Shown: positions 1 through 64,000 of the stretch, in pieces
Numbering within the stretch: the first letter of the stretch is position 1
Layout of the letters: the number at the start of each line of letters is the position of its first letter
Notes under the pieces: generated by a model
Database searches by the model: none
What the model was told of the DNA's origin: nothing
Seen by the model: only the letters and a program-made list of their open reading frames with translations
Source of the DNA: Lysobacteraceae bacterium
GTDB taxonomy: Bacteria > Bdellovibrionota > UBA1018 > JAGTJX01
Reading direction: 5' to 3'
Length of the DNA: 64,000 nt
Assembly (NCBI GenBank): GCA_023657465.1
Contig: JAGTJX010000002.1
Span: 62,001-126,000 of the forward strand
Made by a program: the position numbers and the translations under genes

Positions 1-683
1 AATGAAAGTTTTGCTACATTGCTTTTTCTTCCCCAGTCCATATTGTCTTCATACATGGCTAGAATCTCTAGCATCTCAGTAAGGCTGAGTACTCTGTTCA
101 TTTCATATTTTTCACCCTTAATTTCTATAATTTTTCTGAATTCATCTCTCCAGATATCAAAGGCCAAATCATCAGGGTGCATGATTCCCAATAAGTAAGT
201 CGCATCTGCGATGATCGTGAGTTTTAAGTCCTCGTTTGTCTTCTTACTCCAAGCAGTAAAAATATCTCTATGAGTACGAACCATACATCCTGTTTCTTCA
301 GATCTATCGTATCTTCCACCAACGCTGATGATGTGATTGGGGAGATCAGTGAGTGTGTGTTCGCCATCACGAGACGCGATCGTGTAATCCGCAGTACAAA
401 CTTCAGGATAGTATCCAGGGTTGAATACTGGATCTGGCTCCCAGAGGTAGATCGTGGGAATTTTCTTCGATTGAGCCCAAGCGATAGCCTTGTCGATTCC
501 AGGTTTTGCTACTCTTCTTCCATCATAGACATGGGTAGGGTGAGTGACAATGAGGACTTCATTGCCTAGAATCTTCACTTCATTATGTGGAGTGAAGGTG
601 GGAATGGGGCAGTAATCGGTTTGAGTGAATGAATGCGCAACATGTATGAGTAATACGAAGAGTTTAATCACAAGTAATCTCAT
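1..683 (-). CDS. Secreted protein of unknown function, 3' end outside the window
   Basis: An open frame runs from the ATG at 683 to the window edge with no stop (227 codons visible), so the C-terminus is missing. The start MRLLVIKLFVLLIHVAHS looks like a signal peptide, so export is likely. The rest is soluble-looking, with isolated cysteines and stretches such as VTHPTHVYDGRR and IISVGGRYDRSEETGC. I do not recognise a family. Its first 20 bases overlap the end of the upstream gene, so the two are probably co-transcribed and translationally coupled. A plus-strand ORF lies opposite but has no such features. Confidence 0.7.
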   Translation of the reverse strand, partial: MRLLVIKLFVLLIHVAHSFTQTDYCPIPTFTPHNEVKILGNEVLIVTHPTHVYDGRRVAKPGIDKAIAWAQSKKIPTIYLWEPDPVFNPGYYPEVCTADYTIASRDGEHTLTDLPNHIISVGGRYDRSEETGCMVRTHRDIFTAWSKKTNEDLKLTIIADATYLLGIMHPDDLAFDIWRDEFRKIIEIKGEKYEMNRVLSLTEMLEILAMYEDNMDWGRKSNVAKLS

Positions 684-999
684 CAAACTCTAGAGCACCT
701 CTGAGTCTTCTAGAAACAATGTGATCATTTTCTTCGCCTAGAATGGATAGATTAATAATTCTTGGTTCGGATACATAACCTACAGTGGCGTAAGTGGATT
801 TTGAATTCTCACCAAACATGCGTATGCAGTAGGTGTTTGCACGATCACGAATGAATGAGTTTTGTTCGTATGAGTCGCCTAGGCGAGTCACTTCTTTTGC
901 AGACGCAGCGAAGACCGGAGTCCCATGAAAGCGAGAATCTGCAATCGATACTGAGGCACTAAGAAGTGAGGTGATCAAGAATATTAGCTTCATCATCAT
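664..999 (-). CDS. Small secreted protein, unknown function
   Basis: 111 residues. The N-terminus MMMKLIFLITSLLSASVSIADS is a clear signal peptide, leaving a mature protein of about 90 residues with cysteines near YCIRMF and at the extreme end (EITCD), which could form a disulfide in the periplasm. Its C-terminal layout (a Cys, a strand containing LSILG, then an E-I-[TS]-C ending) resembles the broken fragment just upstream at 1018-1203, so the two may be paralogues. It overlaps the next gene by 20 bases. No known domain recognised. Confidence 0.65.
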   Translation of the reverse strand: MMMKLIFLITSLLSASVSIADSRFHGTPVFAASAKEVTRLGDSYEQNSFIRDRANTYCIRMFGENSKSTYATVGYVSEPRIINLSILGEENDHIVSRRLRGALEFDEITCD

Positions 1000-1017
1000 T
1001 CCTTATTTTAATTTAAA

Positions 1018-1203
1018 TTATTCGCAGGAAATCTCGATTGCTTCAGTTGCATGAGCGTCTTTTTTCACAGCTGCTGGATTTGGCGGGTAATATGAAGAAT
1101 AACTGTCCCGAAGTCCTAGGAAAGTTATTTTCCCAGTAGTTAAAACCTCAAGACCCTTTAGTTGAGTAGTAATGCAGGTCTTGCGCCAGGCGTTATGAGC
1201 AAT
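1018..1203 (-). pseudogene. 3' fragment of a small secreted-protein gene
   Basis: The minus strand encodes about 61 residues ending in EAIEISCE and a TAA at 1018-1020, but there is no start codon. The frame is closed upstream by a TAA at 1204-1206. The composition (AWRKTCITTQLKG, then TFLGLRDSY) looks like genuine protein. The Cys-rich ending resembles that of the neighbour at 664-999. The missing 5' part lies towards the transposase unit, so the gene was probably truncated by its insertion. This is inference; the 5' half was not found on the other side. Confidence 0.5.
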
Positions 1204-1317
1204 TTAAGAGTAAAAGAGAGTGGATTTTCAGATTCAACCTGTCTAAAGTTTTTACAGACTTTAAGAACATAGCCACTGTGTCGTTTTGGACACTCTGAAT
1301 TTAATGGTGATGTGAAA

Positions 1318-1710
1318 ATGGGGAAGAAAAAGAAGCAAGAGATCGAGATTGAAGAAAGATTAGAATTCATTGCAAATGAATTGAGAGATGCAATCACATG
1401 GATTGAAGAATCAACGCCATTTGAGGTTCTGAGTGAACTAGCAAGACTCGGAGTAAAAACCCACAACTGGAATGAGGTGGTGAAGTTTTACGATGATTGG
1501 CAGCCAAGGAAAGTAAATAAAGAGTTTATTCCAGCATCAAGTGAACTAGCGGATGTATGGATGAGCGAGATCAAAGCAAAAAATGGGAACGAACAAATCG
1601 ACGTTTCTGATGATATTTTTTTGCATATGGCAGCTGAGCACTACTGGCACAAATACAACACAAAGGGTATCGAGGAGATGCTGTTTGGGTCGAGAACACT
1701 TTCCATGTAG
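1318..1710 (+). CDS. Hypothetical protein upstream of the transposase
   Basis: About 130 residues, soluble, very lysine- and glutamate-rich at the start (MGKKKKQEIEIEERL), with predicted helices and no signal peptide or membrane segment. The ATG at 1318 is preferred over the GTG two codons upstream because GGTGA lies about 8 bases before it. It ends 34 bases before the transposase start and reads the same way, so it may be a companion gene carried by the same insertion unit. No family recognised; a DNA-binding or regulatory role would be a guess. Confidence 0.55.
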   Translation: MGKKKKQEIEIEERLEFIANELRDAITWIEESTPFEVLSELARLGVKTHNWNEVVKFYDDWQPRKVNKEFIPASSELADVWMSEIKAKNGNEQIDVSDDIFLHMAAEHYWHKYNTKGIEEMLFGSRTLSM

Positions 1711-1744
1711 AATTTTCCTCTAGTCAAAATGATTGGAGGAAAAA

Positions 1745-3148
1745 ATGAAGCGACGGATCGCTGTGTTTTTGGATGCGGATATTAAAAAAGAAACCTTTTC
1801 GTTTGATGAACTAGTGATCAGAACCAAGGAGGTGTTCGATAAAAACGGAATGCCAGCAGTGATAACGCTGATTTTAGAGTGGATGGATGGTGATCTCTGT
1901 GACTCACTGACAGGAGTGCAGACAAAAGAGTCATTAGCGAGCATCAACGTAAAACCCTGCTGTAAAACTCCCTACTTTGTCAGATCGAGCAGAGAACCAA
2001 GACGTATTGATTCTACAATAGGAAAAATCAAATTCCACTGGATGAGGCTCAAATGCAAAAACTGCAAGGAATCGTTCATTCCACTAAGACAGTTTTTAAA
2101 CGTTAAGCTCTACACGTCGCATACGTTAGAACTCGAAAAAATTGCATGCGAGACTGCAAGTCACCAGAGCTACAGACGATCAGCAAAACACATGACAGAT
2201 ATTGGTGGCAACCCACTCGGAAAAAGTAAAATCCATACTTGGGTTCAGAAGACTGACTCTGCTCACTTAAAGCTGGAACAGAAAGAGCTCGTTACAATTG
2301 TTGCAGATGGAACTGGGTATCCCAGGTTCAAGACGAACGCTCAAAAAGAGGATGAGAAGAAAAACCCAAAACGAGATGCTGACAATAGACCTCTTGAACA
2401 AATTCGAGTGATTCTAGGGATCGACAAGCACGGCAAAACGATTCCCATGGGAGTCTTCAATGAAGAAAAATGGAACGAAATTGGGAGACTCGTAAAACGG
2501 GCTAATCACCATCCCAAGCTGAAATCTAAGCCCATAGCAGAGCTCTTAGTGAGTGATGGAGAACTAGCCATTGAACGAGGACTAGGAAAACTAGCAAAGA
2601 CCCAGCAGCGCTGCCAGTGGCATCTGACGTATGATCTGAAGTCTGTGATGAAGTACCAGGATGAAGCAAATAACGAAGAAACCAGAAAAGTGAAAGACCA
2701 GCTTCATGAAATCATGAGAATCCCGCTACCCAACGAACCAAGAGACAAAGTAAAAACCGAAGAAATTCTAAATCTAGAGGTCTCGGTATTTAATGCGGAA
2801 AGGCAAATGAATGCACTCGTGAAAGATCTGAAAGAAAAGCAGTATTTTCAAACTGCGACATATGTAGAGAATGCAAAAGCAAAGCTCTTTAACTATGTCA
2901 GAGTCTGGATCAGGACGGGGGATGCTCCTCCGAAAGTGAGCTCCATCATTGAGCGCATGATGAGAGAAATAAAACTACGACTCAAACGAATCGGATGCAA
3001 CTGGAGTCCCAAGGGAGCAGCACAGATGACGAAGATCATTCTGAAGAGATTTACGAATTCAAATGAATGGGAAAAATATTGGAGTGATACACTCAAACTA
3101 GACGGGAAAATGAAGATTGAATTTGCTGGAGCTCAGTTTGTGAATTGA
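1745..3148 (+). CDS. DDE transposase (ISKra4/ISLre2/Mutator-like)
   Basis: About 467 residues. An N-terminal zinc-finger-like region has a CC pair (KPCCKTPYF) and CKNCKES. The catalytic core follows: VADGTGYP (first Asp), LLVSDGELAIERG (second Asp) and RCQWHLTYDL, the C-x2-H signature of IS256/Mutator-type and related transposases. A basic helical C-terminal part contains SSIIERMMREIKLRLKR, which may hold the catalytic Glu. The ATG at 1745 is chosen because GGAGGA lies 3 bases before it; an upstream in-frame TTG (1733) overlaps that site. The exact IS family is uncertain. The gene is full length with no internal stop. Confidence 0.8.
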   Translation: MKRRIAVFLDADIKKETFSFDELVIRTKEVFDKNGMPAVITLILEWMDGDLCDSLTGVQTKESLASINVKPCCKTPYFVRSSREPRRIDSTIGKIKFHWMRLKCKNCKESFIPLRQFLNVKLYTSHTLELEKIACETASHQSYRRSAKHMTDIGGNPLGKSKIHTWVQKTDSAHLKLEQKELVTIVADGTGYPRFKTNAQKEDEKKNPKRDADNRPLEQIRVILGIDKHGKTIPMGVFNEEKWNEIGRLVKRANHHPKLKSKPIAELLVSDGELAIERGLGKLAKTQQRCQWHLTYDLKSVMKYQDEANNEETRKVKDQLHEIMRIPLPNEPRDKVKTEEILNLEVSVFNAERQMNALVKDLKEKQYFQTATYVENAKAKLFNYVRVWIRTGDAPPKVSSIIERMMREIKLRLKRIGCNWSPKGAAQMTKIILKRFTNSNEWEKYWSDTLKLDGKMKIEFAGAQFVN

Positions 3149-3187
3149 TGTTAAGTGAAAATTGTACCAAGGACTTTCGGACGCTAT

Positions 3188-3633
3188 CTATGAAGATGGC
3201 CAGCAATGGAACAGATCGATTTGAGATTTGCCTTCTTCAATGACAGTCATCGATCTGCGATCGGTAGTGCCTTTCATGACATTGTTTCTCCAAGTGCTGA
3301 ATGTTTTATCGCCTGAGTATTCACGCTTAATCTTTAGAGTGATTTGGAGGCCAACGCCTGGTATTGATCTAGCTTCACCATCTTTGTAGGGGGGATTACA
3401 CCGTAGGTGAATTTTATTCCGTCGATTTTTTTTCCATCGATAAGAATATCCACATTCGGCTTCTGTCCCATTTTTTCAAGTAATGCAGCGCCTTCGTTGT
3501 TGAAGTGAAACTTGTAGGCATCACCTACAATTCCAGAAACCCAGTAAGGACGTTCTGCAGAATGAACAGCATTGTTTAATCCAAGTAGAGCTGCTGCGAT
3601 CAGTAATAAATTTTCTAATTTGAAAATGTTCAT
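3188..3633 (-). pseudogene. Secreted protein gene with a frameshift in a 6-base C run
   Basis: The first frame starts at 3633 with a signal peptide (MNIFKLENLLLIAAALLGLNN) and stops at 3334. In another frame, coding clearly continues from the run of six C (plus-strand G at 3389-3394): PPYKDGEARSIPGVGLQITL and on to a TAG at 3188-3190, ending DLFHCWPSS. Restoring one C to the run joins both halves into a protein of about 148 residues. It is a broken gene, a slippage-variable gene or a read error. Function unknown; a periplasmic location is expected. Confidence 0.7.
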
Positions 3634-3693
3634 AAGGTTCCCTTTGTACCTAGCTATTGCGAGACCTATGCCATTTTTCCTGCAATATAGAGG

Positions 3694-3737
3694 GTTTAGG
3701 CCTGTTTAAGTGTTTAGGCCTTAGTCAGGTGTTTAGG
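3694..3737. repeat. Three GTTTAGG direct repeats upstream of the helicase gene
   Basis: GTTTAGG occurs at 3694, 3712 and 3731, at 18-19 base spacing. The first two copies extend to GTTTAGGCCT, which contains the palindrome AGGCCT. They lie 80-120 bases upstream of the helicase start in the gap between divergent genes, where operators are common. A regulatory role is inferred only from position and spacing. Confidence 0.4.
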
Positions 3738-3816
3738 GATTTGAGAGCTGTTTTGTGCATAGCGTAAAATTGTACTTCCTTTATGAGCGGGCAGGTGCTA
3801 AATCCTGGGAACAATT

Positions 3817-5238
3817 ATGAAAACATTCTCTGAACTCAACCTTGTCGAACCACTAAAAAAATCAATCGAAGCCCTAGGCTTTACGATTCCCACCCCTATT
3901 CAGGCACTCTCTGTTCCTGCCACCCTCTTGGGTAAGAACATGATCGGTGTCGCTCAAACCGGCTCTGGAAAAACAGCAGCTTTCTCGATCCCAATGATCA
4001 CTGCACTAATCAAGAACCCACAATTAAACGGTCTCGTACTCGTTCCGACTCGTGAACTTGCAGACCAAGTTTGTGAAGTGATTAGGTCTCTCACCAAGTT
4101 CGTACCGCTACTCAATCCTGTCATGCTCATTGGTGGAGTAGCGATGGGACCACAGTTTCGTGATCTCAAGCGCAATCCACGCATCATCGTTGCAACTCCT
4201 GGGCGACTCATGGATCACATGGGACGCAAAAGCGTTCGCCTTATTAACTTCGGATTCGTAGTGCTCGATGAAGCAGACAGAATGTTAGATATGGGATTCC
4301 TTCCTCAGATCGAAAGAATTTTCCTGCAACTTCCAAGACAACGTCAGACTCTTCTTTTCTCAGCAACCATGCCTGTGCAGATTTTGAAACTCACTCACAA
4401 GTACATTGAGAACCCTCTCCAAGTAAAAATCGAATCCACTCCTGAGCAAGCTCCAAAAATTTCTCAAAAGACGATTGAGATTTCACAGAACAACAAAAAT
4501 GATATTCTCCTCGATGAGATCAACACTCGCGTAGGAAGCATTCTGATTTTCACAGGAACTCAGCACAGAGCTGACCGTGTGGCTAGATTCTTACTGAGCT
4601 ACGCAATCAAGTCTGACCGTATTCACGGCGGAAGATCTCAAGCCCAGCGTAAGCGTGCTCTCGATGAATTCAGATCCGAGACGATCCGTGTATTAGTTGC
4701 AACAGACATTGCAGCTCGCGGTATCGACGTCGATCATGTCGCACACGTCATCAATTATGATCTCCCAAGAGCATCTGAAGATTACGTTCACAGAATCGGC
4801 CGTACAGGCAGAGCAGGTCGTGAGGGCCAAGCGCTCTCCTTTATCTCAGGTGAAGACAAAGGCAAATGGAAAGCGATTCAGCGCTTGATGAAACAATCAG
4901 GCAAACATGACTTCGTAGAACAAGTCGTAGCAGCTCCAGCATCATCGCGTGCTCCAAGACCTGCTCCTGTTCAAGGCTTAGAGAGAACGATGTCTCCGCA
5001 TAGACCCTCAGCTCCGTACAGAAAAGCAGCAGCGGATAAGAAAACGTCAAGACCGTTTGATCGCCGTGAGCCCTATGCAGGTGGCAGAGAACGTAGAGAT
5101 CAGCCTCGTGGCGGATTCTACGGAGATCAGAAGGAGCAAGGCGATCGTCCATCTCAAGCCACTGGTGCTAATAAGCCAGTATTCCCAAGACGCGAGAGAG
5201 CTCCTGGAGCTACACGTCGCGAATTCAAGCGCTGGTAA
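3817..5238 (+). CDS. rhlE: DEAD-box RNA helicase (RhlE/CshA type)
   Basis: 473 residues of ATP-dependent RNA helicase. Visible motifs in order: Q motif region (PTPIQ, ~26-30), Walker A AQTGSGKT (46-53), PTRE (77-80), TPGR (127-130), DEAD (151-154), SAT (182-184), ARGID (300-304) and HRIGRTGR (325-332). After about residue 370 comes a basic Arg/Gly/Pro-rich tail typical of RhlE-like proteins that bind RNA non-specifically. Likely roles are ribosome assembly, RNA turnover or cold adaptation in the cytoplasm. It is a lone gene convergent with the ribonucleotide reductase, with only 3 bases between the two stop codons. The subfamily symbol is an inference. Confidence 0.92.
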   Translation: MKTFSELNLVEPLKKSIEALGFTIPTPIQALSVPATLLGKNMIGVAQTGSGKTAAFSIPMITALIKNPQLNGLVLVPTRELADQVCEVIRSLTKFVPLLNPVMLIGGVAMGPQFRDLKRNPRIIVATPGRLMDHMGRKSVRLINFGFVVLDEADRMLDMGFLPQIERIFLQLPRQRQTLLFSATMPVQILKLTHKYIENPLQVKIESTPEQAPKISQKTIEISQNNKNDILLDEINTRVGSILIFTGTQHRADRVARFLLSYAIKSDRIHGGRSQAQRKRALDEFRSETIRVLVATDIAARGIDVDHVAHVINYDLPRASEDYVHRIGRTGRAGREGQALSFISGEDKGKWKAIQRLMKQSGKHDFVEQVVAAPASSRAPRPAPVQGLERTMSPHRPSAPYRKAAADKKTSRPFDRREPYAGGRERRDQPRGGFYGDQKEQGDRPSQATGANKPVFPRRERAPGATRREFKRW

Positions 5239-5241
5239 AAT

Positions 5242-7128
5242 TTATTTTGCGGGACAAGCGGTTCCCTCGCAATCAGCCAAGTCACCTTCGAATACTTTAG
5301 AGAGCCCTGAGAAGTCTGCAGGTTTGATATTCGATCTCAGAATTTCAAAATTCTTCTGATTCAAGCTCTCGTATGGGGCTTGTTTGAACCCATGTTCGGA
5401 GTGAGCGAGAAAGCTCACGGTTTTGATTTCGGATAGGTGCTTTGAAACCCAGTTTTTGATTTTACTCAGTTCTTCTCGTTTGTAATAAATCGTGACTGAC
5501 ACAGATTGATCAGCCCAATGCTTCTGAGCGAAGAGCAATGTATCAAGTTGCTTGAAGGTATCGAATCCACTATCGGCAGTCGGGTCTCCTTCTAGAGTTT
5601 CGCAAGGAAACGACACAACCAGAGTATTGGGGTCGATGCCGCCATCGAGTGTTGCCATGGGTTCCAAGGGATGTCCTGCGGATTTCAAGATAGGAATGAG
5701 TGGATCGTTTTTATCGAATCGCACCCGTCTCAAATAATACTTCGAATAAGCAGGATGAATGCCAGGTAAGCAATCTCCGAGTAAGCTTAATGTGCCAGAA
5801 GGCTTAATCACAGTTGTGCGAATGCTTTCAGGAATTCCTAATTCACGGGAGTAGTTCACGTTTTCTTTCTGAATTTCTGCATACACTCTGTCTAAAGTCT
5901 TCTTGTTGAAAAGGGTGCTCTGAAGGCAACCTGTGATTCCAGTGCCTACTCTACGGTACTTGGCAACTGCTGTAGCATTCACTGAGTGGTGAAACTTCTC
6001 GCAAGTGATGCGCTTACCATAGCGATGCATGAGCCTAGCGGCTTCAATGAATTCTTCCTCGTTATCGAGTCTGGGTAAGAAAATATCTTGAAGATTACAA
6101 GGTTCACCGTTAGTGAGTGTCGTCTCTGCACAAGGGTTCACTCCGATAGCATCGTCATGCTTCTTCTCACCCATACGACCGTAGGTTTGAATGTTATCTA
6201 GATGGACAATCCCAAAAGGTTCGCCGTGTTCAAACGTCTCCCAGAACTCAGGCGATAGTTCTGAAATATTCTTGATCCCAACTGAGAGATTCGCCATTGC
6301 TCGGTAAGAGGGGAGAGTTCCCAAGTCCCAGCGCTTGGAGTGGAGAAACTCAGAATCAGTTGCATCTCCTAGAATAAGAATCGCAGATCGTCTGACATTC
6401 CCTGATACGACCATTTCACCAATGATGCAGAGAAGATCCATCATGCCTAAGGGAGAAACTTTACCGCCAGAGGACCACTTCTCGCCGATTCGAGCGCTGA
6501 TTTTTTTGATGGCGAGTCTCAGTGGGTCAGGGCCCGCTGTTCTTCCACCGAAGCCTTTGATTGCTTCGCCTTTGGGGCGGATGTTTTTGAGGGAATAATC
6601 AAACGATTTTCCCGTGAAGAAGTAGCTCTCAAGAGTTCTTCTTACGAGTTCACACCAACCTTCGCGAGAATCATCAACGACATAGGAGCTAGAAGATTCT
6701 TCGCGAATCGCGACACCTTTTTTGATTTCTGGTAAGGCAGTCACGAACTTCTTCTGGATTGAGAATCCTACTCCTCCACCCAGCATGAGTAGATCTTGTG
6801 CAAGTACTAGATTCTGCCAGTCGTCACCCTTCAGAAACCAACAATTATTAAGAGCAGCTCCACCCATCTTCGAATGAGCGTCTGTTCCAGAGAACCAGAG
6901 GCCACGTCCTGCCGGAAGAGCCTTGCGGTTCATCATGAAGTGACGGAGACGAGCGATTTCTGCTTCGGTGACTTTGTGATCCTTCACGTTTCCGCGGATC
7001 ACACGCTCAACTGTATCTGGCCAATGCTCTATGCGGCCGTTGTCTTGTCTGGCATAGGTTCTGTAGTAGACAACTTGGGAGAGGTTTGACCAGTGATTAG
7101 GTAGCAACTCAGGAAGCGGTCGAGACAC
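5242..7128 (-). CDS. rtpR: Adenosylcobalamin-dependent ribonucleotide reductase, monomeric class II
   Basis: 628 residues. It reduces ribonucleotides to deoxyribonucleotides using coenzyme B12 and needs no oxygen. Counting from the chosen start, NNCW supplies one redox cysteine (C96); NPCAE gives the thiyl-radical Cys (C333) and Glu (E335); C344 is the redox partner; and C620/C625 in the tail (DCEGTACPAK) are the shuttle pair. The 11-residue and 5-residue Cys spacings match the Lactobacillus RTPR enzyme. It is about 100 residues shorter than that protein. The GTG at 7128, with GGGGGA 7 bases upstream, is preferred to the ATG at 7155, which overlaps the previous gene more and lacks a good ribosome site. 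It is the last gene of a five-gene operon. Confidence 0.88.
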   Translation of the reverse strand: MSRPLPELLPNHWSNLSQVVYYRTYARQDNGRIEHWPDTVERVIRGNVKDHKVTEAEIARLRHFMMNRKALPAGRGLWFSGTDAHSKMGGAALNNCWFLKGDDWQNLVLAQDLLMLGGGVGFSIQKKFVTALPEIKKGVAIREESSSSYVVDDSREGWCELVRRTLESYFFTGKSFDYSLKNIRPKGEAIKGFGGRTAGPDPLRLAIKKISARIGEKWSSGGKVSPLGMMDLLCIIGEMVVSGNVRRSAILILGDATDSEFLHSKRWDLGTLPSYRAMANLSVGIKNISELSPEFWETFEHGEPFGIVHLDNIQTYGRMGEKKHDDAIGVNPCAETTLTNGEPCNLQDIFLPRLDNEEEFIEAARLMHRYGKRITCEKFHHSVNATAVAKYRRVGTGITGCLQSTLFNKKTLDRVYAEIQKENVNYSRELGIPESIRTTVIKPSGTLSLLGDCLPGIHPAYSKYYLRRVRFDKNDPLIPILKSAGHPLEPMATLDGGIDPNTLVVSFPCETLEGDPTADSGFDTFKQLDTLLFAQKHWADQSVSVTIYYKREELSKIKNWVSKHLSEIKTVSFLAHSEHGFKQAPYESLNQKNFEILRSNIKPADFSGLSKVFEGDLADCEGTACPAK

Positions 7129-8053
7129 GGTTGCGTCCCCCGGTCTTAGAAGCATAGAGGGCCTTGTCTGCAGCTTTCATTAAGTCGGTAGCGGAGTTAA
7201 TCGTAGGTCCAAGTGTCGCAACACCAATGCTGGATGTGACAGGTAAGCGCTTACCATCGTAAATGAACTCGTGCTTCTCAATGGCTGCACGAATACGCTC
7301 AGCTACTTGCATAGAAGTTTCTAGATTCGTATTGAGCTGGAGGATCACAAACTCTTCTCCACCGTAACGAGCGAAGATGTCCTTCGGTCTCACGTGTTGA
7401 GTTTTGATGAGGTTTGAGAATTCCTTAAGAACGAAATCACCCGCATCGTGACCGAAGCCATCGTTGAGTTTCTTGAAATGGTCTAAATCAAAAAAGATGA
7501 GTCCTAGATCACCACCTAATGACTTGATTCGTTTGTATTCCACTTCTAAAACTTGAAGGAGATAACCTTTGTTATAAATTTTTGTAAGACCGTCTTGGTT
7601 TGCAGCATCTGTCATTTGTCCATAAGCGAGAGTCTCTGCTTCGCCTGCTGGCAGGAACTTCAGAGAAGTGTTTCCAACTTTTAATACGTCTTCTTTATGA
7701 AGCTCGTGAGTTTCGTTTGCTTTGATCGCCTTACCATTTACGGATGTACCGTTTGAGGATCCGAGATCAGTCACCGTGATGACTTCAGTGTTCCCTTTTT
7801 TCACTCGTACGAGCTTGGCGTGTTTTCTAGAAATACTTTGATCCGCAATCGTGATATTTGCGGTGTCGTCTCTTCCGATGACCATCTCATTCGCATTGAC
7901 TAAGATTTTGTGCCCCATGGGGGTGCCTTTGATGATGATGAGAATCGCATCAACACCTTTAAGCTCTTCTTTGTTTTTACGCGAAAGTTCAGGATCGGTC
8001 TTTAAGACCATCGTTTTGTCGCTTGAATCCTCGTCATCCCCTGACATCATCAT
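7109..8053 (-). CDS. FHA-GGDEF diguanylate cyclase, DgcB-like
   Basis: 314 residues. A short acidic tail (residues 1-30, containing SSDKTMVL with Thr14) is followed by an FHA phosphothreonine-binding domain (about 50-135: GRD at 60-62, SRKH at 75-78, SSNGT at 99-103) and a GGDEF domain (about 150-310: FDLDHFK, then the active-site RYGGEEF at 229-235). It should make cyclic di-GMP. The same architecture is known for Bdellovibrio DgcB, whose FHA domain binds its own phosphorylated N-terminal tail and which is needed for prey invasion. Thr14 is a candidate for that site here, by analogy. It follows pgi by 12 bases and overlaps the reductase start. Confidence 0.9.
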   Translation of the reverse strand: MMMSGDDEDSSDKTMVLKTDPELSRKNKEELKGVDAILIIIKGTPMGHKILVNANEMVIGRDDTANITIADQSISRKHAKLVRVKKGNTEVITVTDLGSSNGTSVNGKAIKANETHELHKEDVLKVGNTSLKFLPAGEAETLAYGQMTDAANQDGLTKIYNKGYLLQVLEVEYKRIKSLGGDLGLIFFDLDHFKKLNDGFGHDAGDFVLKEFSNLIKTQHVRPKDIFARYGGEEFVILQLNTNLETSMQVAERIRAAIEKHEFIYDGKRLPVTSSIGVATLGPTINSATDLMKAADKALYASKTGGRNRVSTAS

Positions 8054-8065
8054 GTGACTAATAGG

Positions 8066-9337
8066 TTATTTGAGGAGTTCACGAATGTAAAGTTTGCCTT
8101 CTTCAACTCCTGGCTGATCGTACGGATTTACTCCCAAACGCTCAGCTATGTAGGCTGTGCCTACGCAAAAGAAGAATAAAGCTGCTCCCATGGCGGATTC
8201 ATCGAGTTTTTCGATAGTCAGAGTCCAGTTGGGACGTGGACGACGTGAGAGGACGCGCGCAATAGCCTGGTGCTCTACGTTGAGGAGCTTGTGCAGTGAG
8301 TGGCCGCGGAGTTGCTCAAAAGAAGAGTAAGGACCCTGTGAAGTAGACGGGATCATGGCGGGGTCATCGACCTGATGGATATTCACGAAGCCTGTGATTT
8401 TGTCATTAGGACCATCTCGTAGGAGTTGAAGGAGACTGTGTTGATCGGTTGCGCCAACTCCTGCTACTGGAGTGTAGCCCTTTGAATCCTTACCAAGGCT
8501 TTCGCCCCAGAGTTGTACCCACCAAGAGCCCATGAGTTTCAGACGAGTAGAGTAGGGCATGAGCACGTGAATAGGCTGACGTTCGCTAAGAGTAAAAATT
8601 CTTTCGAATGTCGTGAAGATCACGTTCTTGTCTGATTCGGTGTTCTCGCAATACTCCCTGATTTGAGACGCTCCGTGAAGGAACTTCTCGGGATCTAAAC
8701 CCGCAAGTTTGGCTGCGAATAATCCTACGGGAGTAAAAATACTGAATCTTCCACCAATGGTCGGAGCAATGTGCAGTGTAGGGATTTGATTCTTCGTCGC
8801 CCAAGTTTTCAGATCACCTTTGGATGGGTCAGTGATTGCAATCATGTTTGACTTCACTCGTTCTGGTTTAAGCCATTGTAGTGCAATGAGAAACTGCGCG
8901 ATGGTTTCATACGTCGTTCCTGATTTAGTGACGACCACTACAAGTGTGGTTTCAGGATTGAGTTTCTTAAGTTTTAAATTCCAATCAATCGCATCTGGAT
9001 TTTCTACAAAATGAAATCCCATTTCATTCGTGCGCAAATGCTCAAGCGAAGAAAGAAGAGTGATGGGACCTAGTGCGCTTCCACCAATTCCTAAGAAAAG
9101 GCAGTCGGTAAATTTTTTGGATTCTAGAATTTTTTCTGCGAGATTGATCGATTCATTGATTTGAGACAGATTATAATCAATGGGTGCAGAGTAGAAGTCA
9201 GAGTCTTTTTTTGTGATTCTGGCTTTTGCTTTAGTCCACGCGGTGTTGATCGAAGAAGAATCAATAGTCATCACTTGAAGCCCGCTCCAATCCACGCTAA
9301 GAGCAGATGATCCAATTTTTGATGCTTGTAAACTCAT
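8066..9337 (-). CDS. pgi: Glucose-6-phosphate isomerase
   Basis: 423 residues. It interconverts glucose-6-phosphate and fructose-6-phosphate in the cytoplasm. Two SIS half-domains are visible: FLGIGGSALGP and TKSGTTYET bind the sugar phosphate, GGRFSIFTPVG follows, and QLWGESLGKD carries the Glu of the active site. Near the C-terminus, QPGVEEGK is the conserved ending. The length is shorter than the 550-residue E. coli type and fits the compact bacterial type. The start overlaps the preceding acyl-CoA dehydrogenase stop by 4 bases, so it belongs to that operon. Confidence 0.93.
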   Translation of the reverse strand: MSLQASKIGSSALSVDWSGLQVMTIDSSSINTAWTKAKARITKKDSDFYSAPIDYNLSQINESINLAEKILESKKFTDCLFLGIGGSALGPITLLSSLEHLRTNEMGFHFVENPDAIDWNLKLKKLNPETTLVVVVTKSGTTYETIAQFLIALQWLKPERVKSNMIAITDPSKGDLKTWATKNQIPTLHIAPTIGGRFSIFTPVGLFAAKLAGLDPEKFLHGASQIREYCENTESDKNVIFTTFERIFTLSERQPIHVLMPYSTRLKLMGSWWVQLWGESLGKDSKGYTPVAGVGATDQHSLLQLLRDGPNDKITGFVNIHQVDDPAMIPSTSQGPYSSFEQLRGHSLHKLLNVEHQAIARVLSRRPRPNWTLTIEKLDESAMGAALFFFCVGTAYIAERLGVNPYDQPGVEEGKLYIRELLK

Positions 9338-10482
9338 TGTGTCAGCTCCCGACCGATGATCATGCGTTGAATTTGATTGGTGCCTTCAACGATTTGCAGA
9401 ACCTTTGCTTCTCGCATGTAGCGCTCGACTGGGAATTCTTGGGTGTAACCCGATCCACCGAGTACTTGCACCGCATCGGTCGTTACTTTCATTGCCATAT
9501 CTGTGGAGAAGAGCTTCGCCATTGCTGAAGCTAAAGAGAAAGGGGCTTTCTGATCCTTGAGCCAGGCAGCTCTTTGAACGAGAAGACGTGAGGCTTCAAG
9601 AGAAGTAGCCATATCCGCAAGCATGAAGCTGATACCTTGAAATGAACTTATTTTTTGTCCAAATTGTTCACGTGTCTTAGATTGCTTGATAGCAACTTCA
9701 AGTGCAGCACGAGCAACTCCGAGCGCAGTAGCGCCGATGGTGATTCTGCCACTATCGAGTGCTTGTATCGCGACTTTGAATCCATCGCCTTCCTTGCCTA
9801 GTAAATTTTCTTCAGGTACTTCGAGATCTTCAAGCACGAGTTCCATCGTGTGAGAAGTGTGGAGACCCATTTTTTTCTCTCGTTTACCTAATCCAAAGCC
9901 TTTCATCGATTTCTCAACGATGAATGCACTCACACCCTTACCGCCAGGTCCGCCAGTCCTGGCCATGAGGATGATCACTTCCGCGATGTCGGCTTGAGAG
10001 ATCCAGAGCTTAGTGCCGTTGATGATGTAGTTTTTACCTTTTTTTACAGCTTGAGTACGTAGGCTGGCAGCGTCCGATCCTGAGGATGCTTCACTGAGAC
10101 CAAATGCTCCGATGCCATTACCCATAGCGAGTCTAGGGATGTATTTCTTCTTCTGAGCTTCCGAGCCGTAAGTTTGAATCGCATTTTGTGCGAGCCCGGT
10201 GACAGCGACACTGATCGCATATCCTGCGTTCACTGCTGCAAGCTCTTCGATGACTGCAATGTACTCTTGGTACCCTAGAGCGCCGCCGCCGAACTCCTCA
10301 GCAACAGGAACTCCGGTGAGTCCTAAGCTCCCTAATCTTGCGATGAGTTCGGGTCTGAATTTTTCATCGTGCTCGTCTTGCTCGATATGAAGTGCGAGTT
10401 CGGTTTGAGAAAACTTCCTGGCAAGCTTCCTAATCTCAGCCGCCATCTCTGATTCATGAATCGTGTTAATGAAATCGCTCAT
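9334..10482 (-). CDS. Acyl-CoA dehydrogenase, short-chain type
   Basis: 382 residues. This FAD enzyme introduces the alpha-beta double bond in acyl-CoA. Visible: GAFGLSEASSGSD (flavin/substrate region), WISQADIA, the C-terminal helical domain, QVLGGSGYTQEFPVERYMREAK, and EGTNQIQR, whose Glu (E366) is the catalytic base position of short- and medium-chain enzymes. It overlaps the upstream paralogue by 4 bases and pgi by 4 bases. The two dehydrogenases have different base positions, so they probably take different acyl-CoAs (fatty-acid or branched-chain amino-acid breakdown). Confidence 0.88.
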   Translation of the reverse strand: MSDFINTIHESEMAAEIRKLARKFSQTELALHIEQDEHDEKFRPELIARLGSLGLTGVPVAEEFGGGALGYQEYIAVIEELAAVNAGYAISVAVTGLAQNAIQTYGSEAQKKKYIPRLAMGNGIGAFGLSEASSGSDAASLRTQAVKKGKNYIINGTKLWISQADIAEVIILMARTGGPGGKGVSAFIVEKSMKGFGLGKREKKMGLHTSHTMELVLEDLEVPEENLLGKEGDGFKVAIQALDSGRITIGATALGVARAALEVAIKQSKTREQFGQKISSFQGISFMLADMATSLEASRLLVQRAAWLKDQKAPFSLASAMAKLFSTDMAMKVTTDAVQVLGGSGYTQEFPVERYMREAKVLQIVEGTNQIQRMIIGRELTQ

Positions 10483-11636
10483 AGATCAGCGACTTCTCCC
10501 AACATATGGCGAGCTATGATCACGCGCAGAATCTCGTTAGTACCTGCGCCAATCTCCATGAGCTTGGCGTCGCGCATGAAGCGCTCCACTGGGAACTCAC
10601 GAGTGTAGCCATAGCCACCTAAGATTTGAATCGCATCTAATGCAACTTGTGTTGCCATCTGTGCAGATTGAAGTTTTGCTTTTGCAGCCATCATGGAGGC
10701 TTCACGGCCGACCATGAGACCTTCATCCCACATCTTGGCAGAGTTGTAGGTGAGAGCACGACACGCCTCATACCAAGCTGATGCTTCAGTCAATCGCTCT
10801 TGGATTTGCTGGAATGCGCCGATGGGCTTCCCGAATTGTTTACGTTCCTTCGCATACTGAGTAGCACACTCGATTGCCCCACGTGCACAACCTAGGCTGA
10901 TTCCTGAGATGGTGATGCGTTCGATGTCGAGATTCTTCATCATCGCTTTTACGCTTCCGTTTTCTGGACCCACACGATGAGCCTCGGACAATTCGCATCC
11001 TTCGAATACGAGTTCGCCCGTGGGAGATGCTCTCATTCCCATTTTCTTAAACTTCTTTCCGGTAGAGAAGCCTTCCATTCCGCGCTCAACCATGAATGTA
11101 GAAAGATTGCGTTTGTCGCTGCCTGTTTTAGCGTAGACATAGAACACATCACCGATAGGGCCATTAGTGATCCAAGTTTTTGTTCCAGTGAGAGTGTAAC
11201 CAGATCCTTTTTTCTCAGCCTTCGTCGTCATGCCGAGAGCGTCAGATCCTGCACCAGGTTCACTCATTCCCATGCCGCCGATGTGTTCTCCACTCATGAG
11301 TTTAGGTAAATATTTATTCTTTTGCTCAGTAGATCCATTATTTGAAATTTGATTCACACAGAGAATCGTGTGAGCGAGATACGAGAGAGTCGTTGATGCG
11401 TCGATGGCGCCCATTTCTTCCATAGCAATGGTTGCAGCGACTGCGCCCATTGCTGTTCCACCGAATTCTTCAGGAACAGTGATTCCTAGGAGGCCTAATT
11501 CTCCCATTTTTTTGAAGGATTCACGGTTGAATCCTTCTTCTTCATCTAGCTTTTCGATTTTGGGTAAGAGCTCGCTCTTCGCAAATGCACGAACGGACTC
11601 TTGTAACATTTTTTGCTCTTCTGAAAAAAACCACAT
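10479..11636 (-). CDS. Acyl-CoA dehydrogenase, isovaleryl-CoA dehydrogenase type
   Basis: 385 residues, same fold as the gene after it (MGMSEPGAGSD, WITNG, ILGGYGYTREFPVERFMRDAK). Here the C-terminal position reads IGAGTNEI, without the Glu of short-chain enzymes, while LDIERI carries Glu239. In isovaleryl-CoA dehydrogenases the catalytic Glu lies in just such an LDLERL motif. A leucine-degradation role is therefore likely but unproven, because no methylcrotonyl-CoA carboxylase genes are in view. It is the first gene of the minus-strand operon that runs to 5242. Confidence 0.85.
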   Translation of the reverse strand: MWFFSEEQKMLQESVRAFAKSELLPKIEKLDEEEGFNRESFKKMGELGLLGITVPEEFGGTAMGAVAATIAMEEMGAIDASTTLSYLAHTILCVNQISNNGSTEQKNKYLPKLMSGEHIGGMGMSEPGAGSDALGMTTKAEKKGSGYTLTGTKTWITNGPIGDVFYVYAKTGSDKRNLSTFMVERGMEGFSTGKKFKKMGMRASPTGELVFEGCELSEAHRVGPENGSVKAMMKNLDIERITISGISLGCARGAIECATQYAKERKQFGKPIGAFQQIQERLTEASAWYEACRALTYNSAKMWDEGLMVGREASMMAAKAKLQSAQMATQVALDAIQILGGYGYTREFPVERFMRDAKLMEIGAGTNEILRVIIARHMLGEVADL

Positions 11637-11682
11637 AAGCCATGACTCCTTGTCAAAGACATGTCATACTTTGCCTAAGGGT

Positions 11683-13467
11683 ATGGTGGAAGTCAAAAAC
11701 ACGATTAGGTGGGTGATTAATGCTTGGGATGTTCCTGCACATCAAGTGGGACCTACGTTCGATCACCTCATGCAAAAAGGGTTACTGTCCTTTGTTACAT
11801 TTGTACCTTGGCAAGGCGTAGAAAACGATATTTCTAGGGTATTTACCCGTTTCCTTCAACACGCTTACGAGCGCAGACTGAATGTAAAACTGGTAGTGAC
11901 TCCAGAGTTGGGAATGACCTATCCCTGGTGCGGAGTTCCTAAAGAATTAGCGCTCGATTCAACTCACCAAGCCAAATCCAAGCTTCATGGTGAAATCAAT
12001 ATTTTAACGCCTAACGTTAACTTTAATTTACCGAGTTTATATTCTGCAGAGTTTCAAAAGCGTTATTTTTCATTCTTAGTTCGTTTCGAGTCCATGTTGA
12101 AAGACTTTTGCGACCTGAATCCAGGTGCAGCACAGCATCTCACAGTTTCAGTGGGAGGGAGTTTTTTCAAATACTACCGCTCAGCAGTTGCGTCGACTTA
12201 CCAAGATTTTGGAACCGAAGCGGGAGATTACTCTCTCTCAGCAGATTTAGAATTCAGAAAATATCTTGAGCAACGTCACGATCCGCTGAGTAGGAAAAAA
12301 CAGCGTGGCAGTGAATCCGCTCAGTACCGATCATTTCAGAGATATTTTGAAGAACTCTTCCGCACTAAGATTCAGCAGCTTTTCATCAAGCGCAACCCAG
12401 GTTGGAAGCTTGAGCAGCTCGAGTGTTTCACTCCTGAGTTAGATCCTGTGTTTCACATGGAGAACTTCTGGGCACACACACTGAAGAAACCTATGGATTT
12501 GTTTAAGTTAGGTCATTACCTCACGAGCGCCTTCTCACGCAGAAGCCGTTGGGCAGGAGTGAATTCTCAGCCTACACTATTCTGGACAGAGTCCTCTCAC
12601 TACGGGCAGAACACTCCCGCGCGTAAACAGAACGCATTTTTTCAATCCTTCATGACCACTGTCAGCGCAGATGGCGAACTTTGGATTTCACCTGAGGATT
12701 GGTTCTCATTCTCTGAATCATTCAGAGATCGTATCGAACTCATCAGTAAACAGTCGCAGAATGAGGAATGGCGCACGCGAGATCAAATTTACGTTCTCAC
12801 TCCGCACCTCTGGTCGACCGAAAAAAGCATTCAGCTCATCTTGGATCAGCTTTCAGAGTTAGGTTGGAAACAAGGAGTACGATTCGTTCAGGATCTATAC
12901 GAGATTCCTGAGAGTATTCGGCCGTTTTTCATTCTCATCGATCCAGATTATGAGTTCAGTGAAGTTCAGTCATCTGAGCTTCTCTCTAAGGTGAGACGAT
13001 CGCATTCGGTTTGGTTCATGTCTGAGGATTCACTAGCAGATCCATCTCTCGCAACTCATCAACACGCGATTCACATCGATCAAGGCATTTCTTGTAGGAT
13101 ACTTCCAATTGAGAATGCGAAGTGGGTAGTCTATAGAATGACTGATTCATTCATGGCTTTGAAGAGTCTGATCTCTCAGATTTCGAATTTATTCGGTGAT
13201 GCTCCTTACCTTAAGTCTTCACATGAAGCAGTGAAGACGCTGAATTGTGAAACTAATAAGGGTGAGCAAGTGCATTTCTTCTTCAATCCTACTGAGAAGC
13301 CTCAGTCACTCTCTGTTCGTTTTCCGAAAACAAGAGCTGTGGGATCCTTCGCTGGCAAAGAAATGCCACTCCAAATGAGCGCTCTTGCTGCAATTACTTT
13401 TACTTCTTATCAAACGGAAAAAATGAAAGAACAAAATGGAAATCAAGAACGACTGGAAAGCATTTAG
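11683..13467 (+). CDS. Putative TIM-barrel glycoside-hydrolase-like protein
   Basis: About 594 residues. The frame is open upstream to 11404, but that part is antisense to the dehydrogenase; the ATG at 11683 is taken, with AAGG just before it. The N-terminal 150 residues (WVINAWDVPAHQ, FVTFVPWQGVEND, LNVKLVVTPELGMTYPWCGVP) resemble the first strands of family 14/42-type TIM barrels. The strand where such enzymes hold the acid/base Glu reads LTVSVGGSFFKYY, without a Glu, but a later LFWTESSHYG could hold a nucleophile. Activity is uncertain. No signal peptide is seen. It overlaps the next gene by 32 bases. Confidence 0.65.
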   Translation: MVEVKNTIRWVINAWDVPAHQVGPTFDHLMQKGLLSFVTFVPWQGVENDISRVFTRFLQHAYERRLNVKLVVTPELGMTYPWCGVPKELALDSTHQAKSKLHGEINILTPNVNFNLPSLYSAEFQKRYFSFLVRFESMLKDFCDLNPGAAQHLTVSVGGSFFKYYRSAVASTYQDFGTEAGDYSLSADLEFRKYLEQRHDPLSRKKQRGSESAQYRSFQRYFEELFRTKIQQLFIKRNPGWKLEQLECFTPELDPVFHMENFWAHTLKKPMDLFKLGHYLTSAFSRRSRWAGVNSQPTLFWTESSHYGQNTPARKQNAFFQSFMTTVSADGELWISPEDWFSFSESFRDRIELISKQSQNEEWRTRDQIYVLTPHLWSTEKSIQLILDQLSELGWKQGVRFVQDLYEIPESIRPFFILIDPDYEFSEVQSSELLSKVRRSHSVWFMSEDSLADPSLATHQHAIHIDQGISCRILPIENAKWVVYRMTDSFMALKSLISQISNLFGDAPYLKSSHEAVKTLNCETNKGEQVHFFFNPTEKPQSLSVRFPKTRAVGSFAGKEMPLQMSALAAITFTSYQTEKMKEQNGNQERLESI

Positions 13468-14176
13468 ACAGCTCTGGAGTTTTAACCAGACCGCGCTTGT
13501 TCCAGTGGACGAGCAGGCAATCTATTGCGTGATCGACGGCGAGTGGATCATTGATGCTTCAACTCGGAATCAAAGCTTATCCGAATGGGTAGGGTCTCCT
13601 GTGAGCGAGTTTGCACGTGAATTCTCTAATCGTAAACTCTTCATCATTCATCTTTCTGATCTTAATGCATTTACGAATCAAGGTTGGATACAATCTCGTT
13701 TTGAATCGGAGTCGTTTGAATCCACCAGTGGTGCGGGTCTCTTGAAGAACGCGTCTATGAGGAAAAACAAAAAGGCTCCAACAGGAATTGATCTAGGATT
13801 CAGATCGTTCTTAGATGGTTTATTTGCAGGAAGACTGAAGAGATTCTTACCTGTAGAGTTTGGAATGTTTATTCAGCTCACTCGTGATGATGCTCCCCAT
13901 GGATTTTTTGTGAGCTTCAAAAACAAAGAACTCGATTTCTGTGTCGCACCTTCATTCCCACCTACTGTCGATGACAAGGTTCGTTTCTTAAGTGAGAAGC
14001 ATTTGATCCCTGTCATCGGTATTGAATGTCATAGTCTTGATTGGAAGAAGTGGAACATGGCTGAGAATCCATGGAGCGAAATTCGCCAGTCATTCAAAGA
14101 CGGTGGCATTCGCGTTTCTCATGGTAAGAAGTGGGTCTCGCGTGTTCTCTTTGCAAAAGCTGTTTTAGGATTTTGA
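13436..14176 (+). CDS. Hypothetical protein coupled to the TIM-barrel protein
   Basis: 246 residues, soluble, no signal peptide, no motif I recognise. The ATG at 13436 lies inside the end of the preceding gene (32-base overlap, different frame), so the two are almost certainly co-translated and may work together. A mid-section DLGFRSFLDGLFAGRLKRFLPVEFG and the aromatic-rich C-terminal half look folded. A glycosyltransferase gene follows after 61 AT-rich bases. Confidence 0.6.
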   Translation: MEIKNDWKAFRQLWSFNQTALVPVDEQAIYCVIDGEWIIDASTRNQSLSEWVGSPVSEFAREFSNRKLFIIHLSDLNAFTNQGWIQSRFESESFESTSGAGLLKNASMRKNKKAPTGIDLGFRSFLDGLFAGRLKRFLPVEFGMFIQLTRDDAPHGFFVSFKNKELDFCVAPSFPPTVDDKVRFLSEKHLIPVIGIECHSLDWKKWNMAENPWSEIRQSFKDGGIRVSHGKKWVSRVLFAKAVLGF

Positions 14177-14237
14177 TTCCTTTTTTTTAATCTCGATTTA
14201 AGTTTACTTAACTTCATCGTTAAAATATTACTTAATT

Positions 14238-15185
14238 GTGAATGTTTGCATCGTAATTCCATCATACAAAGTTCAGAAAACTATACTCAAAGTACTTTCT
14301 GCTGTGGGACGAGATGTTTCTCTTATCATTGTGGTTGATGATGCTTGTCCTGAGGGTTCGGGCAAGATTGTTCAATCTCAATGTCGAGATCCCAGAGTCA
14401 AGGTTCTCTTTCATCACGAAAACCAAGGCGTAGGTGGTGCCGTTTGTACGGGATATCAGGCCGCGCTCGAAGAAAAGATGGACATCATCGTCAAGCTTGA
14501 TAGCGATGGACAGATGGATCCTTGCTTCATAGGTACTCTCATCAAACCGATCGTTGAAGGCCGAGCTGATTACACTAAGGGGAACAGGTTTTTTAAGTTG
14601 AGTTCGCTCAGATCAATGCCGTTTATAAGACTCTTCGGGAACTCAGTCCTCTCATTCGTTGCGAAACTCACGAGTGGATATTGGAATGTGATGGATCCGA
14701 CGAATGGATTTACTGCAGTTTATTCCACTGTTCTGAAACAGATCGATCTTACGAAGCTTGACCGAAGATACTTTTTTGAAAGTGATATGCTGTTTAGATT
14801 AGGCACGATACGAGCTGTCGTGGCTGATGTCCCAATGGACGCTCTGTATGGTGATGAAGAGAGTCATCTGAGTGTGATTCGAGTGTTGTTTGAGTTTCCT
14901 CTGAAGTATTTTTCGAGATCTCTAAAAAGATTTTTTTACAGCTACGTTCTGAGAGATTTCAATTTGGGATCCATTCAGTTTTTTTTAGGAATGACTCTTT
15001 GTCTATTTGGTGGAGTATTCGGAGTTTGGCGCTATTACCTTTCTGTACATACAGGAGTTCCAGCGACGAGTGGACAGGTCATGATCGCGGGTCTCCCCGT
15101 TATTTTAGGTTTTCAGAGTCTCTGGGCAGCTCTTCAATTCGATGTCACGAATCTGCCTAAGCAACCCTTACAACGAATGGAGTAA
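14238..15185 (+). CDS. Family 2 glycosyltransferase with C-terminal membrane segments
   Basis: 315 residues. The GT-A fold starts at once (VCIVIPSYKV), with VVDDACPEGSG and the metal-binding LDSDGQMDP; NQGVGGAVCTGY is the usual nucleotide-sugar loop. Two hydrophobic segments end the protein (SIQFFLGMTLCLFGGVFGVW and ATSGQVMIAGLPVILGFQSL), as in polyprenyl-phosphate glycosyltransferases (DPM1/GtrB-like). It probably loads a sugar on undecaprenyl phosphate at the inner membrane. It starts with GTG and is followed after 3 bases by a polytopic membrane protein, a likely partner that uses the lipid-linked sugar. Confidence 0.85.
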   Translation: MNVCIVIPSYKVQKTILKVLSAVGRDVSLIIVVDDACPEGSGKIVQSQCRDPRVKVLFHHENQGVGGAVCTGYQAALEEKMDIIVKLDSDGQMDPCFIGTLIKPIVEGRADYTKGNRFFKLSSLRSMPFIRLFGNSVLSFVAKLTSGYWNVMDPTNGFTAVYSTVLKQIDLTKLDRRYFFESDMLFRLGTIRAVVADVPMDALYGDEESHLSVIRVLFEFPLKYFSRSLKRFFYSYVLRDFNLGSIQFFLGMTLCLFGGVFGVWRYYLSVHTGVPATSGQVMIAGLPVILGFQSLWAALQFDVTNLPKQPLQRME

Positions 15186-15188
15186 GTA

Positions 15189-17120
15189 GTGACCGAGAAG
15201 AAACAAATTCTACTTGTTTCAAAGATTTGGGGGGCTCTCTGGTTTGTCTCATTGCTTCTTGGGCTTCATGGGTTTTCCTTACCGATTTGGAGTGACATCA
15301 TTCACGAGCCTGGGTTTCAACCTCTCATCGGAAAAGCTCGGGGGATTCGTTCAGATGACTGGGAAGTGCTCCAGCCGTTTGCGCTTAGCCAAATAAAAGC
15401 AGTACCCGCTTTCCCGGTAATAAACCCTCTCATTGGTGATGGTCAGAACATGCTTCTAGTCGTCACAGCTCCAGTAAAGAATCAAGTTGCCTTTTTTAGG
15501 CCCCATACTTGGGGTTATTTTCTGAGCGGAGATTTTGGTTTATCTTGGTGTTGGAACTTCTATGTATATAGTTTTCTATTTTCGTTTTTCTTTTTGTTTC
15601 TTCTTTGTACAAGAAACGCAGTTTACTTATCCGCAGTAGGATCGTTTGCACTTCTATTTTCTCCGTTTTTTCAGTTCTGGGCTTTGAACTCAGCATCGCT
15701 CGCAGCTGAAGGAGCGCTTTCTGTAGCTCTTGCTACCCTTCTGTTTTTAAGTAGAGGAGGAAGAAAATCGATTCTCTTAGGATTAGTCTTGGGCTGGTCG
15801 CTCACTTGTTTTGCTTATTGGCTTTATCCAGCGTTTCAGGTTCCTGTAGCTTGGGTGGGGCTTGCGATATTTACTGGGCTTTTTTGGAGGCATAAACAAA
15901 GCGGGCTAGTTATTTTTTGGGATATTAATAAAACTGTCGGATTAGCGCTTGCGATACTCATTCCACTCATCTCGTTATGTTTGTTTTATATCGATGCCAA
16001 AGATGCAATCAGTGCGATGGCAAACACCGTATATCCAGGTCAGAGAGTGTCTTATGGAGGTCAGTTTGCGTTTTGGCCTCTTTTTTCTAATAATTTGATT
16101 CCTTTTGGAATTATTCGTCAGTACAAGAATTTTTCCAATATATGCGAGTCAGCTTCTTCTATTTTAATCTATCCAGTACTTTTTGTTTTTATTTTTAAAC
16201 AACTTATTAATAAAAAAGTAGATCCAGTTGTCATGATGCTCGGAATAGTTCTTGTTATACTAACAGCTTGGACATGGATTCCTCTACCTCATTGGGTTGG
16301 ACGGATTAGTGGATTTTCAAGAGTGCCTGAATCTCGAGCAGTTATTGGTCACGCATTTGCGAACGTCGCATTACTAGTGACTATTTCAAGTTTATATTTT
16401 AAAAATGATCGGACTTCTTTAGAGCAAAAAAAAATTGCATTCTTATGGGGGATTAGCTGGACAACATTAGTGATGCTTTTTTTTCCTCAAGCGCTAACAG
16501 ATGCTCCTGGAGAGTCAGTGCAGAAGATGACTCAGTGGATTCTTTACGCTGTAGGTGCAAATTTTTGTTTGGCTTACTTAATTGGTTTAAAACATCGAAC
16601 AGTAATTTCTTATCTTGCTTTTTTTCATTTCATTCTGACAATTCCGTTTAATCCTATTGTTAAGGGAGGGGCGAGTGATCTTTTTGAAAACAGTCTTTTT
16701 GCTAAAACATTATTTAGTTTAGATAATGAGGCTAAAAAGAATAAGAAATGGATTGTTTTTGGAAATGCATCTTTGGCAACATTTACTAGAACCTTAGGCC
16801 TAACTACAATCAATGGCGTTCATGTTTATCCTCAAAATGACATTTGGAAAAAACTAGATCCTAAAGTCGAAAGCAGAAACATTACGAATCGTTACGCTCA
16901 TGTGCAATTTTCGTTAGCAAAATCTAATGAAACAATGACTATAAAATCACCCCAGCCCGACGTCATTGATGTGAAAATTTCTCCTCTGGATCCTAAGTTC
17001 TTATCTCTTGGTGCGACTTTTATTTTAACTCAAGAAAAACTACCTAACATGGCACATTCCCATTGGGATCTTGCCAAACATTTTGAATCTTACTGGATTT
17101 ATAAACGTATCAAGCTGTGA
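15189..17120 (+). CDS. Large polytopic membrane protein, possible GT-C-type glycosyltransferase
   Basis: 643 residues with about 11-12 hydrophobic segments, starting with one near residues 12-30. A loop after the first segment has GKARGIRSDDWEV, and a soluble tail follows about residue 500. An early acidic loop and a C-terminal soluble part are typical of lipid-linked sugar transferases and YfhO-like proteins, but no family signature is certain. The GTG start lies 3 bases after a GT2 of the polyprenyl-phosphate type, which supports transfer of that sugar to a surface glycan. The gene is visibly more AT-rich than its neighbours. Confidence 0.65.
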   Translation: MTEKKQILLVSKIWGALWFVSLLLGLHGFSLPIWSDIIHEPGFQPLIGKARGIRSDDWEVLQPFALSQIKAVPAFPVINPLIGDGQNMLLVVTAPVKNQVAFFRPHTWGYFLSGDFGLSWCWNFYVYSFLFSFFFLFLLCTRNAVYLSAVGSFALLFSPFFQFWALNSASLAAEGALSVALATLLFLSRGGRKSILLGLVLGWSLTCFAYWLYPAFQVPVAWVGLAIFTGLFWRHKQSGLVIFWDINKTVGLALAILIPLISLCLFYIDAKDAISAMANTVYPGQRVSYGGQFAFWPLFSNNLIPFGIIRQYKNFSNICESASSILIYPVLFVFIFKQLINKKVDPVVMMLGIVLVILTAWTWIPLPHWVGRISGFSRVPESRAVIGHAFANVALLVTISSLYFKNDRTSLEQKKIAFLWGISWTTLVMLFFPQALTDAPGESVQKMTQWILYAVGANFCLAYLIGLKHRTVISYLAFFHFILTIPFNPIVKGGASDLFENSLFAKTLFSLDNEAKKNKKWIVFGNASLATFTRTLGLTTINGVHVYPQNDIWKKLDPKVESRNITNRYAHVQFSLAKSNETMTIKSPQPDVIDVKISPLDPKFLSLGATFILTQEKLPNMAHSHWDLAKHFESYWIYKRIKL

Positions 17121-17132
17121 TAGTTTCCTTCC

Positions 17133-17690
17133 ATGGCACTCATGTACTCATCAGCATCGAAACTAGGTTCCAAAGCCCCACCCTTTAATCTTCCTGGAGT
17201 CGATGGCAAGCACTACACGCTCGATTCATTCCACGATCAGAAGGCGCTTCTTGTTATCTTCATGTGTAATCATTGTCCTTACGTGATTGCGGTTCAAGAC
17301 CGTATCAATGATCTTGCCAAGAAGTATGCGTCACAAGGTCTAGCAGTGATCGGTATTAATCCTAATGATCCCGAGAAGTATCCTGAAGACAGCATGGACG
17401 CAATGAAAGTGAGAGCACGTGTGATGGGCTACCAGTTTGCTTACGTTCAAGATCTCACCCAAGAAGTTGCAAAAGAATACGACGCCGTCTGCACACCTGA
17501 TCCTTTCCTCTACGAGAATGTGAATGGTGACTTCCTCCTCCGCTACCGAGGCAGGATCGATGATTCATGGAAAGATCCTGCACAAGTAAAGAAGCAGGAT
17601 CTCGCAGAGGCCATCGAAGCGATTATTAAAAAACAAAGCCTAGTGGGGGAGCAGACTCCATCCATGGGCTGCTCGATCAAGTGGCGATGA
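17133..17690 (+). CDS. Thioredoxin-fold redoxin (AhpC/TSA family)
   Basis: 185 residues. Start LGSKAPPFNLPGVDGKHYTL is the usual redoxin N-terminus. FMCNHCPYVIAVQ gives a CxxC active site (residues ~46-49), then AVIGINPND and DAVCTPDPFLY. No signal peptide, so it is likely cytoplasmic. Members with CNHCPYV are annotated as thioredoxin-family proteins, of uncertain substrate. Its stop overlaps the start of the acetyltransferase by 4 bases. Confidence 0.85.
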   Translation: MALMYSSASKLGSKAPPFNLPGVDGKHYTLDSFHDQKALLVIFMCNHCPYVIAVQDRINDLAKKYASQGLAVIGINPNDPEKYPEDSMDAMKVRARVMGYQFAYVQDLTQEVAKEYDAVCTPDPFLYENVNGDFLLRYRGRIDDSWKDPAQVKKQDLAEAIEAIIKKQSLVGEQTPSMGCSIKWR

Positions 17691-18196
17691 AGGTCACTCT
17701 CGGGGATTCCTACTCAATTTCAGATATTACCGAAGGAGATAAGGCTGCCTACGTAGAGCATTTGCAGGAAAAGCAAATTTACGATAATATCTTAGCAATC
17801 CCTTATCCCTATACAGCTGCTGATGCAGATTGGTGGCTCGCAAATGGAAATCTAAAACGCAATTGGGCAATTCGGAGATCCGATGGTTTTCTAATAGGAT
17901 GTGTTGGATTTCAAGATCCTGAACCATTCGGTCTCCATCGTGCTGAGTTGGGATATTGGCTTGCTAAACCTTATTGGAGCAAAGGCATCATGACTGATGC
18001 TGTAAAGGCAATCACTGAGTATGGTTTCAAAGAATTGGGGTTAGTACGCATAACTGCAAATGTGTTTCATTTTAATGTCGGATCTGGAAAAGTTCTCGTA
18101 AAAGCTGGATTTCAACTCGAAGGAGTATTAAGAAACCATTATGTCAAAGGCGGAAAGATTTTTGATGGGATCCTTTATGCAAAAATTAAAGAATAA
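17687..18196 (+). CDS. GNAT acetyltransferase, RimJ/RimL-like
   Basis: 169 residues with the acetyl-CoA fold of the RimJ/RimL type: GCVGFQDPE, ELGYWLAKPYWSKGIMTDA and ANVFHFNVGSGKVLVKAGFQLEG. The substrate cannot be told; ribosomal-protein N-termini or small molecules are usual. The ATG at 17687 overlaps the upstream TGA (ATGA); a GTG at 17681 is the alternative. Its 3' end overlaps the next gene by about 30 bases. Confidence 0.83.
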   Translation: MKVTLGDSYSISDITEGDKAAYVEHLQEKQIYDNILAIPYPYTAADADWWLANGNLKRNWAIRRSDGFLIGCVGFQDPEPFGLHRAELGYWLAKPYWSKGIMTDAVKAITEYGFKELGLVRITANVFHFNVGSGKVLVKAGFQLEGVLRNHYVKGGKIFDGILYAKIKE

Positions 18197-19253
18197 AGTT
18201 GTAAGCGCACTCTATCTATTCAGTTTGACTTGTTCAACGCTCGCTCATGCAGGCAATGAGCTCAGTTATCCGCAAGAATCTCATTTGAAGAACATGAAGC
18301 AACTCACCTTCGGTGGAGACAACGCCGAGGCGTATTGGAGTTTTTCGGGGCGCGAGCTAGTGTTTCAATCAAACAATAAAAACTGGGATGCGAAGTGCGA
18401 TCAAATTTTTTCACTCAACGTTGATGCGAACGAAAGTGAATTAAAAACCTCAAACCGTATTAGCACAGGCCAGGGACGTACGACTTGTTCTTATTTTATG
18501 CCAGATGATCAGAGGATTATTTATGCTTCCACTCATCTTGGAGGAAGCGACTGTCCTGTAGAGCCTGATCATTCGGCGGGTGCATATGTATGGGCGATTT
18601 ATGATTCTTACGACATTTTTGTAGCAAACCGTAAAGGTGAAGTGCTTGAGCAGCTCACGAATACTCCTGGTTACGATGCAGAGGCAACTGTTTCACCTCT
18701 TAGGGATAAAATAGTATTCACTTCCACACGTGGCGGGGATCTCGATCTCTGGATCATGGACATCGATGGTACTAATCAGAAGCAGCTCACTTATGGGTTA
18801 GGTTATGATGGCGGAGCGTTCTTCTCACCCGATGGCAAAAGGATCTTGTTCAGAGCGTCTCGCCCAGAAACAGAAGTAGAGAAAGACAAATACAAAAAAC
18901 TCCTCTTACAAGGTTTGGTAGAACCTACCAACATGGAAATCTATTTGATGGACATCGATGGTACTAATCTTAAGAAGGTCACTAGTCTTGGCAGGGCGAA
19001 CTGGGCACCGTTTTTCCATCCCGATGGAAAACGTATTCTGTTTTCATCGAATCATCACTCAAACAAGGGACGTATATTCAATATCTTCATGATTAACGAA
19101 GATGGAACAGGTTTAGAGCAAGTGACCTACGATACAGTCTTCGATGCATTTCCAATGTTCTCGCCCGATGGCAAGAGACTCTCGTTCTCTAGTAATCGCA
19201 ATAACGGTGGATCTCGAGATACCAATGTGTTCATAGCAGAGTGGGCTGAATAG
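18165..19253 (+). CDS. Exported TolB-like beta-propeller protein
   Basis: About 362 residues. The N-terminus (MGSFMQKLKNKVVSALYLFS, then cleavage near AHA-GN) is a signal peptide, so it is periplasmic. At least five PD40/WD40-like repeats follow, of the type FSPDGKRILF: FHPDGKRILFSSN, FSPDGKRLSFSSN, with intervening YLMDIDGTN and WIMDIDGTN strands. Such propellers bind protein partners. It is not in a tol-pal cluster, so it is probably not TolB itself. GGAAAG lies 7 bases before the chosen ATG; starts at 18141 and 18177 are also possible. Confidence 0.78.
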   Translation: MGSFMQKLKNKVVSALYLFSLTCSTLAHAGNELSYPQESHLKNMKQLTFGGDNAEAYWSFSGRELVFQSNNKNWDAKCDQIFSLNVDANESELKTSNRISTGQGRTTCSYFMPDDQRIIYASTHLGGSDCPVEPDHSAGAYVWAIYDSYDIFVANRKGEVLEQLTNTPGYDAEATVSPLRDKIVFTSTRGGDLDLWIMDIDGTNQKQLTYGLGYDGGAFFSPDGKRILFRASRPETEVEKDKYKKLLLQGLVEPTNMEIYLMDIDGTNLKKVTSLGRANWAPFFHPDGKRILFSSNHHSNKGRIFNIFMINEDGTGLEQVTYDTVFDAFPMFSPDGKRLSFSSNRNNGGSRDTNVFIAEWAE

Positions 19254-19355
19254 TTTTCGCGCTGGGTTAGACGTTTGCTCGTCGCGCTATCATTGTAAAT
19301 CCCTCAACAAAGAGTCATAACTAAGGCTCAATCTACAATAGAGAAAGGGACAAAA

Positions 19356-19928
19356 ATGAAAACATTATTATTAGCAGCATTACTTTCAGCATCAGTATCA
19401 AACGCAGCTCTTTATGAAGCAGACAAGGCTCACTCCGAAATCGGTTTCAAAGTGAAGCACCTCATGGTTTCAAAAGTGAAAGGCAAATTCAAAGAATTCG
19501 ACTTCAGTTATCAGTTTGATGAAAAATCAGGAATTAAGGGAATTAAATTTAAAGCAAAATCAGCAAGCATCGATACAGGGAATCCTAAGCGCGATGAGCA
19601 TCTTCGCAATCAGGACTTCTTTGATGTGAAGAAGAAAGGCAACGAAGAGATTACTTTCGAATCTCTTGAGACCGAGAAAAAAGGTGACAAGTATCTCATC
19701 AAAGGCAAACTCACCCTAAAAGGCATCACCAAAGACGTAGAGTTCTTGGCTGAATGCGCAGAGAACACAGACCCTTGGAACAACCTCAAAATGGGTTGCG
19801 AACTTGAAGGCAAAATCAATCGTGAAGACTTCAATCTAGGTTGGAACAAGCCCCTTACTAAGGGTGGCCTCCTCCTCGGTAAAGAAGTGTTCTTAGATAT
19901 TGCTACAGAAGCTCAAATCAAAAAATAA
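19356..19928 (+). CDS. YceI-family periplasmic lipid-binding protein
   Basis: 190 residues. Signal peptide MKTLLLAALLSASVSNA then ALYEADKAHSEIGFKVKHL, the classic YceI start. KSASIDTGNPKRDEHLRNQDFFD is the family's conserved central loop and KLTLKGITKDVEF a conserved strand. YceI proteins are lipocalin-like barrels that bind isoprenoid lipids in the periplasm. AGAAAGGGAC lies before the ATG. Probably a single gene or the lead of a short operon with the YebC gene 24 bases downstream. Confidence 0.92.
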   Translation: MKTLLLAALLSASVSNAALYEADKAHSEIGFKVKHLMVSKVKGKFKEFDFSYQFDEKSGIKGIKFKAKSASIDTGNPKRDEHLRNQDFFDVKKKGNEEITFESLETEKKGDKYLIKGKLTLKGITKDVEFLAECAENTDPWNNLKMGCELEGKINREDFNLGWNKPLTKGGLLLGKEVFLDIATEAQIKK

Positions 19929-19951
19929 GTATTAGGAAGTAAGGTTCAGTC

Positions 19952-20668
19952 ATGGGTGCACAGTGGAAACATGCAGGTCAGCAGGAGAACGCAAATAAGC
20001 GAGGCGCGATTATTGGGAAGCTCGTCAAAGAGATTCTCGTAGCTGCAAAAACTGGGGATCCTAATCCTAGTAATAACTCTCGTTTAAGAGTGGCTGTTGA
20101 AGCTGCAAAAAAAGCCTCTGTGCCCCGTGATACTATTGAACGCGCTATCAAGCGCGGATCAGGGCAATTAGAGCCAGTGAACATCGAGATGGTGACTTAT
20201 GAAGGATTCGCTCCCCACCAAGTACCAGTAATCGTTGAATGCCTCACTGAGAATAGAAACAGAACAGCTGCAGACGTACGTGTTCTCTTCCGTAAGGGAC
20301 AACTCGGTAATACAGGATCTGTAGGTTGGATGTTTGACCGTTTAGGAGTGATCGAAGCGACGCACTCAGATGGTAAGACAGATATTGAGTCAGTCGCAAT
20401 CGAAGCAGGCGCTCAGAACGTAGAGCCTCTAGAGAAGTCAGACGTTCCAGCAGGCCAAGCAGGTGCAAGATTCTTCTGTGAGACGACGGATCTCGATGTC
20501 GTCACTAAGTTTTTAACAGCCGCAGGTTGGGTACTCACTCAAGCTGACATGAACTACATTGCTAAAAACAAAGTAGAGCTCAGTGATGACCAGAAAAAAG
20601 AAGTCGTATCATTCTTAGAGAGTCTGGATGAAAACGACGACGTTCAAAAAATTTATACTGCGATTTAA
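19952..20668 (+). CDS. YebC/PmpR (TACO1) family protein
   Basis: 238 residues. MGAQWKHAGQQENANKRGAI corresponds to the MAGHSKWxN start of the family, in a variant form. NSRLRVAVEAAKKASVPRDT, RAIKRGSG, VTYEGFAPHQVPVIVEC and NRNRTAADVR are core family motifs. Members are reported as DNA-binding regulators or as translation factors for proline-rich stretches. It ends 10 bases before the convergent SDR gene. I give no symbol because the N-terminus is divergent and function varies within the family. Confidence 0.93.
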   Translation: MGAQWKHAGQQENANKRGAIIGKLVKEILVAAKTGDPNPSNNSRLRVAVEAAKKASVPRDTIERAIKRGSGQLEPVNIEMVTYEGFAPHQVPVIVECLTENRNRTAADVRVLFRKGQLGNTGSVGWMFDRLGVIEATHSDGKTDIESVAIEAGAQNVEPLEKSDVPAGQAGARFFCETTDLDVVTKFLTAAGWVLTQADMNYIAKNKVELSDDQKKEVVSFLESLDENDDVQKIYTAI

Positions 20669-20678
20669 TTTTCTCTGC

Positions 20679-21617
20679 TTAATTTTCTAAGTGTCTTAAG
20701 TTCTTCAAGCTCTCTACACAGCTAATCAGTGGTGCGTAGTTGAAGTCTTTTCTGAATCGCTCATCTGAGAGTAGCGTTGGGTAGCGAATATAGTCGATCA
20801 AGTGTTTAGGAATACGGCTCATCCCCACTGCTTTGAGGATCGATGCAGCTGAGTAAGCCACAAACGGTGGAATCGGAATCGGTGTCCCTCCCGCAAGTTC
20901 AATCGCATGAGAGTAAGGGATCACTCCTTCACCAATCACATTATAGATCCCACTATGATTCGCACGCATGGCGAGAATGATCGCTCGTGCCATGTCTTCT
21001 TGGTCAATGAATTGCATCATGGGATCAAACCCCATGACCATAGGGCAGTACTGAGACTTGAGAATCTTAGTGATGTCGTTCTGGAGTCTCGAGCCTACGA
21101 CATTCGTCGGACGTAGGATCGTCGTGTGAATGCCAGGATTCTGAAGTAGAAAGTTTGTAGCGTAGTGGTCGAGATCGACTGCGTCCTGAAGTTCTGGGAA
21201 GAGCTGGCTTGCACGCAGAGGTTGATCCTCTGTGATGTGCATGGGGTTTAATCCGTGCGCACCGTAGACGTGGAAGGTGCTGAAGACGACGACGTTCTTG
21301 ACACCGTACTTCTTCGCTAGATCGAGGAGATTACGAGTCCCTAAGACGTTCACATTATAGCGCTCATGGAAGTTGGCCTCCGAAGTAGTCCGTATGCGGC
21401 CCATGTGAATGAGTGTGTGGAATCTGTGCTTACGGAAAATGTCCGCCATCTTTCTATGGGTGTAGGAGACTTCGACGAACTCTCCTGGGAACGCAGCTTG
21501 TGATGGCCAAGATCTCGCGTCTGCACCAACGAGTTCATGGCTCTCCTTCAAGCGCTCGGCGACTAACCTTGCAAGACCCCCAGTTGCTCCTGTGATGAGT
21601 ACATTGCCGAATCTCAT
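20679..21617 (-). CDS. NAD-dependent epimerase/dehydratase-like SDR lacking the catalytic Lys
   Basis: 312 residues. The Rossmann start VLITGATGGLA (residues 6-16) and the STFHVYG strand (113-119) mark an extended SDR. The usual YxxxK reads HYATNF: Tyr152 is there but residue 156 is Phe, not Lys, so classical chemistry may be lost or changed. It overlaps the acyltransferase start region by 4 bases (21614-21617), so the pair is coupled, suggesting a role in lipid or envelope metabolism. The substrate is unknown. Confidence 0.82.
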   Translation of the reverse strand: MRFGNVLITGATGGLARLVAERLKESHELVGADARSWPSQAAFPGEFVEVSYTHRKMADIFRKHRFHTLIHMGRIRTTSEANFHERYNVNVLGTRNLLDLAKKYGVKNVVVFSTFHVYGAHGLNPMHITEDQPLRASQLFPELQDAVDLDHYATNFLLQNPGIHTTILRPTNVVGSRLQNDITKILKSQYCPMVMGFDPMMQFIDQEDMARAIILAMRANHSGIYNVIGEGVIPYSHAIELAGGTPIPIPPFVAYSAASILKAVGMSRIPKHLIDYIRYPTLLSDERFRKDFNYAPLISCVESLKNLRHLEN

Positions 21618-22477
21618 GTGTAGATCCGATCACCGCGTTCAAGCAGTCCTTGGTTAATTTCTTTTTGAAGGGTCATGCGGACACGCTCGACCATTGCTCT
21701 CACTTCTTCGTCAGTGGCGTCAGGATTAGCGTCGAAGTGAATAGGTTCGCAATATCTGATTTGAATCTTAGTAGGAAGCGGGACTAAACCCATGAAGCCA
21801 AGCCAGGGGAAAAGTGGGGTGATGGGGAGATAGGGAATGCCTAACGTCTTAGCGATGGGCTTGGCATCTACTAGTCCTGGATAAGCTTCTTCATGCCCAA
21901 TGATGGCGACTGGGACTACGGGAGATCCTGTTTCTAGAGTGAGTCTTAAGAATCCAGAACCGAATCCTTGAAGCTGGTACTTCTTCTCGATCGTCTTGCC
22001 GCTGCCTTTGACACCCTCAGGGAACACGACGACGGTCTCGTCTTTCTCAAGTAAGTCTTTGCAATTCTTCTGATCGCCTACGATCTGTCCGCATCTCATG
22101 TAGAAATCTGCAATCCAAGGAAGTGACGAAACCCATCGCTCGACCATGCCTCGGCCAATGCGTGGGGGCTCTCCTTCAAACAGCATCGATAGAATCACCA
22201 TCATGGCATCAATGGGGATTTGGCCACCGTGGTTACCAACGACGACTGCGCGTCCCTTGGGAAGTCGATCAATATTTTTGGTTTCTACTCGGAAGTAACT
22301 TTTGTAAAGCCACTTGAATGAAGCAACAGCAGTCTTGATCGTCTGAGGATCCAATCCCCATTCATCGAAGCCTGCAGAGTTCAAATGTAAAGGTGCTCTT
22401 GCAATGCGATCGAGCTCGTCTGCCGAAAGACCTGCTTCGATGATGCGTTGTCTGAGTTTAGCGAACATTCCAGCCAT
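21614..22477 (-). CDS. 1-acylglycerol-3-phosphate acyltransferase-like protein (PlsC family)
   Basis: 287 residues. VVVGNHGGQIPIDAMM carries the His and Asp of the acyltransferase motif in the spaced form NHxGxxPxD found in diacylglycerol/TMEM68-like members. VVFPEGVKGSGKT is the second conserved block and GSPVVPVAIIGHEE the third. It probably esterifies a lysolipid at the inner membrane. It is translationally coupled to the SDR downstream and lies 13 bases from the start of the intergenic gap before the 1074-residue protein gene. Confidence 0.85.
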   Translation of the reverse strand: MAGMFAKLRQRIIEAGLSADELDRIARAPLHLNSAGFDEWGLDPQTIKTAVASFKWLYKSYFRVETKNIDRLPKGRAVVVGNHGGQIPIDAMMVILSMLFEGEPPRIGRGMVERWVSSLPWIADFYMRCGQIVGDQKNCKDLLEKDETVVVFPEGVKGSGKTIEKKYQLQGFGSGFLRLTLETGSPVVPVAIIGHEEAYPGLVDAKPIAKTLGIPYLPITPLFPWLGFMGLVPLPTKIQIRYCEPIHFDANPDATDEEVRAMVERVRMTLQKEINQGLLERGDRIYT

Positions 22478-22489
22478 AGAGTCTTCTTA

Positions 22490-25400
22490 TCATGTCCCTG
22501 TAAGTTTTTCTGAACAAATGGTTTTCTTCAATGCTTCCCATTTTGTTGCTAAGTGATTGATCAGTTTTTGACCATAAAATGTTCCCGCATAAAGAGCTGT
22601 AGATAGAATCGAAACTCTTGTGATTTTCTCACCCCAAGATGAACTTTCGTCAAACGAGTCCACCATGAGAAATGTTGCAAAATAGGTAGTAGTGAGTGCT
22701 CCGATGAGGGTGCTTGTCCATGTGACAGATTTGTTTTCGGTTGTGAACACCGGAGGGTTTTTCAAAGCATAAGTCATCAGTGCATGTGCATTGAGCTTCT
22801 CTAGTTCTTCTGTCGAGACTCCACCATTCTTATAAGTCGCGATCAAATCATTATAGGCGTTGGTGATTTCAGAAGAGTCGTTCTTTTCCATAGCCAGTTT
22901 GAGTCTTGCCAAATATCCATAATATTTTTTAACGTCATGAGTCTTCGATATTCTTTCTGACTGAGGCAGGTTCAAATGATCCTCTATTTCACGAAGTGCT
23001 TCTCTCAGTTCCTTTGGAGCTTTTGAGATGGATAGATCGAAGAGTGATTGTAGTTCTTTGTAGCCTTCCTTCCATCTGTCTTCTTCATTGAGTCTTCCCC
23101 CTTGGCTGATGAGAGTAGTGGCTCTTTGCAATTTCTGAGTGAGCTCTGAGATATCATCCATGTCCATTTGGATTCCTCGATTCACAGGTTCCCAAATCCA
23201 GGCGTAACTCCAATTTGACCAAATAAAATAATAAATAAATCCATAGAATGCTTGATCAATATCTTGACCAGCAATGAGCACTCTGCCGACAAATAAAGTC
23301 ATGATGAGTTTCGCTTGAATTGTTTTAGTTTTTTTGATGATGCTTCTTAAATACAGTGAACCGTAATCTGCTTTTGGAATATTTAGAGAGTTACTGATCC
23401 AAGATTTAATTCCGCTGATATACGAGCGTGCGATAGGTTTTGGGGTTTGAGTGATGTATTCTCTAGGATTGTATTTTGGATCGGTCAGTTTCTGGTTGAT
23501 TTCGTGAAGTTGCGCTGCAGTTTTGATATCAGAAACGTCAGGTTGTTTCTGATAAACCATGGCAAGCATCGCTGGCACAGTCATATTGTAAGCTACTACT
23601 TGGTCGATGGTGTCTACCAAGTGTCCAGGATTCGTACTGAAAGCTGAGCCTTCTCGTGCAGCGAGTGCATCGGGCTTTGTGAGGTCAGCTCGATCACCGA
23701 ATAATGCCATTTGATCTACAGTGAGTAAGTAATCTACTAAGAATTGTTGCCAGAATATTTCTGTAACGAAGTGATTGGGCTCAATCGTTTTTAAGTATGT
23801 ATATTCGCTGACACCGAAATTAGAAATATTTTGAATTGATTTTGAAATAGTCGCATCCCATTTGTGTTTGAAATGTTTCTTCGCTTGCTCGGAGCTTGAT
23901 CTACTATTGATTTTTTCAGCAGTAGATTGAGCCACTTTATAGAACTCAACAATATCTTTTTTAGAAAGTGATTTTAGATCAGCGTTGAGAGATCCCGTAT
24001 CCATGAGTTGTTGATAGACAGCCATGAGTTCTGCAGAAGTATCTTCCCATCGCCGATTGAACTCCTCTTTGTTCTTAAGAGATTCAGGGTGAGTTTCAGC
24101 CACAGATAGCGTGACAGGATCTATTCCCGTTTTACTAGAGACCACAGTATGAGCCATGAGCCAAGCAATGGAGGTGAGGCGCTTCTTCTGATCAAGTCTC
24201 GCTGCTATCTCAGCTGCTTTCTGATCTTTTTCTTTTTTATGATCTTGCTTACTCAAGAGTGGATTAATGAATCCTACAGAGTTTTTAAAAGGAGATACCC
24301 CCAACTGCAATGTTTTCAGAAACAGTGGCTGCCTGGTGAGATCGGCAATGTGGTGAAAGAAGGGGCGGCTGAGCTCTGCATAGGCCTTGATCCCATAGGT
24401 GGCCAGTGTTTTTTTGAATGACCACCCTTTGGTTTTCCCAATCAATGTTCCTGCGGCATAGAGAATGGGGACGAAGGACGATAGCCAGAGTGTACTCTTG
24501 AGAAGTGTGATCCTGTAAACTTGATCCTTTAAAACATCAGGCCAATAATTATTATAAACTTCATTAATGATGTGATTTGCCCAAGCGTGGTCATGCCCAG
24601 TGTAGACCACAGCTCCCAGACCGAATACTCCTCCTACGGCTAGAGCGAGTTTCTTCATGCGGTCAGCTTTGAATGTTTTCTTCCAAGGGCTTACTTTTTT
24701 GACTTCAGGAACAAGATTCTTCTGTGTCTTAAATTCATTCATCCACTCATCAAATGTGAACTGATCTCGAAGCTTCTCATTGGGTGAGCTGTTACGGAAG
24801 GCAAGTGATTGCAGGATTTTGAGTTGCTGACTACCGATAGCTTGTAGTGCTTGATCGGTGAGGGAGTCCTGTTCTTGAACGGGGACATCACCAGCATTCA
24901 AAATAGCCTGACTTTCTGCAGGTAAGTAAGGAGCTAGTAAGACTGAGAGAGTGGCTTGCGCAGTACCGATTTGCATTTTAATAGTTTCACGGTCTAGAAC
25001 TTGAAAGAGTTTCCTCTGCGGAAATTCTGTTTCTATCGCTACGTCACCTGCATTCCATATTTTGTTTTCTGGGACTATAGCATCGGAGGCAATTTCTTCT
25101 GAAGTGAAGGGTTTCAAGTCTTTCGAAATAAACTGAATGTTTAAATTCTTCGAAAGATATCGCGCAGGTACTCGACCCATATCGAAAAACGGAATTGGGC
25201 TATTGAAGAGCGCTTCTCGAGCATAGACCATATCAGCTGCGAGAATTCGTTCATCGTTTTTGATAATAATCATGAGCTCTTTGTCGAAGCTCACAGAGAG
25301 TGCATCGATTCCTTTGATTTCATGAGTCGCAATCGTTTCTCCTTTTCGGATGAGATTGAGTCTCAGTTCACCTTTGGGACCAATCGTAGGTTGGAATTCT

Positions 25401-25714
25401 TTTTCAAATTCCGAGAATGCATACGTAGGGAGTGCTGCCTGAAGTTCTGAAAGAGAGTAAGTTCTGTTGTGCTTTCCATCGATGAGAAATTGATTCGTAA
25501 TGTTCCAAGCGTCTGTGCTTCTTGGGGGGAGAGCCGTTTCACTCGCGTTTTCTAATCTTGTAACGAGTGAAGCAAGCTTCGGATCTTTGAGGATTACATT
25601 TTCTATCCGAGAGAGATCATCGGTAGATTCAGTGTCTTGTGCCCATGCTAAACTTGAGGTGAGTGGATTCAACCACAGAGCAGAGATGAGTGTCCAAACG
25701 AGTAGATTCTTCAC
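22490..25714 (-). CDS. Large exported or membrane protein of unknown function (1074 residues)
   Basis: N-terminus MKNLLVWTLISALWLNP, then a likely signal cleavage near AWA-QD. Residues ~30-345 look like an exported soluble domain. From ~355 come hydrophobic stretches (LALAVGGVFGLGAVVYTG; LWLSSFVPILYAAGTLIG), a long helical part, then further segments (LIMTLFVGRVLIAG; FYGFIYYFIWSNWSYAWIW; LIGALTTTYFATFLMV). This suggests a membrane-anchored protein with a periplasmic domain. I recognise no family. It has no internal stop and a GC content like its neighbours, so it is an intact native gene. Expression is probably from its own promoter. Confidence 0.78.
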   Translation of the reverse strand: MKNLLVWTLISALWLNPLTSSLAWAQDTESTDDLSRIENVILKDPKLASLVTRLENASETALPPRSTDAWNITNQFLIDGKHNRTYSLSELQAALPTYAFSEFEKEFQPTIGPKGELRLNLIRKGETIATHEIKGIDALSVSFDKELMIIIKNDERILAADMVYAREALFNSPIPFFDMGRVPARYLSKNLNIQFISKDLKPFTSEEIASDAIVPENKIWNAGDVAIETEFPQRKLFQVLDRETIKMQIGTAQATLSVLLAPYLPAESQAILNAGDVPVQEQDSLTDQALQAIGSQQLKILQSLAFRNSSPNEKLRDQFTFDEWMNEFKTQKNLVPEVKKVSPWKKTFKADRMKKLALAVGGVFGLGAVVYTGHDHAWANHIINEVYNNYWPDVLKDQVYRITLLKSTLWLSSFVPILYAAGTLIGKTKGWSFKKTLATYGIKAYAELSRPFFHHIADLTRQPLFLKTLQLGVSPFKNSVGFINPLLSKQDHKKEKDQKAAEIAARLDQKKRLTSIAWLMAHTVVSSKTGIDPVTLSVAETHPESLKNKEEFNRRWEDTSAELMAVYQQLMDTGSLNADLKSLSKKDIVEFYKVAQSTAEKINSRSSSEQAKKHFKHKWDATISKSIQNISNFGVSEYTYLKTIEPNHFVTEIFWQQFLVDYLLTVDQMALFGDRADLTKPDALAAREGSAFSTNPGHLVDTIDQVVAYNMTVPAMLAMVYQKQPDVSDIKTAAQLHEINQKLTDPKYNPREYITQTPKPIARSYISGIKSWISNSLNIPKADYGSLYLRSIIKKTKTIQAKLIMTLFVGRVLIAGQDIDQAFYGFIYYFIWSNWSYAWIWEPVNRGIQMDMDDISELTQKLQRATTLISQGGRLNEEDRWKEGYKELQSLFDLSISKAPKELREALREIEDHLNLPQSERISKTHDVKKYYGYLARLKLAMEKNDSSEITNAYNDLIATYKNGGVSTEELEKLNAHALMTYALKNPPVFTTENKSVTWTSTLIGALTTTYFATFLMVDSFDESSSWGEKITRVSILSTALYAGTFYGQKLINHLATKWEALKKTICSEKLTGT

Positions 25715-25795
25715 CTATTCTTTTCGGAGAATTTGTGATGGTAATAGAGAGGAAAGTGATCTGACTCATGAATAGAACGTCAAAGTGTTGTCGGT

Positions 25796-26188
25796 CTATT
25801 TCCCAAAGGTTATTTTAAACTCTTGGCAGCGCTTGATCTGGTGAAGCTCTTTAGTTTCGATGGCGGTTAAGGTGCCAACTTTTGATTTGGACTCTAACTT
25901 TTTACGATGCTCAAGATACTCTTGCTCCTGTAAAGACCCAGTGAGGTTTCTGATTTTGTCCAGACCCTTACCATCATTAAAGGTGAGAGCGAGTTCTGCA
26001 TCTGCTGCAATTATCTTTTTACGAACTACAGTAAGCTCGGTTTTCTTAGTCTGGTAATGAGCATATTCCTTAGCGGTTTTTTTTAGAATGTCTTCGATGA
26101 GAAAAGTAAAGTTTTCTTTTAGATTTTCAATTTGAACTAAAGTGAGAGTTTTTTTCATATTATTAAAAAGATAATAATCATCCATCAT
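25796..26188 (-). CDS. Small helical protein, last gene of the protease operon
   Basis: 130 residues, highly charged and predicted helical (LVQIENLKENFTFLIEDILKK; EQEYLEHRKKLESKSK), without a signal peptide or membrane segment, so probably cytoplasmic. The ATG at 26188 overlaps the TGA of the decayed caspase-like gene (ATGA), so it was part of the same operon. The short A/T-rich start MMDDYYLFNNMKK could instead begin at the internal Met 11. No known domain. Confidence 0.55.
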   Translation of the reverse strand: MMDDYYLFNNMKKTLTLVQIENLKENFTFLIEDILKKTAKEYAHYQTKKTELTVVRKKIIAADAELALTFNDGKGLDKIRNLTGSLQEQEYLEHRKKLESKSKVGTLTAIETKELHQIKRCQEFKITFGK

Positions 26189-27511
26189 TTCCGAGCAGTA
26201 TTAAACTTGTAAAAATCTCTGCTGAGTTTTGCTGTAAAAAAAATTCGATATGGCTTTTTATTTAAAAATGCGCGCTCCTTTGGCTTAAAGTTTTTGCAAG
26301 GAGTTGAATAATCATATTTTCCACTAGGAGTTTCGATTTTCAAGCAAGGGGATTTTTGGTTTGCTACAGGAGGTTTGAACTTATCAAAGAGTAAATAATG
26401 AAGCAATAAACTTGCCAATGGATAGAATGCTAAAGAAGAGGTATAACCATCACCAAATTCAAAAAAGTTTGCATCATATTCTTGATCAAATTCAATGACA
26501 GGTTGGTTTTCGAGAATACGCGTTAGTTACAAAACTAATTTTTTTTCTAGTTGAATGAGAGAATCATGTTTTTTTACTTGATTATTTATTTTTTCAAGTT
26601 CGTTTTTAATTTCGGTTTTTTTTGTCTCCAACGGAGAGATGACTTGATTGAGTGAATCTAGCCAATGGTCCATTTTTTTAATTTCATTTTCTGATGAATA
26701 AGTGCTGTCAAAGTAATCAGCATCAAGCGAGTGGTAGTGTGGGATTGTTTTTTCAATAATAGATGTTTTCCATGGAATCCATGATGAAGTTGGTTTTTTA
26801 TATCCAGAGATGCTTGGATTTCCAACGCATGCTTGGCTGCCAGTAAAAGTTTGTCTTGTCATGGATAAATATAAATCTTCCATGGATAAAACTTGTTTTG
26901 CTCCATTAGATAACGCACTTAGGTTTGCAGCAAATTCATTGGAACAAGAGGTGGCTTCACTAGGACTTGAGCTCACTACACAGGCAAACTCAGAGAAAAG
27001 ATCAATAGAGAGTCCGCCGTAGCAACTGTCATCAAAAATGCTTAATTTTATTTTTTATCTGCTATTTTTTTGAGTAAAGGTTTGAACTCCTCAGCATTAA
27101 TATACTGCCCATCAATCGCCCAGGTATGCGGAGCTTGACTGCCGTGGGTTTGAATGTGAATGAGCGCTTGATCCCCCTTTTTTGCGTTTTCATATATGTA
27201 TTGAAGTTGTGCTTTGATGTTTGCCACAGTTGAACGTTTGATTGAACCGCTTTTCAATTCCGTTGCTTGCTCAATCATTTTTTTACTCCAAGAATTGGTA
27301 ATCTAGACAGTTTCTGATTTTTCTCCATCAAATAAAACAATTCTTTCTGAGTTTTTGTAAGCATTGAGAGAGTAAATGAAGTTATGTTGAAATTGATTGT
27401 ATGCATCTGTGCCATCGTCTTCACCATAATTAAAACCCATGTTTTTGGTTGTGATTTCTGTGCGTAACTTACCGAGCACTGAAGAGTTATCGCTAAGAGT
27501 AGAAGAATCAT
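26185..27511 (-). pseudogene. Caspase-fold (clan CD) cysteine protease gene, broken by four lesions
   Basis: Pieces joined in order: a signal peptide (MILLLLAITLQCSVSYAQKS, start 27511); a frameshift at about 27422-27450; YGEDDGTDAYNQFQHNF; an in-frame TAG (27303-27305); LIHIQTHGSQAPHTW with the His of the dyad (27144-27146); a frameshift at the A run 27048-27056; SIFDDSCYGG with the Cys (codon 27022-27024); then SSSPSEATSC; an in-frame TAA (26527-26529) and a C-terminal part to 26185. His and Cys strands in this order are typical of caspase/C13/C14-type proteases. Two stops and two indels suggest real decay rather than one read error. It is the third of four coupled genes. Confidence 0.75.
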
Positions 27512-27900
27512 GGCGACTCCTTCTTCTTGCAGTCTTTTTCTTGCATGAGTTGAACTTGATTCTCAAATCGTTCGCTAAATGTGAGGCCTTCGATGGAATG
27601 CTCATCCGGAAAAAACTGGAGAATCTGGTCGCCACTGACCTCTGTGATTTCGAGTTTTACTTGAACCCATCTGCCTGAGTAATTCTCCCAATCATAAGGT
27701 ATGGGTTTAATCTCAAGAGCTCGACGCGATTTTGTTCCGGGTAAAAGAATAAGTGTGCAGCCTGATTTTGTAGATTCGCATTTGAGTTTTCCTCGGATGA
27801 CATAATGGCCACATTTTTGAAAAACAAAGGGACTCCCTGCTTCTGAAAGCGTTGTTGAAAAGAAAATTGCAAGAATGAGGAACGAAGATCTAAGACCCAT
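27508..27900 (-). CDS. Small secreted protein in the protease operon
   Basis: 130 residues. Signal peptide MGLRSSFLILAIFFSTTLSEA, then a mature part with paired cysteines (KCGHYVIRGKLKCE, SGCTLILLPG) and a strand-rich pattern (RWVQVKLEITEVSGDQI) that may be a small barrel or OB-like fold. Export to the periplasm or beyond is likely. It overlaps the papain-like gene upstream by 11 bases and the caspase-like gene downstream by 4 (ATGA). No family recognised. Confidence 0.65.
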   Translation of the reverse strand: MGLRSSFLILAIFFSTTLSEAGSPFVFQKCGHYVIRGKLKCESTKSGCTLILLPGTKSRRALEIKPIPYDWENYSGRWVQVKLEITEVSGDQILQFFPDEHSIEGLTFSERFENQVQLMQEKDCKKKESP

Positions 27901-28468
27901 CAGATTTATACCCCGCTTCTTTCAAAACTTTTTTTGCGTGATCGATGAGTTTTTGTGCAGATTTAAGAGGGACATCAACGCGGGTATTGAATCCGCGGCC
28001 TACTCCCTTTTCGTAAGGAGGTTCTTTTCCAAGTTCGGTGTACTGATCCCAAGTAGGATCAATGATATTTCCATCGGCATCTTTTAACCACCAGTGAGAA
28101 GCGTTTCCTTTGATTCTAGGATCTTTGTAAGTGGCTTGCATCGGAGTAAGTCCGACCGATTTACCACCTAGTAAATGATAAACAGCATTCGATGCCAGTG
28201 TACAAAAGCCCGTACTCGGAATGTCTGGGTGTTTTTGATTCAGCTCACGCCAAATTGGATCAAGAATTTCTGGATCATTAGCGAGAGCTTTGAATGAGCT
28301 TCTAGCAGCAGAAACCACGCGAAGAATTTGGTCACGTGAGAGTGTGCTTTGGTGTGTTTCTTTGTTTTTTTCTATTAATGCATTTTTACAATTACGGATT
28401 GAAATAGGACCTGCCGCATTTGCATTTAAAGCCAAAACTATAACTAAACAGACCAAACCGCAGTTCAT
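27890..28468 (-). CDS. Putative exported papain-like/transglutaminase-like cysteine hydrolase
   Basis: 192 residues. MNCGLVCLVIVLALNANAAG is a signal peptide. The rest holds a probable Cys-His-Asp triad in the order used by papain/transglutaminase folds: GFCTLASNAVYHLLGG (Cys89), ASHWWLKDADG (His125) and NIIDPTWDQY (Asp137). The G-H-W-W ... D-P-T-W-D-Q-Y pattern is common in small uncharacterised phage and bacterial cysteine hydrolases. It is the first gene of the four-gene unit. The start is the ATG at 28468; the ribosome site is weak. Activity is inferred only. Confidence 0.65.
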   Translation of the reverse strand: MNCGLVCLVIVLALNANAAGPISIRNCKNALIEKNKETHQSTLSRDQILRVVSAARSSFKALANDPEILDPIWRELNQKHPDIPSTGFCTLASNAVYHLLGGKSVGLTPMQATYKDPRIKGNASHWWLKDADGNIIDPTWDQYTELGKEPPYEKGVGRGFNTRVDVPLKSAQKLIDHAKKVLKEAGYKSDGS

Positions 28469-28500
28469 CTACAGCTTTTCGGTGTTTTAATTGATCTCCT

Positions 28501-28543
28501 TAAAAACAAAAAACCCAGATCTCATTTAAGAGACCTGGGTTTT
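28501..28543 (-). terminator. Rho-independent terminator after the RRM gene
   Basis: A 13-base stem pairs AAACCCAGATCTC (28511-28523) with GAGACCTGGGTTT (28530-28542), with one mismatch and a short loop. Read on the minus strand it is followed by a T-rich run (TTTTTTGTTTTT), as expected for termination of the RRM transcript. It could also act on plus-strand transcripts, though none is obvious. Confidence 0.8.
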
Positions 28544-28548
28544 CATTT

Positions 28549-28565
28549 AACTAAAAATTTTAGTT
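28549..28565. repeat. A/T-rich perfect inverted repeat downstream of the RRM gene
   Basis: AACTAAAA-A-TTTTAGTT is a perfect 8-base inverted repeat around one base. It lies in the 3' untranslated stretch between the RRM stop and the terminator. It may be a second weak hairpin or a protein site; no stronger claim can be made. Confidence 0.4.
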
Positions 28566-28629
28566 AGTCTTTGGAAACGCTTTGGAGCGTCACTTCAAAA
28601 CACCTATCAGGAATTTTGCCGCGTCTGCT

Positions 28630-28986
28630 CTACCAACGATTGCCGCCGCCTCCGCCGCCGCGTGAACCACGATCTCCACCGCGTCCGCCGCCGAAGCCGC
28701 CTGGACGTGGACCACGACCGCCGCCGCCTTCACGTGGGGTCATTGGACGAGCTTCTGAAACGTTCATATTGCGTCCTTCGAAGTCTGTTCCGTTGAGTTT
28801 GTTGATAGCATTTGTTGCTTCTTCATCAGTTGTCATTTCAACGAAACCGAAGCCTTTGCTTCGACCGCTGTCACGATCAGTGATGATTTTCGCAGATGCT
28901 ACGTTTCCGATTTGCGAAAAGATCTGTGCAAGAGAGTCATCCGTTGCAGAGAATGGAAGGTTACCGACGTATAGTTTTTTACCCAT
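28630..28986 (-). CDS. RRM RNA-binding protein with Gly/Arg-rich tail
   Basis: 118 residues. A single RNA-recognition motif (residues 3-80) has RNP2 LYVGNLPF and RNP1 KGFGFVEM. The tail from about 85 is Gly/Arg-rich (GGFGGGRGGDRGSRGGGGGG). This build is shared by cold-inducible bacterial RNA-binding proteins such as cyanobacterial Rbp and Bdellovibrio relatives. It probably chaperones or stabilises mRNA. AAGGAGGAATC precedes the ATG. A terminator follows, so the transcript is monocistronic. Confidence 0.93.
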   Translation of the reverse strand: MGKKLYVGNLPFSATDDSLAQIFSQIGNVASAKIITDRDSGRSKGFGFVEMTTDEEATNAINKLNGTDFEGRNMNVSEARPMTPREGGGGRGPRPGGFGGGRGGDRGSRGGGGGGNRW

Positions 28987-28993
28987 GATTCCT

Positions 28994-29003
28994 CCTTATA
29001 AGG
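28994..29003 (-). promoter_or_regulatory. Palindrome overlapping the RRM ribosome-binding site
   Basis: CCTTATAAGG lies directly over the AAGGAGG ribosome site of the RRM gene and could pair with itself or form a hairpin that hides the site. RNA-binding proteins often control their own translation, so it may be an autoregulatory element. This is inference from position only. Confidence 0.3.
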
Positions 29004-29111
29004 CAGGGGCCGTAGAAAGAAACATGAGCACTACGCTCGCGAACACTTTCAGTACGACTAACATTAACTCGGGTAGTCTAGCATTAGTGGGGTCGCTTGG
29101 AAAGAGGGAAG

Positions 29112-29618
29112 TTACAGCAGTTTCTGAAGAATAACGACATCGATGTAGCGTTCAAACTTGAAGCCCACTTCTTTGAGGAGCGCAGCTTCTTTGAACCCAA
29201 AAGTTTCGTGAATTCTTATACTTGAGAGGTTCTCTGTCGAGATTCTAGCCAGTAGTGTATGGAGTCCTTGAGACTGAGCAGTGCTTACCAGCTCGTGCAT
29301 CAGACGTTTGCCTATTCCCTTGCCCCAATGATTTTTATCTACATAGACAGAGGTCTCGCCTGAGAATCGGTAACCCGCGCGATCAGACCAGGACCCGACG
29401 GATGCCCATGCGACTACACGACCTTCTTGTTCGGCTACGAACACAGGGTGTTTAGGTGAGCGATTCGTTAAGAGTTCAGTTTGCTTCGAGAGAGATCTAG
29501 GTTCGATATCAAACGTCGCTGTCGTCTCTAAAACGGATTGATTATAAATCTCAACGATCGCTTCAGCATCACGTAGCTCTGCAGGACGGATCGAGAAGAG
29601 AGCTTCGTTCTTACTCAT
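29112..29618 (-). CDS. GNAT N-acetyltransferase, phosphinothricin/amino-acid acetyltransferase-like
   Basis: 168 residues. The fold starts IRPAELRDAEAIVEIYNQSV and has TTATFDIEP, SVYVDKNHWGKGIGKRLMHEL (acetyl-CoA loop) and ENLSSIRIHETFGFKE, the ordering of the MnaT/Pat family. The substrate is probably an amino acid or amino-acid analogue. It reads on the minus strand, 7 bases after the end of the secreted protein gene at 29625, so the two may be co-transcribed. Confidence 0.88.
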   Translation of the reverse strand: MSKNEALFSIRPAELRDAEAIVEIYNQSVLETTATFDIEPRSLSKQTELLTNRSPKHPVFVAEQEGRVVAWASVGSWSDRAGYRFSGETSVYVDKNHWGKGIGKRLMHELVSTAQSQGLHTLLARISTENLSSIRIHETFGFKEAALLKEVGFKFERYIDVVILQKLL

Positions 29619-29624
29619 GAATGA

Positions 29625-30203
29625 TTACTTGATGAGATTAAGAACTAAATCAGTGTTTACGTTTTCGTCGAGAGTTTCGCGACAATCATCGCCTTTTCTG
29701 CTGTAAGAAGCGCCACTAAGCACGAGTTTGTCAAGGGCAATTCCATCGCTCATCATACTGTGGTTGTAGATAATAATGAGTCTACCAGAATGATCGTAGA
29801 ATGAGACTGATTCATTTTTATTATTGAGATCAATTTGAACATTAAATTTAAGTTTCGTGATGTTCATTTTTAGGTTTAAGCAAGATCCGTCATCTGCAAA
29901 TCTCTCGAATGCAACACCTTTGAGGGAAGCGGAAATTTTCTGAAAACCAAAATCAATTTCTGCTGAGCCTAGTGGTTTTTCAGCTTTTGCTAAACAGAAG
30001 CTTTCAAGTGCATCGCTGGTTGATTCAACATCGTGATCTAAAGTGATTCTTTCAAAGGTGATATTTATTTCGTTAGATTTTGATGGAGTCACTGAAGCGG
30101 TAACGTCTCTACCGGCGATTGTGCCAGAGTAGTTTTGTGCTGATGCTACGTTGATGGTGAGAGTGAGTACTGAGAGAGTGGTTAACAAAGAGCGAATCGA
30201 CAT
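29625..30203 (-). CDS. Secreted protein of unknown function
   Basis: 192 residues from the ATG at 30203. GGAGG lies 9 bases upstream of that ATG, and the protein then starts MSIRSLLTTLSVLTLTINVASA, a signal peptide; an upstream frame to 30269 is rejected for lack of either. The mature part is beta-rich with alternating hydrophobic residues (LKMNITKLKFNVQIDL), and single cysteines at ESFCLAK, DGSCLNL and GDDCRET. It is probably periplasmic. No domain recognised. Confidence 0.72.
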   Translation of the reverse strand: MSIRSLLTTLSVLTLTINVASAQNYSGTIAGRDVTASVTPSKSNEINITFERITLDHDVESTSDALESFCLAKAEKPLGSAEIDFGFQKISASLKGVAFERFADDGSCLNLKMNITKLKFNVQIDLNNKNESVSFYDHSGRLIIIYNHSMMSDGIALDKLVLSGASYSRKGDDCRETLDENVNTDLVLNLIK

Positions 30204-30308
30204 GAGCTTTATCCTCCGAAAGACAATTGATTGAACTGTTCGTGCGGATTTATCGCCTTTTATACACACATTGTCAATAGCTTCGAATATTAAGAATTTG
30301 TTAGGGTT

Positions 30309-30911
30309 TTAGCGCTTTTTCCAGGATTTATCGGTGGGGTCGTAGTGGATCTCGTATAAAACGCAATTGGGGATGGGAACTGACGTAAAACCAGGGGGGA
30401 GGATGGATTGCATGATCCTACGGATGACTCCACCATGTGTGGCGACGCCTATTATAGAGAGGCTCTCACGTTGTAGGAACTCCTCAATAGCAGCGAGTGA
30501 GCGATTGATGATTTGTTTGCCTGATTCTCCACCGGGGTAGCTCACATCTGCGTCTGTAGAGTGTGCAGATCTCCAGCGTTGGGTGAGTTCTTCTCCGAAG
30601 TGGGACTTGATCTCATCGAATGTCTTACCCTGAGCCTCACCCAGATGCGCTTCACGGAGGCGTTCGTCGATGTGAATGGGAATGTGATTTAATTCAACTG
30701 TGCAAATCTTCGCAGTCTCGTGTGCGCGCGAGAGATCACTAGAGAGAATGGCTTCGAGTGACTTGTCTTTGAGTTTGAGAGCGAGAGTGCGGGCTTGTTT
30801 TCTACCTTCATCGTTGAGTGGAGCGTCGATGTGACCTTGGAATCTGGACTCTTTGTTCCAATCTGTCTCTCCGTGTCTAAAAATATATATTTTTTTAATG
30901 GTCTTTTTCAC
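30309..30911 (-). CDS. Histidine-phosphatase family protein (phosphoglycerate-mutase-like)
   Basis: 200 residues. IFRHGETDWN carries the RHG active-site His, SSDLSRAHETA and ERLREAHLGEAQGKTF follow, and GVATHGGVIRR supplies the second His. This fits the GpmB/CobC/SixA-like group of small phosphatases; the substrate (phosphoglycerate, alpha-ribazole phosphate, other) cannot be told. It starts with GTG and its upstream region faces the cytochrome peroxidase gene with only 22 bases between the start codons, so their promoters overlap. Confidence 0.9.
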   Translation of the reverse strand: MKKTIKKIYIFRHGETDWNKESRFQGHIDAPLNDEGRKQARTLALKLKDKSLEAILSSDLSRAHETAKICTVELNHIPIHIDERLREAHLGEAQGKTFDEIKSHFGEELTQRWRSAHSTDADVSYPGGESGKQIINRSLAAIEEFLQRESLSIIGVATHGGVIRRIMQSILPPGFTSVPIPNCVLYEIHYDPTDKSWKKR

Positions 30912-30933
30912 AGGCTATGTTTTCATTATAACT

Positions 30934-31926
30934 ATGCAAAAACACATCTACAACACTATTACCTTTCTCGCTCTTATCATTTCATTGGGATCCGCAGAGG
31001 CTCAAATGGAAGCACTCCCGGATTCTCCGCCGATCCCTAAGAACAATCCTCAAACAGAAGACAAAATCGAACTCGGACGTCAGCTCTATTTTGATAAACG
31101 TCTCTCCAAGGACAATACCGTTTCTTGCAATACCTGCCACAATGCTTCAGGTAGCGGTACGGATAATCTTCCAACCTCAACTGGAATCAAAGGCCAGAAG
31201 GGCGGAAGGAATTCTCCTACCGTTCTCAACTCTGCGTTTATGTCAGTACAGTTTTGGGATGGAAGAGCCAAGAGTTTAGAAGAGCAAGCTAAAGGGCCTC
31301 TCACAAATCCAATTGAAATGGGAATGGAGAATCACGACGAAGTCGTGAAGCGTGTGAAGGCTGATCCGAAGTACATCGAGCAGTTTACGAAAGTCTTTGG
31401 CAAGAACAGAGTGAATATTGATAATATTGCACGAGCGATTGCTTCGTTTGAGAGAACTCTGATCACTCCGAATTCTCCATTTGATCAATTCATGAAGGGT
31501 AACAAAAACGCACTCACTGCAGAAGCTCAGCGTGGAATGAAGAAAGTCCAAGAAGTCGGCTGTATGGCTTGTCATATGGGACCAAATTTTGCAGGACCCA
31601 CGCTCCCTGAAGGAACAGGCTTCTATCAGAAGTTCCCGATGATCGCAGATGCGGAAATCGAGAAGAAGTACGAATTCTCAAAAGACCAAGGTCGCTATGA
31701 AGTGACTAAGAATGAGAATGACCGGAATCTATTTCGCGTTCAATCTTGGAGAAACATCGCTCTCACTGCTCCTTACTTCCATAATGGCAAGGTAAAGGAT
31801 CTCGGTGAAGCGGTCCGCGTTATGGCGAAGACTCAGCTGGGTCGTACGCTCACAAAAGACGAAATATCTGACATTGTAGCGTTCTTAAAGTCATTGACAG
31901 GCGATGCGCCGAAGCTGAAAAAATAG
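30934..31926 (+). CDS. Di-haem cytochrome c peroxidase (CcpA/MauG family)
   Basis: 330 residues. The ATG at 30934 gives the signal peptide MQKHIYNTITFLALIISLGS and is preferred to 30853, which runs into the divergent gene. Two CxxCH haem sites are visible: CNTCH and CMACH, with VQFWDGRAKSLEEQA, NPIEMGM and APYFHNGKVKDLGEA as family signatures. It reduces hydrogen peroxide in the periplasm using cytochrome c electrons. It is divergent from the phosphatase gene and is followed by ugd. Confidence 0.93.
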   Translation: MQKHIYNTITFLALIISLGSAEAQMEALPDSPPIPKNNPQTEDKIELGRQLYFDKRLSKDNTVSCNTCHNASGSGTDNLPTSTGIKGQKGGRNSPTVLNSAFMSVQFWDGRAKSLEEQAKGPLTNPIEMGMENHDEVVKRVKADPKYIEQFTKVFGKNRVNIDNIARAIASFERTLITPNSPFDQFMKGNKNALTAEAQRGMKKVQEVGCMACHMGPNFAGPTLPEGTGFYQKFPMIADAEIEKKYEFSKDQGRYEVTKNENDRNLFRVQSWRNIALTAPYFHNGKVKDLGEAVRVMAKTQLGRTLTKDEISDIVAFLKSLTGDAPKLKK

Positions 31927-31975
31927 TCTTTATACGCCCAGTCACAGCAATGCTTGTGCTACAAACTGAGACCAT

Positions 31976-33277
31976 ATGAAAGTTACAATTATCGGTACAG
32001 GTTATGTAGGTTTAGTGGTGGGCGCTTGTTTTTCAGACACGGGAAACCAAGTCTCTTGCGTTGATAAAGACCCTAAAAAAATCGCAGGCCTCAAAGACGG
32101 TATCATTCCGATCTATGAGCCAGGACTTGAAGATCTCGTGAAACGCAATGTTGCTGAAGGCAGACTTCATTTCACTACAAGCACATCTGAAGGCGTGAAG
32201 GGTGCTGACGTCGTATTCATGGCAGTAGGAACTCCACCGCTTCCAGATGGACGTTCTGATTTGAGTTACTTAAAGGCTGCATCTGAAGAAGTGGGACGAG
32301 CACTCACTGGTCCTTGTATCATCGTGAACAAGTCTACAGTTCCCATCGGTTCTTACCTCACTGTTTCTGAATGGGTGAAACAATATTCGAAGCAAGAAGT
32401 TGAAGTCGTCAGCAACCCTGAATTCTTAAAAGAAGGTTCAGCTTTAGAAGACTTCTTAAAGCCCGATCGCGTAGTCATCGGAACCAACAAGGAATGGGCT
32501 TATCAAAAAATGTGCGAGCTCTACGCTCCATTCGTCCGCCAAGGAAATCCAGTGATTCTTATGGATCCTGTATCAGCAGAATTAACCAAATACGCATGCA
32601 ATAGTTTCTTAGCAACTCGTATCAGCTTCATGAACGAACTTGCTCAGCTTGCAGATCGTCTCGGTGCTGACATCGAGAAAGTCCGTCAAGGCATGGCGAC
32701 CGATGTTCGTATCGGTAAACACTTCTTGTACTCAGGAGTAGGTTACGGCGGATCTTGTTTCCCTAAGGACGTTCAAGCACTCGTCGCTACATCGAAGGAT
32801 GTGGGTGTTCCACTTCAGATTGTGGATGCAGCAGAGCGTGTGAACTACGGACAGAAGAAGTACATCTTGAAGAAAATCAAAGCGAAGTTCCCTGGTGGAC
32901 TCAAGGGCAAAGTATTCGCTGTATGGGGGTTGGCATTCAAACCTAATACAGATGACATGCGTGAAGCACCAGCGCTCATCATTACTGATGAGTTGATTAA
33001 GGAAGGCGCTCGTGTGAGAGCGTTTGATCCTGTAGCGATGGAAGCAGCGAAGCCGCTCCTCAATCCAAAAGTTGAACTCTGTGATTCTGCTTATCAAGCT
33101 GCAGAAGATGCGGATGCACTCGTGCTCGTCACTGAGTGGAATGAATTTAGACATTTGGACTTCGAGAAGCTTTCCACTGTCATGAACTCCAAAATTATTT
33201 TTGATGGTAGAAACATCTACGATCCAAAAACGATCAAATCAAAAGGCTTCGAATACACCGGGATCGGTCGTTCATAA
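31976..33277 (+). CDS. ugd: UDP-glucose 6-dehydrogenase
   Basis: 433 residues. It oxidises UDP-glucose to UDP-glucuronate, a precursor for acidic polysaccharides. MKVTIIGTGYVGLVVGACF is the NAD fold, STVPIGS and NPEFLKEGSALEDF the substrate region, and YGGSCFPKDVQAL contains the catalytic Cys. Full family length. It is the first gene of the polysaccharide locus and is followed by a GT2 after 7 bases, so they are co-transcribed. Related UDP-ManNAc dehydrogenases are a less likely alternative. Confidence 0.94.
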   Translation: MKVTIIGTGYVGLVVGACFSDTGNQVSCVDKDPKKIAGLKDGIIPIYEPGLEDLVKRNVAEGRLHFTTSTSEGVKGADVVFMAVGTPPLPDGRSDLSYLKAASEEVGRALTGPCIIVNKSTVPIGSYLTVSEWVKQYSKQEVEVVSNPEFLKEGSALEDFLKPDRVVIGTNKEWAYQKMCELYAPFVRQGNPVILMDPVSAELTKYACNSFLATRISFMNELAQLADRLGADIEKVRQGMATDVRIGKHFLYSGVGYGGSCFPKDVQALVATSKDVGVPLQIVDAAERVNYGQKKYILKKIKAKFPGGLKGKVFAVWGLAFKPNTDDMREAPALIITDELIKEGARVRAFDPVAMEAAKPLLNPKVELCDSAYQAAEDADALVLVTEWNEFRHLDFEKLSTVMNSKIIFDGRNIYDPKTIKSKGFEYTGIGRS

Positions 33278-33283
33278 AACAAC

Positions 33284-34288
33284 ATGAGAATCGCAATTGC
33301 TCTTGCTGCTTATGAGCCTAATCTAGATTATTTTTTTGAGCAGTTAGAGAGCATACAGAATCAGACTCATTCTGATTTTGAGTGTTTCATTCAGTTTGAC
33401 TCAGAGCTTGAGCACATCTACTCGAACAAGAAATTCATTAATCTCATCAACGATGGAAGATTCCATTGGAATAAAAATCCTTCACGCTTAGGGTTTAAGA
33501 AAAACTTTGAAGCAGCACTTAGTCAGATCTTAAGGAAATCAGAAGCGCATGCGATCGCGTTCTCCGACCAAGACGACATCTGGGATCTAGAGAAGCTCGA
33601 GCAGCTCTTAAAAATTTTTGAAACGCTTCCACCACTCTCGATCGTTCACTCGGACATGAGAGTGATCGATAAGAATGAGAAACTCATCACGACTTCTGCG
33701 TGGAAGTTTGAGAAGCGTGGAGTGAATAACGTTGATCCACTCGATCTCGTAGTCAGAAACGTCGTCACGGGAGCGGGCTTACTTATGGACCGCGCACTGG
33801 CAGAAAAGTTCCCAACTATTCTTAAAGAGTATGATTTTCACGATCATTACTACGCGAGCTTGGCTTCGGTGTATGGCCAGGTAGTGCCTCTCAAGCGCTC
33901 ACTCTACACGTACCGTATTCATGGCGATAACGTAGTGGGTGTGAAGAGCTACTCGGGGCTTACAGCCAACCCGAACAAACGAACGCTTAAGCAGATTGCG
34001 GAGCGCACGAGTGAAGTCTGGAGTGAGACAAAGGGGCGTGCTAGTGCGATCGTAAAGGCGGCTACTAATCAAGATGCCTCAACAATCAAAAGAGTAGAGC
34101 ACATCGTTCTCTCAGACGTAGATTATGGGGTATCGCTTTTGACTTATGGCCTCATGAAAAAAATCGGTCGTGATGGCGATGATCCTCTCTTTAGATCTGT
34201 CTTAGTGAACTCGCTTGGGAAAATCAGAAGTTTCTTTAAAAGAAGTTCCCAGAATCAAGCTGATCACAAAAATCCAAAAAACTCATGA
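33284..34288 (+). CDS. Family 2 glycosyltransferase
   Basis: 334 residues. IAIALAAYEPNLDYFFEQLES starts the fold; FSDQDDIWDLEKL is the metal-binding motif of rhamnosyl-type GT2 enzymes, followed by LVHSDMRVID. It is a clear paralogue of the N-terminal half of the gene at 35439-37232 (shared ALAAY, SRLG.KKNFE, FSDQDDIW, RNVV.GA.LLMD, YRIH). Its last 53 bases overlap the end of the convergent AAA ATPase gene. Acceptor and sugar unknown. Confidence 0.87.
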   Translation: MRIAIALAAYEPNLDYFFEQLESIQNQTHSDFECFIQFDSELEHIYSNKKFINLINDGRFHWNKNPSRLGFKKNFEAALSQILRKSEAHAIAFSDQDDIWDLEKLEQLLKIFETLPPLSIVHSDMRVIDKNEKLITTSAWKFEKRGVNNVDPLDLVVRNVVTGAGLLMDRALAEKFPTILKEYDFHDHYYASLASVYGQVVPLKRSLYTYRIHGDNVVGVKSYSGLTANPNKRTLKQIAERTSEVWSETKGRASAIVKAATNQDASTIKRVEHIVLSDVDYGVSLLTYGLMKKIGRDGDDPLFRSVLVNSLGKIRSFFKRSSQNQADHKNPKNS

Positions 34289-35372
34289 TTTCTATTCCGT
34301 CGGATGTTTTTTGTTTATCAATTGCAGGATAAACAATGATTCTACGTTTCAGTTTTTTTAGATCAGAAATTGCTCGTAAGCCATCACAGTCTTCGGTTCT
34401 AAATCTTGAGCCTGATTTTACTTCAATTGCAGTAAAAAAAGAGTTGTTTTTGACCACGAAATCAACTTCGACTTGTGGTGTCGCCCAGTAAGATATTTCA
34501 TCAAAGGCGTTGGAGTAACTCTGGTAGGCTCGTAAAATCATAAGAACCAATCCCTCAAACAAAGGGCCTCTTTCTAAAGCATGAATAGGTCCCCATTCTT
34601 CTCGAAGTGCACGCACTACACCAGGATCAATCCAGTAAAACTTTGGATGCATTCTCTCTTTCACTCTTATTCCTGAATCAAGAGGTTGGAGGGAGAATGC
34701 CAAATGTGTGTCTTCTAGGATTGAAAAGTAATTTTCTACAGTAGGGCGTTTTACTCCAACATCTCGAGCAATTGAGGAAAGGCTGAGTTCTTGGGCGTGA
34801 AGTAAAGAAGCAACTTTAAGAAATCTCACAAAACTCGGGAGGTCTTTAACAAGAGCTTCTGATTGAACTTCTTCTTTAAGATAAGAGTGGACATAGGCTC
34901 TTAGCTTTTGTTTTTTATCTTGAGACTGCTGTATAAGAGGAATACTGCCAAACTCAAGAGTGTGCTCTAGATCAAAGTCTTGTCCTAGTTCTTTTGGAAT
35001 AAATGGAAATAATAATTTTGAAAGAGCTCTGCCTGCTAGCAGGTTTGTTCCCGCTCGCCTTAGCTTCCTAGCGCTGGACCCAGATAGCGCAAATTTTAGT
35101 TTCTTCTTTTCAATGCCCCAATGAACTTCGTTAAGAAGTTCAGGCAGACGCTGAATTTCATCAATCCATACCCATGATCCTGAGTTAAGATTTTCGATTT
35201 GCCTACGAAATAACCCAGGATCGGCAGAGTATTTAAAGTAATTCTCTTGTGAGAGCAGCTCGATTGAAAGATCTGTCTTAAGATGTGTTTCAATTAACGA
35301 AGTCTTTCCAGTACCTCTTGCTCCAAAGATAAAAAAGCTCTCTTGAGGTAGTTTCATTTTCCTTAAATACAT
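34236..35372 (-). CDS. AAA ATPase with DUF4143-type C-terminal domain
   Basis: 378 residues. Start MYLRKMKLPQESFFIFGARG is typical of the family; Walker A is GARGTGKTS, Walker B SWVWIDEIQRLP. A winged-helix-like part (SLSSIARDVGVKRPTVENYF) and a nuclease-like end (EVDFVVKNNSFFTAIEVKS) follow. Such ATPases are scattered as accessory genes across bacteria, of unclear role. It lies alone, convergent with the GT2 upstream, within a polysaccharide locus and between two paralogous GT2 genes, which suggests insertion. An inverted repeat spans its start codon. Confidence 0.85.
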   Translation of the reverse strand: MYLRKMKLPQESFFIFGARGTGKTSLIETHLKTDLSIELLSQENYFKYSADPGLFRRQIENLNSGSWVWIDEIQRLPELLNEVHWGIEKKKLKFALSGSSARKLRRAGTNLLAGRALSKLLFPFIPKELGQDFDLEHTLEFGSIPLIQQSQDKKQKLRAYVHSYLKEEVQSEALVKDLPSFVRFLKVASLLHAQELSLSSIARDVGVKRPTVENYFSILEDTHLAFSLQPLDSGIRVKERMHPKFYWIDPGVVRALREEWGPIHALERGPLFEGLVLMILRAYQSYSNAFDEISYWATPQVEVDFVVKNNSFFTAIEVKSGSRFRTEDCDGLRAISDLKKLKRRIIVYPAIDKQKTSDGIEIMSFLDFCDQLDSGNFF

Positions 35373-35381
35373 CCTTTAAGG
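35361..35381. promoter_or_regulatory. Inverted repeat across the ATPase start codon
   Basis: CCTTAAA (35361-35367) and TTTAAGG (35375-35381) form a 7-base inverted repeat separated by 7 bases, with the ATPase ATG (35370-35372) in the loop. It could be an operator or an mRNA hairpin controlling initiation. Inference from sequence only. Confidence 0.35.
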
Positions 35382-35384
35382 ATA

Positions 35385-35431
35385 TTACAGTGCACATGAA
35401 AAAAGGAAGTCATTTTTCGTGTGCACTGTAA
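35385..35431. repeat. Strong hairpin between ATPase start and glycosyltransferase stop
   Basis: TTACAGTGCACA (35385-35396) pairs perfectly with TGTGCACTGTAA (35420-35431). After one mismatch the inner GAAAAA/TTTTTC bases continue the stem, leaving a loop near 35404-35412. It lies 8 bases beyond the stop of the minus-strand GT2 gene and just upstream of the ATPase promoter region. It may be a terminator without a U-tract, or an end of an inserted segment. Confidence 0.55.
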
Positions 35432-35438
35432 ATAGCTG

Positions 35439-37232
35439 TTATTGTTTGATTATTATGTTTTTAGGGCTAAAGAATCCCGTAATAAGTCCGCTCAGTAGTT
35501 TTCTTAATTTCGCAATTTTATCATTCTCAAGAAGAATCATTTTGGTGGCGCGCTTAAACAAATGACGAGTGAAGCTTAAGAGTGTGCGGAATTCTCTGAA
35601 GCCATAGCTCCTCCAGAGGAATGCTAAGTTCCTAGTGAAGTAAAACCACCTAAAAGCGGAGTGATTCCAAACCCAAACCTGCCGACCCAAAAAATTCGCG
35701 CGGGTCTGCGCACCGATCTTATGAGTCATGAGTGGCTCAGTAGTCTGAATCACTTCGAATCCGTGGGCACGTACTCTGAAGCAGAACTCATCATCTACGT
35801 GGTCGATGAAGAGGGACTCGTTATACCCTTTGGTTTTAAGCCAGAGATCCTTCCTCACGACGGAACCAGAAGTGATGCAATGTGAAACGAAATTAAATGC
35901 ATCTTCGTCTTGTTTTGGGATGAATGTTTTCCCACTCGCTCGCTCGATGTAGTTGCATCCAATCACACCCATACGAGAGGTGTTGGGGATGAGGTCATAG
36001 ACTCGAGACATTTCGCTTAAGTATTCAGGTGCGACTTCAGAGTCTTGATCAAAGAAGGACAACCACTGCGTGTCTTTCCATTCCTCTGTGGCTTCACGAG
36101 CACCTTCGTTGATTGCAGCACCAATTCCTAAGTTTTCAGGAAGTCTCAGCTGCTTCACTCCATCTAACCTAGGCAGTGAGCGATCGCTTTTATTATCGAT
36201 CACGACAATTTTATCAAAAATTGTTTTGAGTGAAGCAAGTCGCTTTTGGAATTCAGCGTCGGGATTGAATGTGACTACAACAGCTACGCTGTTGTTCTTG
36301 TTCGGATTGTCTAGTGGAGTGAAATAGTAAATTCTGTAATATGTGAAAATTGAAAAAAACTTTCCTACTGCACGAGCGAAGCACGCACGTGCAAGTCCTG
36401 GATCAGAAAGAAGCTTACGCAAGCCTCTGAGGAATAGACTCACAATGCCCAGTGAGTGGCCAGTCATACCAGCAGTTTTCAGCGCTTCTGAAATCGAGAA
36501 GGATTCTTGAAAGCGTTCCTTTGCAAGTCCGATACTTCCGCCGTGTACAAGACCTCTGTAAGGACTCATTCCCAGGACATTAGAATCATGAATTCGATAA
36601 GCGTAGAGCGGTTCATGAATCGGATAGACTCCACCGTGATGAGAAGCAATGAGAGCAGCCCAGCGATCATGAAATTCCACTTCGTCTGGAATCACTGGGA
36701 ATCGTTGCCAGAGCATGGCATCCATAAGGAGAGCTGCTCCTGCTACGACGTTTCTAATGATGAGATCTAGGGTTGTGCAGTTCCATACACCACGGTGTTC
36801 TCTGCTCCAGACGGTTTCGCTCGTGTCTGCTTTGTCTTCCAATATGACGTTCATGTCGGAGTGGACGAGAGAGAGGGGAGGGTGTTTTTGAATTTCTGCT
36901 AAGAGTCTCTTCAATTTATTTGGGTACCAAATATCGTCTTGATCAGAGAATGCGAGATAGTCGATGTCGCCGAACTTTTCAAAAAGAATGCGAGCGGCTT
37001 GTTCGAAGTTCTTCTTGGTTCCTAAGCGAGAAGTATTCTCAGAAAAATAAAATCTTGGATCATTTAAGAATCTTCCGAGGTGGTCGCTGATCTCTACTAG
37101 AGGAGAATCAAGAGTCACTACACAGACCCACTCTTGAAACGATTGATCAGCTATGGTTTCTAGCTGAGTGAGAAACGTTTTGGCATCAGGCTGATACGCG
37201 GCAAGTGCGATGCCGATTCGGGGAGTTTTCAG
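35439..37232 (-). CDS. Two-domain family 2 glycosyltransferase, probable CTG start
   Basis: About 597 residues. Domain 1 (about residues 5-275) has ALAAYQPD, SDQDDIWYPNKL and LVHSDMNVI; domain 2 (about 310-560) is a rhamnosyltransferase-like GT2 with VVVTFNPDAEF, PENLGIGAAINEGA and SFFDQDSEV. Both appear active. The ORF is open to an ATG at 37367, but that stretch is antisense-free overlap with the transaldolase. No ATG, GTG or TTG follows it near the domain start; CTG at 37230-37232 overlaps the transaldolase TGA as CTGA, with AGGA 8 bases upstream. The tandem may add two successive sugars. Confidence 0.82.
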   Translation of the reverse strand: MKTPRIGIALAAYQPDAKTFLTQLETIADQSFQEWVCVVTLDSPLVEISDHLGRFLNDPRFYFSENTSRLGTKKNFEQAARILFEKFGDIDYLAFSDQDDIWYPNKLKRLLAEIQKHPPLSLVHSDMNVILEDKADTSETVWSREHRGVWNCTTLDLIIRNVVAGAALLMDAMLWQRFPVIPDEVEFHDRWAALIASHHGGVYPIHEPLYAYRIHDSNVLGMSPYRGLVHGGSIGLAKERFQESFSISEALKTAGMTGHSLGIVSLFLRGLRKLLSDPGLARACFARAVGKFFSIFTYYRIYYFTPLDNPNKNNSVAVVVTFNPDAEFQKRLASLKTIFDKIVVIDNKSDRSLPRLDGVKQLRLPENLGIGAAINEGAREATEEWKDTQWLSFFDQDSEVAPEYLSEMSRVYDLIPNTSRMGVIGCNYIERASGKTFIPKQDEDAFNFVSHCITSGSVVRKDLWLKTKGYNESLFIDHVDDEFCFRVRAHGFEVIQTTEPLMTHKIGAQTRANFLGRQVWVWNHSAFRWFYFTRNLAFLWRSYGFREFRTLLSFTRHLFKRATKMILLENDKIAKLRKLLSGLITGFFSPKNIIIKQ

Positions 37233-37948
37233 AGCTTGAATCCTGCTTGAGTCGCGTCTTTGTAGAAGGTCTTCACTGTATCGAGAGAATATTCTTCGAG
37301 TGATTTTCCAAATAGCTGGAGGTTTGCGATCTGTGCATCCGTTGCAGTGATGATTTGGCATCCACATTGATCTGCTTGGTAAATATTCAGAGTTTCACGA
37401 GTGCTAGCCCAGAGGATTTTAGCTCCTTTGAGTGAAGCGTAGTCTTTCACAGCTTTGCTCATAAGAGGAATCGGATCTACTCCGGTATCGCCGATACGAC
37501 CTGCGAAAATGGATACGATCACATCGTCTGCTGGCTTCAGAGTTTCTCTGAGTCCATTTAATTGCTCCTGAGTGAAGATTGCAGTGACGTTGAGTTTGAT
37601 CTTCAAATCAGCAAGAGTACGGATGAGTTTCAAAGTTGAGATCTTCTTAGTGTTTGTGATGGGAATTTTTACTGCGACGTTGGACCCCCAAGTTGCAATC
37701 TTGCGCGCTTGCTTTTCCATTTCATCGAGTTCATCTGAGAACACTTCAAATGAGATGGAGAGATCTTTGATTTCTTTTAGGATGTCGCGAGCGAATGTCT
37801 CGTAGTCCGTGATGCCAGCTTTAGCGACGAGAGAAGGGTTAGTGGTGAACCCTTTGACGAAGCCCTCACGGTAGCGCTTCAGCATGTCGTTCTTGTTGGC
37901 ACCGTCTGCGTAAACGGCAACTTTTAAGTGTTTTGGGTATTGGCTCAT
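37229..37948 (-). CDS. Transaldolase-family protein (TalC/fructose-6-phosphate aldolase-like)
   Basis: 239 residues. It has the small transaldolase barrel: LKVAVYADGANKND, FTTNPSLVAKAG (substrate Asn), VAVKIPITN with the Schiff-base Lys, FAGRIGDTGVDP, and LWASTRETLN. The usual role is the pentose phosphate pathway or aldol transfer of three-carbon units. It sits in a glycosyltransferase cluster and shares a 4-base overlap with the GT2 after it, so it may supply a sugar precursor for the glycan. It is divergent from the GT4 gene. Confidence 0.87.
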   Translation of the reverse strand: MSQYPKHLKVAVYADGANKNDMLKRYREGFVKGFTTNPSLVAKAGITDYETFARDILKEIKDLSISFEVFSDELDEMEKQARKIATWGSNVAVKIPITNTKKISTLKLIRTLADLKIKLNVTAIFTQEQLNGLRETLKPADDVIVSIFAGRIGDTGVDPIPLMSKAVKDYASLKGAKILWASTRETLNIYQADQCGCQIITATDAQIANLQLFGKSLEEYSLDTVKTFYKDATQAGFKL

Positions 37949-38035
37949 GATCGTGATTCCTTTGGCTAAAAATCTTAGAAAACACAGACAAGGTCAAGGT
38001 GAATCCCTGATTCATGTGATATGAATATTGAATAA

Positions 38036-39166
38036 ATGACGCAGAAAACAATTGGAATTGATGGTTCAAACATTAGAGCCGGTGGTGGACTGACTCACCT
38101 CAGCCAATTGATCCAGCATTCTAATCAGAAGACCCAGGTCATCGTCTGGGGCGGATCCACTCTTGTCAGTAAGCTCCCTGAGAAAACCTGGCTTAGGAAA
38201 ATTCAAGTTCCTCTGCTTGATCGGTCGCTTCCAGTAAGAATGATTTGGCAGCAATTCATTCTCCCCTTTGAACTCAAAAAAACGCAGTGCGATGTACTCT
38301 TCTCACCCGGAGGTACACTTCCGTTTAATTGTTCGATTCCTGCTGTCACCATGTCTCAGAACATGCTGCCTTTTGAATCCAAGGAGCGTGCGAGGTTTGG
38401 ACTGAGTTTCATGAGGATTAAGCTTTGGTTACTCAAGTTCTCTCAATCAGGTTCATTCAAACGAGCAGAAGGGCTTATTTTTTTAACCGAGTACGCGAAG
38501 CAAGTGGTCTTGAGACGCTATCCTTCCATTCGTGCTGAGACTGTGATGATTCCTCATGGGATTGAAGAAAGATTCCGTGCACAGCCTAAGACCCAAGACC
38601 CCAAGCGAGGTCAGTCCTCAGAGTTTCCGTTTAAGTTCCTCTATGTATCGATCATTGATGTTTATAAACATCAATCCAAAGTTGCAGAAGCGGTAGCGAG
38701 CTTAAGGAAAAAAGGAATCTCACTCACAGTTGAGTTTGTTGGTGGTGCTTACCCTCCAGCACTGGAAGTGCTCAGAAAAACCATGATCAAACTTGACCCC
38801 AAGGGTGAGTTTCTCGTCTACCGAGGAATGGTGAAGTTCGAAGACCTTCATGCGCTCTACAGAGACGCGGATGGATTTGTTTTTGCCTCTAGCTGTGAGA
38901 ATCTTCCAAACATTCTGATCGAAGCAATGTCAGCAGGACTCCCGATTGCATGTTCGAAGCTTGGGCCTATGCCTGAGGTCTTGAAGGAGAATGGAGTCTA
39001 TTTCGACCCAGAGAATGCTCATTCTATTGAGGAAGCTCTGCATGAACTCGTGAGTTCACCTGATCAGCGTGCCAAATGGGCTCAAGGAGCTGAGCAAAGA
39101 TCGAGACAGTACTCTTGGGAGCGTTGCGCTAGAGAAACTTTTGATTTCATTTCAAAGTTCGGATGA
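38036..39166 (+). CDS. Family 4 glycosyltransferase
   Basis: 376 residues with the GT-B fold. The N-terminal GIDGSNIRAGGGLTHLSQLI binds the acceptor; EGLIFLTEYAKQVVL and IPHGIEERF mark the middle; the C-terminal half has FVFASSCENLPNILIEAMSAGLPI with the conserved Glu (E-x7-E region) that binds the nucleotide sugar. The start has a near 87-base divergent region to the transaldolase gene, likely containing promoters for both. It ends 16 bases before the next GT2 start. Confidence 0.88.
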   Translation: MTQKTIGIDGSNIRAGGGLTHLSQLIQHSNQKTQVIVWGGSTLVSKLPEKTWLRKIQVPLLDRSLPVRMIWQQFILPFELKKTQCDVLFSPGGTLPFNCSIPAVTMSQNMLPFESKERARFGLSFMRIKLWLLKFSQSGSFKRAEGLIFLTEYAKQVVLRRYPSIRAETVMIPHGIEERFRAQPKTQDPKRGQSSEFPFKFLYVSIIDVYKHQSKVAEAVASLRKKGISLTVEFVGGAYPPALEVLRKTMIKLDPKGEFLVYRGMVKFEDLHALYRDADGFVFASSCENLPNILIEAMSAGLPIACSKLGPMPEVLKENGVYFDPENAHSIEEALHELVSSPDQRAKWAQGAEQRSRQYSWERCARETFDFISKFG

Positions 39167-39182
39167 TAGATTGGTCGACTTC

Positions 39183-40232
39183 ATGAAACCGCTCATTTCA
39201 GTCTGTATTCCAGCGTACAATCGAACTGAGTTCTTAGGGCCTTTGCTCGATTCTATCGTTGCGCAGGACTATCACGACTACGAAATAGTGATCTGCGAGG
39301 ATGGATCGCCTAAGCGAGCTGAAATCAAAGTGATCGTAGACCAGTACATGAAGCGATTTCCGAATCTATCGTTTCGTTATTTTGAAAATCCAAAGAACTA
39401 CGGCTACGACAAAAATTTACGAGAGCTACTGATCAGATCCCAAGGCGAATATTGCTTGTTCATGGGTAATGACGACCTCTTGGCTCCTCATGCTCTCCAA
39501 GTGATTAGTTCAGGTGTGAAACGACATAAAGACATAGGTGTGGTGATGAGATCCTATGCGTCGTTTGATGGCACTACTGATAATATCGTTCAGACATACA
39601 GATACTTTGATCAAGAGAGATTTTTCCCAGCTAGCGTTGAAACGAGCACTACGTTTTTCAGAAGATGTGTTGTCATCCCAGGACTCACTCTACATCGAGA
39701 GTCAGCTCTCAAGCACACTACAGAACAATTCGATGGAACGCTTCTCTATCAGCTCCATCTCGTCCTAAGAATCCTCCTAGAGAAAAACGGACTCTTCCTT
39801 CCAGAGATTGTGACGCTCTATCGTACGGGAGGAACGCCCGATTTTGGTAATAGCGAATCTGAAAAAGGAAAGTTCACACCGACGGAGCAAACTCCAGAGT
39901 CTTCCTTGCATTTTGTTGAAGGCATGATCAGAATCGCAAGAGTGGGTGAGAAGGAAACGGGTGCGCCTTGCTTTAAACCTATTTTCAGAGATATCGCCAA
40001 TTACTCTTATCCCATTTTATCCATTCAATCGAAGCGCTCACTGGGTACATTTCTCAACTATGGATTCACCTTGGCTCGCATGGGATTTTGGAAAAACCAT
40101 TATTTCTGGGCTTATTTTTTAAGTCTTCTCATATTGGGTGAGAGTAGAATGAATGCTCTCATTGTTTTTATTAAGAAGCGTTTAGGCTACACTCCGACAT
40201 TGGGCGGAGTCTCTAAAGGGCAGGTATCATGA
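39183..40232 (+). CDS. Family 2 glycosyltransferase
   Basis: 350 residues from the ATG at 39183; the open frame reaches 39069 but that part lies inside the previous gene. LISVCIPAYNRTEFLGPLLDS, ICEDGSPKRAE and LFMGNDDLLAPHA (DxD-like) are GT2 motifs. It shows a short C-terminal hydrophobic stretch (FWAYFLSLLILGES). Its stop overlaps the next start (ATGA). Sugar and acceptor unknown. Confidence 0.86.
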   Translation: MKPLISVCIPAYNRTEFLGPLLDSIVAQDYHDYEIVICEDGSPKRAEIKVIVDQYMKRFPNLSFRYFENPKNYGYDKNLRELLIRSQGEYCLFMGNDDLLAPHALQVISSGVKRHKDIGVVMRSYASFDGTTDNIVQTYRYFDQERFFPASVETSTTFFRRCVVIPGLTLHRESALKHTTEQFDGTLLYQLHLVLRILLEKNGLFLPEIVTLYRTGGTPDFGNSESEKGKFTPTEQTPESSLHFVEGMIRIARVGEKETGAPCFKPIFRDIANYSYPILSIQSKRSLGTFLNYGFTLARMGFWKNHYFWAYFLSLLILGESRMNALIVFIKKRLGYTPTLGGVSKGQVS

Positions 40233-41278
40233 AGATATTGATGGCGGGAGATTGGCACTCGGATGTGTATGAAGGACCCCTCACGAGAACTCTTCGTAAT
40301 CTCGGACACGATGTCATTGAGTTCAAGTGGTACCGCTACTTCAGAAATAAGAGTCCTGTAAAAAACGTTTTCAACCGAATTCAAAATAAGTTCCTCTTAG
40401 GACCCAAAGTTGACAAGCTCAACCAAGACTTGATTAATTTGGCTCGTGCTACGAAACCCAAACTCGTGTTTGTTTTCCGTGGGTCGCATTTAAGACCGGA
40501 GACAATCGAGGAGATCAAGGTAGCAGTTCCGGGAATTAAAGTGTTTGGCTATAACAACGATGATCCGTTTTCAGGTTGGCAGCCTCGTTACTATTGGAGG
40601 CACTTCATTGAGTCGCTCCCTGTTTACGATCGAGCGTTGGCTTTCAGGAACCACAACGTCTCTGATTATCTCCAAGCCGGGGCAAAACAAGCAGATCTCT
40701 TTCGTGCGTGGTTCATTCCAGAAAGACACAAGCCAGTCGAGCTCTCTGAAAAAGATCGTCTGAAGTATGGTTGTGATGTGACGTTCGTGGGTCACTACGA
40801 AGCTGATGGACGTGAGAAGACCTTGATCAAGGTGATTGAAGATGGAACAAACTTCAAGCTCTTCGGTCCTGAGTGGGATGAAGTCATTGAAGCCAATCCA
40901 GCGATGCATAAACTCAGACCGGTTTACCCAGTCCAAGGCCCGGAATATAATAAGGCACTCAATGCAGCTAAGATCGCACTTTGTTTTCTGTCCAAGATCA
41001 ACCGCGATACTTATACGATTCGTTGCTTTGAGGTTCCTGCGATTGGGACGCTTCTACTGTCAGAGTACTCAGATGATTTGGCTACACTCTTCAAGCCCGG
41101 TGTAGAGGCGGATTACTTCAAAACTCCTGAAGAATGCCTGGATAAAGTCCGATTTTATCTTAAAAACGAGTCCATCAGGCAGAAGGTAGCTCTTGCGGGC
41201 TTTGAACGGGTGCATCGTGATGGCCAAGACATCGTTTCGAGGGCTAAGCAGATCTTGAGATGGGTCGAAAATTCGTGA
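40229..41278 (+). CDS. CgeB-like glycosyltransferase
   Basis: 349 residues. MKILMAGDWHSDVYEGPLTR, then KVFGYNNDDPFSGW and CDVTFVGHYEADGREKTLI resemble the CgeB/DUF3880 glycosyltransferase group (GT-B fold with a D-D-P-F motif); the C-terminal half has NRDTYTIRCFEVPAIGTLLLSE, a conserved nucleotide-sugar region. It is coupled to the GT2 upstream by ATGA. It probably adds one sugar in the repeat unit. Confidence 0.8.
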   Translation: MKILMAGDWHSDVYEGPLTRTLRNLGHDVIEFKWYRYFRNKSPVKNVFNRIQNKFLLGPKVDKLNQDLINLARATKPKLVFVFRGSHLRPETIEEIKVAVPGIKVFGYNNDDPFSGWQPRYYWRHFIESLPVYDRALAFRNHNVSDYLQAGAKQADLFRAWFIPERHKPVELSEKDRLKYGCDVTFVGHYEADGREKTLIKVIEDGTNFKLFGPEWDEVIEANPAMHKLRPVYPVQGPEYNKALNAAKIALCFLSKINRDTYTIRCFEVPAIGTLLLSEYSDDLATLFKPGVEADYFKTPEECLDKVRFYLKNESIRQKVALAGFERVHRDGQDIVSRAKQILRWVENS

Positions 41279-41331
41279 TTTCTAGCTAAAATTACAGTAA
41301 CTTTACGCGGTACAGCCAAAGGAGAATATTC

Positions 41332-42399
41332 ATGCTTTTAGATGGTAAGCGCATTGTCATTACTGGTGGAACGGGTTCATTGGGTAAAACCCTGGTGAAA
41401 AGGATCCTCACAGGCGAGATGGGCATACCTAAGAAGCTGATCATCATTTCTAGAGATGAAGCCAAGCAGCACTATATGCGCATGGCTTACCTGCATCGCA
41501 TGGTTGCGACTGATGAAGTCATCTATCGTAATTTCTTAAACCTTCTTGAGTTTAGAATCGGTGATGTCAGGAATTATGCAGATGTATGTAGCGTCCTTCG
41601 TGATGCTGACATTGTGGTGAATGCAGCAGCTCTCAAGCAAGTGCCAGCCTGTGAATACTTCCCAGAACAAGCGATGCTTACTAACTGTATGGGCGCATCC
41701 AATATCGTTCGTGCGATCACAGAGAACAGATATCCCGTTCAAACAGTCATCGGAGTCAGTTCTGACAAAGCTTGCAAGCCAGTGAACGCAATGGGACTCA
41801 CTAAGGCTCTCCAAGAAAGAATTTTTATTGCAGCAAACGTTCTCAATCCACAAACCAGATTCGTATGCGTGAGATATGGAAACGTTCTCGCATCACGCGG
41901 CTCCGTGATCCCGCTTTTCCACGATCAAATCAAAAACGGTGGACCGGTCACGATCACCACTGAAGACATGACGAGATTCCTGCTCAGTCTCAATCACGCA
42001 GTCGATACTGTGTTTGCAGCACTAAAAGACGCTAAGCCAGGCGAGACTTACGTGCCTCGTGCTCCAGCAGCAACGATGGTGAATGTTGCTAAGGCACTCA
42101 TCGGCGATCGCAAGATTCCGATCAAGGTCACAGGTATTCGTCCTGGTGAGAAGATTCACGAGATCATGGTCTCAGACGAAGAAGCGCCACGCGCAGTCGT
42201 CCGCGGCCAGTGGTATGCAATCAAGTCCATGCTCCCCGAGCTTTTAGAAGGCACAACCTCTGAGCCAGCAGCTCTCATCAAGGAGTACAGCTCAGGTGAT
42301 ACGGTTTTAGATTTCAAAGGTACTGTTGAGCTACTTAAGCGGCACAAGCTCATGATCGACGATGCAATCAACTTCGATGATGGTGAGCTTCTCAGATGA
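41332..42399 (+). CDS. UDP-GlcNAc 4,6-dehydratase/5-epimerase (CapE/FnlA-like)
   Basis: 355 residues. RIVITGGTGSLGKTLVKRIL, VVNAAALKQVPACEYFP and SSDKACKPVNAMGLTKALQE mark the polysaccharide-type SDR with the Met-G-x-T-K active site that replaces the Tyr of usual SDRs, as in CapE. It is the first step to UDP-N-acetyl-L-fucosamine. CAAAGGAGAA lies before the ATG. It shares an ATGA overlap with the CapF-like gene, and the third cassette gene follows, so all three steps are together. Confidence 0.88.
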   Translation: MLLDGKRIVITGGTGSLGKTLVKRILTGEMGIPKKLIIISRDEAKQHYMRMAYLHRMVATDEVIYRNFLNLLEFRIGDVRNYADVCSVLRDADIVVNAAALKQVPACEYFPEQAMLTNCMGASNIVRAITENRYPVQTVIGVSSDKACKPVNAMGLTKALQERIFIAANVLNPQTRFVCVRYGNVLASRGSVIPLFHDQIKNGGPVTITTEDMTRFLLSLNHAVDTVFAALKDAKPGETYVPRAPAATMVNVAKALIGDRKIPIKVTGIRPGEKIHEIMVSDEEAPRAVVRGQWYAIKSMLPELLEGTTSEPAALIKEYSSGDTVLDFKGTVELLKRHKLMIDDAINFDDGELLR

Positions 42400-43514
42400 T
42401 GAGAATTGGGATCACCGGATCTCAGGGCTTATTAGGCTGGCACTTAAGCTGCTTTCTCTCCACACAAAAAGACGTTGAGATCAAACGCGGACATCGCGCA
42501 GAGTTTGAGTCTTCAAGCGCACTTTCTGATTTTGTTAAGTCCTGTGATGTGATCATACATTGTGCAGGAATGAATAGGGGAGATGAATCCCTCGTAGCAC
42601 AGACGAATATCAAGCTCACTGAGCAGCTCGTTTCAGCATTGAAGAACTCTCAAGTGAAACAAGTCTTGTTTGCTAACTCCACTCATATCGATCGACAGAC
42701 GGCGTACGGTGAATCGAAACGCACAAGTGCCAAGATCTTAGGCGAATGGGCGAAGGAGTCCCACGGCGTATTCACAGATATTGTTTTCCCAGGAATATTC
42801 GGAGAGCAGGGTAAGCCTTTTTATAATTCTGTCGTTTCTACCTTCTGTCATCAAATAGCAAATGGCGAAAAAACAGAAGTTCACCAAGATTCAGAGATTG
42901 AACTTATTCACGCAAGCGAGGCTTCACAAATTTTTTGGAATGCGATCACTAACAAAACTAAAGAGCAGCTCAGACCTGCAGGAACAAAAATCCGTGTGAC
43001 TGAAGTATTGGTTCGAATCACTGAGTTTTCCAAGTCTTACGCGTCCAATATTGTTCCTGATCTCAGAGATGATTTTGATTTGTACTTATTCAACACTTAC
43101 CGCTCCTATCTCTTTCCTAAGCATTACCCCGTGTCTCTGGAGTTGAAGTCAGATCCGAGAGGCACTCTGTTTGAAGCTGAGAAGAATAAGAATGGCGGGC
43201 AGGCGTTTGTTTCAACGACTGTTCCAGGAATCACTCGTGGCAATCACTTCCACATTAGAAAAATAGAGCGTTTCTGTGTGATCCAAGGACAAGCCAAAAT
43301 CCAAATCCGTAAACTTTATTCTGATCAAGTCCATGAATTCGATGTTTCTGGAATAAAGCCCCAGTACATCGATATGCCGACACTCCACACACATAATATT
43401 ACCAATACAGGTAAAGACACACTTCTGACCCTATTTTGGTCTGGAGATATTTTTGATCCTAAGAATACGGATACTTATTCTCTAGTAGTACAACGAACCA
43501 CAGGGAGCGCTTGA
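42396..43514 (+). CDS. Bifunctional SDR-cupin reductase (CapF/FnlB-like)
   Basis: 372 residues. MMRIGITGSQGLLGWHLSCF is the NAD(P) fold; the C-terminal half is a cupin (FVSTTVPGITRGNHFHIRKIERFCV, with an HxH metal site, and MPTLHTHNITNTG). This SDR-cupin fusion is the CapF reductase that acts after CapE on UDP-4-keto-hexosamine. It overlaps CapE by 4 bases and ends just before the CapG-like gene. Confidence 0.88.
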   Translation: MMRIGITGSQGLLGWHLSCFLSTQKDVEIKRGHRAEFESSSALSDFVKSCDVIIHCAGMNRGDESLVAQTNIKLTEQLVSALKNSQVKQVLFANSTHIDRQTAYGESKRTSAKILGEWAKESHGVFTDIVFPGIFGEQGKPFYNSVVSTFCHQIANGEKTEVHQDSEIELIHASEASQIFWNAITNKTKEQLRPAGTKIRVTEVLVRITEFSKSYASNIVPDLRDDFDLYLFNTYRSYLFPKHYPVSLELKSDPRGTLFEAEKNKNGGQAFVSTTVPGITRGNHFHIRKIERFCVIQGQAKIQIRKLYSDQVHEFDVSGIKPQYIDMPTLHTHNITNTGKDTLLTLFWSGDIFDPKNTDTYSLVVQRTTGSA

Positions 43515-43516
43515 CG

Positions 43517-44650
43517 ATGAATAAGAAAATCAAAGTAATGACAGTGGTGGGAACGCGACCGGAAATCATTAGACTCTCTCGAGTGATTAAGAAGCTAGAT
43601 GAAGCAGCTGATCATATCTTAGTTCATACGGGTCAGAATTATGATTACGAACTCAATGAAGTCTTCTTCAAGGACTTAGGACTTAAGAAACCGAATCACT
43701 TCCTAGAGGCTGCTGGCAAGTCCGCAGTCGACACAATTGGAATGGTTATTTCTAAGATCGACACTGTTCTTGAGAAAGAAAAACCAGAAGCGCTCTTAGT
43801 ACTCGGTGATACGAATAGCTGCCTATCCGTAATTGCAGCGAAGCGACGCAAGATCCCAGTGTTCCACATGGAAGCTGGTAATCGATGCTTCGATGACCGT
43901 GTACCAGAAGAGATCAATCGCAGAATCGTAGATCATACGGCAGATATCAATCTCACCTACAGCGATATCGCGAGAGAGTACCTCCTTCGTGAAGGACTTA
44001 AGTCTGATCGCGTGATCAAGACGGGTAGCCCAATGTATGAAGTCATTCACCACTACAAAAAAGAAATCGAAAAATCAGACGCACTCACTAAACTCAATCT
44101 TAAGCCTGAGCAGTACTTCGTTGTGAGTTGTCACCGTGAAGAGAATGTCGACGACGACAAGAATCTCAGTGGATTCTTCGAAACGCTTAATGAGATTGCA
44201 AAAACATACAAGCTTCCTGTGATTGTTTCTGCGCATCCTAGAACTCGTAAGAGAATCGAAGAGAAGGGATTCAAGTTTGATTCCCTCGTTCAGATCTTAA
44301 AGCCGATGGGATATCTCGATTACAATAAGCTTCAGATGAATGCTAAGGCTGTGCTCTCAGACAGCGGAACAATCTCTGAAGAGTCTTCGATCTTGAATTT
44401 TCCGGCCCTCAACATCCGTGAAGCGCACGAGAGACCAGAGGCAATGGAAGAAGCATCAGTCATGATGGTTGGACTTAAACCTACACGAGTATTGCAATCT
44501 CTAGAAGAAGTGATCAAGCAACCTCGCGGAGAGCAGCGCCTATTCAAAGAAGTCGCAGACTACTCGATGACGAATGTCTCGGAGAAAGTATTCAGAATTA
44601 TTCTCAGCTATACCGATTATGTGAACCGAGTAGTTTGGGGAAAACATTAG
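43517..44650 (+). CDS. UDP-N-acetylglucosamine 2-epimerase type (CapG/FnlC-like)
   Basis: 377 residues. VMTVVGTRPEIIRLSRVI, HTGQNYDYELNEVFF, VLGDTNSCLSVIAA, FHMEAGNRCFDDRVPEEINRR and SCHREENVDDD are the epimerase signatures. In this cassette it should be the 2-epimerase giving UDP-N-acetyl-L-fucosamine. The ATG at 43517 with AGGGAG upstream is preferred to the in-frame TTG at 43511. The start lies 2 bases after the CapF stop. Confidence 0.88.
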   Translation: MNKKIKVMTVVGTRPEIIRLSRVIKKLDEAADHILVHTGQNYDYELNEVFFKDLGLKKPNHFLEAAGKSAVDTIGMVISKIDTVLEKEKPEALLVLGDTNSCLSVIAAKRRKIPVFHMEAGNRCFDDRVPEEINRRIVDHTADINLTYSDIAREYLLREGLKSDRVIKTGSPMYEVIHHYKKEIEKSDALTKLNLKPEQYFVVSCHREENVDDDKNLSGFFETLNEIAKTYKLPVIVSAHPRTRKRIEEKGFKFDSLVQILKPMGYLDYNKLQMNAKAVLSDSGTISEESSILNFPALNIREAHERPEAMEEASVMMVGLKPTRVLQSLEEVIKQPRGEQRLFKEVADYSMTNVSEKVFRIILSYTDYVNRVVWGKH

Positions 44651-44652
44651 TA

Positions 44653-45588
44653 ATGAAAACTGTTTTGTTTGTAGTTCCCGTTTTCAATGAAGCGTTGAAT
44701 CTCACTACTTTTTTGAAATCTATCCAATCTGTTGAGTTGCCCTCTTGCGACTATCAGATTTGTTTCATAGATGATGGTTCGACAGATCATTCTTGGGAAA
44801 TTATTGAAGAATTCAGTCGTTCGAACTTACAAGTTTACGGTGTAAGGCTTTCTAGAAACTTTGGAAAAGAATCAGCATTGCTTGCCGGATTAGATTCGTG
44901 TGAAGCGGATGCTGCAATCATCATTGATTGTGATGGTCAACATCCAATTGAAACTGCAGTTCAAATGATCAACATTTGGATAAAAGGCAATGTTCAAATA
45001 GTAGAGGCTCGCAAAAAAACAAGAAATGATTCTAGCTTTATCTATTCTTACTTTGCCCGGATGTTTTATTCGCTGTTTAGTTACCTTTCCAAGCTTGATT
45101 TTGAAAATGCAACAGACTTTAGACTTTTAGATGCAAGTGTCGTGAGAGCACTTAAAAGCTTTCCAGAAAGAAATTTCTTTTTTAGAGGATTATCAACTTG
45201 GGTCGGATTCAAGCGCACAACAGTAGAATTTGATGTGCTGGCTAGAGTTTATGGTCATTCAGGATGGTCTATTTGGAAGTTAACTAGCCTTGCCCTTAAC
45301 AGTATCACTGCGTTCTCAAGCTTTCCTCTTCAGCTTGTAACGGGTGCAGGCGTAGTTTTTTTAGGAGTTTCAGTTTTGATTTTCATTCGAGCATTAATCG
45401 TTAAGTTTCAAGGAGCTTCTCCCGATGGCTATACGATTCTATTGTTCACACAGCTTTTTGCAGGAAGCATGATGATGATCTCAATGGGTATAGTAGGAGG
45501 TTACATTGGTAGAATCTATGAAGAAGTGAAGTCGCGCCCAAGATTCCTTATCAGCGAGACCACCCGATCGCAAAGAGGAAGAAAATAA
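44653..45588 (+). CDS. Family 2 glycosyltransferase with two C-terminal membrane segments (GtrB/DPM1-like)
   Basis: 311 residues. MKTVLFVVPVFNEALNLTTF, IDDGSTDHSW and IIDCDGQHPIET are GT2/DPM motifs. The end holds two membrane segments (LVTGAGVVFLGVSVLIFIRA; LFAGSMMMISMGIVGGYIG), the layout of polyprenyl-phosphate sugar transferases, so it should charge undecaprenyl phosphate. ATG at 44653 is chosen over the TTG at 44635 inside the previous gene. AT-rich codon use begins here. Confidence 0.87.
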   Translation: MKTVLFVVPVFNEALNLTTFLKSIQSVELPSCDYQICFIDDGSTDHSWEIIEEFSRSNLQVYGVRLSRNFGKESALLAGLDSCEADAAIIIDCDGQHPIETAVQMINIWIKGNVQIVEARKKTRNDSSFIYSYFARMFYSLFSYLSKLDFENATDFRLLDASVVRALKSFPERNFFFRGLSTWVGFKRTTVEFDVLARVYGHSGWSIWKLTSLALNSITAFSSFPLQLVTGAGVVFLGVSVLIFIRALIVKFQGASPDGYTILLFTQLFAGSMMMISMGIVGGYIGRIYEEVKSRPRFLISETTRSQRGRK

Positions 45589-45589
45589 A

Positions 45590-46429
45590 ATGAATTTACG
45601 TTTTGTAAGCTGTCCTTGTTGTACCGGAAATAAGTTTTCTCCATGGTATATAAATTCAAAGAAAGCAAAAATTAAAAATTATAAAGAATTTTTTTATGGT
45701 GGTGCAAAGTTTATTTCCGACATTTGGATTTGCGATCATTGCTCGTTTCACTTTATCAATAATTTAGAGCCGAGTTATTCAAAATGGTATGAAAGTCAGT
45801 TAGTAGACGAAAGTGAAAGACTTAAGAAATTTCGTAAAGATTATTATCAAAAATTAAAGGATGTCTTATTTATACCTCAGAATCTTTCTTTACCTATTCT
45901 TGATATAGGATGTGGAGATGGGACATGGCTCAGTCTTTTTTCAAACCGTGAGCGTTTTGGTACGGAGCTAGGTGCAGCTTATAATAAAACTCTAGCTTGT
46001 GCTGGTATTCAAGTAACAACATTAGAGGACCTAGCAAATCGAAAATTTGATTTGATTACACTTTTTGATGTACTAGAACACCTCGAAGATCCTATTCAAT
46101 ACCTGTTGAATATAAAAAACCACTTAGCACCAGGCGGTACGTTGATCATTAGCTGTCCAGATCATGGGAAGATCTCTTCGAGAGTTCTTAAACAACGCTA
46201 TTATCTATATTGCCCTATGCACTTTTCTTACTTTAATTCTAAAAATGTAGAGTTATTGCTTCGAAGTGTTTTTGAAGGAAGCGAAGTCAAAACTATATCT
46301 GCACCAATTATGAAAACAGATCTTCTTGGTGTAGCAAAATGGATAGGAATTAAACAATTGCCTCAGTCACTTTCATTCACACTTCCCATTGGTTACAGTG
46401 CTAATTTTGTAACATCAGTAAGGGTATAA
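45590..46429 (+). CDS. SAM-dependent methyltransferase with N-terminal zinc ribbon
   Basis: 279 residues. CPCC near residue 8 and CDHC near 48 probably bind zinc. The class I methyltransferase core has LDIGCGDGTWLSLF (SAM site), TLFDVLEHLEDP and GGTLIISCPD. It probably methylates a sugar of the surface glycan, as expected for this type in such clusters. It starts one base after the GT2 stop. The gene is AT-rich. Confidence 0.83.
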   Translation: MNLRFVSCPCCTGNKFSPWYINSKKAKIKNYKEFFYGGAKFISDIWICDHCSFHFINNLEPSYSKWYESQLVDESERLKKFRKDYYQKLKDVLFIPQNLSLPILDIGCGDGTWLSLFSNRERFGTELGAAYNKTLACAGIQVTTLEDLANRKFDLITLFDVLEHLEDPIQYLLNIKNHLAPGGTLIISCPDHGKISSRVLKQRYYLYCPMHFSYFNSKNVELLLRSVFEGSEVKTISAPIMKTDLLGVAKWIGIKQLPQSLSFTLPIGYSANFVTSVRV

Positions 46430-46431
46430 AT

Positions 46432-47898
46432 ATGCATATTCCTTATAGATTCACTCTTCTTCTATTTGCTGTTGTGATTTTATTAAGTGCTTGGATATTT
46501 AATAATACTCTCGTTTCCGGCGATGCACTGAATATGTTTAGTCCTTACCCAATTCTAAGCGCTAATGGAGGTACTACAATTGCAAAAAGCTATCTTGGAT
46601 TTGTTTCTGAGTGGAATAGCGGTCAGAATGGTAGGTTAAGTCAGTCTATATTGGTGGGGATAGTATTTGTGTTGAGCAAGTTTTTTATAAATTCTCCCGA
46701 TGCTTTTCCATCTTGGTTTTTTAAAGGCATAAGTCTTTTTTTTATAATGACATCAACTCTATTGGTTTATAAAAAAGCAAATAATGCATTTACTGTGTTA
46801 AGTATAATGTTAATATGGGGATATAACAGAATAACAGTAAATTTTCCTCTTTGGTTTGATATTTCAAGTCTTCAATACTTTTTACCTCTTTTTTTATTCT
46901 TGCTCATCCCGGAAAAAAAACAATTAAATCATTCATGGCGGAAGACTCTTGTGTGGGGTCTTATAGTTTTATTTATCGCTAATTCAACAGAGCATTTTTT
47001 TATTTTAACAGTTTCATATTTTGGAATTCAAATGCTACTTGAGCATGGAAGTGATCGAAAATATTATTTTAACTTATGTCTATTTGCTTTATTTGCAGGA
47101 GTTTTATTCTATTTATCTCCTGGGCAACAGGCGCGTGCGAAAGCAGTAGGGTTTCATGTTAATAACTTTGGTTTACCTAGACTCATCGAGTGGTACCAAA
47201 CTACCACAGTAACTGGATATCAGGGTTTAGTTGAGTTTGTTGTGAGTCGATTGCCTATTTCAGTCATTAATATTGCACATCTTGTGTTTGTTTTATGTGC
47301 TGTTTTTTTGATTTTCAGCAAAAATAAAAAAATTTCAGTTAAAGCAAAAAACTATGCAAAGAAGTCTCTTGGTTTTTTAATGAGTTACTCGGCTTGTCTT
47401 CTGACACTCTTTGTGAGCCCATATATGCCTCCTTGGAGTATTACGATACCGACTGCAATTCTTGCTTTGGGTCTAAGTTTTTTAGTTATTGCAATTATTG
47501 AAGTTGCCCAAACAATACCAAAACTTAAATACTTGAACTCTTTTATTGTCAGTGGTTTATCGGTACTTCTCTTAGTTACAATCTATCGCGAGACACCAGT
47601 CTTAAAAAATAATGCTCTTGAAGTTTTAGAGTTTAGTAGAATAAGAAAAGCTATCTATAAGAAAGTTTTAAATGACGTCGGATCAAGTCAGCACTCACAT
47701 GTGTTTTATTTAGATCATTTTCCGCTCAATAGTTATGGATGGTCAGTAGAGCCTCCATGGTGTTTTTCCGCCTACTTTAGATGGGTTAAAAAAACTAATA
47801 TTCAAGTAGTCATACCAGGTGAGGAGTATTCGTATATCAATATTCCACAGTCAATTATTAGAAGAATTGATTATAAAGAATTAAGTTTTATTGATTGA
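46432..47898 (+). CDS. Polytopic membrane protein, glycan-locus type
   Basis: 488 residues with about 10-11 hydrophobic segments starting at residue ~6 (FTLLLFAVVILLSAWIF). Segments are spaced evenly; a loop holds LVSGDALNMFSPYPI and a soluble C-terminal part follows ~residue 390. Together with the GT2 two genes upstream it may be the transferase that uses the polyprenyl-linked sugar (GtrC/DUF6056-like), but no catalytic signature was seen. It converges with the next gene by 11 overlapping bases. Strongly AT-rich. Confidence 0.65.
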   Translation: MHIPYRFTLLLFAVVILLSAWIFNNTLVSGDALNMFSPYPILSANGGTTIAKSYLGFVSEWNSGQNGRLSQSILVGIVFVLSKFFINSPDAFPSWFFKGISLFFIMTSTLLVYKKANNAFTVLSIMLIWGYNRITVNFPLWFDISSLQYFLPLFLFLLIPEKKQLNHSWRKTLVWGLIVLFIANSTEHFFILTVSYFGIQMLLEHGSDRKYYFNLCLFALFAGVLFYLSPGQQARAKAVGFHVNNFGLPRLIEWYQTTTVTGYQGLVEFVVSRLPISVINIAHLVFVLCAVFLIFSKNKKISVKAKNYAKKSLGFLMSYSACLLTLFVSPYMPPWSITIPTAILALGLSFLVIAIIEVAQTIPKLKYLNSFIVSGLSVLLLVTIYRETPVLKNNALEVLEFSRIRKAIYKKVLNDVGSSQHSHVFYLDHFPLNSYGWSVEPPWCFSAYFRWVKKTNIQVVIPGEEYSYINIPQSIIRRIDYKELSFID

Positions 47899-50446
47899 CA
47901 CATTGATGGTTTTTAAATGGACAGTTTTCTTGAATGTATATTTTATAGAATGGTGGAGAGTCATAGGATTTCCAGCCTTTATGTGATTTGAAATATTTTT
48001 CAAAATTTGAATCAATGGGTAATTGATACTGAATATTTTGTGATTGGTGAGTCCAGTGACCAGATTCTTTAGCTACCCAAGAGCGAACTTCACTTGGTAA
48101 AAATTCTTTTTTTGGAAGGATAACCATGCAAGAGCTATTATGATTAATAATGTAGCTTTCGTAATCGCTTATTAATGTTTCGTTATTTATTAATGATCCT
48201 GGGTAGTTTCTGATGATGAACATTTCAGTATTGAGTTTTGTGCTTAAATAAAAAGAAGCCATGTTGTCTGTAAGTATTCGACATTCTGGTCGGATTTTAA
48301 AAGGAAGTGATTCAATCCAAGTCTGAAGAGACTTGAGATGGGTAAGTTTTAAGAGATCAGGGGTCTTCTCTAGTTGGAATCTGAGTCTGCCTCTCCAAGG
48401 TGATCGTGAGAGCGTGCCCAAAGAAAGAATAATGATCATCGCAATAGCGTTTCTTAAGTGAATTCTGTTTTTAAAGGGTGAAAGCAGATCGTACAGAGCT
48501 TGAACAATCATGTAACTCGTAGGGAAAGCATAAAGAACTCGGTAAGTATTGGGGGCTTCTGTTAGGGCTGTTAAACCAAGAACAAAGGGCGGGAATAGCA
48601 TGAGTGTAGGGGGTAAAAGAGTGAAGATGCTCAGGGTTTTGTTCTTTTTAAAGTAAAAAATAGAGATGAAAATACTTAAAAAACCAAAAACGCCAAGAGT
48701 TTCAAAATAATGGCCTCTTACATTCCAGAGTCTAAAGGTACCCCACTTAGAAACATATCCACCCTCAAACGGATCATAAATTCTCGCTGCGGAGTGGGTA
48801 AAGCCAGAGAATGGTTTGATCCACGCTTCAATCGGAATAATATTTTTAAGAAAATAGTAACCGGTCCACGAAAGGACAAGAGTTCCTAAGGATATAATCG
48901 CTATCCTTTTAAAGTAACGATCAGGAATCCAGGTAATCGCAAAAGCTACAGACATGATAGAAAACAGAAGGAGTTCTTGAGTATGATTGAAGATCATGAG
49001 TAAAACACCCATGAAGAGTCTTAAAAGGACTGGCTTGGAAAATGATTTGAAACTAAATCGTCTCCAATCCATGAGGACAATCAGATTTTCAAAAAAGGCA
49101 ATGTAGGCAAGAGGAGTTGCCGAGAGAGCATAATACCTGAAGTTCATTGCATTGTGCCCAAACAAACACCAAAACCCAACTACTTGGAGCCTAGCTAGAG
49201 TAAGGGAAGGGTTGAGTCGTTTGGACAATCGATAGACCTGAATCGAGAGAAGCATTTGCCAAAAGGTACTGTAGAGATCGATGAAGAGGTTCTCTGCAGA
49301 TGTGGGAAGCCACTTTAAGAATGAGAATCCAAAGAAATATGCAAATCTTGTCCAATGTAGATTCTCGGTAATGGTTTGCATCCCATTCCAGTAGAAGATC
49401 CGTCTCAAGTGTTCCCATGCATCAGAAGGAAACTCTAAGTAAGCTCCAGGAATCATAAAGACTGCAAATAAACAAATCCAAAACCAAGAAGCAGATTGTC
49501 TGTTGAGTTTCGATTTGAGAGTTTGAATCCATCCTAAGAAGTTAAAAACATGAAGCCATAAAAATAATACGACTGTAGTCGAGATAGAGAGTTTGAGTGC
49601 TGCTGAAATCAAATAAACAAGCAGATAAGGGGCAAACGAAATCACAGGGTTTGCAAAATAGTGGGCAAGTAGCTGGCTTTTAATTTTAGTGAGGAAGCTA
49701 CTGCTGAGTGGAGTTTCAAACCATTGGGTGAGCTCTCTCTTGTGATAGGTGGAATCACCGCTGGTTTCTACTAATGCTTGAAACGTTGCCTCTAGTTCAA
49801 GGTCTTTTGAGTAGTTTGATTCGATACCTAAACGTTTACAGATTGTTTCATATAGAGCTTTTAAGTGAGGCTCTTGAGTCTGAGATGTGAGTTTGTCTCT
49901 ACTTCTGCCTAGCGCAAAACAGTTTCTGAAAACATACCAAGACTTTGAAACTGGAGTTGAGAGCTTCCATTCCAAATCAAAAAACTCATAACTGTTTTTG
50001 CTGCCTATCGAATTAATGAATAAGGCATCGACAGATAGTGGGTTAAGAGATTTACTATCAGAAGTTTTCCAGTGCTCAAAAGAAAAGGAAATGAACTGAC
50101 AAAGTCTATCTATAACTGTGGACTCTGAGTCAGCTCTGAATAGCCATTCTGAGGCTTCCTCTCCATCAACATAAGGAAGCGAAGACGGCATCCATTCGAT
50201 TGAAAAAGTTGGAGATTCTAAACGCTTGGACTGATCTGCGTCGCTTGCAACCTTGGCTACAAATATCTTGTTATTGAATGAGTAGAAGTACGTACTACAG
50301 GGAATTCGTCGGTTCTCTCGCCAGATAGAAGCGAGTAACTCTGCGCCTTCTGGTAGTATGCCATGTGGAGGCTGATGGGCAACTGAGCCTGGAAACTGAC
50401 TAGCAAGCTTCTCTTTTATGAACTCAGGATTTTGTTTGTTGTTCAT
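47888..50446 (-). CDS. Polytopic membrane protein fused to an N-terminal FDLEW-type domain
   Basis: 852 residues. The first ~255 are soluble and include YEFFDLEWKLSTPVSKSWYVFRN, a pattern seen at the C-terminus of some surface-glycan methyltransferase proteins. From ~270 to ~680 come about 11 membrane segments; an exported tail of ~150 residues follows. A GT-C-like sugar transferase or a lipid-linked sugar modifier is plausible but unproven. It overlaps the Wzt-like gene by 23 bases, so it is part of the ABC exporter operon. Confidence 0.65.
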   Translation of the reverse strand: MNNKQNPEFIKEKLASQFPGSVAHQPPHGILPEGAELLASIWRENRRIPCSTYFYSFNNKIFVAKVASDADQSKRLESPTFSIEWMPSSLPYVDGEEASEWLFRADSESTVIDRLCQFISFSFEHWKTSDSKSLNPLSVDALFINSIGSKNSYEFFDLEWKLSTPVSKSWYVFRNCFALGRSRDKLTSQTQEPHLKALYETICKRLGIESNYSKDLELEATFQALVETSGDSTYHKRELTQWFETPLSSSFLTKIKSQLLAHYFANPVISFAPYLLVYLISAALKLSISTTVVLFLWLHVFNFLGWIQTLKSKLNRQSASWFWICLFAVFMIPGAYLEFPSDAWEHLRRIFYWNGMQTITENLHWTRFAYFFGFSFLKWLPTSAENLFIDLYSTFWQMLLSIQVYRLSKRLNPSLTLARLQVVGFWCLFGHNAMNFRYYALSATPLAYIAFFENLIVLMDWRRFSFKSFSKPVLLRLFMGVLLMIFNHTQELLLFSIMSVAFAITWIPDRYFKRIAIISLGTLVLSWTGYYFLKNIIPIEAWIKPFSGFTHSAARIYDPFEGGYVSKWGTFRLWNVRGHYFETLGVFGFLSIFISIFYFKKNKTLSIFTLLPPTLMLFPPFVLGLTALTEAPNTYRVLYAFPTSYMIVQALYDLLSPFKNRIHLRNAIAMIIILSLGTLSRSPWRGRLRFQLEKTPDLLKLTHLKSLQTWIESLPFKIRPECRILTDNMASFYLSTKLNTEMFIIRNYPGSLINNETLISDYESYIINHNSSCMVILPKKEFLPSEVRSWVAKESGHWTHQSQNIQYQLPIDSNFEKYFKSHKGWKSYDSPPFYKIYIQENCPFKNHQCVNQ

Positions 50447-51173
50447 AGTGTTTTACAGCTTCAGAAGGAATTCCATCAAACAGAACTTTGCGATCTGCAA
50501 TCACAATGCACCTTGAGCAATGTTCAAGGACAGCTCTTGGTTCATGGGTGACTAAGATCACTGTGCTACCTTGCTGATAGAGGGTTTTAATGCGATCGAG
50601 ACACTTCTTCTGAAAACCAATATCACCTACAGCGAGAACTTCGTCGACGAGGAGAATAGATGCATTGAGATGAGTGGCGACTGAGAATCCAAGTCTTACT
50701 AACATGCCGCTTGAGTATTTTTTCACGGGCATGTTGATTTTATCGCCGATGTCAGCAAATGCTAAAATTGAGTCAAGCTTGGAGCGAACTTCGACTTCAC
50801 TGAAACCTAGAATCGCTGCATTCAAAAAAATATTTTCGTATCCAGAGAGCTCTCCGTGGAAACCTGCGCCTAGTTCGATGAGAGGCGCAATCTTACCTTC
50901 AACAGTGAGAGATCCAGTAGTAGGTGAGTAGATGCCCGATAAGATCTTAAGTAGAGTGCTCTTGCCTGCACCATTTGCTCCCATGATTCCGATGAATTCT
51001 CCCTTTTTAACTTCGAAGGTGACAGAGTCTAATGCTGTAAATTGTGTGCGTTGACCACGATTCACTCTGAAGAGGAGAGCATCGACAAGGAGTGACTTTA
51101 AGGAAGTAGGGCGGTCATTCCAGTAGCTGAACTTTTTTGAAAGATTACGGACTTGAATAGCAATTGAACTCAT
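50424..51173 (-). CDS. wzt: ABC transporter ATP-binding protein, polysaccharide export (Wzt/TagH-like)
   Basis: 249 residues. MGANGAGKSTLLKILSG is Walker A, YSSGMLVRLGFSVA the ABC signature, ILLVDEVLAVGD Walker B, and VTHEPRAVLEHC the switch His. It pairs with the permease by a 4-base overlap. It ends soon after the ATPase core, so the carbohydrate-binding C-terminal domain of long Wzt proteins is absent, as in TagH/KpsT types. It would power export of a completed glycan or a lipid-linked precursor. Confidence 0.9.
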   Translation of the reverse strand: MSSIAIQVRNLSKKFSYWNDRPTSLKSLLVDALLFRVNRGQRTQFTALDSVTFEVKKGEFIGIMGANGAGKSTLLKILSGIYSPTTGSLTVEGKIAPLIELGAGFHGELSGYENIFLNAAILGFSEVEVRSKLDSILAFADIGDKINMPVKKYSSGMLVRLGFSVATHLNASILLVDEVLAVGDIGFQKKCLDRIKTLYQQGSTVILVTHEPRAVLEHCSRCIVIADRKVLFDGIPSEAVKHYEQQTKS

Positions 51174-51952
51174 ATCTGCTCAACCACCTGTCTACGGTAG
51201 CGGCCATAAAGGAATGATGCGAGAAGCATGAGACCAGCACTCCAGGCAAGTATTGCAATCGCATGTGGAGCTTGTGGCCACTCGCCTCTGACGAGAATAG
51301 AGTGAATCGAAGCGAAAAATGTTCCAAACGGATTTACATAAATCATCCACTTAAAACTCTCCGGAATCATGGCTTCAGAATAGATGACGGGTGTTGCATA
51401 AAACCAAAATTGAATCAGAATCCCAACCGCGTTCTTCAGATCCCGAAGGATGACGTAGGTAATTCCAAGAATCATAGCAATGCTATAAACAATGATGAAT
51501 AGGCAGACTAAAAGTGGAATGAGTGCAATTAACGAAACTCCAACAGGAGCTCCACTGATGATGGATGCGGCAATGGCAACCGGTATAGCGATGAGTAAGC
51601 TGATGAAGTTAGTGACAGTGCCAACATAAGGAAACACTTGAACCGGTACAGGTACTTTAGAGATGAGTGCCCAGTTGCCGACAAGAGAATCGACGCCTTC
51701 TACAAGACTTTGAGAAATAAAATTCCAAGGTAGTACTCCGCTCAGAATAAACGCCATATAAAACGGCTGGTCTACTTTTAGAATCATTCTAAACACAAGG
51801 AAGTAAAGTCCCGCTAAGCTGAGAGGAGCCAAAAGAGTCCAGAGAATACCGGCGATGGATCTTCGGTACTTGACCTTCAAATTGCGGTTCACGAGATTGG
51901 AAACTAAAAACCGATGATTGAGGCAGAGGAATTCAGATTGGCTCAGCATCAT
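51170..51952 (-). CDS. wzm: ABC transporter permease, polysaccharide export (Wzm/TagG-like)
   Basis: 260 residues with six membrane segments. LKVKYRRSIAGILWTLLAPL is the typical N-terminal block before the first segment of ABC-2 glycan permeases; later stretches include FISLLIAIPVAIAASI and LIQFWFYATPVIYSEAMIP. The ATG at 51952 overlaps the metallo-hydrolase TGA (ATGA) and is chosen over the upstream frame to 51967. It pairs with the ATPase after it. Confidence 0.88.
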   Translation of the reverse strand: MMLSQSEFLCLNHRFLVSNLVNRNLKVKYRRSIAGILWTLLAPLSLAGLYFLVFRMILKVDQPFYMAFILSGVLPWNFISQSLVEGVDSLVGNWALISKVPVPVQVFPYVGTVTNFISLLIAIPVAIAASIISGAPVGVSLIALIPLLVCLFIIVYSIAMILGITYVILRDLKNAVGILIQFWFYATPVIYSEAMIPESFKWMIYVNPFGTFFASIHSILVRGEWPQAPHAIAILAWSAGLMLLASFLYGRYRRQVVEQI

Positions 51953-52848
51953 TTGAAATTCCACCATTTTTCTTTAGTAACACTAGCGGGCTTCTCTGTG
52001 AGATCAATCGAGAGTGTTCCGTGAATACCGCTGATGAATACTTGTTTCGCATGGGAGAGCCAGTACTCTCGGATGCGTTTACTTCTCTCAGATAACCAAA
52101 GATCCTCAGGTGCAGTCACAAAAGCAAAATTAGATTGGGTGAGATCAAAGAAGCTATTCGGTGCGCAACCCTCAGTTCCATGATGAGGAACTTTAATGAG
52201 ATCTGCCTTCAATAAACCAGGCATTGAGTGTTTAGATAACCACTCGCCGAGAGGAGCGTTTAAGTCTCCGGTGAAAAGCACTCGGTTTTGATCTGTTGTC
52301 AGAGCCATGATGACGGACGTATCATTAATTCCGCCTTGTCTCCCTGTCGGAGAAGTTTTATCGGAATAGGAGACAAGAGCTTCAAGTTTTACCTTGGGAG
52401 ACTGATGGAGAGTTTCTCCAGCTTTCATCTGAGAAACGATGACTCCTTTAGATTTTGCTAAAGCGATTACAGAAGTCAAATGTTCGTAATCACAGCCCCA
52501 TGGCTTTTCGATGTCGCAGAAGCTTTTGGAGGGGACATTGATCCTGAGTCGATCGACTTTGATTCCCGCTTCTAGAATGGGTTGGACTCCTCCGTAATGG
52601 TCTTTGTGTGGGTGTGAGATCCAGATATTTTTCAAGTGACTGATTTTGTGTTTTTCTAAGAACGGAATGATTTTGTTTTTAGAAAATCCAGTATCGATTA
52701 GTCCAAAGTCTTCTGATCCAAAAACAATGAGGTGTGCATCTGCTTGTTTGGACGCTTCGGTGACATCGATCATCACCCATGTAGAGAGCTTATTATTGGA
52801 GCAGGCTGCAAGATTGAATAATAGGAAGCAGAGTGTCCAAGGTTTCAT
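51949..52848 (-). CDS. Lipoprotein-type metallo-beta-lactamase-fold hydrolase, ComEC C-domain-like
   Basis: 299 residues. The lipobox LLFNLAAC near residues 9-16 suggests a lipoprotein anchored in a membrane facing the periplasm. The MBL motifs are complete: SHPHKDHYGG, LFTGDLNAPLGEW, VPHHGTEGC. This is the ComEC-type domain arrangement, standalone. It is translationally coupled to the ABC permease, which is unusual; a role on a glycan or phospho-substrate of export is only a guess. The gene starts 125 bases from the epimerase gene. Confidence 0.8.
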   Translation of the reverse strand: MKPWTLCFLLFNLAACSNNKLSTWVMIDVTEASKQADAHLIVFGSEDFGLIDTGFSKNKIIPFLEKHKISHLKNIWISHPHKDHYGGVQPILEAGIKVDRLRINVPSKSFCDIEKPWGCDYEHLTSVIALAKSKGVIVSQMKAGETLHQSPKVKLEALVSYSDKTSPTGRQGGINDTSVIMALTTDQNRVLFTGDLNAPLGEWLSKHSMPGLLKADLIKVPHHGTEGCAPNSFFDLTQSNFAFVTAPEDLWLSERSKRIREYWLSHAKQVFISGIHGTLSIDLTEKPASVTKEKWWNFK

Positions 52849-52972
52849 GTGAGTGGATTTTCTATGAATTAAACAACTAAATCCAGACTATTTTTTGGGA
52901 GCAAGCACAAAGTATGATGCGCTGTGTATTTGCATTTTTTTAAGAAAAACTCCTTCAGCTAACTGGGTGTGA

Positions 52973-54019
52973 TCAGTCGGTTTTATTAAAGTACCATTCT
53001 ATAGTTTTTCGAAGGCCTTCACGGAATGAAACTTTAGCTTTAAAGTTTATCGCTTCGAATGCTTTAGTTCCATCACACTTCCTTCTAGGCTGCCCCGTCA
53101 ATCCTTGTGGATTAAACTTGGGTTTCACAGTCCTACCGGTAAGTTTGCTCACATCTTCTGCAATCCAATCTGCAACTTCAGAAATTCGTGTTTCTTCTTC
53201 TGCTCCAATATTCAGTGGGATCGCTTGGGGATAGCGTGCGGTAACCTCAAGAAGTCCACGTGCAAAATCATCGACATAGAGAAATGATCTTGAATGAGAT
53301 CCATCACCCCAAACGCTGAATGTTGATTCTTTGGTTTCAAACGCTTTCAAAATCAGCGCCGGAATTACATGCGAACTCTCAGGCTTAAAATTGTCTCTAG
53401 GGCCATATGAGTTATATGGACGAGCGATCGCAATCGACATGCCAAATTCTTCAGCATATTTTTGTGACAAAAATTCTTCCATACGCTTAGACCAACCGTA
53501 TCCAGAATTAGTCGGCTCAGGTTCATCTTTCATTCCCTCAATCTCAGGAGTTGGAATGGTGCAGTGTCTTGGGTAAACACAAGCAGAACTTGTTGTTAAA
53601 AATCTTTCTACACCGATCTCTTTTGCTGCTCCGATTGTATTAAAGAAAGTTTCTAAGTTTTCTTGAAAAATTGTAGCTGGGTGTTTTGAATTGTATTCTA
53701 AACCTGCAACAGAAGCAGCTAGGCTTAAAACCGTTGAGCAATCCTTGAATGCAGACAAAACATCTTTGCGGTTTTTTAAATCACACTTTTTAATTTCCAC
53801 TTGATCACGAATATGAGAAAGAAATTCAGGGTTCAATTGGCGAGTAAGAATTATTGGTTTTGCTTTTAATTCCACTAGTTGCTCGACTAAATGACTTCCT
53901 ATGAATCCAGTTCCACCAGTAACGGCTACCCGTCTTCCAGAAAAAAATGCTTTTGTTTCAGGATGAAAATCATTAGCTCTTACACCAGTGGAGTACTGTG
54001 CGCTCGTGAAAGTTCCCAA
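52973..54019 (-). CDS. GDP-sugar epimerase/reductase, GDP-fucose synthase/ColC-like
   Basis: 348 residues. VAVTGGTGFIGSHL is the NAD(P) fold (residues ~31-44). The active site matches GDP-fucose synthase: Ser145 and Cys147 in SSACVYP, Tyr174 and Lys178 (YGWSK), and His217 in ESSHVIPALI; the Cys and His are the epimerising residues. It follows the dehydratase gene by one base and needs its product, so a ColC-type 4-keto-3,6-dideoxy epimerase/reductase is preferred over a plain fucose synthase. Chemistry inferred. Confidence 0.8.
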   Translation of the reverse strand: MGTFTSAQYSTGVRANDFHPETKAFFSGRRVAVTGGTGFIGSHLVEQLVELKAKPIILTRQLNPEFLSHIRDQVEIKKCDLKNRKDVLSAFKDCSTVLSLAASVAGLEYNSKHPATIFQENLETFFNTIGAAKEIGVERFLTTSSACVYPRHCTIPTPEIEGMKDEPEPTNSGYGWSKRMEEFLSQKYAEEFGMSIAIARPYNSYGPRDNFKPESSHVIPALILKAFETKESTFSVWGDGSHSRSFLYVDDFARGLLEVTARYPQAIPLNIGAEEETRISEVADWIAEDVSKLTGRTVKPKFNPQGLTGQPRRKCDGTKAFEAINFKAKVSFREGLRKTIEWYFNKTD

Positions 54020-55225
54020 TTACCAGAATTCCTTTACAGTTTTAATGACATAATCTACTTCAATTTTAGACATTAAAGGATGAGAACCCCAGTAGATTCC
54101 GGAATCCATCACTCGATTAGCACCACTGAGGTCACTTACTGTACGATGAGGTAGCGTTTTGAAAGCGGGTTGCCTTGCTAGATTGCCACATATTATTGGG
54201 CGCGTTTCAATCCCATTTTTTTCAAGGTGACCTTGAAACTTTCTTTTAGTCTCTTCATTTTTCAGCAATACAGGATAGCCAAACCAAGTCGAGTCCGTTT
54301 GAGCAGTTGTTTTCATTGGGATGAGTGATCCAGATGATATGAGATCAACAAATGCGTTATTCCATGTGTTTGCGATTTCAACTCTTCGGTCGTTAAAAGC
54401 AGATAATTTTTTTAGCTGAATTTTTCCAAAAGCTGCATTCACTTCAGTGGGTCTTAAATTGAATCCCATGTTAACAAAAAGATAACGAGGATCAAGATCA
54501 GGGTATTTTTTTTCTACAGCTTCTCTGTTTTTTAAATGCCTCGTCCATCCATGAGCACGAAGAGTTCTTAAGAGTTCAGCTATGTCGTCATGAGGCGTAA
54601 CGATCATTCCGCCTTCGATCGTTGTGATATGATGAGAAAAGAAAAAGCTATAGGTACCAATATCTCCCCATGTGCCAACAGTCTTTCCTTGATGCTTGGT
54701 TCCCAAGCTTTCGCATGTGTCTTCAATAATCCAAAGCCTATGTTTTTCAGCAAGCTGTTTAATTGGGCCCATAGGCACAGCATTACCCAAAACATGTACA
54801 GGACAGATCGCAACTGTTTTTGGACTAATTGCCTTTTCAACATCCTCGAATTTCATTTGGAGAGTTTCAGGATCACTATCAACGAATACTGGAACTCCGC
54901 CTGCTTGGAGAATTGGCCATACGGTTGTAGACCAAGTTAAAGCAGGAACAATAACCTCATCCCCAGGTTGCATGCGTTTGCGGCCTTTTATTTCTGGCAT
55001 TGCAAAGTTAGCTAGCGCAAAAAAAGCCAATAAGTTTGCAGACGAGCCTGAGTTAACAAAAATCGCATTTTTAACATTTAATGTCTGAGCGAATTGCTCT
55101 TCGAATTCAAAACATTGTTTACCCATGGTGACGTGCCCAGACTCAAGAACGTTTACAGCAGCACGTATCTCATCATGGCCAAAAGTAGATAAGTTTAAAG
55201 GAATGTTCATTTTAGACAGATTCAT
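54020..55225 (-). CDS. PLP-dependent sugar 3-dehydratase (ColD-like)
   Basis: 401 residues of the DegT/DnrJ/EryC1 fold. The place of the PLP Lys reads SFFFSHHITTIEGGM, with His198 instead of Lys, the hallmark of the ColD/RfbH 3-dehydratases. The Cys-x-Cys Fe-S cluster of RfbH is not present where expected, so it is closer to ColD, which removes the 3-hydroxyl of GDP-4-keto-6-deoxymannose. Gmd lies at 61471-62586, which would supply that substrate. It precedes the epimerase/reductase by one base. Confidence 0.85.
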   Translation of the reverse strand: MNLSKMNIPLNLSTFGHDEIRAAVNVLESGHVTMGKQCFEFEEQFAQTLNVKNAIFVNSGSSANLLAFFALANFAMPEIKGRKRMQPGDEVIVPALTWSTTVWPILQAGGVPVFVDSDPETLQMKFEDVEKAISPKTVAICPVHVLGNAVPMGPIKQLAEKHRLWIIEDTCESLGTKHQGKTVGTWGDIGTYSFFFSHHITTIEGGMIVTPHDDIAELLRTLRAHGWTRHLKNREAVEKKYPDLDPRYLFVNMGFNLRPTEVNAAFGKIQLKKLSAFNDRRVEIANTWNNAFVDLISSGSLIPMKTTAQTDSTWFGYPVLLKNEETKRKFQGHLEKNGIETRPIICGNLARQPAFKTLPHRTVSDLSGANRVMDSGIYWGSHPLMSKIEVDYVIKTVKEFW

Positions 55226-55329
55226 GAATCATTGAGATATGTTGTAGCTAATCAAGTAGCAATAAAATAATGCAATGAGTAGTGATTTTATTGAATTGTA
55301 GGATGAAGTCATTTGAATATTATAAAAAG

Positions 55330-56010
55330 CTAAAGTTTTTTTGATTTAAGCTTATAAATTGCAAGCGTAATGAGTGAAACAAGCGCGATACTGAGTATGA
55401 TGCATGTTGCGAGGTTAGGAAACACAGGTTGCTCATTTGATGTAACGGATTTTGAATAGCTAAAAAAACGAGTTGCATCTTCATTGAGATACATGATGAC
55501 ATTTAATTCTTTTAAATGAGCGTCGGCTATCATTTGGTGAATTTGATAGAGATAGTAAGTGTCTGCTAAATTCATTGATTGTTTAATATTTGTTGTTTTT
55601 AAATAGTTATCTAGTTTTGTCCTGATGAGTTTAAGTTCTTCGAGTTCTTTAAGCTTAGGGTTTACAAGAGAGTCGTATTGAGTTCTGAATTTCTGATTAA
55701 GTGCTTCCATCATTTTCTGTGGAGCATTTAAAAGTAATGAATAATTATTAGACCTAAATTTAACAGTATATTGAAAAGTATCTGTTCTAAAATATCTAGC
55801 ACTTACACCCGGAGATCGAGATTCTGTTTCGTCTAATACTCTATTTACATCTGACCATGAAAACACTTGTTTTCGATCAACTCTGCCAATCTCTAATATT
55901 CCAGAAGTTTCGTATTCTTTGGGTAGAGTAAAATAAATAGAAATTCCAAGTATTATTCCTAGAGTTGCAGCAATAATAAGATGTTTAATTAATTTTTTTT
56001 TCATTTTCAA
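55330..56010 (-). CDS. Wzz-like chain-length determinant protein
   Basis: 226 residues. Two membrane segments at the ends (LIIAATLGIILGISIYF and CIILSIALVSLITLAIYKL) with a long charged helical periplasmic loop between them; TLPKEYETSGILEIGRV follows the first segment as in Wzz. PVFPNLATC before the second resembles the Pro-rich stretch of that family. It would set glycan chain length with the polymerase, whose gene overlaps its start by 26 bases. AT-rich. Confidence 0.75.
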   Translation of the reverse strand: MKMKKKLIKHLIIAATLGIILGISIYFTLPKEYETSGILEIGRVDRKQVFSWSDVNRVLDETESRSPGVSARYFRTDTFQYTVKFRSNNYSLLLNAPQKMMEALNQKFRTQYDSLVNPKLKELEELKLIRTKLDNYLKTTNIKQSMNLADTYYLYQIHQMIADAHLKELNVIMYLNEDATRFFSYSKSVTSNEQPVFPNLATCIILSIALVSLITLAIYKLKSKKL

Positions 56011-57370
56011 ACCACCTTTTTATCACATTATCAATAATCATTGCTGTTAAATGTAAAACAAAGAATACAGTTAAAGCTCTATAAAAGACAAAAGATTGAT
56101 AAAGAGTACCTCGGAATAAAGCAGCTGTAAGTACTCCGGTCGCAAAAAAAGAAGTAAATGTGCGAGCCTGAACTGTGTAAAAGTAGACCCTTCCAATTCC
56201 GAAACTAATAATGGCAGGAATAAAAAAACAACCAGGCATAAGAAAGTTGAGATAGGCTTCAGAAAGCTCAAATATTCCCCCACCATAAGGAACATAGTTG
56301 TCATAGAAAATAAAGGATAGGTCTCTTGGGCGATCAGGATAAATAATTTGTGGTAAAGTCCTTAATGCATAATCAAAGTAAGATTGTCCATTGAGAGGTG
56401 AAATAGCATCTTTAGCAAGAAGTGTTATTGAATTATAGAGGGTAGCGGCTATATCTCCAAAGGTGCTTGTTTGGAAAAGGTAGTTTCCAAAATAATCATA
56501 GGTTCTCACACGAGACTGCATATAGATTAACGCGTCTGTGAATTTAAAACCAGAGGAAGCAGAAGCGCGAAAAGCACCCCAGCCCATAACAAATATATAT
56601 CCACCAACAAATACACTGATAATCTGCCAACCTTTTAGTTGAACTCTATAGCGAAGTAAGAAGAGTGTAGTTAAGCCAACCCAAACACCAACAAACTCAG
56701 ACCTCATGCCTCTGAAGAGCATGCAGAAAAAGAGAGAGTAAATAATCGTAGCTGTAAAAATAAAAAGTTTAAATTTAGATATATTATTTTCATAAATTAA
56801 GCTGAGAAACGCTCCCAGTAAACTTACTGCTACAAAAAAATTATAGGAACCAAATCCAAAGGGCGGAGGATTATGTAGAGCTGTATAAGAAGAATCCCAT
56901 ATAAATGGACCTAATATAATTGAAAGAAAGGTAGAAGAAATAATAGCAATGACTAGGTAGAACCAAAAATATACACTTATTGTTTCTGACTCAAGAGAAG
57001 TTGCTATAGGTCTAGTTTTAAAAAGTTCTCGAGATGCCGCCCAACCTACACCATGTCCACTAAGCGCAAGAGCTGTAAGCAAAGCAACATATATTGAAAT
57101 CTCTCTAGTTTGAATGAGCGCAGCATAGTTCATGACAATAGTCCCAATGGGCTGTGTCTGTAAAAGGTAGCTTGTTAAAATTCCAGGAACAATGAGTAGA
57201 ACAAACCTTAGTAAATAGACGAGATTCCATTTTTCAGAAATAATGCTTAAGGATGAAATGACAAGTGATGATAGTGCAATAAAAAAAAGAGTAGAGTCAT
57301 GAAAATGAAATTGAGCAATGTATCCAAATGCAGCTAGTAAACCAGAGAAACCGCATAGGATTAAAGTCAT
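55985..57370 (-). CDS. wzy: O-antigen polymerase-like membrane protein (Wzy)
   Basis: 461 residues with about 12 hydrophobic segments and a long periplasmic loop near residues 285-350 (LAKDAISPLNGQSYFDYALRT) that is typical of oligosaccharide repeat unit polymerases. Sequence is not conserved in the family, so the call rests on topology and on the Wzz-like gene after it. It should polymerise lipid-linked repeats in the periplasm. AT-rich. Confidence 0.75.
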   Translation of the reverse strand: MTLILCGFSGLLAAFGYIAQFHFHDSTLFFIALSSLVISSLSIISEKWNLVYLLRFVLLIVPGILTSYLLQTQPIGTIVMNYAALIQTREISIYVALLTALALSGHGVGWAASRELFKTRPIATSLESETISVYFWFYLVIAIISSTFLSIILGPFIWDSSYTALHNPPPFGFGSYNFFVAVSLLGAFLSLIYENNISKFKLFIFTATIIYSLFFCMLFRGMRSEFVGVWVGLTTLFLLRYRVQLKGWQIISVFVGGYIFVMGWGAFRASASSGFKFTDALIYMQSRVRTYDYFGNYLFQTSTFGDIAATLYNSITLLAKDAISPLNGQSYFDYALRTLPQIIYPDRPRDLSFIFYDNYVPYGGGIFELSEAYLNFLMPGCFFIPAIISFGIGRVYFYTVQARTFTSFFATGVLTAALFRGTLYQSFVFYRALTVFFVLHLTAMIIDNVIKRWFENEKKIN

Positions 57371-57423
57371 CTTTGGAAGATAGCGACAATAACAAGTGAA
57401 ATCAATATAGAACTCATGAGCAT

Positions 57424-58725
57424 CTAGATCCTTGAGGCAGCTTTTGCATGCATTCTAAAAGATAATGAAACAAGCAGTAAAAAAAGAAACTGGCTTCCTG
57501 TGTATATCCATGCGTAATTTATTGGAGTTGCTAGATGTTTTGGAGTTAAAAGCAGTAATGTAAGATAAACAGATAAGGAAATGGTCTTAGCTACATTAGG
57601 AGAAAGTGCATCTCTAGCAGTATAAATGGGTATAGTAATGGTTTGAGTTAACCCCATAACGGCAGTTCCTAATAAAGTAATTGGCAAAATAGATTCAACA
57701 TTAAGAAATTTAGCGCCAAATAAAAGAGGTGTTAATATTCGTGAGAATAAAAAGCCAAATAAAGCCATTATGATATAAAAAAACACTGAAAGTTTTAAAA
57801 ACTGAATAACGGGTTTCCATGCACTCTTAAGTGGTGAGTCAACTGATTCAGCAGCCGATTGAGTAATGATAGGATAAAAGTAACCCATCAAAATAGAATT
57901 AATCACTCCGGCAACAGCAAGAGAGAGGCCTATAGCTTGTACAAATATTGCTGTAGAAGAAGTATCAGAATGCTGGGCTAAACCCCAGCGCTCAGCTGAA
58001 GCAGCTGCTTGGGCAATGATTGTAGTAAAAAAAGTAGGAAGGAAAAAATTTTTATACGAATTGAAGCTCAGTAGTTCAAAGCCTGTTTTTCCAGAATGAC
58101 TCGCTTTTCTTTGCTTTAACAATAAGTAAAAAAAACTGCTCGCTAAAACACCGGCACTCAAAGAGTGAATGGTTTGAGCATTCAACAATGCATTAAGAGA
58201 AGATTCGCCTGCAAACAAAACTCCAAGACTGAGGAAAAGAGGTCTTCCGAATGTATTCATCCAATCTAAGATTCCAGCTAAAACACGTCTTCTTTCGGAT
58301 GTAGGAATAGAGTAAAAGGTTTGAAAAAGTGCTTGAAAAATTGCCATAAGGCAAACGCAGAGCGCAATTTTAACTGAAGATACTTCGAAAAGTTGAAAAT
58401 GATATAAAATCCAACAGATGATAATTGAAAGCCATGATTGAATAAAGAGCGCATAAATTATTCTTTTTAAAAACCAATGAGTTAAATTATTTTTTATCGC
58501 AACTGGCCAGTTATGGACAATATAGAGATAGCTACTTGAAGTCGGTATAATGATCCAAAGAGTCAGGTTTAGTAGTAAGTAGAGTTTTCCAAGTTCAGAA
58601 GGAGTAGCGACTTCAGTTAAAAGTCGATTTGATAACAAAGAAAAAATAGCTCCAATGCCAGAGAACATTAAAACTTGCAAAGCTTCACGGTTTTTCAATA
58701 GTCTCTGTAATGGTTTAGAAATCAT
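57424..58725 (-). CDS. wzx: Flippase-like polysaccharide transporter (Wzx/MATE-type)
   Basis: 433 residues with 12 or so hydrophobic segments and no nucleotide-binding motif. The arrangement (LQVLMFSGIGAIFSLLSNRL first segment; later ASPSELG-like turn as ATPSELGKLYLLLN) fits the MATE-like Wzx group. It would flip lipid-linked repeat units across the inner membrane. It lies directly upstream of the polymerase gene, 53 bases away. AT-rich. Confidence 0.75.
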   Translation of the reverse strand: MISKPLQRLLKNREALQVLMFSGIGAIFSLLSNRLLTEVATPSELGKLYLLLNLTLWIIIPTSSSYLYIVHNWPVAIKNNLTHWFLKRIIYALFIQSWLSIIICWILYHFQLFEVSSVKIALCVCLMAIFQALFQTFYSIPTSERRRVLAGILDWMNTFGRPLFLSLGVLFAGESSLNALLNAQTIHSLSAGVLASSFFYLLLKQRKASHSGKTGFELLSFNSYKNFFLPTFFTTIIAQAAASAERWGLAQHSDTSSTAIFVQAIGLSLAVAGVINSILMGYFYPIITQSAAESVDSPLKSAWKPVIQFLKLSVFFYIIMALFGFLFSRILTPLLFGAKFLNVESILPITLLGTAVMGLTQTITIPIYTARDALSPNVAKTISLSVYLTLLLLTPKHLATPINYAWIYTGSQFLFLLLVSLSFRMHAKAASRI

Positions 58726-58821
58726 GAGTGCTCTAGGAACGTAATCTGGATTTTGTTTTTAATCAAAAGATTATATAGCTTTAATGAGTGATTGTGCTTT
58801 AGTTTGATGCTGGAGTTAATA

Positions 58822-59517
58822 ATGAAAAAAAACATTTATATAAAGAAAACAAAAGATTTAGTACGTCCGTTTTTATACGGTTTTAAATACCTCTATCACT
58901 CTATTGTGGGGAACCAGTTTTTGGCTCAAGCCAATAAATGGTTTCTATTTAAAGGAGATGAAAAACTATTATTAAACCATCGTTTGTCCAAAGACAGCTT
59001 AGTGATGGATATCGGTGGATATAAAGGTGTTTTTATTAAACAGATTTTAAATATAAGTCCAGTCAACGTGCATCTGTTTGAACCCATTCCTGAATACATT
59101 GGAGTTCTTAAAGATAAATTTAAAGATCAATCGAATGTAATCATTCATCAGTTCGGACTTTCGGATCACGATGGACGTGTTGAGTTTTATATGAATTCAG
59201 ATGGAACTTCAGAGTTTGGAAAAGCGGGTAATAAAATTAGCGTTGAACTTAAGAAGGCCTCTCAGTTTTTCGATAGCTTAGGTATTAAGTCTATTGATTT
59301 GTTTTCTCTTAATATCGAGGGAGGAGAGTATAGCGTTTTAGATGACTTAATTAAGTCAGGTTGGCTTTCTAAGATTAAGTTCATGCAGATTCAGTTTCAT
59401 CAGACCGTTCCGAACTCTAATAGTTTAAGAGAGTCTCTCATTGAAAAAATTCAAGCAACTCATGAAGCTACTTTTTCTTATCCATTTGTATGGGAAGGTT
59501 TTCGGCTAAGAAGTTGA
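58822..59517 (+). CDS. FkbM-family methyltransferase
   Basis: 231 residues. VMDIGGYKGVFIKQIL (SAM site), VHLFEPIPEYIGVL and SIDLFSLNIEGGEYSVLDDL match the FkbM family that O-methylates sugars and natural products. The ATG at 58822 with GGAG upstream is chosen over the frame start at 58792. It probably methylates a hydroxyl of the surface glycan. It converges with the acyltransferase gene. Confidence 0.87.
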   Translation: MKKNIYIKKTKDLVRPFLYGFKYLYHSIVGNQFLAQANKWFLFKGDEKLLLNHRLSKDSLVMDIGGYKGVFIKQILNISPVNVHLFEPIPEYIGVLKDKFKDQSNVIIHQFGLSDHDGRVEFYMNSDGTSEFGKAGNKISVELKKASQFFDSLGIKSIDLFSLNIEGGEYSVLDDLIKSGWLSKIKFMQIQFHQTVPNSNSLRESLIEKIQATHEATFSYPFVWEGFRLRS

Positions 59518-59529
59518 TTTTGATTGCGA

Positions 59530-61428
59530 TTACTTGATCTTATAGTCAGCTTTAATTTTATTTCCTAAGTAGATCGAGCCGTTAACGTTTAAATGGCCGT
59601 TATCTCTAAAAAAAAGCTTTCCATTTTGTGCCATAAAGCAATCTTCAGTATTACAGAAATAGCGTGATGTTTTTAAAATAGTAACGTGTGGGTTTTTCTG
59701 AAAAATCGCTTCGATTGAAGGATAAAATGTAGAGTGTTGTGAGTTATAAAAACTTGTTTTTTCGCTACATTTAAAACTTCTTATAGAGTTACCTGCATAT
59801 TTGCAATGCTTGGGGCTGAAAGAGAAGTTGGGTGTATCGTCGGTGATGTAGATTTTTTTATTTCTTAGTTCTGTGACTGTTTTCTGTAGTTCTTGTTCTA
59901 GGCTGCTCCCTGAGGGAATCTCTCCCCAGCGTACAAACCAGTATGCAGAAATAATTATCGTAGTGATCCTAGGGTTGCTAATTACAGAGTCGTATATTTT
60001 AGAATATTCACTATTCGAATAAAAAGGAATGGATCCTTTGGTGTAGTAAGCGATGTTTTTATTAGGAAAGGCAAGGGCAAGGCCAATAAACAGATGTTCT
60101 GCATGGCTATCTCCAATAATTACAGTGTCAATCGGTCCAGCTTTGGTTTGAAAGCAGCGAATGTATTCTCCGTATTTAAGGGCGTCTTTTAAAAGGTCGT
60201 CTGGAGTGCAAAGAACAAATTTGCCGTATGGATATTGATGAAAAATATCATGCCCTATATCGCCTTCGTTGATCACCTTCAGTTGATTGGCAAAGCGCTG
60301 TGGAAGTCCATTTTTTAAGTAAGTGAGGTAACCTGCTGTCCCAATGCAAAGCATTCCAGTGATTAAAGCATATACAGAGAATTTTGATTTGCTGAAGCGA
60401 AAAGGTTTTTCAATTGCTGCATATGTTATCCAGGCGAAGACAAAAGAAAGTGCAACCGCAATCAATCTTTGTTGACGAGTGGGGAATTCTGTTACCACTA
60501 TTTTGAGAAAAGTGAGGATTGGCCAATGCCACAAGTAGAGTGGGAAGCTAATCAGCCCAATCCAAACAAGAGGTTTGCTGGATAATATTTTTTGATTAAT
60601 CCAAGCCTTGTCGCCCGCTGCAATGATTAGCGAGGTGCCTACAGTAGGAAGCAAGGCCCACCAGCCTGGGAATTCACTGTTGCTAGAAATAAACACTAGC
60701 GCTAAAAAAAGAATAAAAAATCCTAAACTTGAAATAATTGTTTTTTTCTTATGAGACCAATGAGTAAGTAATTCTTCCTTATAAACCTTAAAATAAGATA
60801 GTAGTGCTCCAGTCATCAGTTCCCAAAAGCGTGTGAGTGGGGAGTAGAAGGTGGCTGTGATGTCTTTATTAATAATGATGATATTTAATAAAAAAGAAAT
60901 AGTAATTATTGAAAGTGTAACTATCAGTAAATTAGATTTTTTTTTCCAAGAAGCCCACAGTAGAAGTGGCCAAATAAAATAAAACTGTTCTTCAATTCCT
61001 AATGACCAGAGATGAAGTAGTGGCTTTGTGTCTGCAGAGGAATCGAAGTATCCGCTTTCCTGCCAAAGTATAAGATTGGATATAAATCCAGCCCCTCCAG
61101 CAATGTGTTTACCTAAAATCTTGAACTCATCAGCAAGTAGTCCTAGCCATGAAAACAGGAAGCAGCCAAGTAACACTGTAATGAGCGAAGGAAAAATTCG
61201 TTTAATACGTCTACTGTAAAACTCGATGAAGCTAAAGTCGTTGTGACTGAGTTTTTCAAAAATAATCGTTGAAATAAGAAAGCCTGAAATTACAAAAAAA
61301 ACATCTACTCCAATAAATCCGCTTTTAATTTTACTTGGAAATGCGTGGTAACCTACCACGAGCAAGACTGCCAAAGCCCTTAATCCATCAATGTCAGCTC
61401 GGTATTTGACAATAGGATGATTTGACAT
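59530..61428 (-). CDS. Acyltransferase-3 family protein with SGNH domain (OafA-like)
   Basis: 632 residues. DIDGLRALAVLLVVGYHAFP and VDVFFVISGFLIS are the acyltransferase-3 N-terminal signatures; about 10 membrane segments run to ~residue 370, then a periplasmic SGNH domain with VIIGDSHAEHLFIG (Ser) and DNGHLNVNGS (Asp/His). Such proteins O-acetylate surface glycans. It lies on the minus strand, 42 bases after gmd. AT-rich. Confidence 0.93.
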   Translation of the reverse strand: MSNHPIVKYRADIDGLRALAVLLVVGYHAFPSKIKSGFIGVDVFFVISGFLISTIIFEKLSHNDFSFIEFYSRRIKRIFPSLITVLLGCFLFSWLGLLADEFKILGKHIAGGAGFISNLILWQESGYFDSSADTKPLLHLWSLGIEEQFYFIWPLLLWASWKKKSNLLIVTLSIITISFLLNIIIINKDITATFYSPLTRFWELMTGALLSYFKVYKEELLTHWSHKKKTIISSLGFFILFLALVFISSNSEFPGWWALLPTVGTSLIIAAGDKAWINQKILSSKPLVWIGLISFPLYLWHWPILTFLKIVVTEFPTRQQRLIAVALSFVFAWITYAAIEKPFRFSKSKFSVYALITGMLCIGTAGYLTYLKNGLPQRFANQLKVINEGDIGHDIFHQYPYGKFVLCTPDDLLKDALKYGEYIRCFQTKAGPIDTVIIGDSHAEHLFIGLALAFPNKNIAYYTKGSIPFYSNSEYSKIYDSVISNPRITTIIISAYWFVRWGEIPSGSSLEQELQKTVTELRNKKIYITDDTPNFSFSPKHCKYAGNSIRSFKCSEKTSFYNSQHSTFYPSIEAIFQKNPHVTILKTSRYFCNTEDCFMAQNGKLFFRDNGHLNVNGSIYLGNKIKADYKIK

Positions 61429-61470
61429 TGTTTAATGTAGACCTTTTGTTTTAAAAAAAAAGACTGTTTT

Positions 61471-62586
61471 TTAAAGATGGAATCCTTCTTCATGGATCAA
61501 TTTTTCAACTGGTGTGATTTTCTCACGAGTCATCTTGAGTTCTTGCTCGACTCTGAGTAGGTCAGTTTTGATCATTTCAGAGCACAGTTGCTCGACTGTC
61601 ACTTTCGGAGTCCATCCTAAGATGCGTTTAGCTTTCTCAGCGTTTCCTAAGAGTTGTTCTACTTCGGTAGGTCTGAAATAATTTGCATCCACACTCACCA
61701 GTGTTTTGCCGGTTTTCTTGTCTCTTCCGATTTCTTTTGCGCCAACGCCATCGAATTCTATCTCCATGTCGACATACTTGAATGACATTCGGATGAAGTC
61801 TCTGACAGAAGTCATCTTGCCTGTAGCAAGCACGAAATCATCAGGAGTAGAATGCTGGAGCATCATCCACATGCCTTCAACGTAATCTTTGGCATGACCC
61901 CAGTCGCGCTGAGCATCTAGATTTCCAACGGATAGGGTAGGCTGAAGTCCGTGCTTGATTCTGCTCACTGCGCGAGTGATTTTGCGAGTGACGAAGGTTT
62001 CACCACGGATCGGACTCTCGTGATTGAAGAGAATTCCGTTGGAAGCAAACATTCCGTAAGCCTCACGATAGTTCACAGTGATCCAGTATCCGTAGAGCTT
62101 CGCTACACCATAAGGACTGCGTGGGTAGAAGGGGGTGGTTTCTTTCTGTGGGATCTCCTGAACTTTTCCGAAAAGTTCGCTCGTGGATGCTTGATAGAAT
62201 TTTGTTTTCTTAGTGAGTCCTAAGATACGAACTGATTCGAGTAATCTGAGCACACCCATTGCATCAGAGTTTGCAGTGTATTCTGGAGTATCGAAGCTTA
62301 CTTGAACGTGACTTTGAGCGCCCAAGTTATAAATTTCATCAGGTTGAATTTCTTGCATGAGGCGAATCAGATTCGTGCTGTCGGTGAGATCTCCGTAGTG
62401 CATGAAGAATCTCTCGCGAGTGAGATTACGATCTTCAAACCAATGATCGAGTCGCTGAGTATTGAATGAACTCGAGCGTCTTTTCATCCCGTGAACGATG
62501 TAGTTTTTTTTGAGTAAAAGGTTGATGAGGTAAGCACCGTCTTGACCTGTTGCACCAACAACGAATGCTATTTTTTGAGCCGCCAT
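61471..62586 (-). CDS. gmd: GDP-mannose 4,6-dehydratase
   Basis: 371 residues. [44 protein letters not shown] and [11 protein letters not shown] (YxxxK) with [20 protein letters not shown] are diagnostic. It turns GDP-mannose into GDP-4-keto-6-deoxymannose, the substrate for a fucose synthase or for the ColD-like dehydratase found at 54020-55225. Full family length. It probably shares a transcript with the acyltransferase gene after it. Confidence 0.96.
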
Positions 62587-62657
62587 TTTATTTGTTTTCC
62601 TAGTGCGAACGTTTTATCTTCTGTTCGCTGTATAGGCAAGGAGCAGGGCGTCAGTTT

Positions 62658-63779
62658 ATGAAGTTTTTACTCATAGTTGGGACTAGGCCTGAGGCTATCA
62701 AAATGTCTTCCGTTTGCCGATCACTTCGTGCTGTTTCTGGGTTTGAAACAGAGATCTGCTTCACGGGTCAGCACCAAGAGTTGGTTTCTCCGATGTTAGA
62801 TCTCTTCCAGATGAAACCCAAGTTCACACTTGCGTCCATGAAGCCGGGGCAAAGTCTCTCTGAACTCACTTCTTCGCTTTTTCAAGGGATAAGCTCAGTT
62901 ATTACTGAATACAAGCCAGACGGAATCCTCGTTCAAGGGGATACGACGAGTGTTTTTGTCGGTGGGGTTTGTGGGTTTTATCAGAAAATCCCTGTTTTCC
63001 ATGTCGAGGCAGGGCTTAGGACAGGTGATCTCACTTCTCCATTTCCTGAAGAAGCCAATCGAAGGCTCGTCTCTGAGATCACTTCACTTCATTTTGCTCC
63101 TACAGAAGGAGCAAAGCTGGCGTTGCTGAATGAAGGATTTAAGGCCGAGACAGTTGAAGTGACGGGAAACACTGGAATTGACGCTACTCACCTGGCTGTC
63201 AGAGCACTTGAAAAAGGAGAATGGAAGCCCAAAACTCCAGCTCCAAAAACTCCTTTCATCTTGGTCACTCTACACAGAAGAGAGTCTCAAGCGACAGGTA
63301 TCACAGCAGTCAGCAAGGCTCTTGATAGAATTTCTGAGAAGCACGGTCTACCCATTATTTTCCCTGTGCACTTAAACCCACAAGTGCGCGATGTGGTGTT
63401 TAGAGAATTGAGTCCGACAGGTGAGCGTATCCAATTAGTTGAGCCTATGGATTACGCATCTTTCATGGATCATCTGAGGTCAGCGCGAATCATCGTGACG
63501 GATTCTGGAGGGATTCAAGAAGAAGCAACCGCACTTGGAAAAGCGATTGTGATTGCGCGGGATAATACCGAGCGACCTGAAGTACTCAATAGTCCGCTCT
63601 GCAAAATCGCTGGAACGACTGAAGAGGGGATTGTCCAAGCTACAGAAGAACTACTGTCATCGCGTGCAGTTCCGACTACCGAGCAAAAAAATAGTTTTGG
63701 GGATGGCCAAGCATCAGAGAGAATTGTCAAAAGATTGAGGAGCTATTATGAAAATTTGGGTCGTATTACCCGCGTATAA
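62658..63779 (+). CDS. wecB: UDP-N-acetylglucosamine 2-epimerase, non-hydrolysing
   Basis: 373 residues. LLIVGTRPEAIKMSSV, CFTGQHQELVSPML, VQGDTTSVFVGGV, FHVEAGLRTGDLTSPFPEEANRR and IIVTDSGGIQEEA identify the family. It would interconvert UDP-GlcNAc and UDP-ManNAc. It is a second such gene beside the CapG-like one at 43517, with a better WecB match. Its 3' end overlaps the following GT2 gene by 32 bases. Confidence 0.92.
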   Translation: MKFLLIVGTRPEAIKMSSVCRSLRAVSGFETEICFTGQHQELVSPMLDLFQMKPKFTLASMKPGQSLSELTSSLFQGISSVITEYKPDGILVQGDTTSVFVGGVCGFYQKIPVFHVEAGLRTGDLTSPFPEEANRRLVSEITSLHFAPTEGAKLALLNEGFKAETVEVTGNTGIDATHLAVRALEKGEWKPKTPAPKTPFILVTLHRRESQATGITAVSKALDRISEKHGLPIIFPVHLNPQVRDVVFRELSPTGERIQLVEPMDYASFMDHLRSARIIVTDSGGIQEEATALGKAIVIARDNTERPEVLNSPLCKIAGTTEEGIVQATEELLSSRAVPTTEQKNSFGDGQASERIVKRLRSYYENLGRITRV

Positions 63780-64000
63780 CGAAGAACTAGGATTACCTCC
63801 ACTCATCCAATCTCTCGAAGAGCATTTGGCTGAAACTGGGAGAGAGTTCAAAATCCTGATCGTCAATGACGGAAGTCGTGATGGTACAGGAAAGTTACTT
63901 GATTCTTATGCCGCACAAAACCGCGTGATCGCAGTCCACAACGAGAAGAATAGGGGCCTAGCAGAAACTATTAAGCGCGGACTCTTAGAAGGTGCAAAAC
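63748..64000 (+). CDS. Family 2 glycosyltransferase, 3' end outside the window
   Basis: 84 codons visible from the ATG at 63748, with GAGGAG just upstream. MKIWVVLPAYNEELGLPPLI, ILIVNDGSRDGTGKLLDS and EKNRGLAETIKRG are GT2/DPM-type motifs. The gene runs off the window edge, so its length and membrane segments cannot be judged. It is coupled to the 2-epimerase gene by a 32-base overlap. Confidence 0.82.
   Translation, partial: MKIWVVLPAYNEELGLPPLIQSLEEHLAETGREFKILIVNDGSRDGTGKLLDSYAAQNRVIAVHNEKNRGLAETIKRGLLEGAK

What the first reader, a model, noticed from the sequence alone, without database searches (positions are those of the whole stretch)
25796..28468. Translationally coupled exported cysteine-hydrolase operon
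Four minus-strand genes overlap end to end: 11 bases, then ATGA, then ATGA. Products: an exported Cys-His-Asp hydrolase candidate, a small Cys-rich secreted protein, an exported caspase-fold protease (now broken) and a small helical protein. A papain-like and a caspase-like enzyme in one exported, coupled unit is unusual and matches no system I know. A proteolytic cascade or an anti-competitor/predation role is inference.
Basis: partly seen in the sequence, partly recalled or inferred. Interest (0 to 1): 0.65.

Follow-up and report, generated by a model that had tools for sequence, protein, structure and literature searches.

The report
Exported caspase-like protease with paired partner
The window holds a decayed copy of a two-gene unit found widely in predatory bacteria and their relatives, an exported caspase-like protein-cutting enzyme next to a small exported companion that probably keeps it from harming its maker; a third, phage-type gene sits beside it only here.

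Summary
The overlaps are real (11, 4 and 4 bases), but there are three genes, not four. The 'small helical protein' (25796-26188) is the C-terminal end of the broken caspase-like gene: it matches the C-terminus of an intact 574-aa paralogue in the same genome (50% over 54 aa, E 2e-11). The caspase-like gene (27511-25796) has at least three frame changes and two in-frame stops.

The 192-aa product belongs to a large, uncharacterised phage family (PHROG 12251, E 8e-18; related to YunG) with invariant Cys-His-Asp. Its place in the unit is peculiar to this genome.

The real system is the pair of the 130-aa exported protein and the exported caspase-like peptidase. In 340 genomes of the phylum (Bdellovibrionota), all 61 strong matches to the small family lie beside a caspase-like gene; all 20 named loci fetched by the caspase alone carry the small gene; 35 of 46 pairs overlap; both orders occur. 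The small family is unknown to Pfam, PHROGs and PADLOC and models as a small OB-like barrel.

Best explanation: an exported clan-CD peptidase with a co-translated exported inhibitor that protects the producer, as with Bacteroides C10 proteases and Bdellovibrio Bd3460. Inhibition is inferred. The four-gene papain-caspase cascade is not supported.

The parts
27890..28468 (-). Gene 1: 192-aa exported member of phage family PHROG 12251 / YunG-like; candidate Cys-His-Asp hydrolase (C89, H125, D137; also invariant W126 and Q142)
   Evidence: PHROG 12251 E 8.1e-18; YunG 17.5 bits, below the 27-bit cut-off; a relative in G138 is over the YunG cut-off; invariants in 38 sequences; AF2 mean pLDDT 83.7; Cys at the start of a helix, His on a strand.
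27508..27900 (-). Gene 2: 130-aa exported protein of an uncharacterised family that pairs with caspase-like peptidases; the intact half of the conserved module
   Evidence: family and adjacency; AF2 mean pLDDT 77.3, OB-like strand order; no Pfam, PHROG or PADLOC family.
25796..27511 (-). Gene 3: broken gene of an exported caspase-like (clan CD) cysteine peptidase; frame changes near 27430, 27055 and 26195, in-frame stops at 27303-27305 and 26527-26529
   Evidence: collinear with the intact 574-aa paralogue in the same genome; family; PDB 3bij E 1.2e-5; Pfam C13/C14 hits of some members.
25796..26188 (-).
   Evidence: 50% identity over 54 aa, E 2e-11, to the paralogue's C-terminus; invariant Cys and near-invariant Phe at the C-terminus of the intact members.
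28509..28544 (-). Intrinsic terminator (15-bp stem) between the RRM gene and the unit; no sigma-70-type promoter match in the short gap before gene 1

Best explanation
The window carries a degenerate copy of a conserved two-gene module of Bdellovibrionota: an exported clan-CD (caspase-like) cysteine peptidase of about 440-575 residues with a helical C-terminal part, and a translationally coupled exported protein of about 100 residues (mature) with two conserved cysteines and an OB-like barrel. The small protein most likely folds in the periplasm and binds the peptidase there, blocking it until it reaches its target, so that the producer is not digested: a protease with its own inhibitor, i.e. 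a self-protection pair. In this genome the peptidase next to it is dead, and the small protein may now serve the intact paralogue elsewhere on the chromosome, which has no small gene beside it. The 192-aa phage-type Cys-His-Asp protein is a separate, local addition. Shown: the gene anatomy, the pseudogene, the families, the linkage, conservation of the catalytic dyad, and signal-peptide-like N-termini. Inferred: export itself, peptidase activity, binding, inhibition, and service to the paralogue.
For: Linkage: 61/61 small-family matches at E<=1e-9 and 82/97 overall lie within 1 kb, same strand, of a caspase match; 81/118 caspase places have a small neighbour. Of 12 of the 15 unlinked small matches examined, 9 sit next to a more divergent caspase-like protein (HG...C[YF][SG]G-type motifs) that the profile missed, one has a remnant and two have none. 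All 20 loci of Bdellovibrio, Bacteriovorax and relatives fetched with the caspase alone carry the small gene. 46 distinct pairs: 35 overlap, usually by 4 or 22 bases; order caspase first 33, small first 13; signal-peptide-like N-termini by a simple rule in 44/46 small and 39/46 caspases against 91/226 control ORFs. Catalytic His and Cys invariant in 18/18. The caspase profile matches PDB 3bij at 1.2e-5. Precedents: Bacteroides C10 proteases coupled to exported staphostatin-like inhibitors encoded upstream or downstream (PMC3462683); Bd3460, an exported self-protection protein in an operon with endopeptidase Bd3459 that also covers Bd0816 at another locus (PMC4686830).
Against: No experiment and no complex model shows binding or inhibition. 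The small protein has no significant structural match, so no inhibitor fold is recognised. 37 of 118 caspase places, including the intact paralogue, lack a detected partner, so the partner is not strictly required. An intact small gene beside a dead peptidase may simply not have decayed yet. Limits of the genome search's first look and contig ends affect the counts.
Confidence: 0.5

Rival explanations
1. The small protein is a dedicated folding or secretion chaperone (like lipase foldases) or a stable subunit needed for peptidase activity, not an inhibitor.
For: Strict linkage, translational coupling and shared export signals fit a foldase or subunit equally well.
Against: 37 of 118 caspase-like genes have no detected partner beside them, including an intact paralogue here. 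Both gene orders occur. The closest precedents with this gene layout are inhibitors.
Confidence: 0.3
2. The pair is chiefly a weapon: the peptidase is delivered into prey or competitors and the small protein is its immunity protein. This is a narrower form of the best explanation and could hold together with it.
For: Found in predatory groups (Bdellovibrio, Bacteriovorax), several copies per genome in some (up to five match places), fast divergence of both proteins.
Against: No delivery signal beyond an ordinary signal peptide was seen. The module is also in MAGs of unknown lifestyle. Delivery to prey was not tested.
Confidence: 0.3
3. One reading: a four-gene exported system in which a papain-like and a caspase-like enzyme work together.
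For: The overlaps in this genome are real, and gene 1 has a conserved Cys-His-Asp set and a papain-compatible topology.
Against: Gene 4 is part of gene 3. Gene 1 is rare in relatives and stands alone in G051 and G138. The YunG profile search found no match at a caspase place.
Confidence: 0.03
4. The broken caspase gene is an assembly or sequencing artefact and the gene is intact.
For: Frame changes can come from read errors in an assembly; the reads could not be examined.
Against: Two in-frame stops as well as at least three frame changes in 1.7 kb, while the neighbouring genes are open.
Confidence: 0.08

Closest known systems
Bacteroides C10 proteases (Bfp/Btp) with staphostatin-like inhibitors (Bfi/Bti), and staphopain-staphostatin, SpeB-Spi (PMC3462683)
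   Same: Exported cysteine protease gene coupled to a small protein; inhibitor gene upstream or downstream; gaps of a few bases; exported inhibitor in Bacteroides; low identity among inhibitors.
   Different: Those proteases are papain-like (C10/C47); here the peptidase is clan CD. The small protein matches no known family and its predicted strand order looks OB-like. Inhibition is not shown.
Bd3460 with Bd3459/Bd0816, Bdellovibrio bacteriovorus self-protection (PMC4686830)
   Same: Exported small protector in an operon with an exported hydrolase in the same phylum; also covers a second enzyme encoded elsewhere.
   Different: Ankyrin repeats and peptidoglycan endopeptidases there; a small beta barrel and a caspase-like peptidase here.
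Prokaryotic metacaspases/orthocaspases (PMC3501461); PDB 3bij GSU0716; Pfam Peptidase C13/C14
   Same: His-Gly and Cys dyad in the same context; profile match to 3bij; some members hit C13 or C14.
   Different: Most members hit no Pfam family; long helical C-terminal part with a conserved terminal C..F motif; the paper's main text does not name Bdellovibrio; paired with an unknown exported protein.
PHROG 12251 / YunG (PF24585), for gene 1
   Same: Sequence match, with invariant Cys, His, Trp, Asp and Gln.
   Different: Phage members start without an obvious signal peptide; gene 1 and its G051 relative have a hydrophobic signal-like N-terminus.

Membership tests
Clan CD (caspase-like) cysteine peptidases | His-Gly and Cys catalytic dyad in strand-end motifs | tested here: met
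   H119 and C165 invariant in 18/18; both motifs present in the broken window copy.
Clan CD (caspase-like) cysteine peptidases | Homology to a solved caspase-like structure | tested here: met
   Family profile against PDB 3bij, E 1.2e-5, over the dyad region; Pfam C13 best E 1.1e-7 and C14 best E 0.006 for a few members.
Clan CD (caspase-like) cysteine peptidases | Predicted caspase fold and peptidase activity | not tested
Staphostatin-type protease inhibitors | Small protein gene coupled to an exported cysteine protease gene | tested here: met
Staphostatin-type protease inhibitors | Cognate protease of family C10 or C47 (papain-like) | tested here: not met
   The partner is clan CD.
Staphostatin-type protease inhibitors | Lipocalin-like barrel | tested here: inconclusive
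   AF2 mean pLDDT 77 with an OB-like strand order; no significant Foldseek match.
Staphostatin-type protease inhibitors | Inhibits its protease | not testable with these tools
   Needs a biochemical assay.
OB-fold proteins (gene 2) | Five-stranded barrel with a helix between strands 3 and 4 | tested here: inconclusive
   Strand order fits; the weak Foldseek hits include many OB domains, but none has E<=0.001.
PHROG 12251 (gene 1) | Profile match and conserved residues | tested here: met
   E 8.1e-18; C89, H125, W126, D137, Q142 invariant in 38 sequences.
YunG, PF24585 (gene 1) | Score over the curated cut-off | tested here: not met
   17.5 against 27 bits; only its relative in G138 is over the cut-off. 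So gene 1 is called YunG-related, not a member.
Papain-like fold (gene 1) | Cys at the start of a helix, His and Asp on following strands; significant match to a papain-like structure | tested here: inconclusive
   The topology fits; Foldseek hits include several papain-like proteases but none is significant.

The most novel reading that the evidence does not exclude
The small exported family is a new class of protease inhibitor for clan-CD (caspase-like) peptidases, and the pair is a widespread, undescribed protease and self-protection system of predatory bacteria, in the sense in which Bd3460 protects against its own endopeptidases.
Probability: 0.4. Interest if true: 0.8.

Novelty: new variant of a known kind. 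Interest (0 to 1): 0.55.

Why it matters
An exported caspase-like peptidase with a dedicated partner, conserved across a phylum of predators, offers a concrete testable case of how predatory bacteria avoid digesting themselves. It may also supply a small-protein inhibitor co-encoded with a bacterial caspase-like enzyme, for which I found no earlier report in the open-access library searched. The small family had no Pfam, PHROG or PADLOC name, so the linkage gives it its first functional context. The window copy itself is a decayed example.

Tried and rejected
Four-gene system: rejected, since gene 4 is the C-terminus of gene 3 and gene 1 is not with the pair in relatives. Gene 1 as the core enzyme: rejected; it is a phage-type family. 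Phage defence: no PADLOC match. Presence of the caspase on plasmids or in IMG/VR viral contigs: none found. Pfam/NCBIfam naming of caspase and partner: none for most members. Link to the downstream 1074-aa gene: matches in only 4 of 57 other related genomes; proximity to the module was not examined. The first genome-collection scan with gene 1 gave nothing; the caspase alignment A5 was too diverse for pattern search.

Full report
What is there. The minus-strand ORFs and overlaps are as described: gene 1 28468-27890, gene 2 27900-27508 (11-base overlap), and an ATGA overlap into the next ORF. A terminator at 28544-28509 closes the RRM gene upstream.

The broken gene. A search with pieces of the broken gene found an intact 574-aa paralogue in the same genome (G000 contig C4; L025:4975-6699). 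tblastn of that paralogue against the window gives three collinear blocks in three frames, 27428-27138, 27087-26437 and 25960-25799, with stops inside the first two. The intact family members end in the same C-terminal motif (invariant Cys, near-invariant Phe). So genes 3 and 4 are one decayed gene, 27511-25796. At least three frame changes and two in-frame stops argue against a programmed frameshift; sequencing error cannot be fully excluded without the reads.

The conserved pair. Neighbours of caspase-like genes in relatives showed a small exported protein resembling gene 2, usually overlapping the caspase gene. A scan of 340 genomes of the phylum with both profiles gave 118 caspase places (after merging split matches by hand) in 78 genomes and 97 small-protein places in 64 genomes. 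All 61 small matches at E<=1e-9, and 82 of 97 in all, lie within 1 kb and on the same strand as a caspase match; 81 caspase places have such a neighbour. Of the 15 remaining small matches I examined 12: nine have a divergent caspase-like neighbour with His-Gly and Cys motifs, one has a remnant, two have none. A scan of named genomes by caspase patterns gave 20 loci (Bdellovibrio, including B. bacteriovorus strain kdesi, Bacteriovorax, Bacteriovoracaceae and Bdellovibrionales MAGs), all with the small gene; two of these MAG contigs are the same as genomes in the first scan. In 46 distinct pairs 35 overlap, most often by 4 or 22 bases; the caspase is first in 33, the small gene in 13. The window has the rarer order of that set (small gene first).

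The proteins. The caspase family keeps His-Gly and Cys in all 18 aligned members. Its profile matches PDB 3bij at 1.2e-5, and some members hit Pfam C13 or C14. The small family has no Pfam, PHROG or PADLOC match for the members tested. Its two cysteines (C30 and C124 of gene 2) are invariant in the 21-row alignment. The AF2 model of gene 2 (21 sequences, mean pLDDT 77) shows six strands with a short helix between strands 3 and 4; no structure matches significantly, though many weak hits are OB domains.

Gene 1. It matches PHROG 12251 (E 8e-18) and relatives in Caulobacter and Synechococcus phages and over a hundred viral contigs. C89, H125, W126, D137 and Q142 are invariant in 38 sequences. 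The AF2 model (mean pLDDT 84) puts the Cys at the start of a helix and the His on a strand, compatible with a papain-like enzyme, but no PDB match is significant. Among 143 genomes it is found in four, its own included and one a weak match; where its surroundings could be judged (G051, on a short contig, and G138) it is not with the pair. It falls short of the YunG cut-off itself.

Mechanism. The strictest reading of the data is a peptidase with a dedicated exported partner. Inhibition for self-protection is the most likely role, because the closest arrangements on record are inhibitor or protector pairs: Bacteroides C10 proteases with exported staphostatin-like inhibitors placed on either side (PMC3462683), and Bd3460 protecting Bdellovibrio from its own endopeptidases, one of them encoded elsewhere (PMC4686830). 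That last point makes it plausible, not shown, that gene 2 now serves the intact paralogue. A foldase or subunit role remains open.

Novelty. No paper on this pair was found in the open-access library searched; subscription papers are not covered. The kind of system (protease plus coupled small partner) is known; the combination of a clan-CD peptidase and this uncharacterised exported family appears new.

Noticed in passing
L119:673-4584: Two modules side by side in one Bacteriovorax MAG: caspase, small, small, caspase on one strand, showing both gene orders in a single locus.
   Followed up: partly
L296-L304 (e.g. L299:3184-4977, L302:3181-4722): A divergent caspase-like group with motifs such as TDHG and HDHCFGG is paired with the same small family although the caspase profile barely detects it; the linkage reaches further than either profile shows.
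   Followed up: partly
L027:2826-5247: In genome G016 (family f5) the caspase-like gene is overlapped instead by an exported 251-aa protein that the small-family profile does not match; possibly an alternative partner.
   Followed up: no
22490-25714 (-): 1074-aa exported, apparently multi-pass protein downstream of the unit, found in only 4 of 57 other related genomes; in G051, which also has a gene 1 relative, it is split into pieces.
   Followed up: partly
28630-28986 (-): RRM RNA-binding protein with a glycine-rich tail, followed by a strong terminator.
   Followed up: no
L124 (G118:C1:1329620-1329787): A weak YunG-like match with two stops inside in a genome of the genus labelled g73, perhaps a second decayed member of the gene 1 family.
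   Followed up: no
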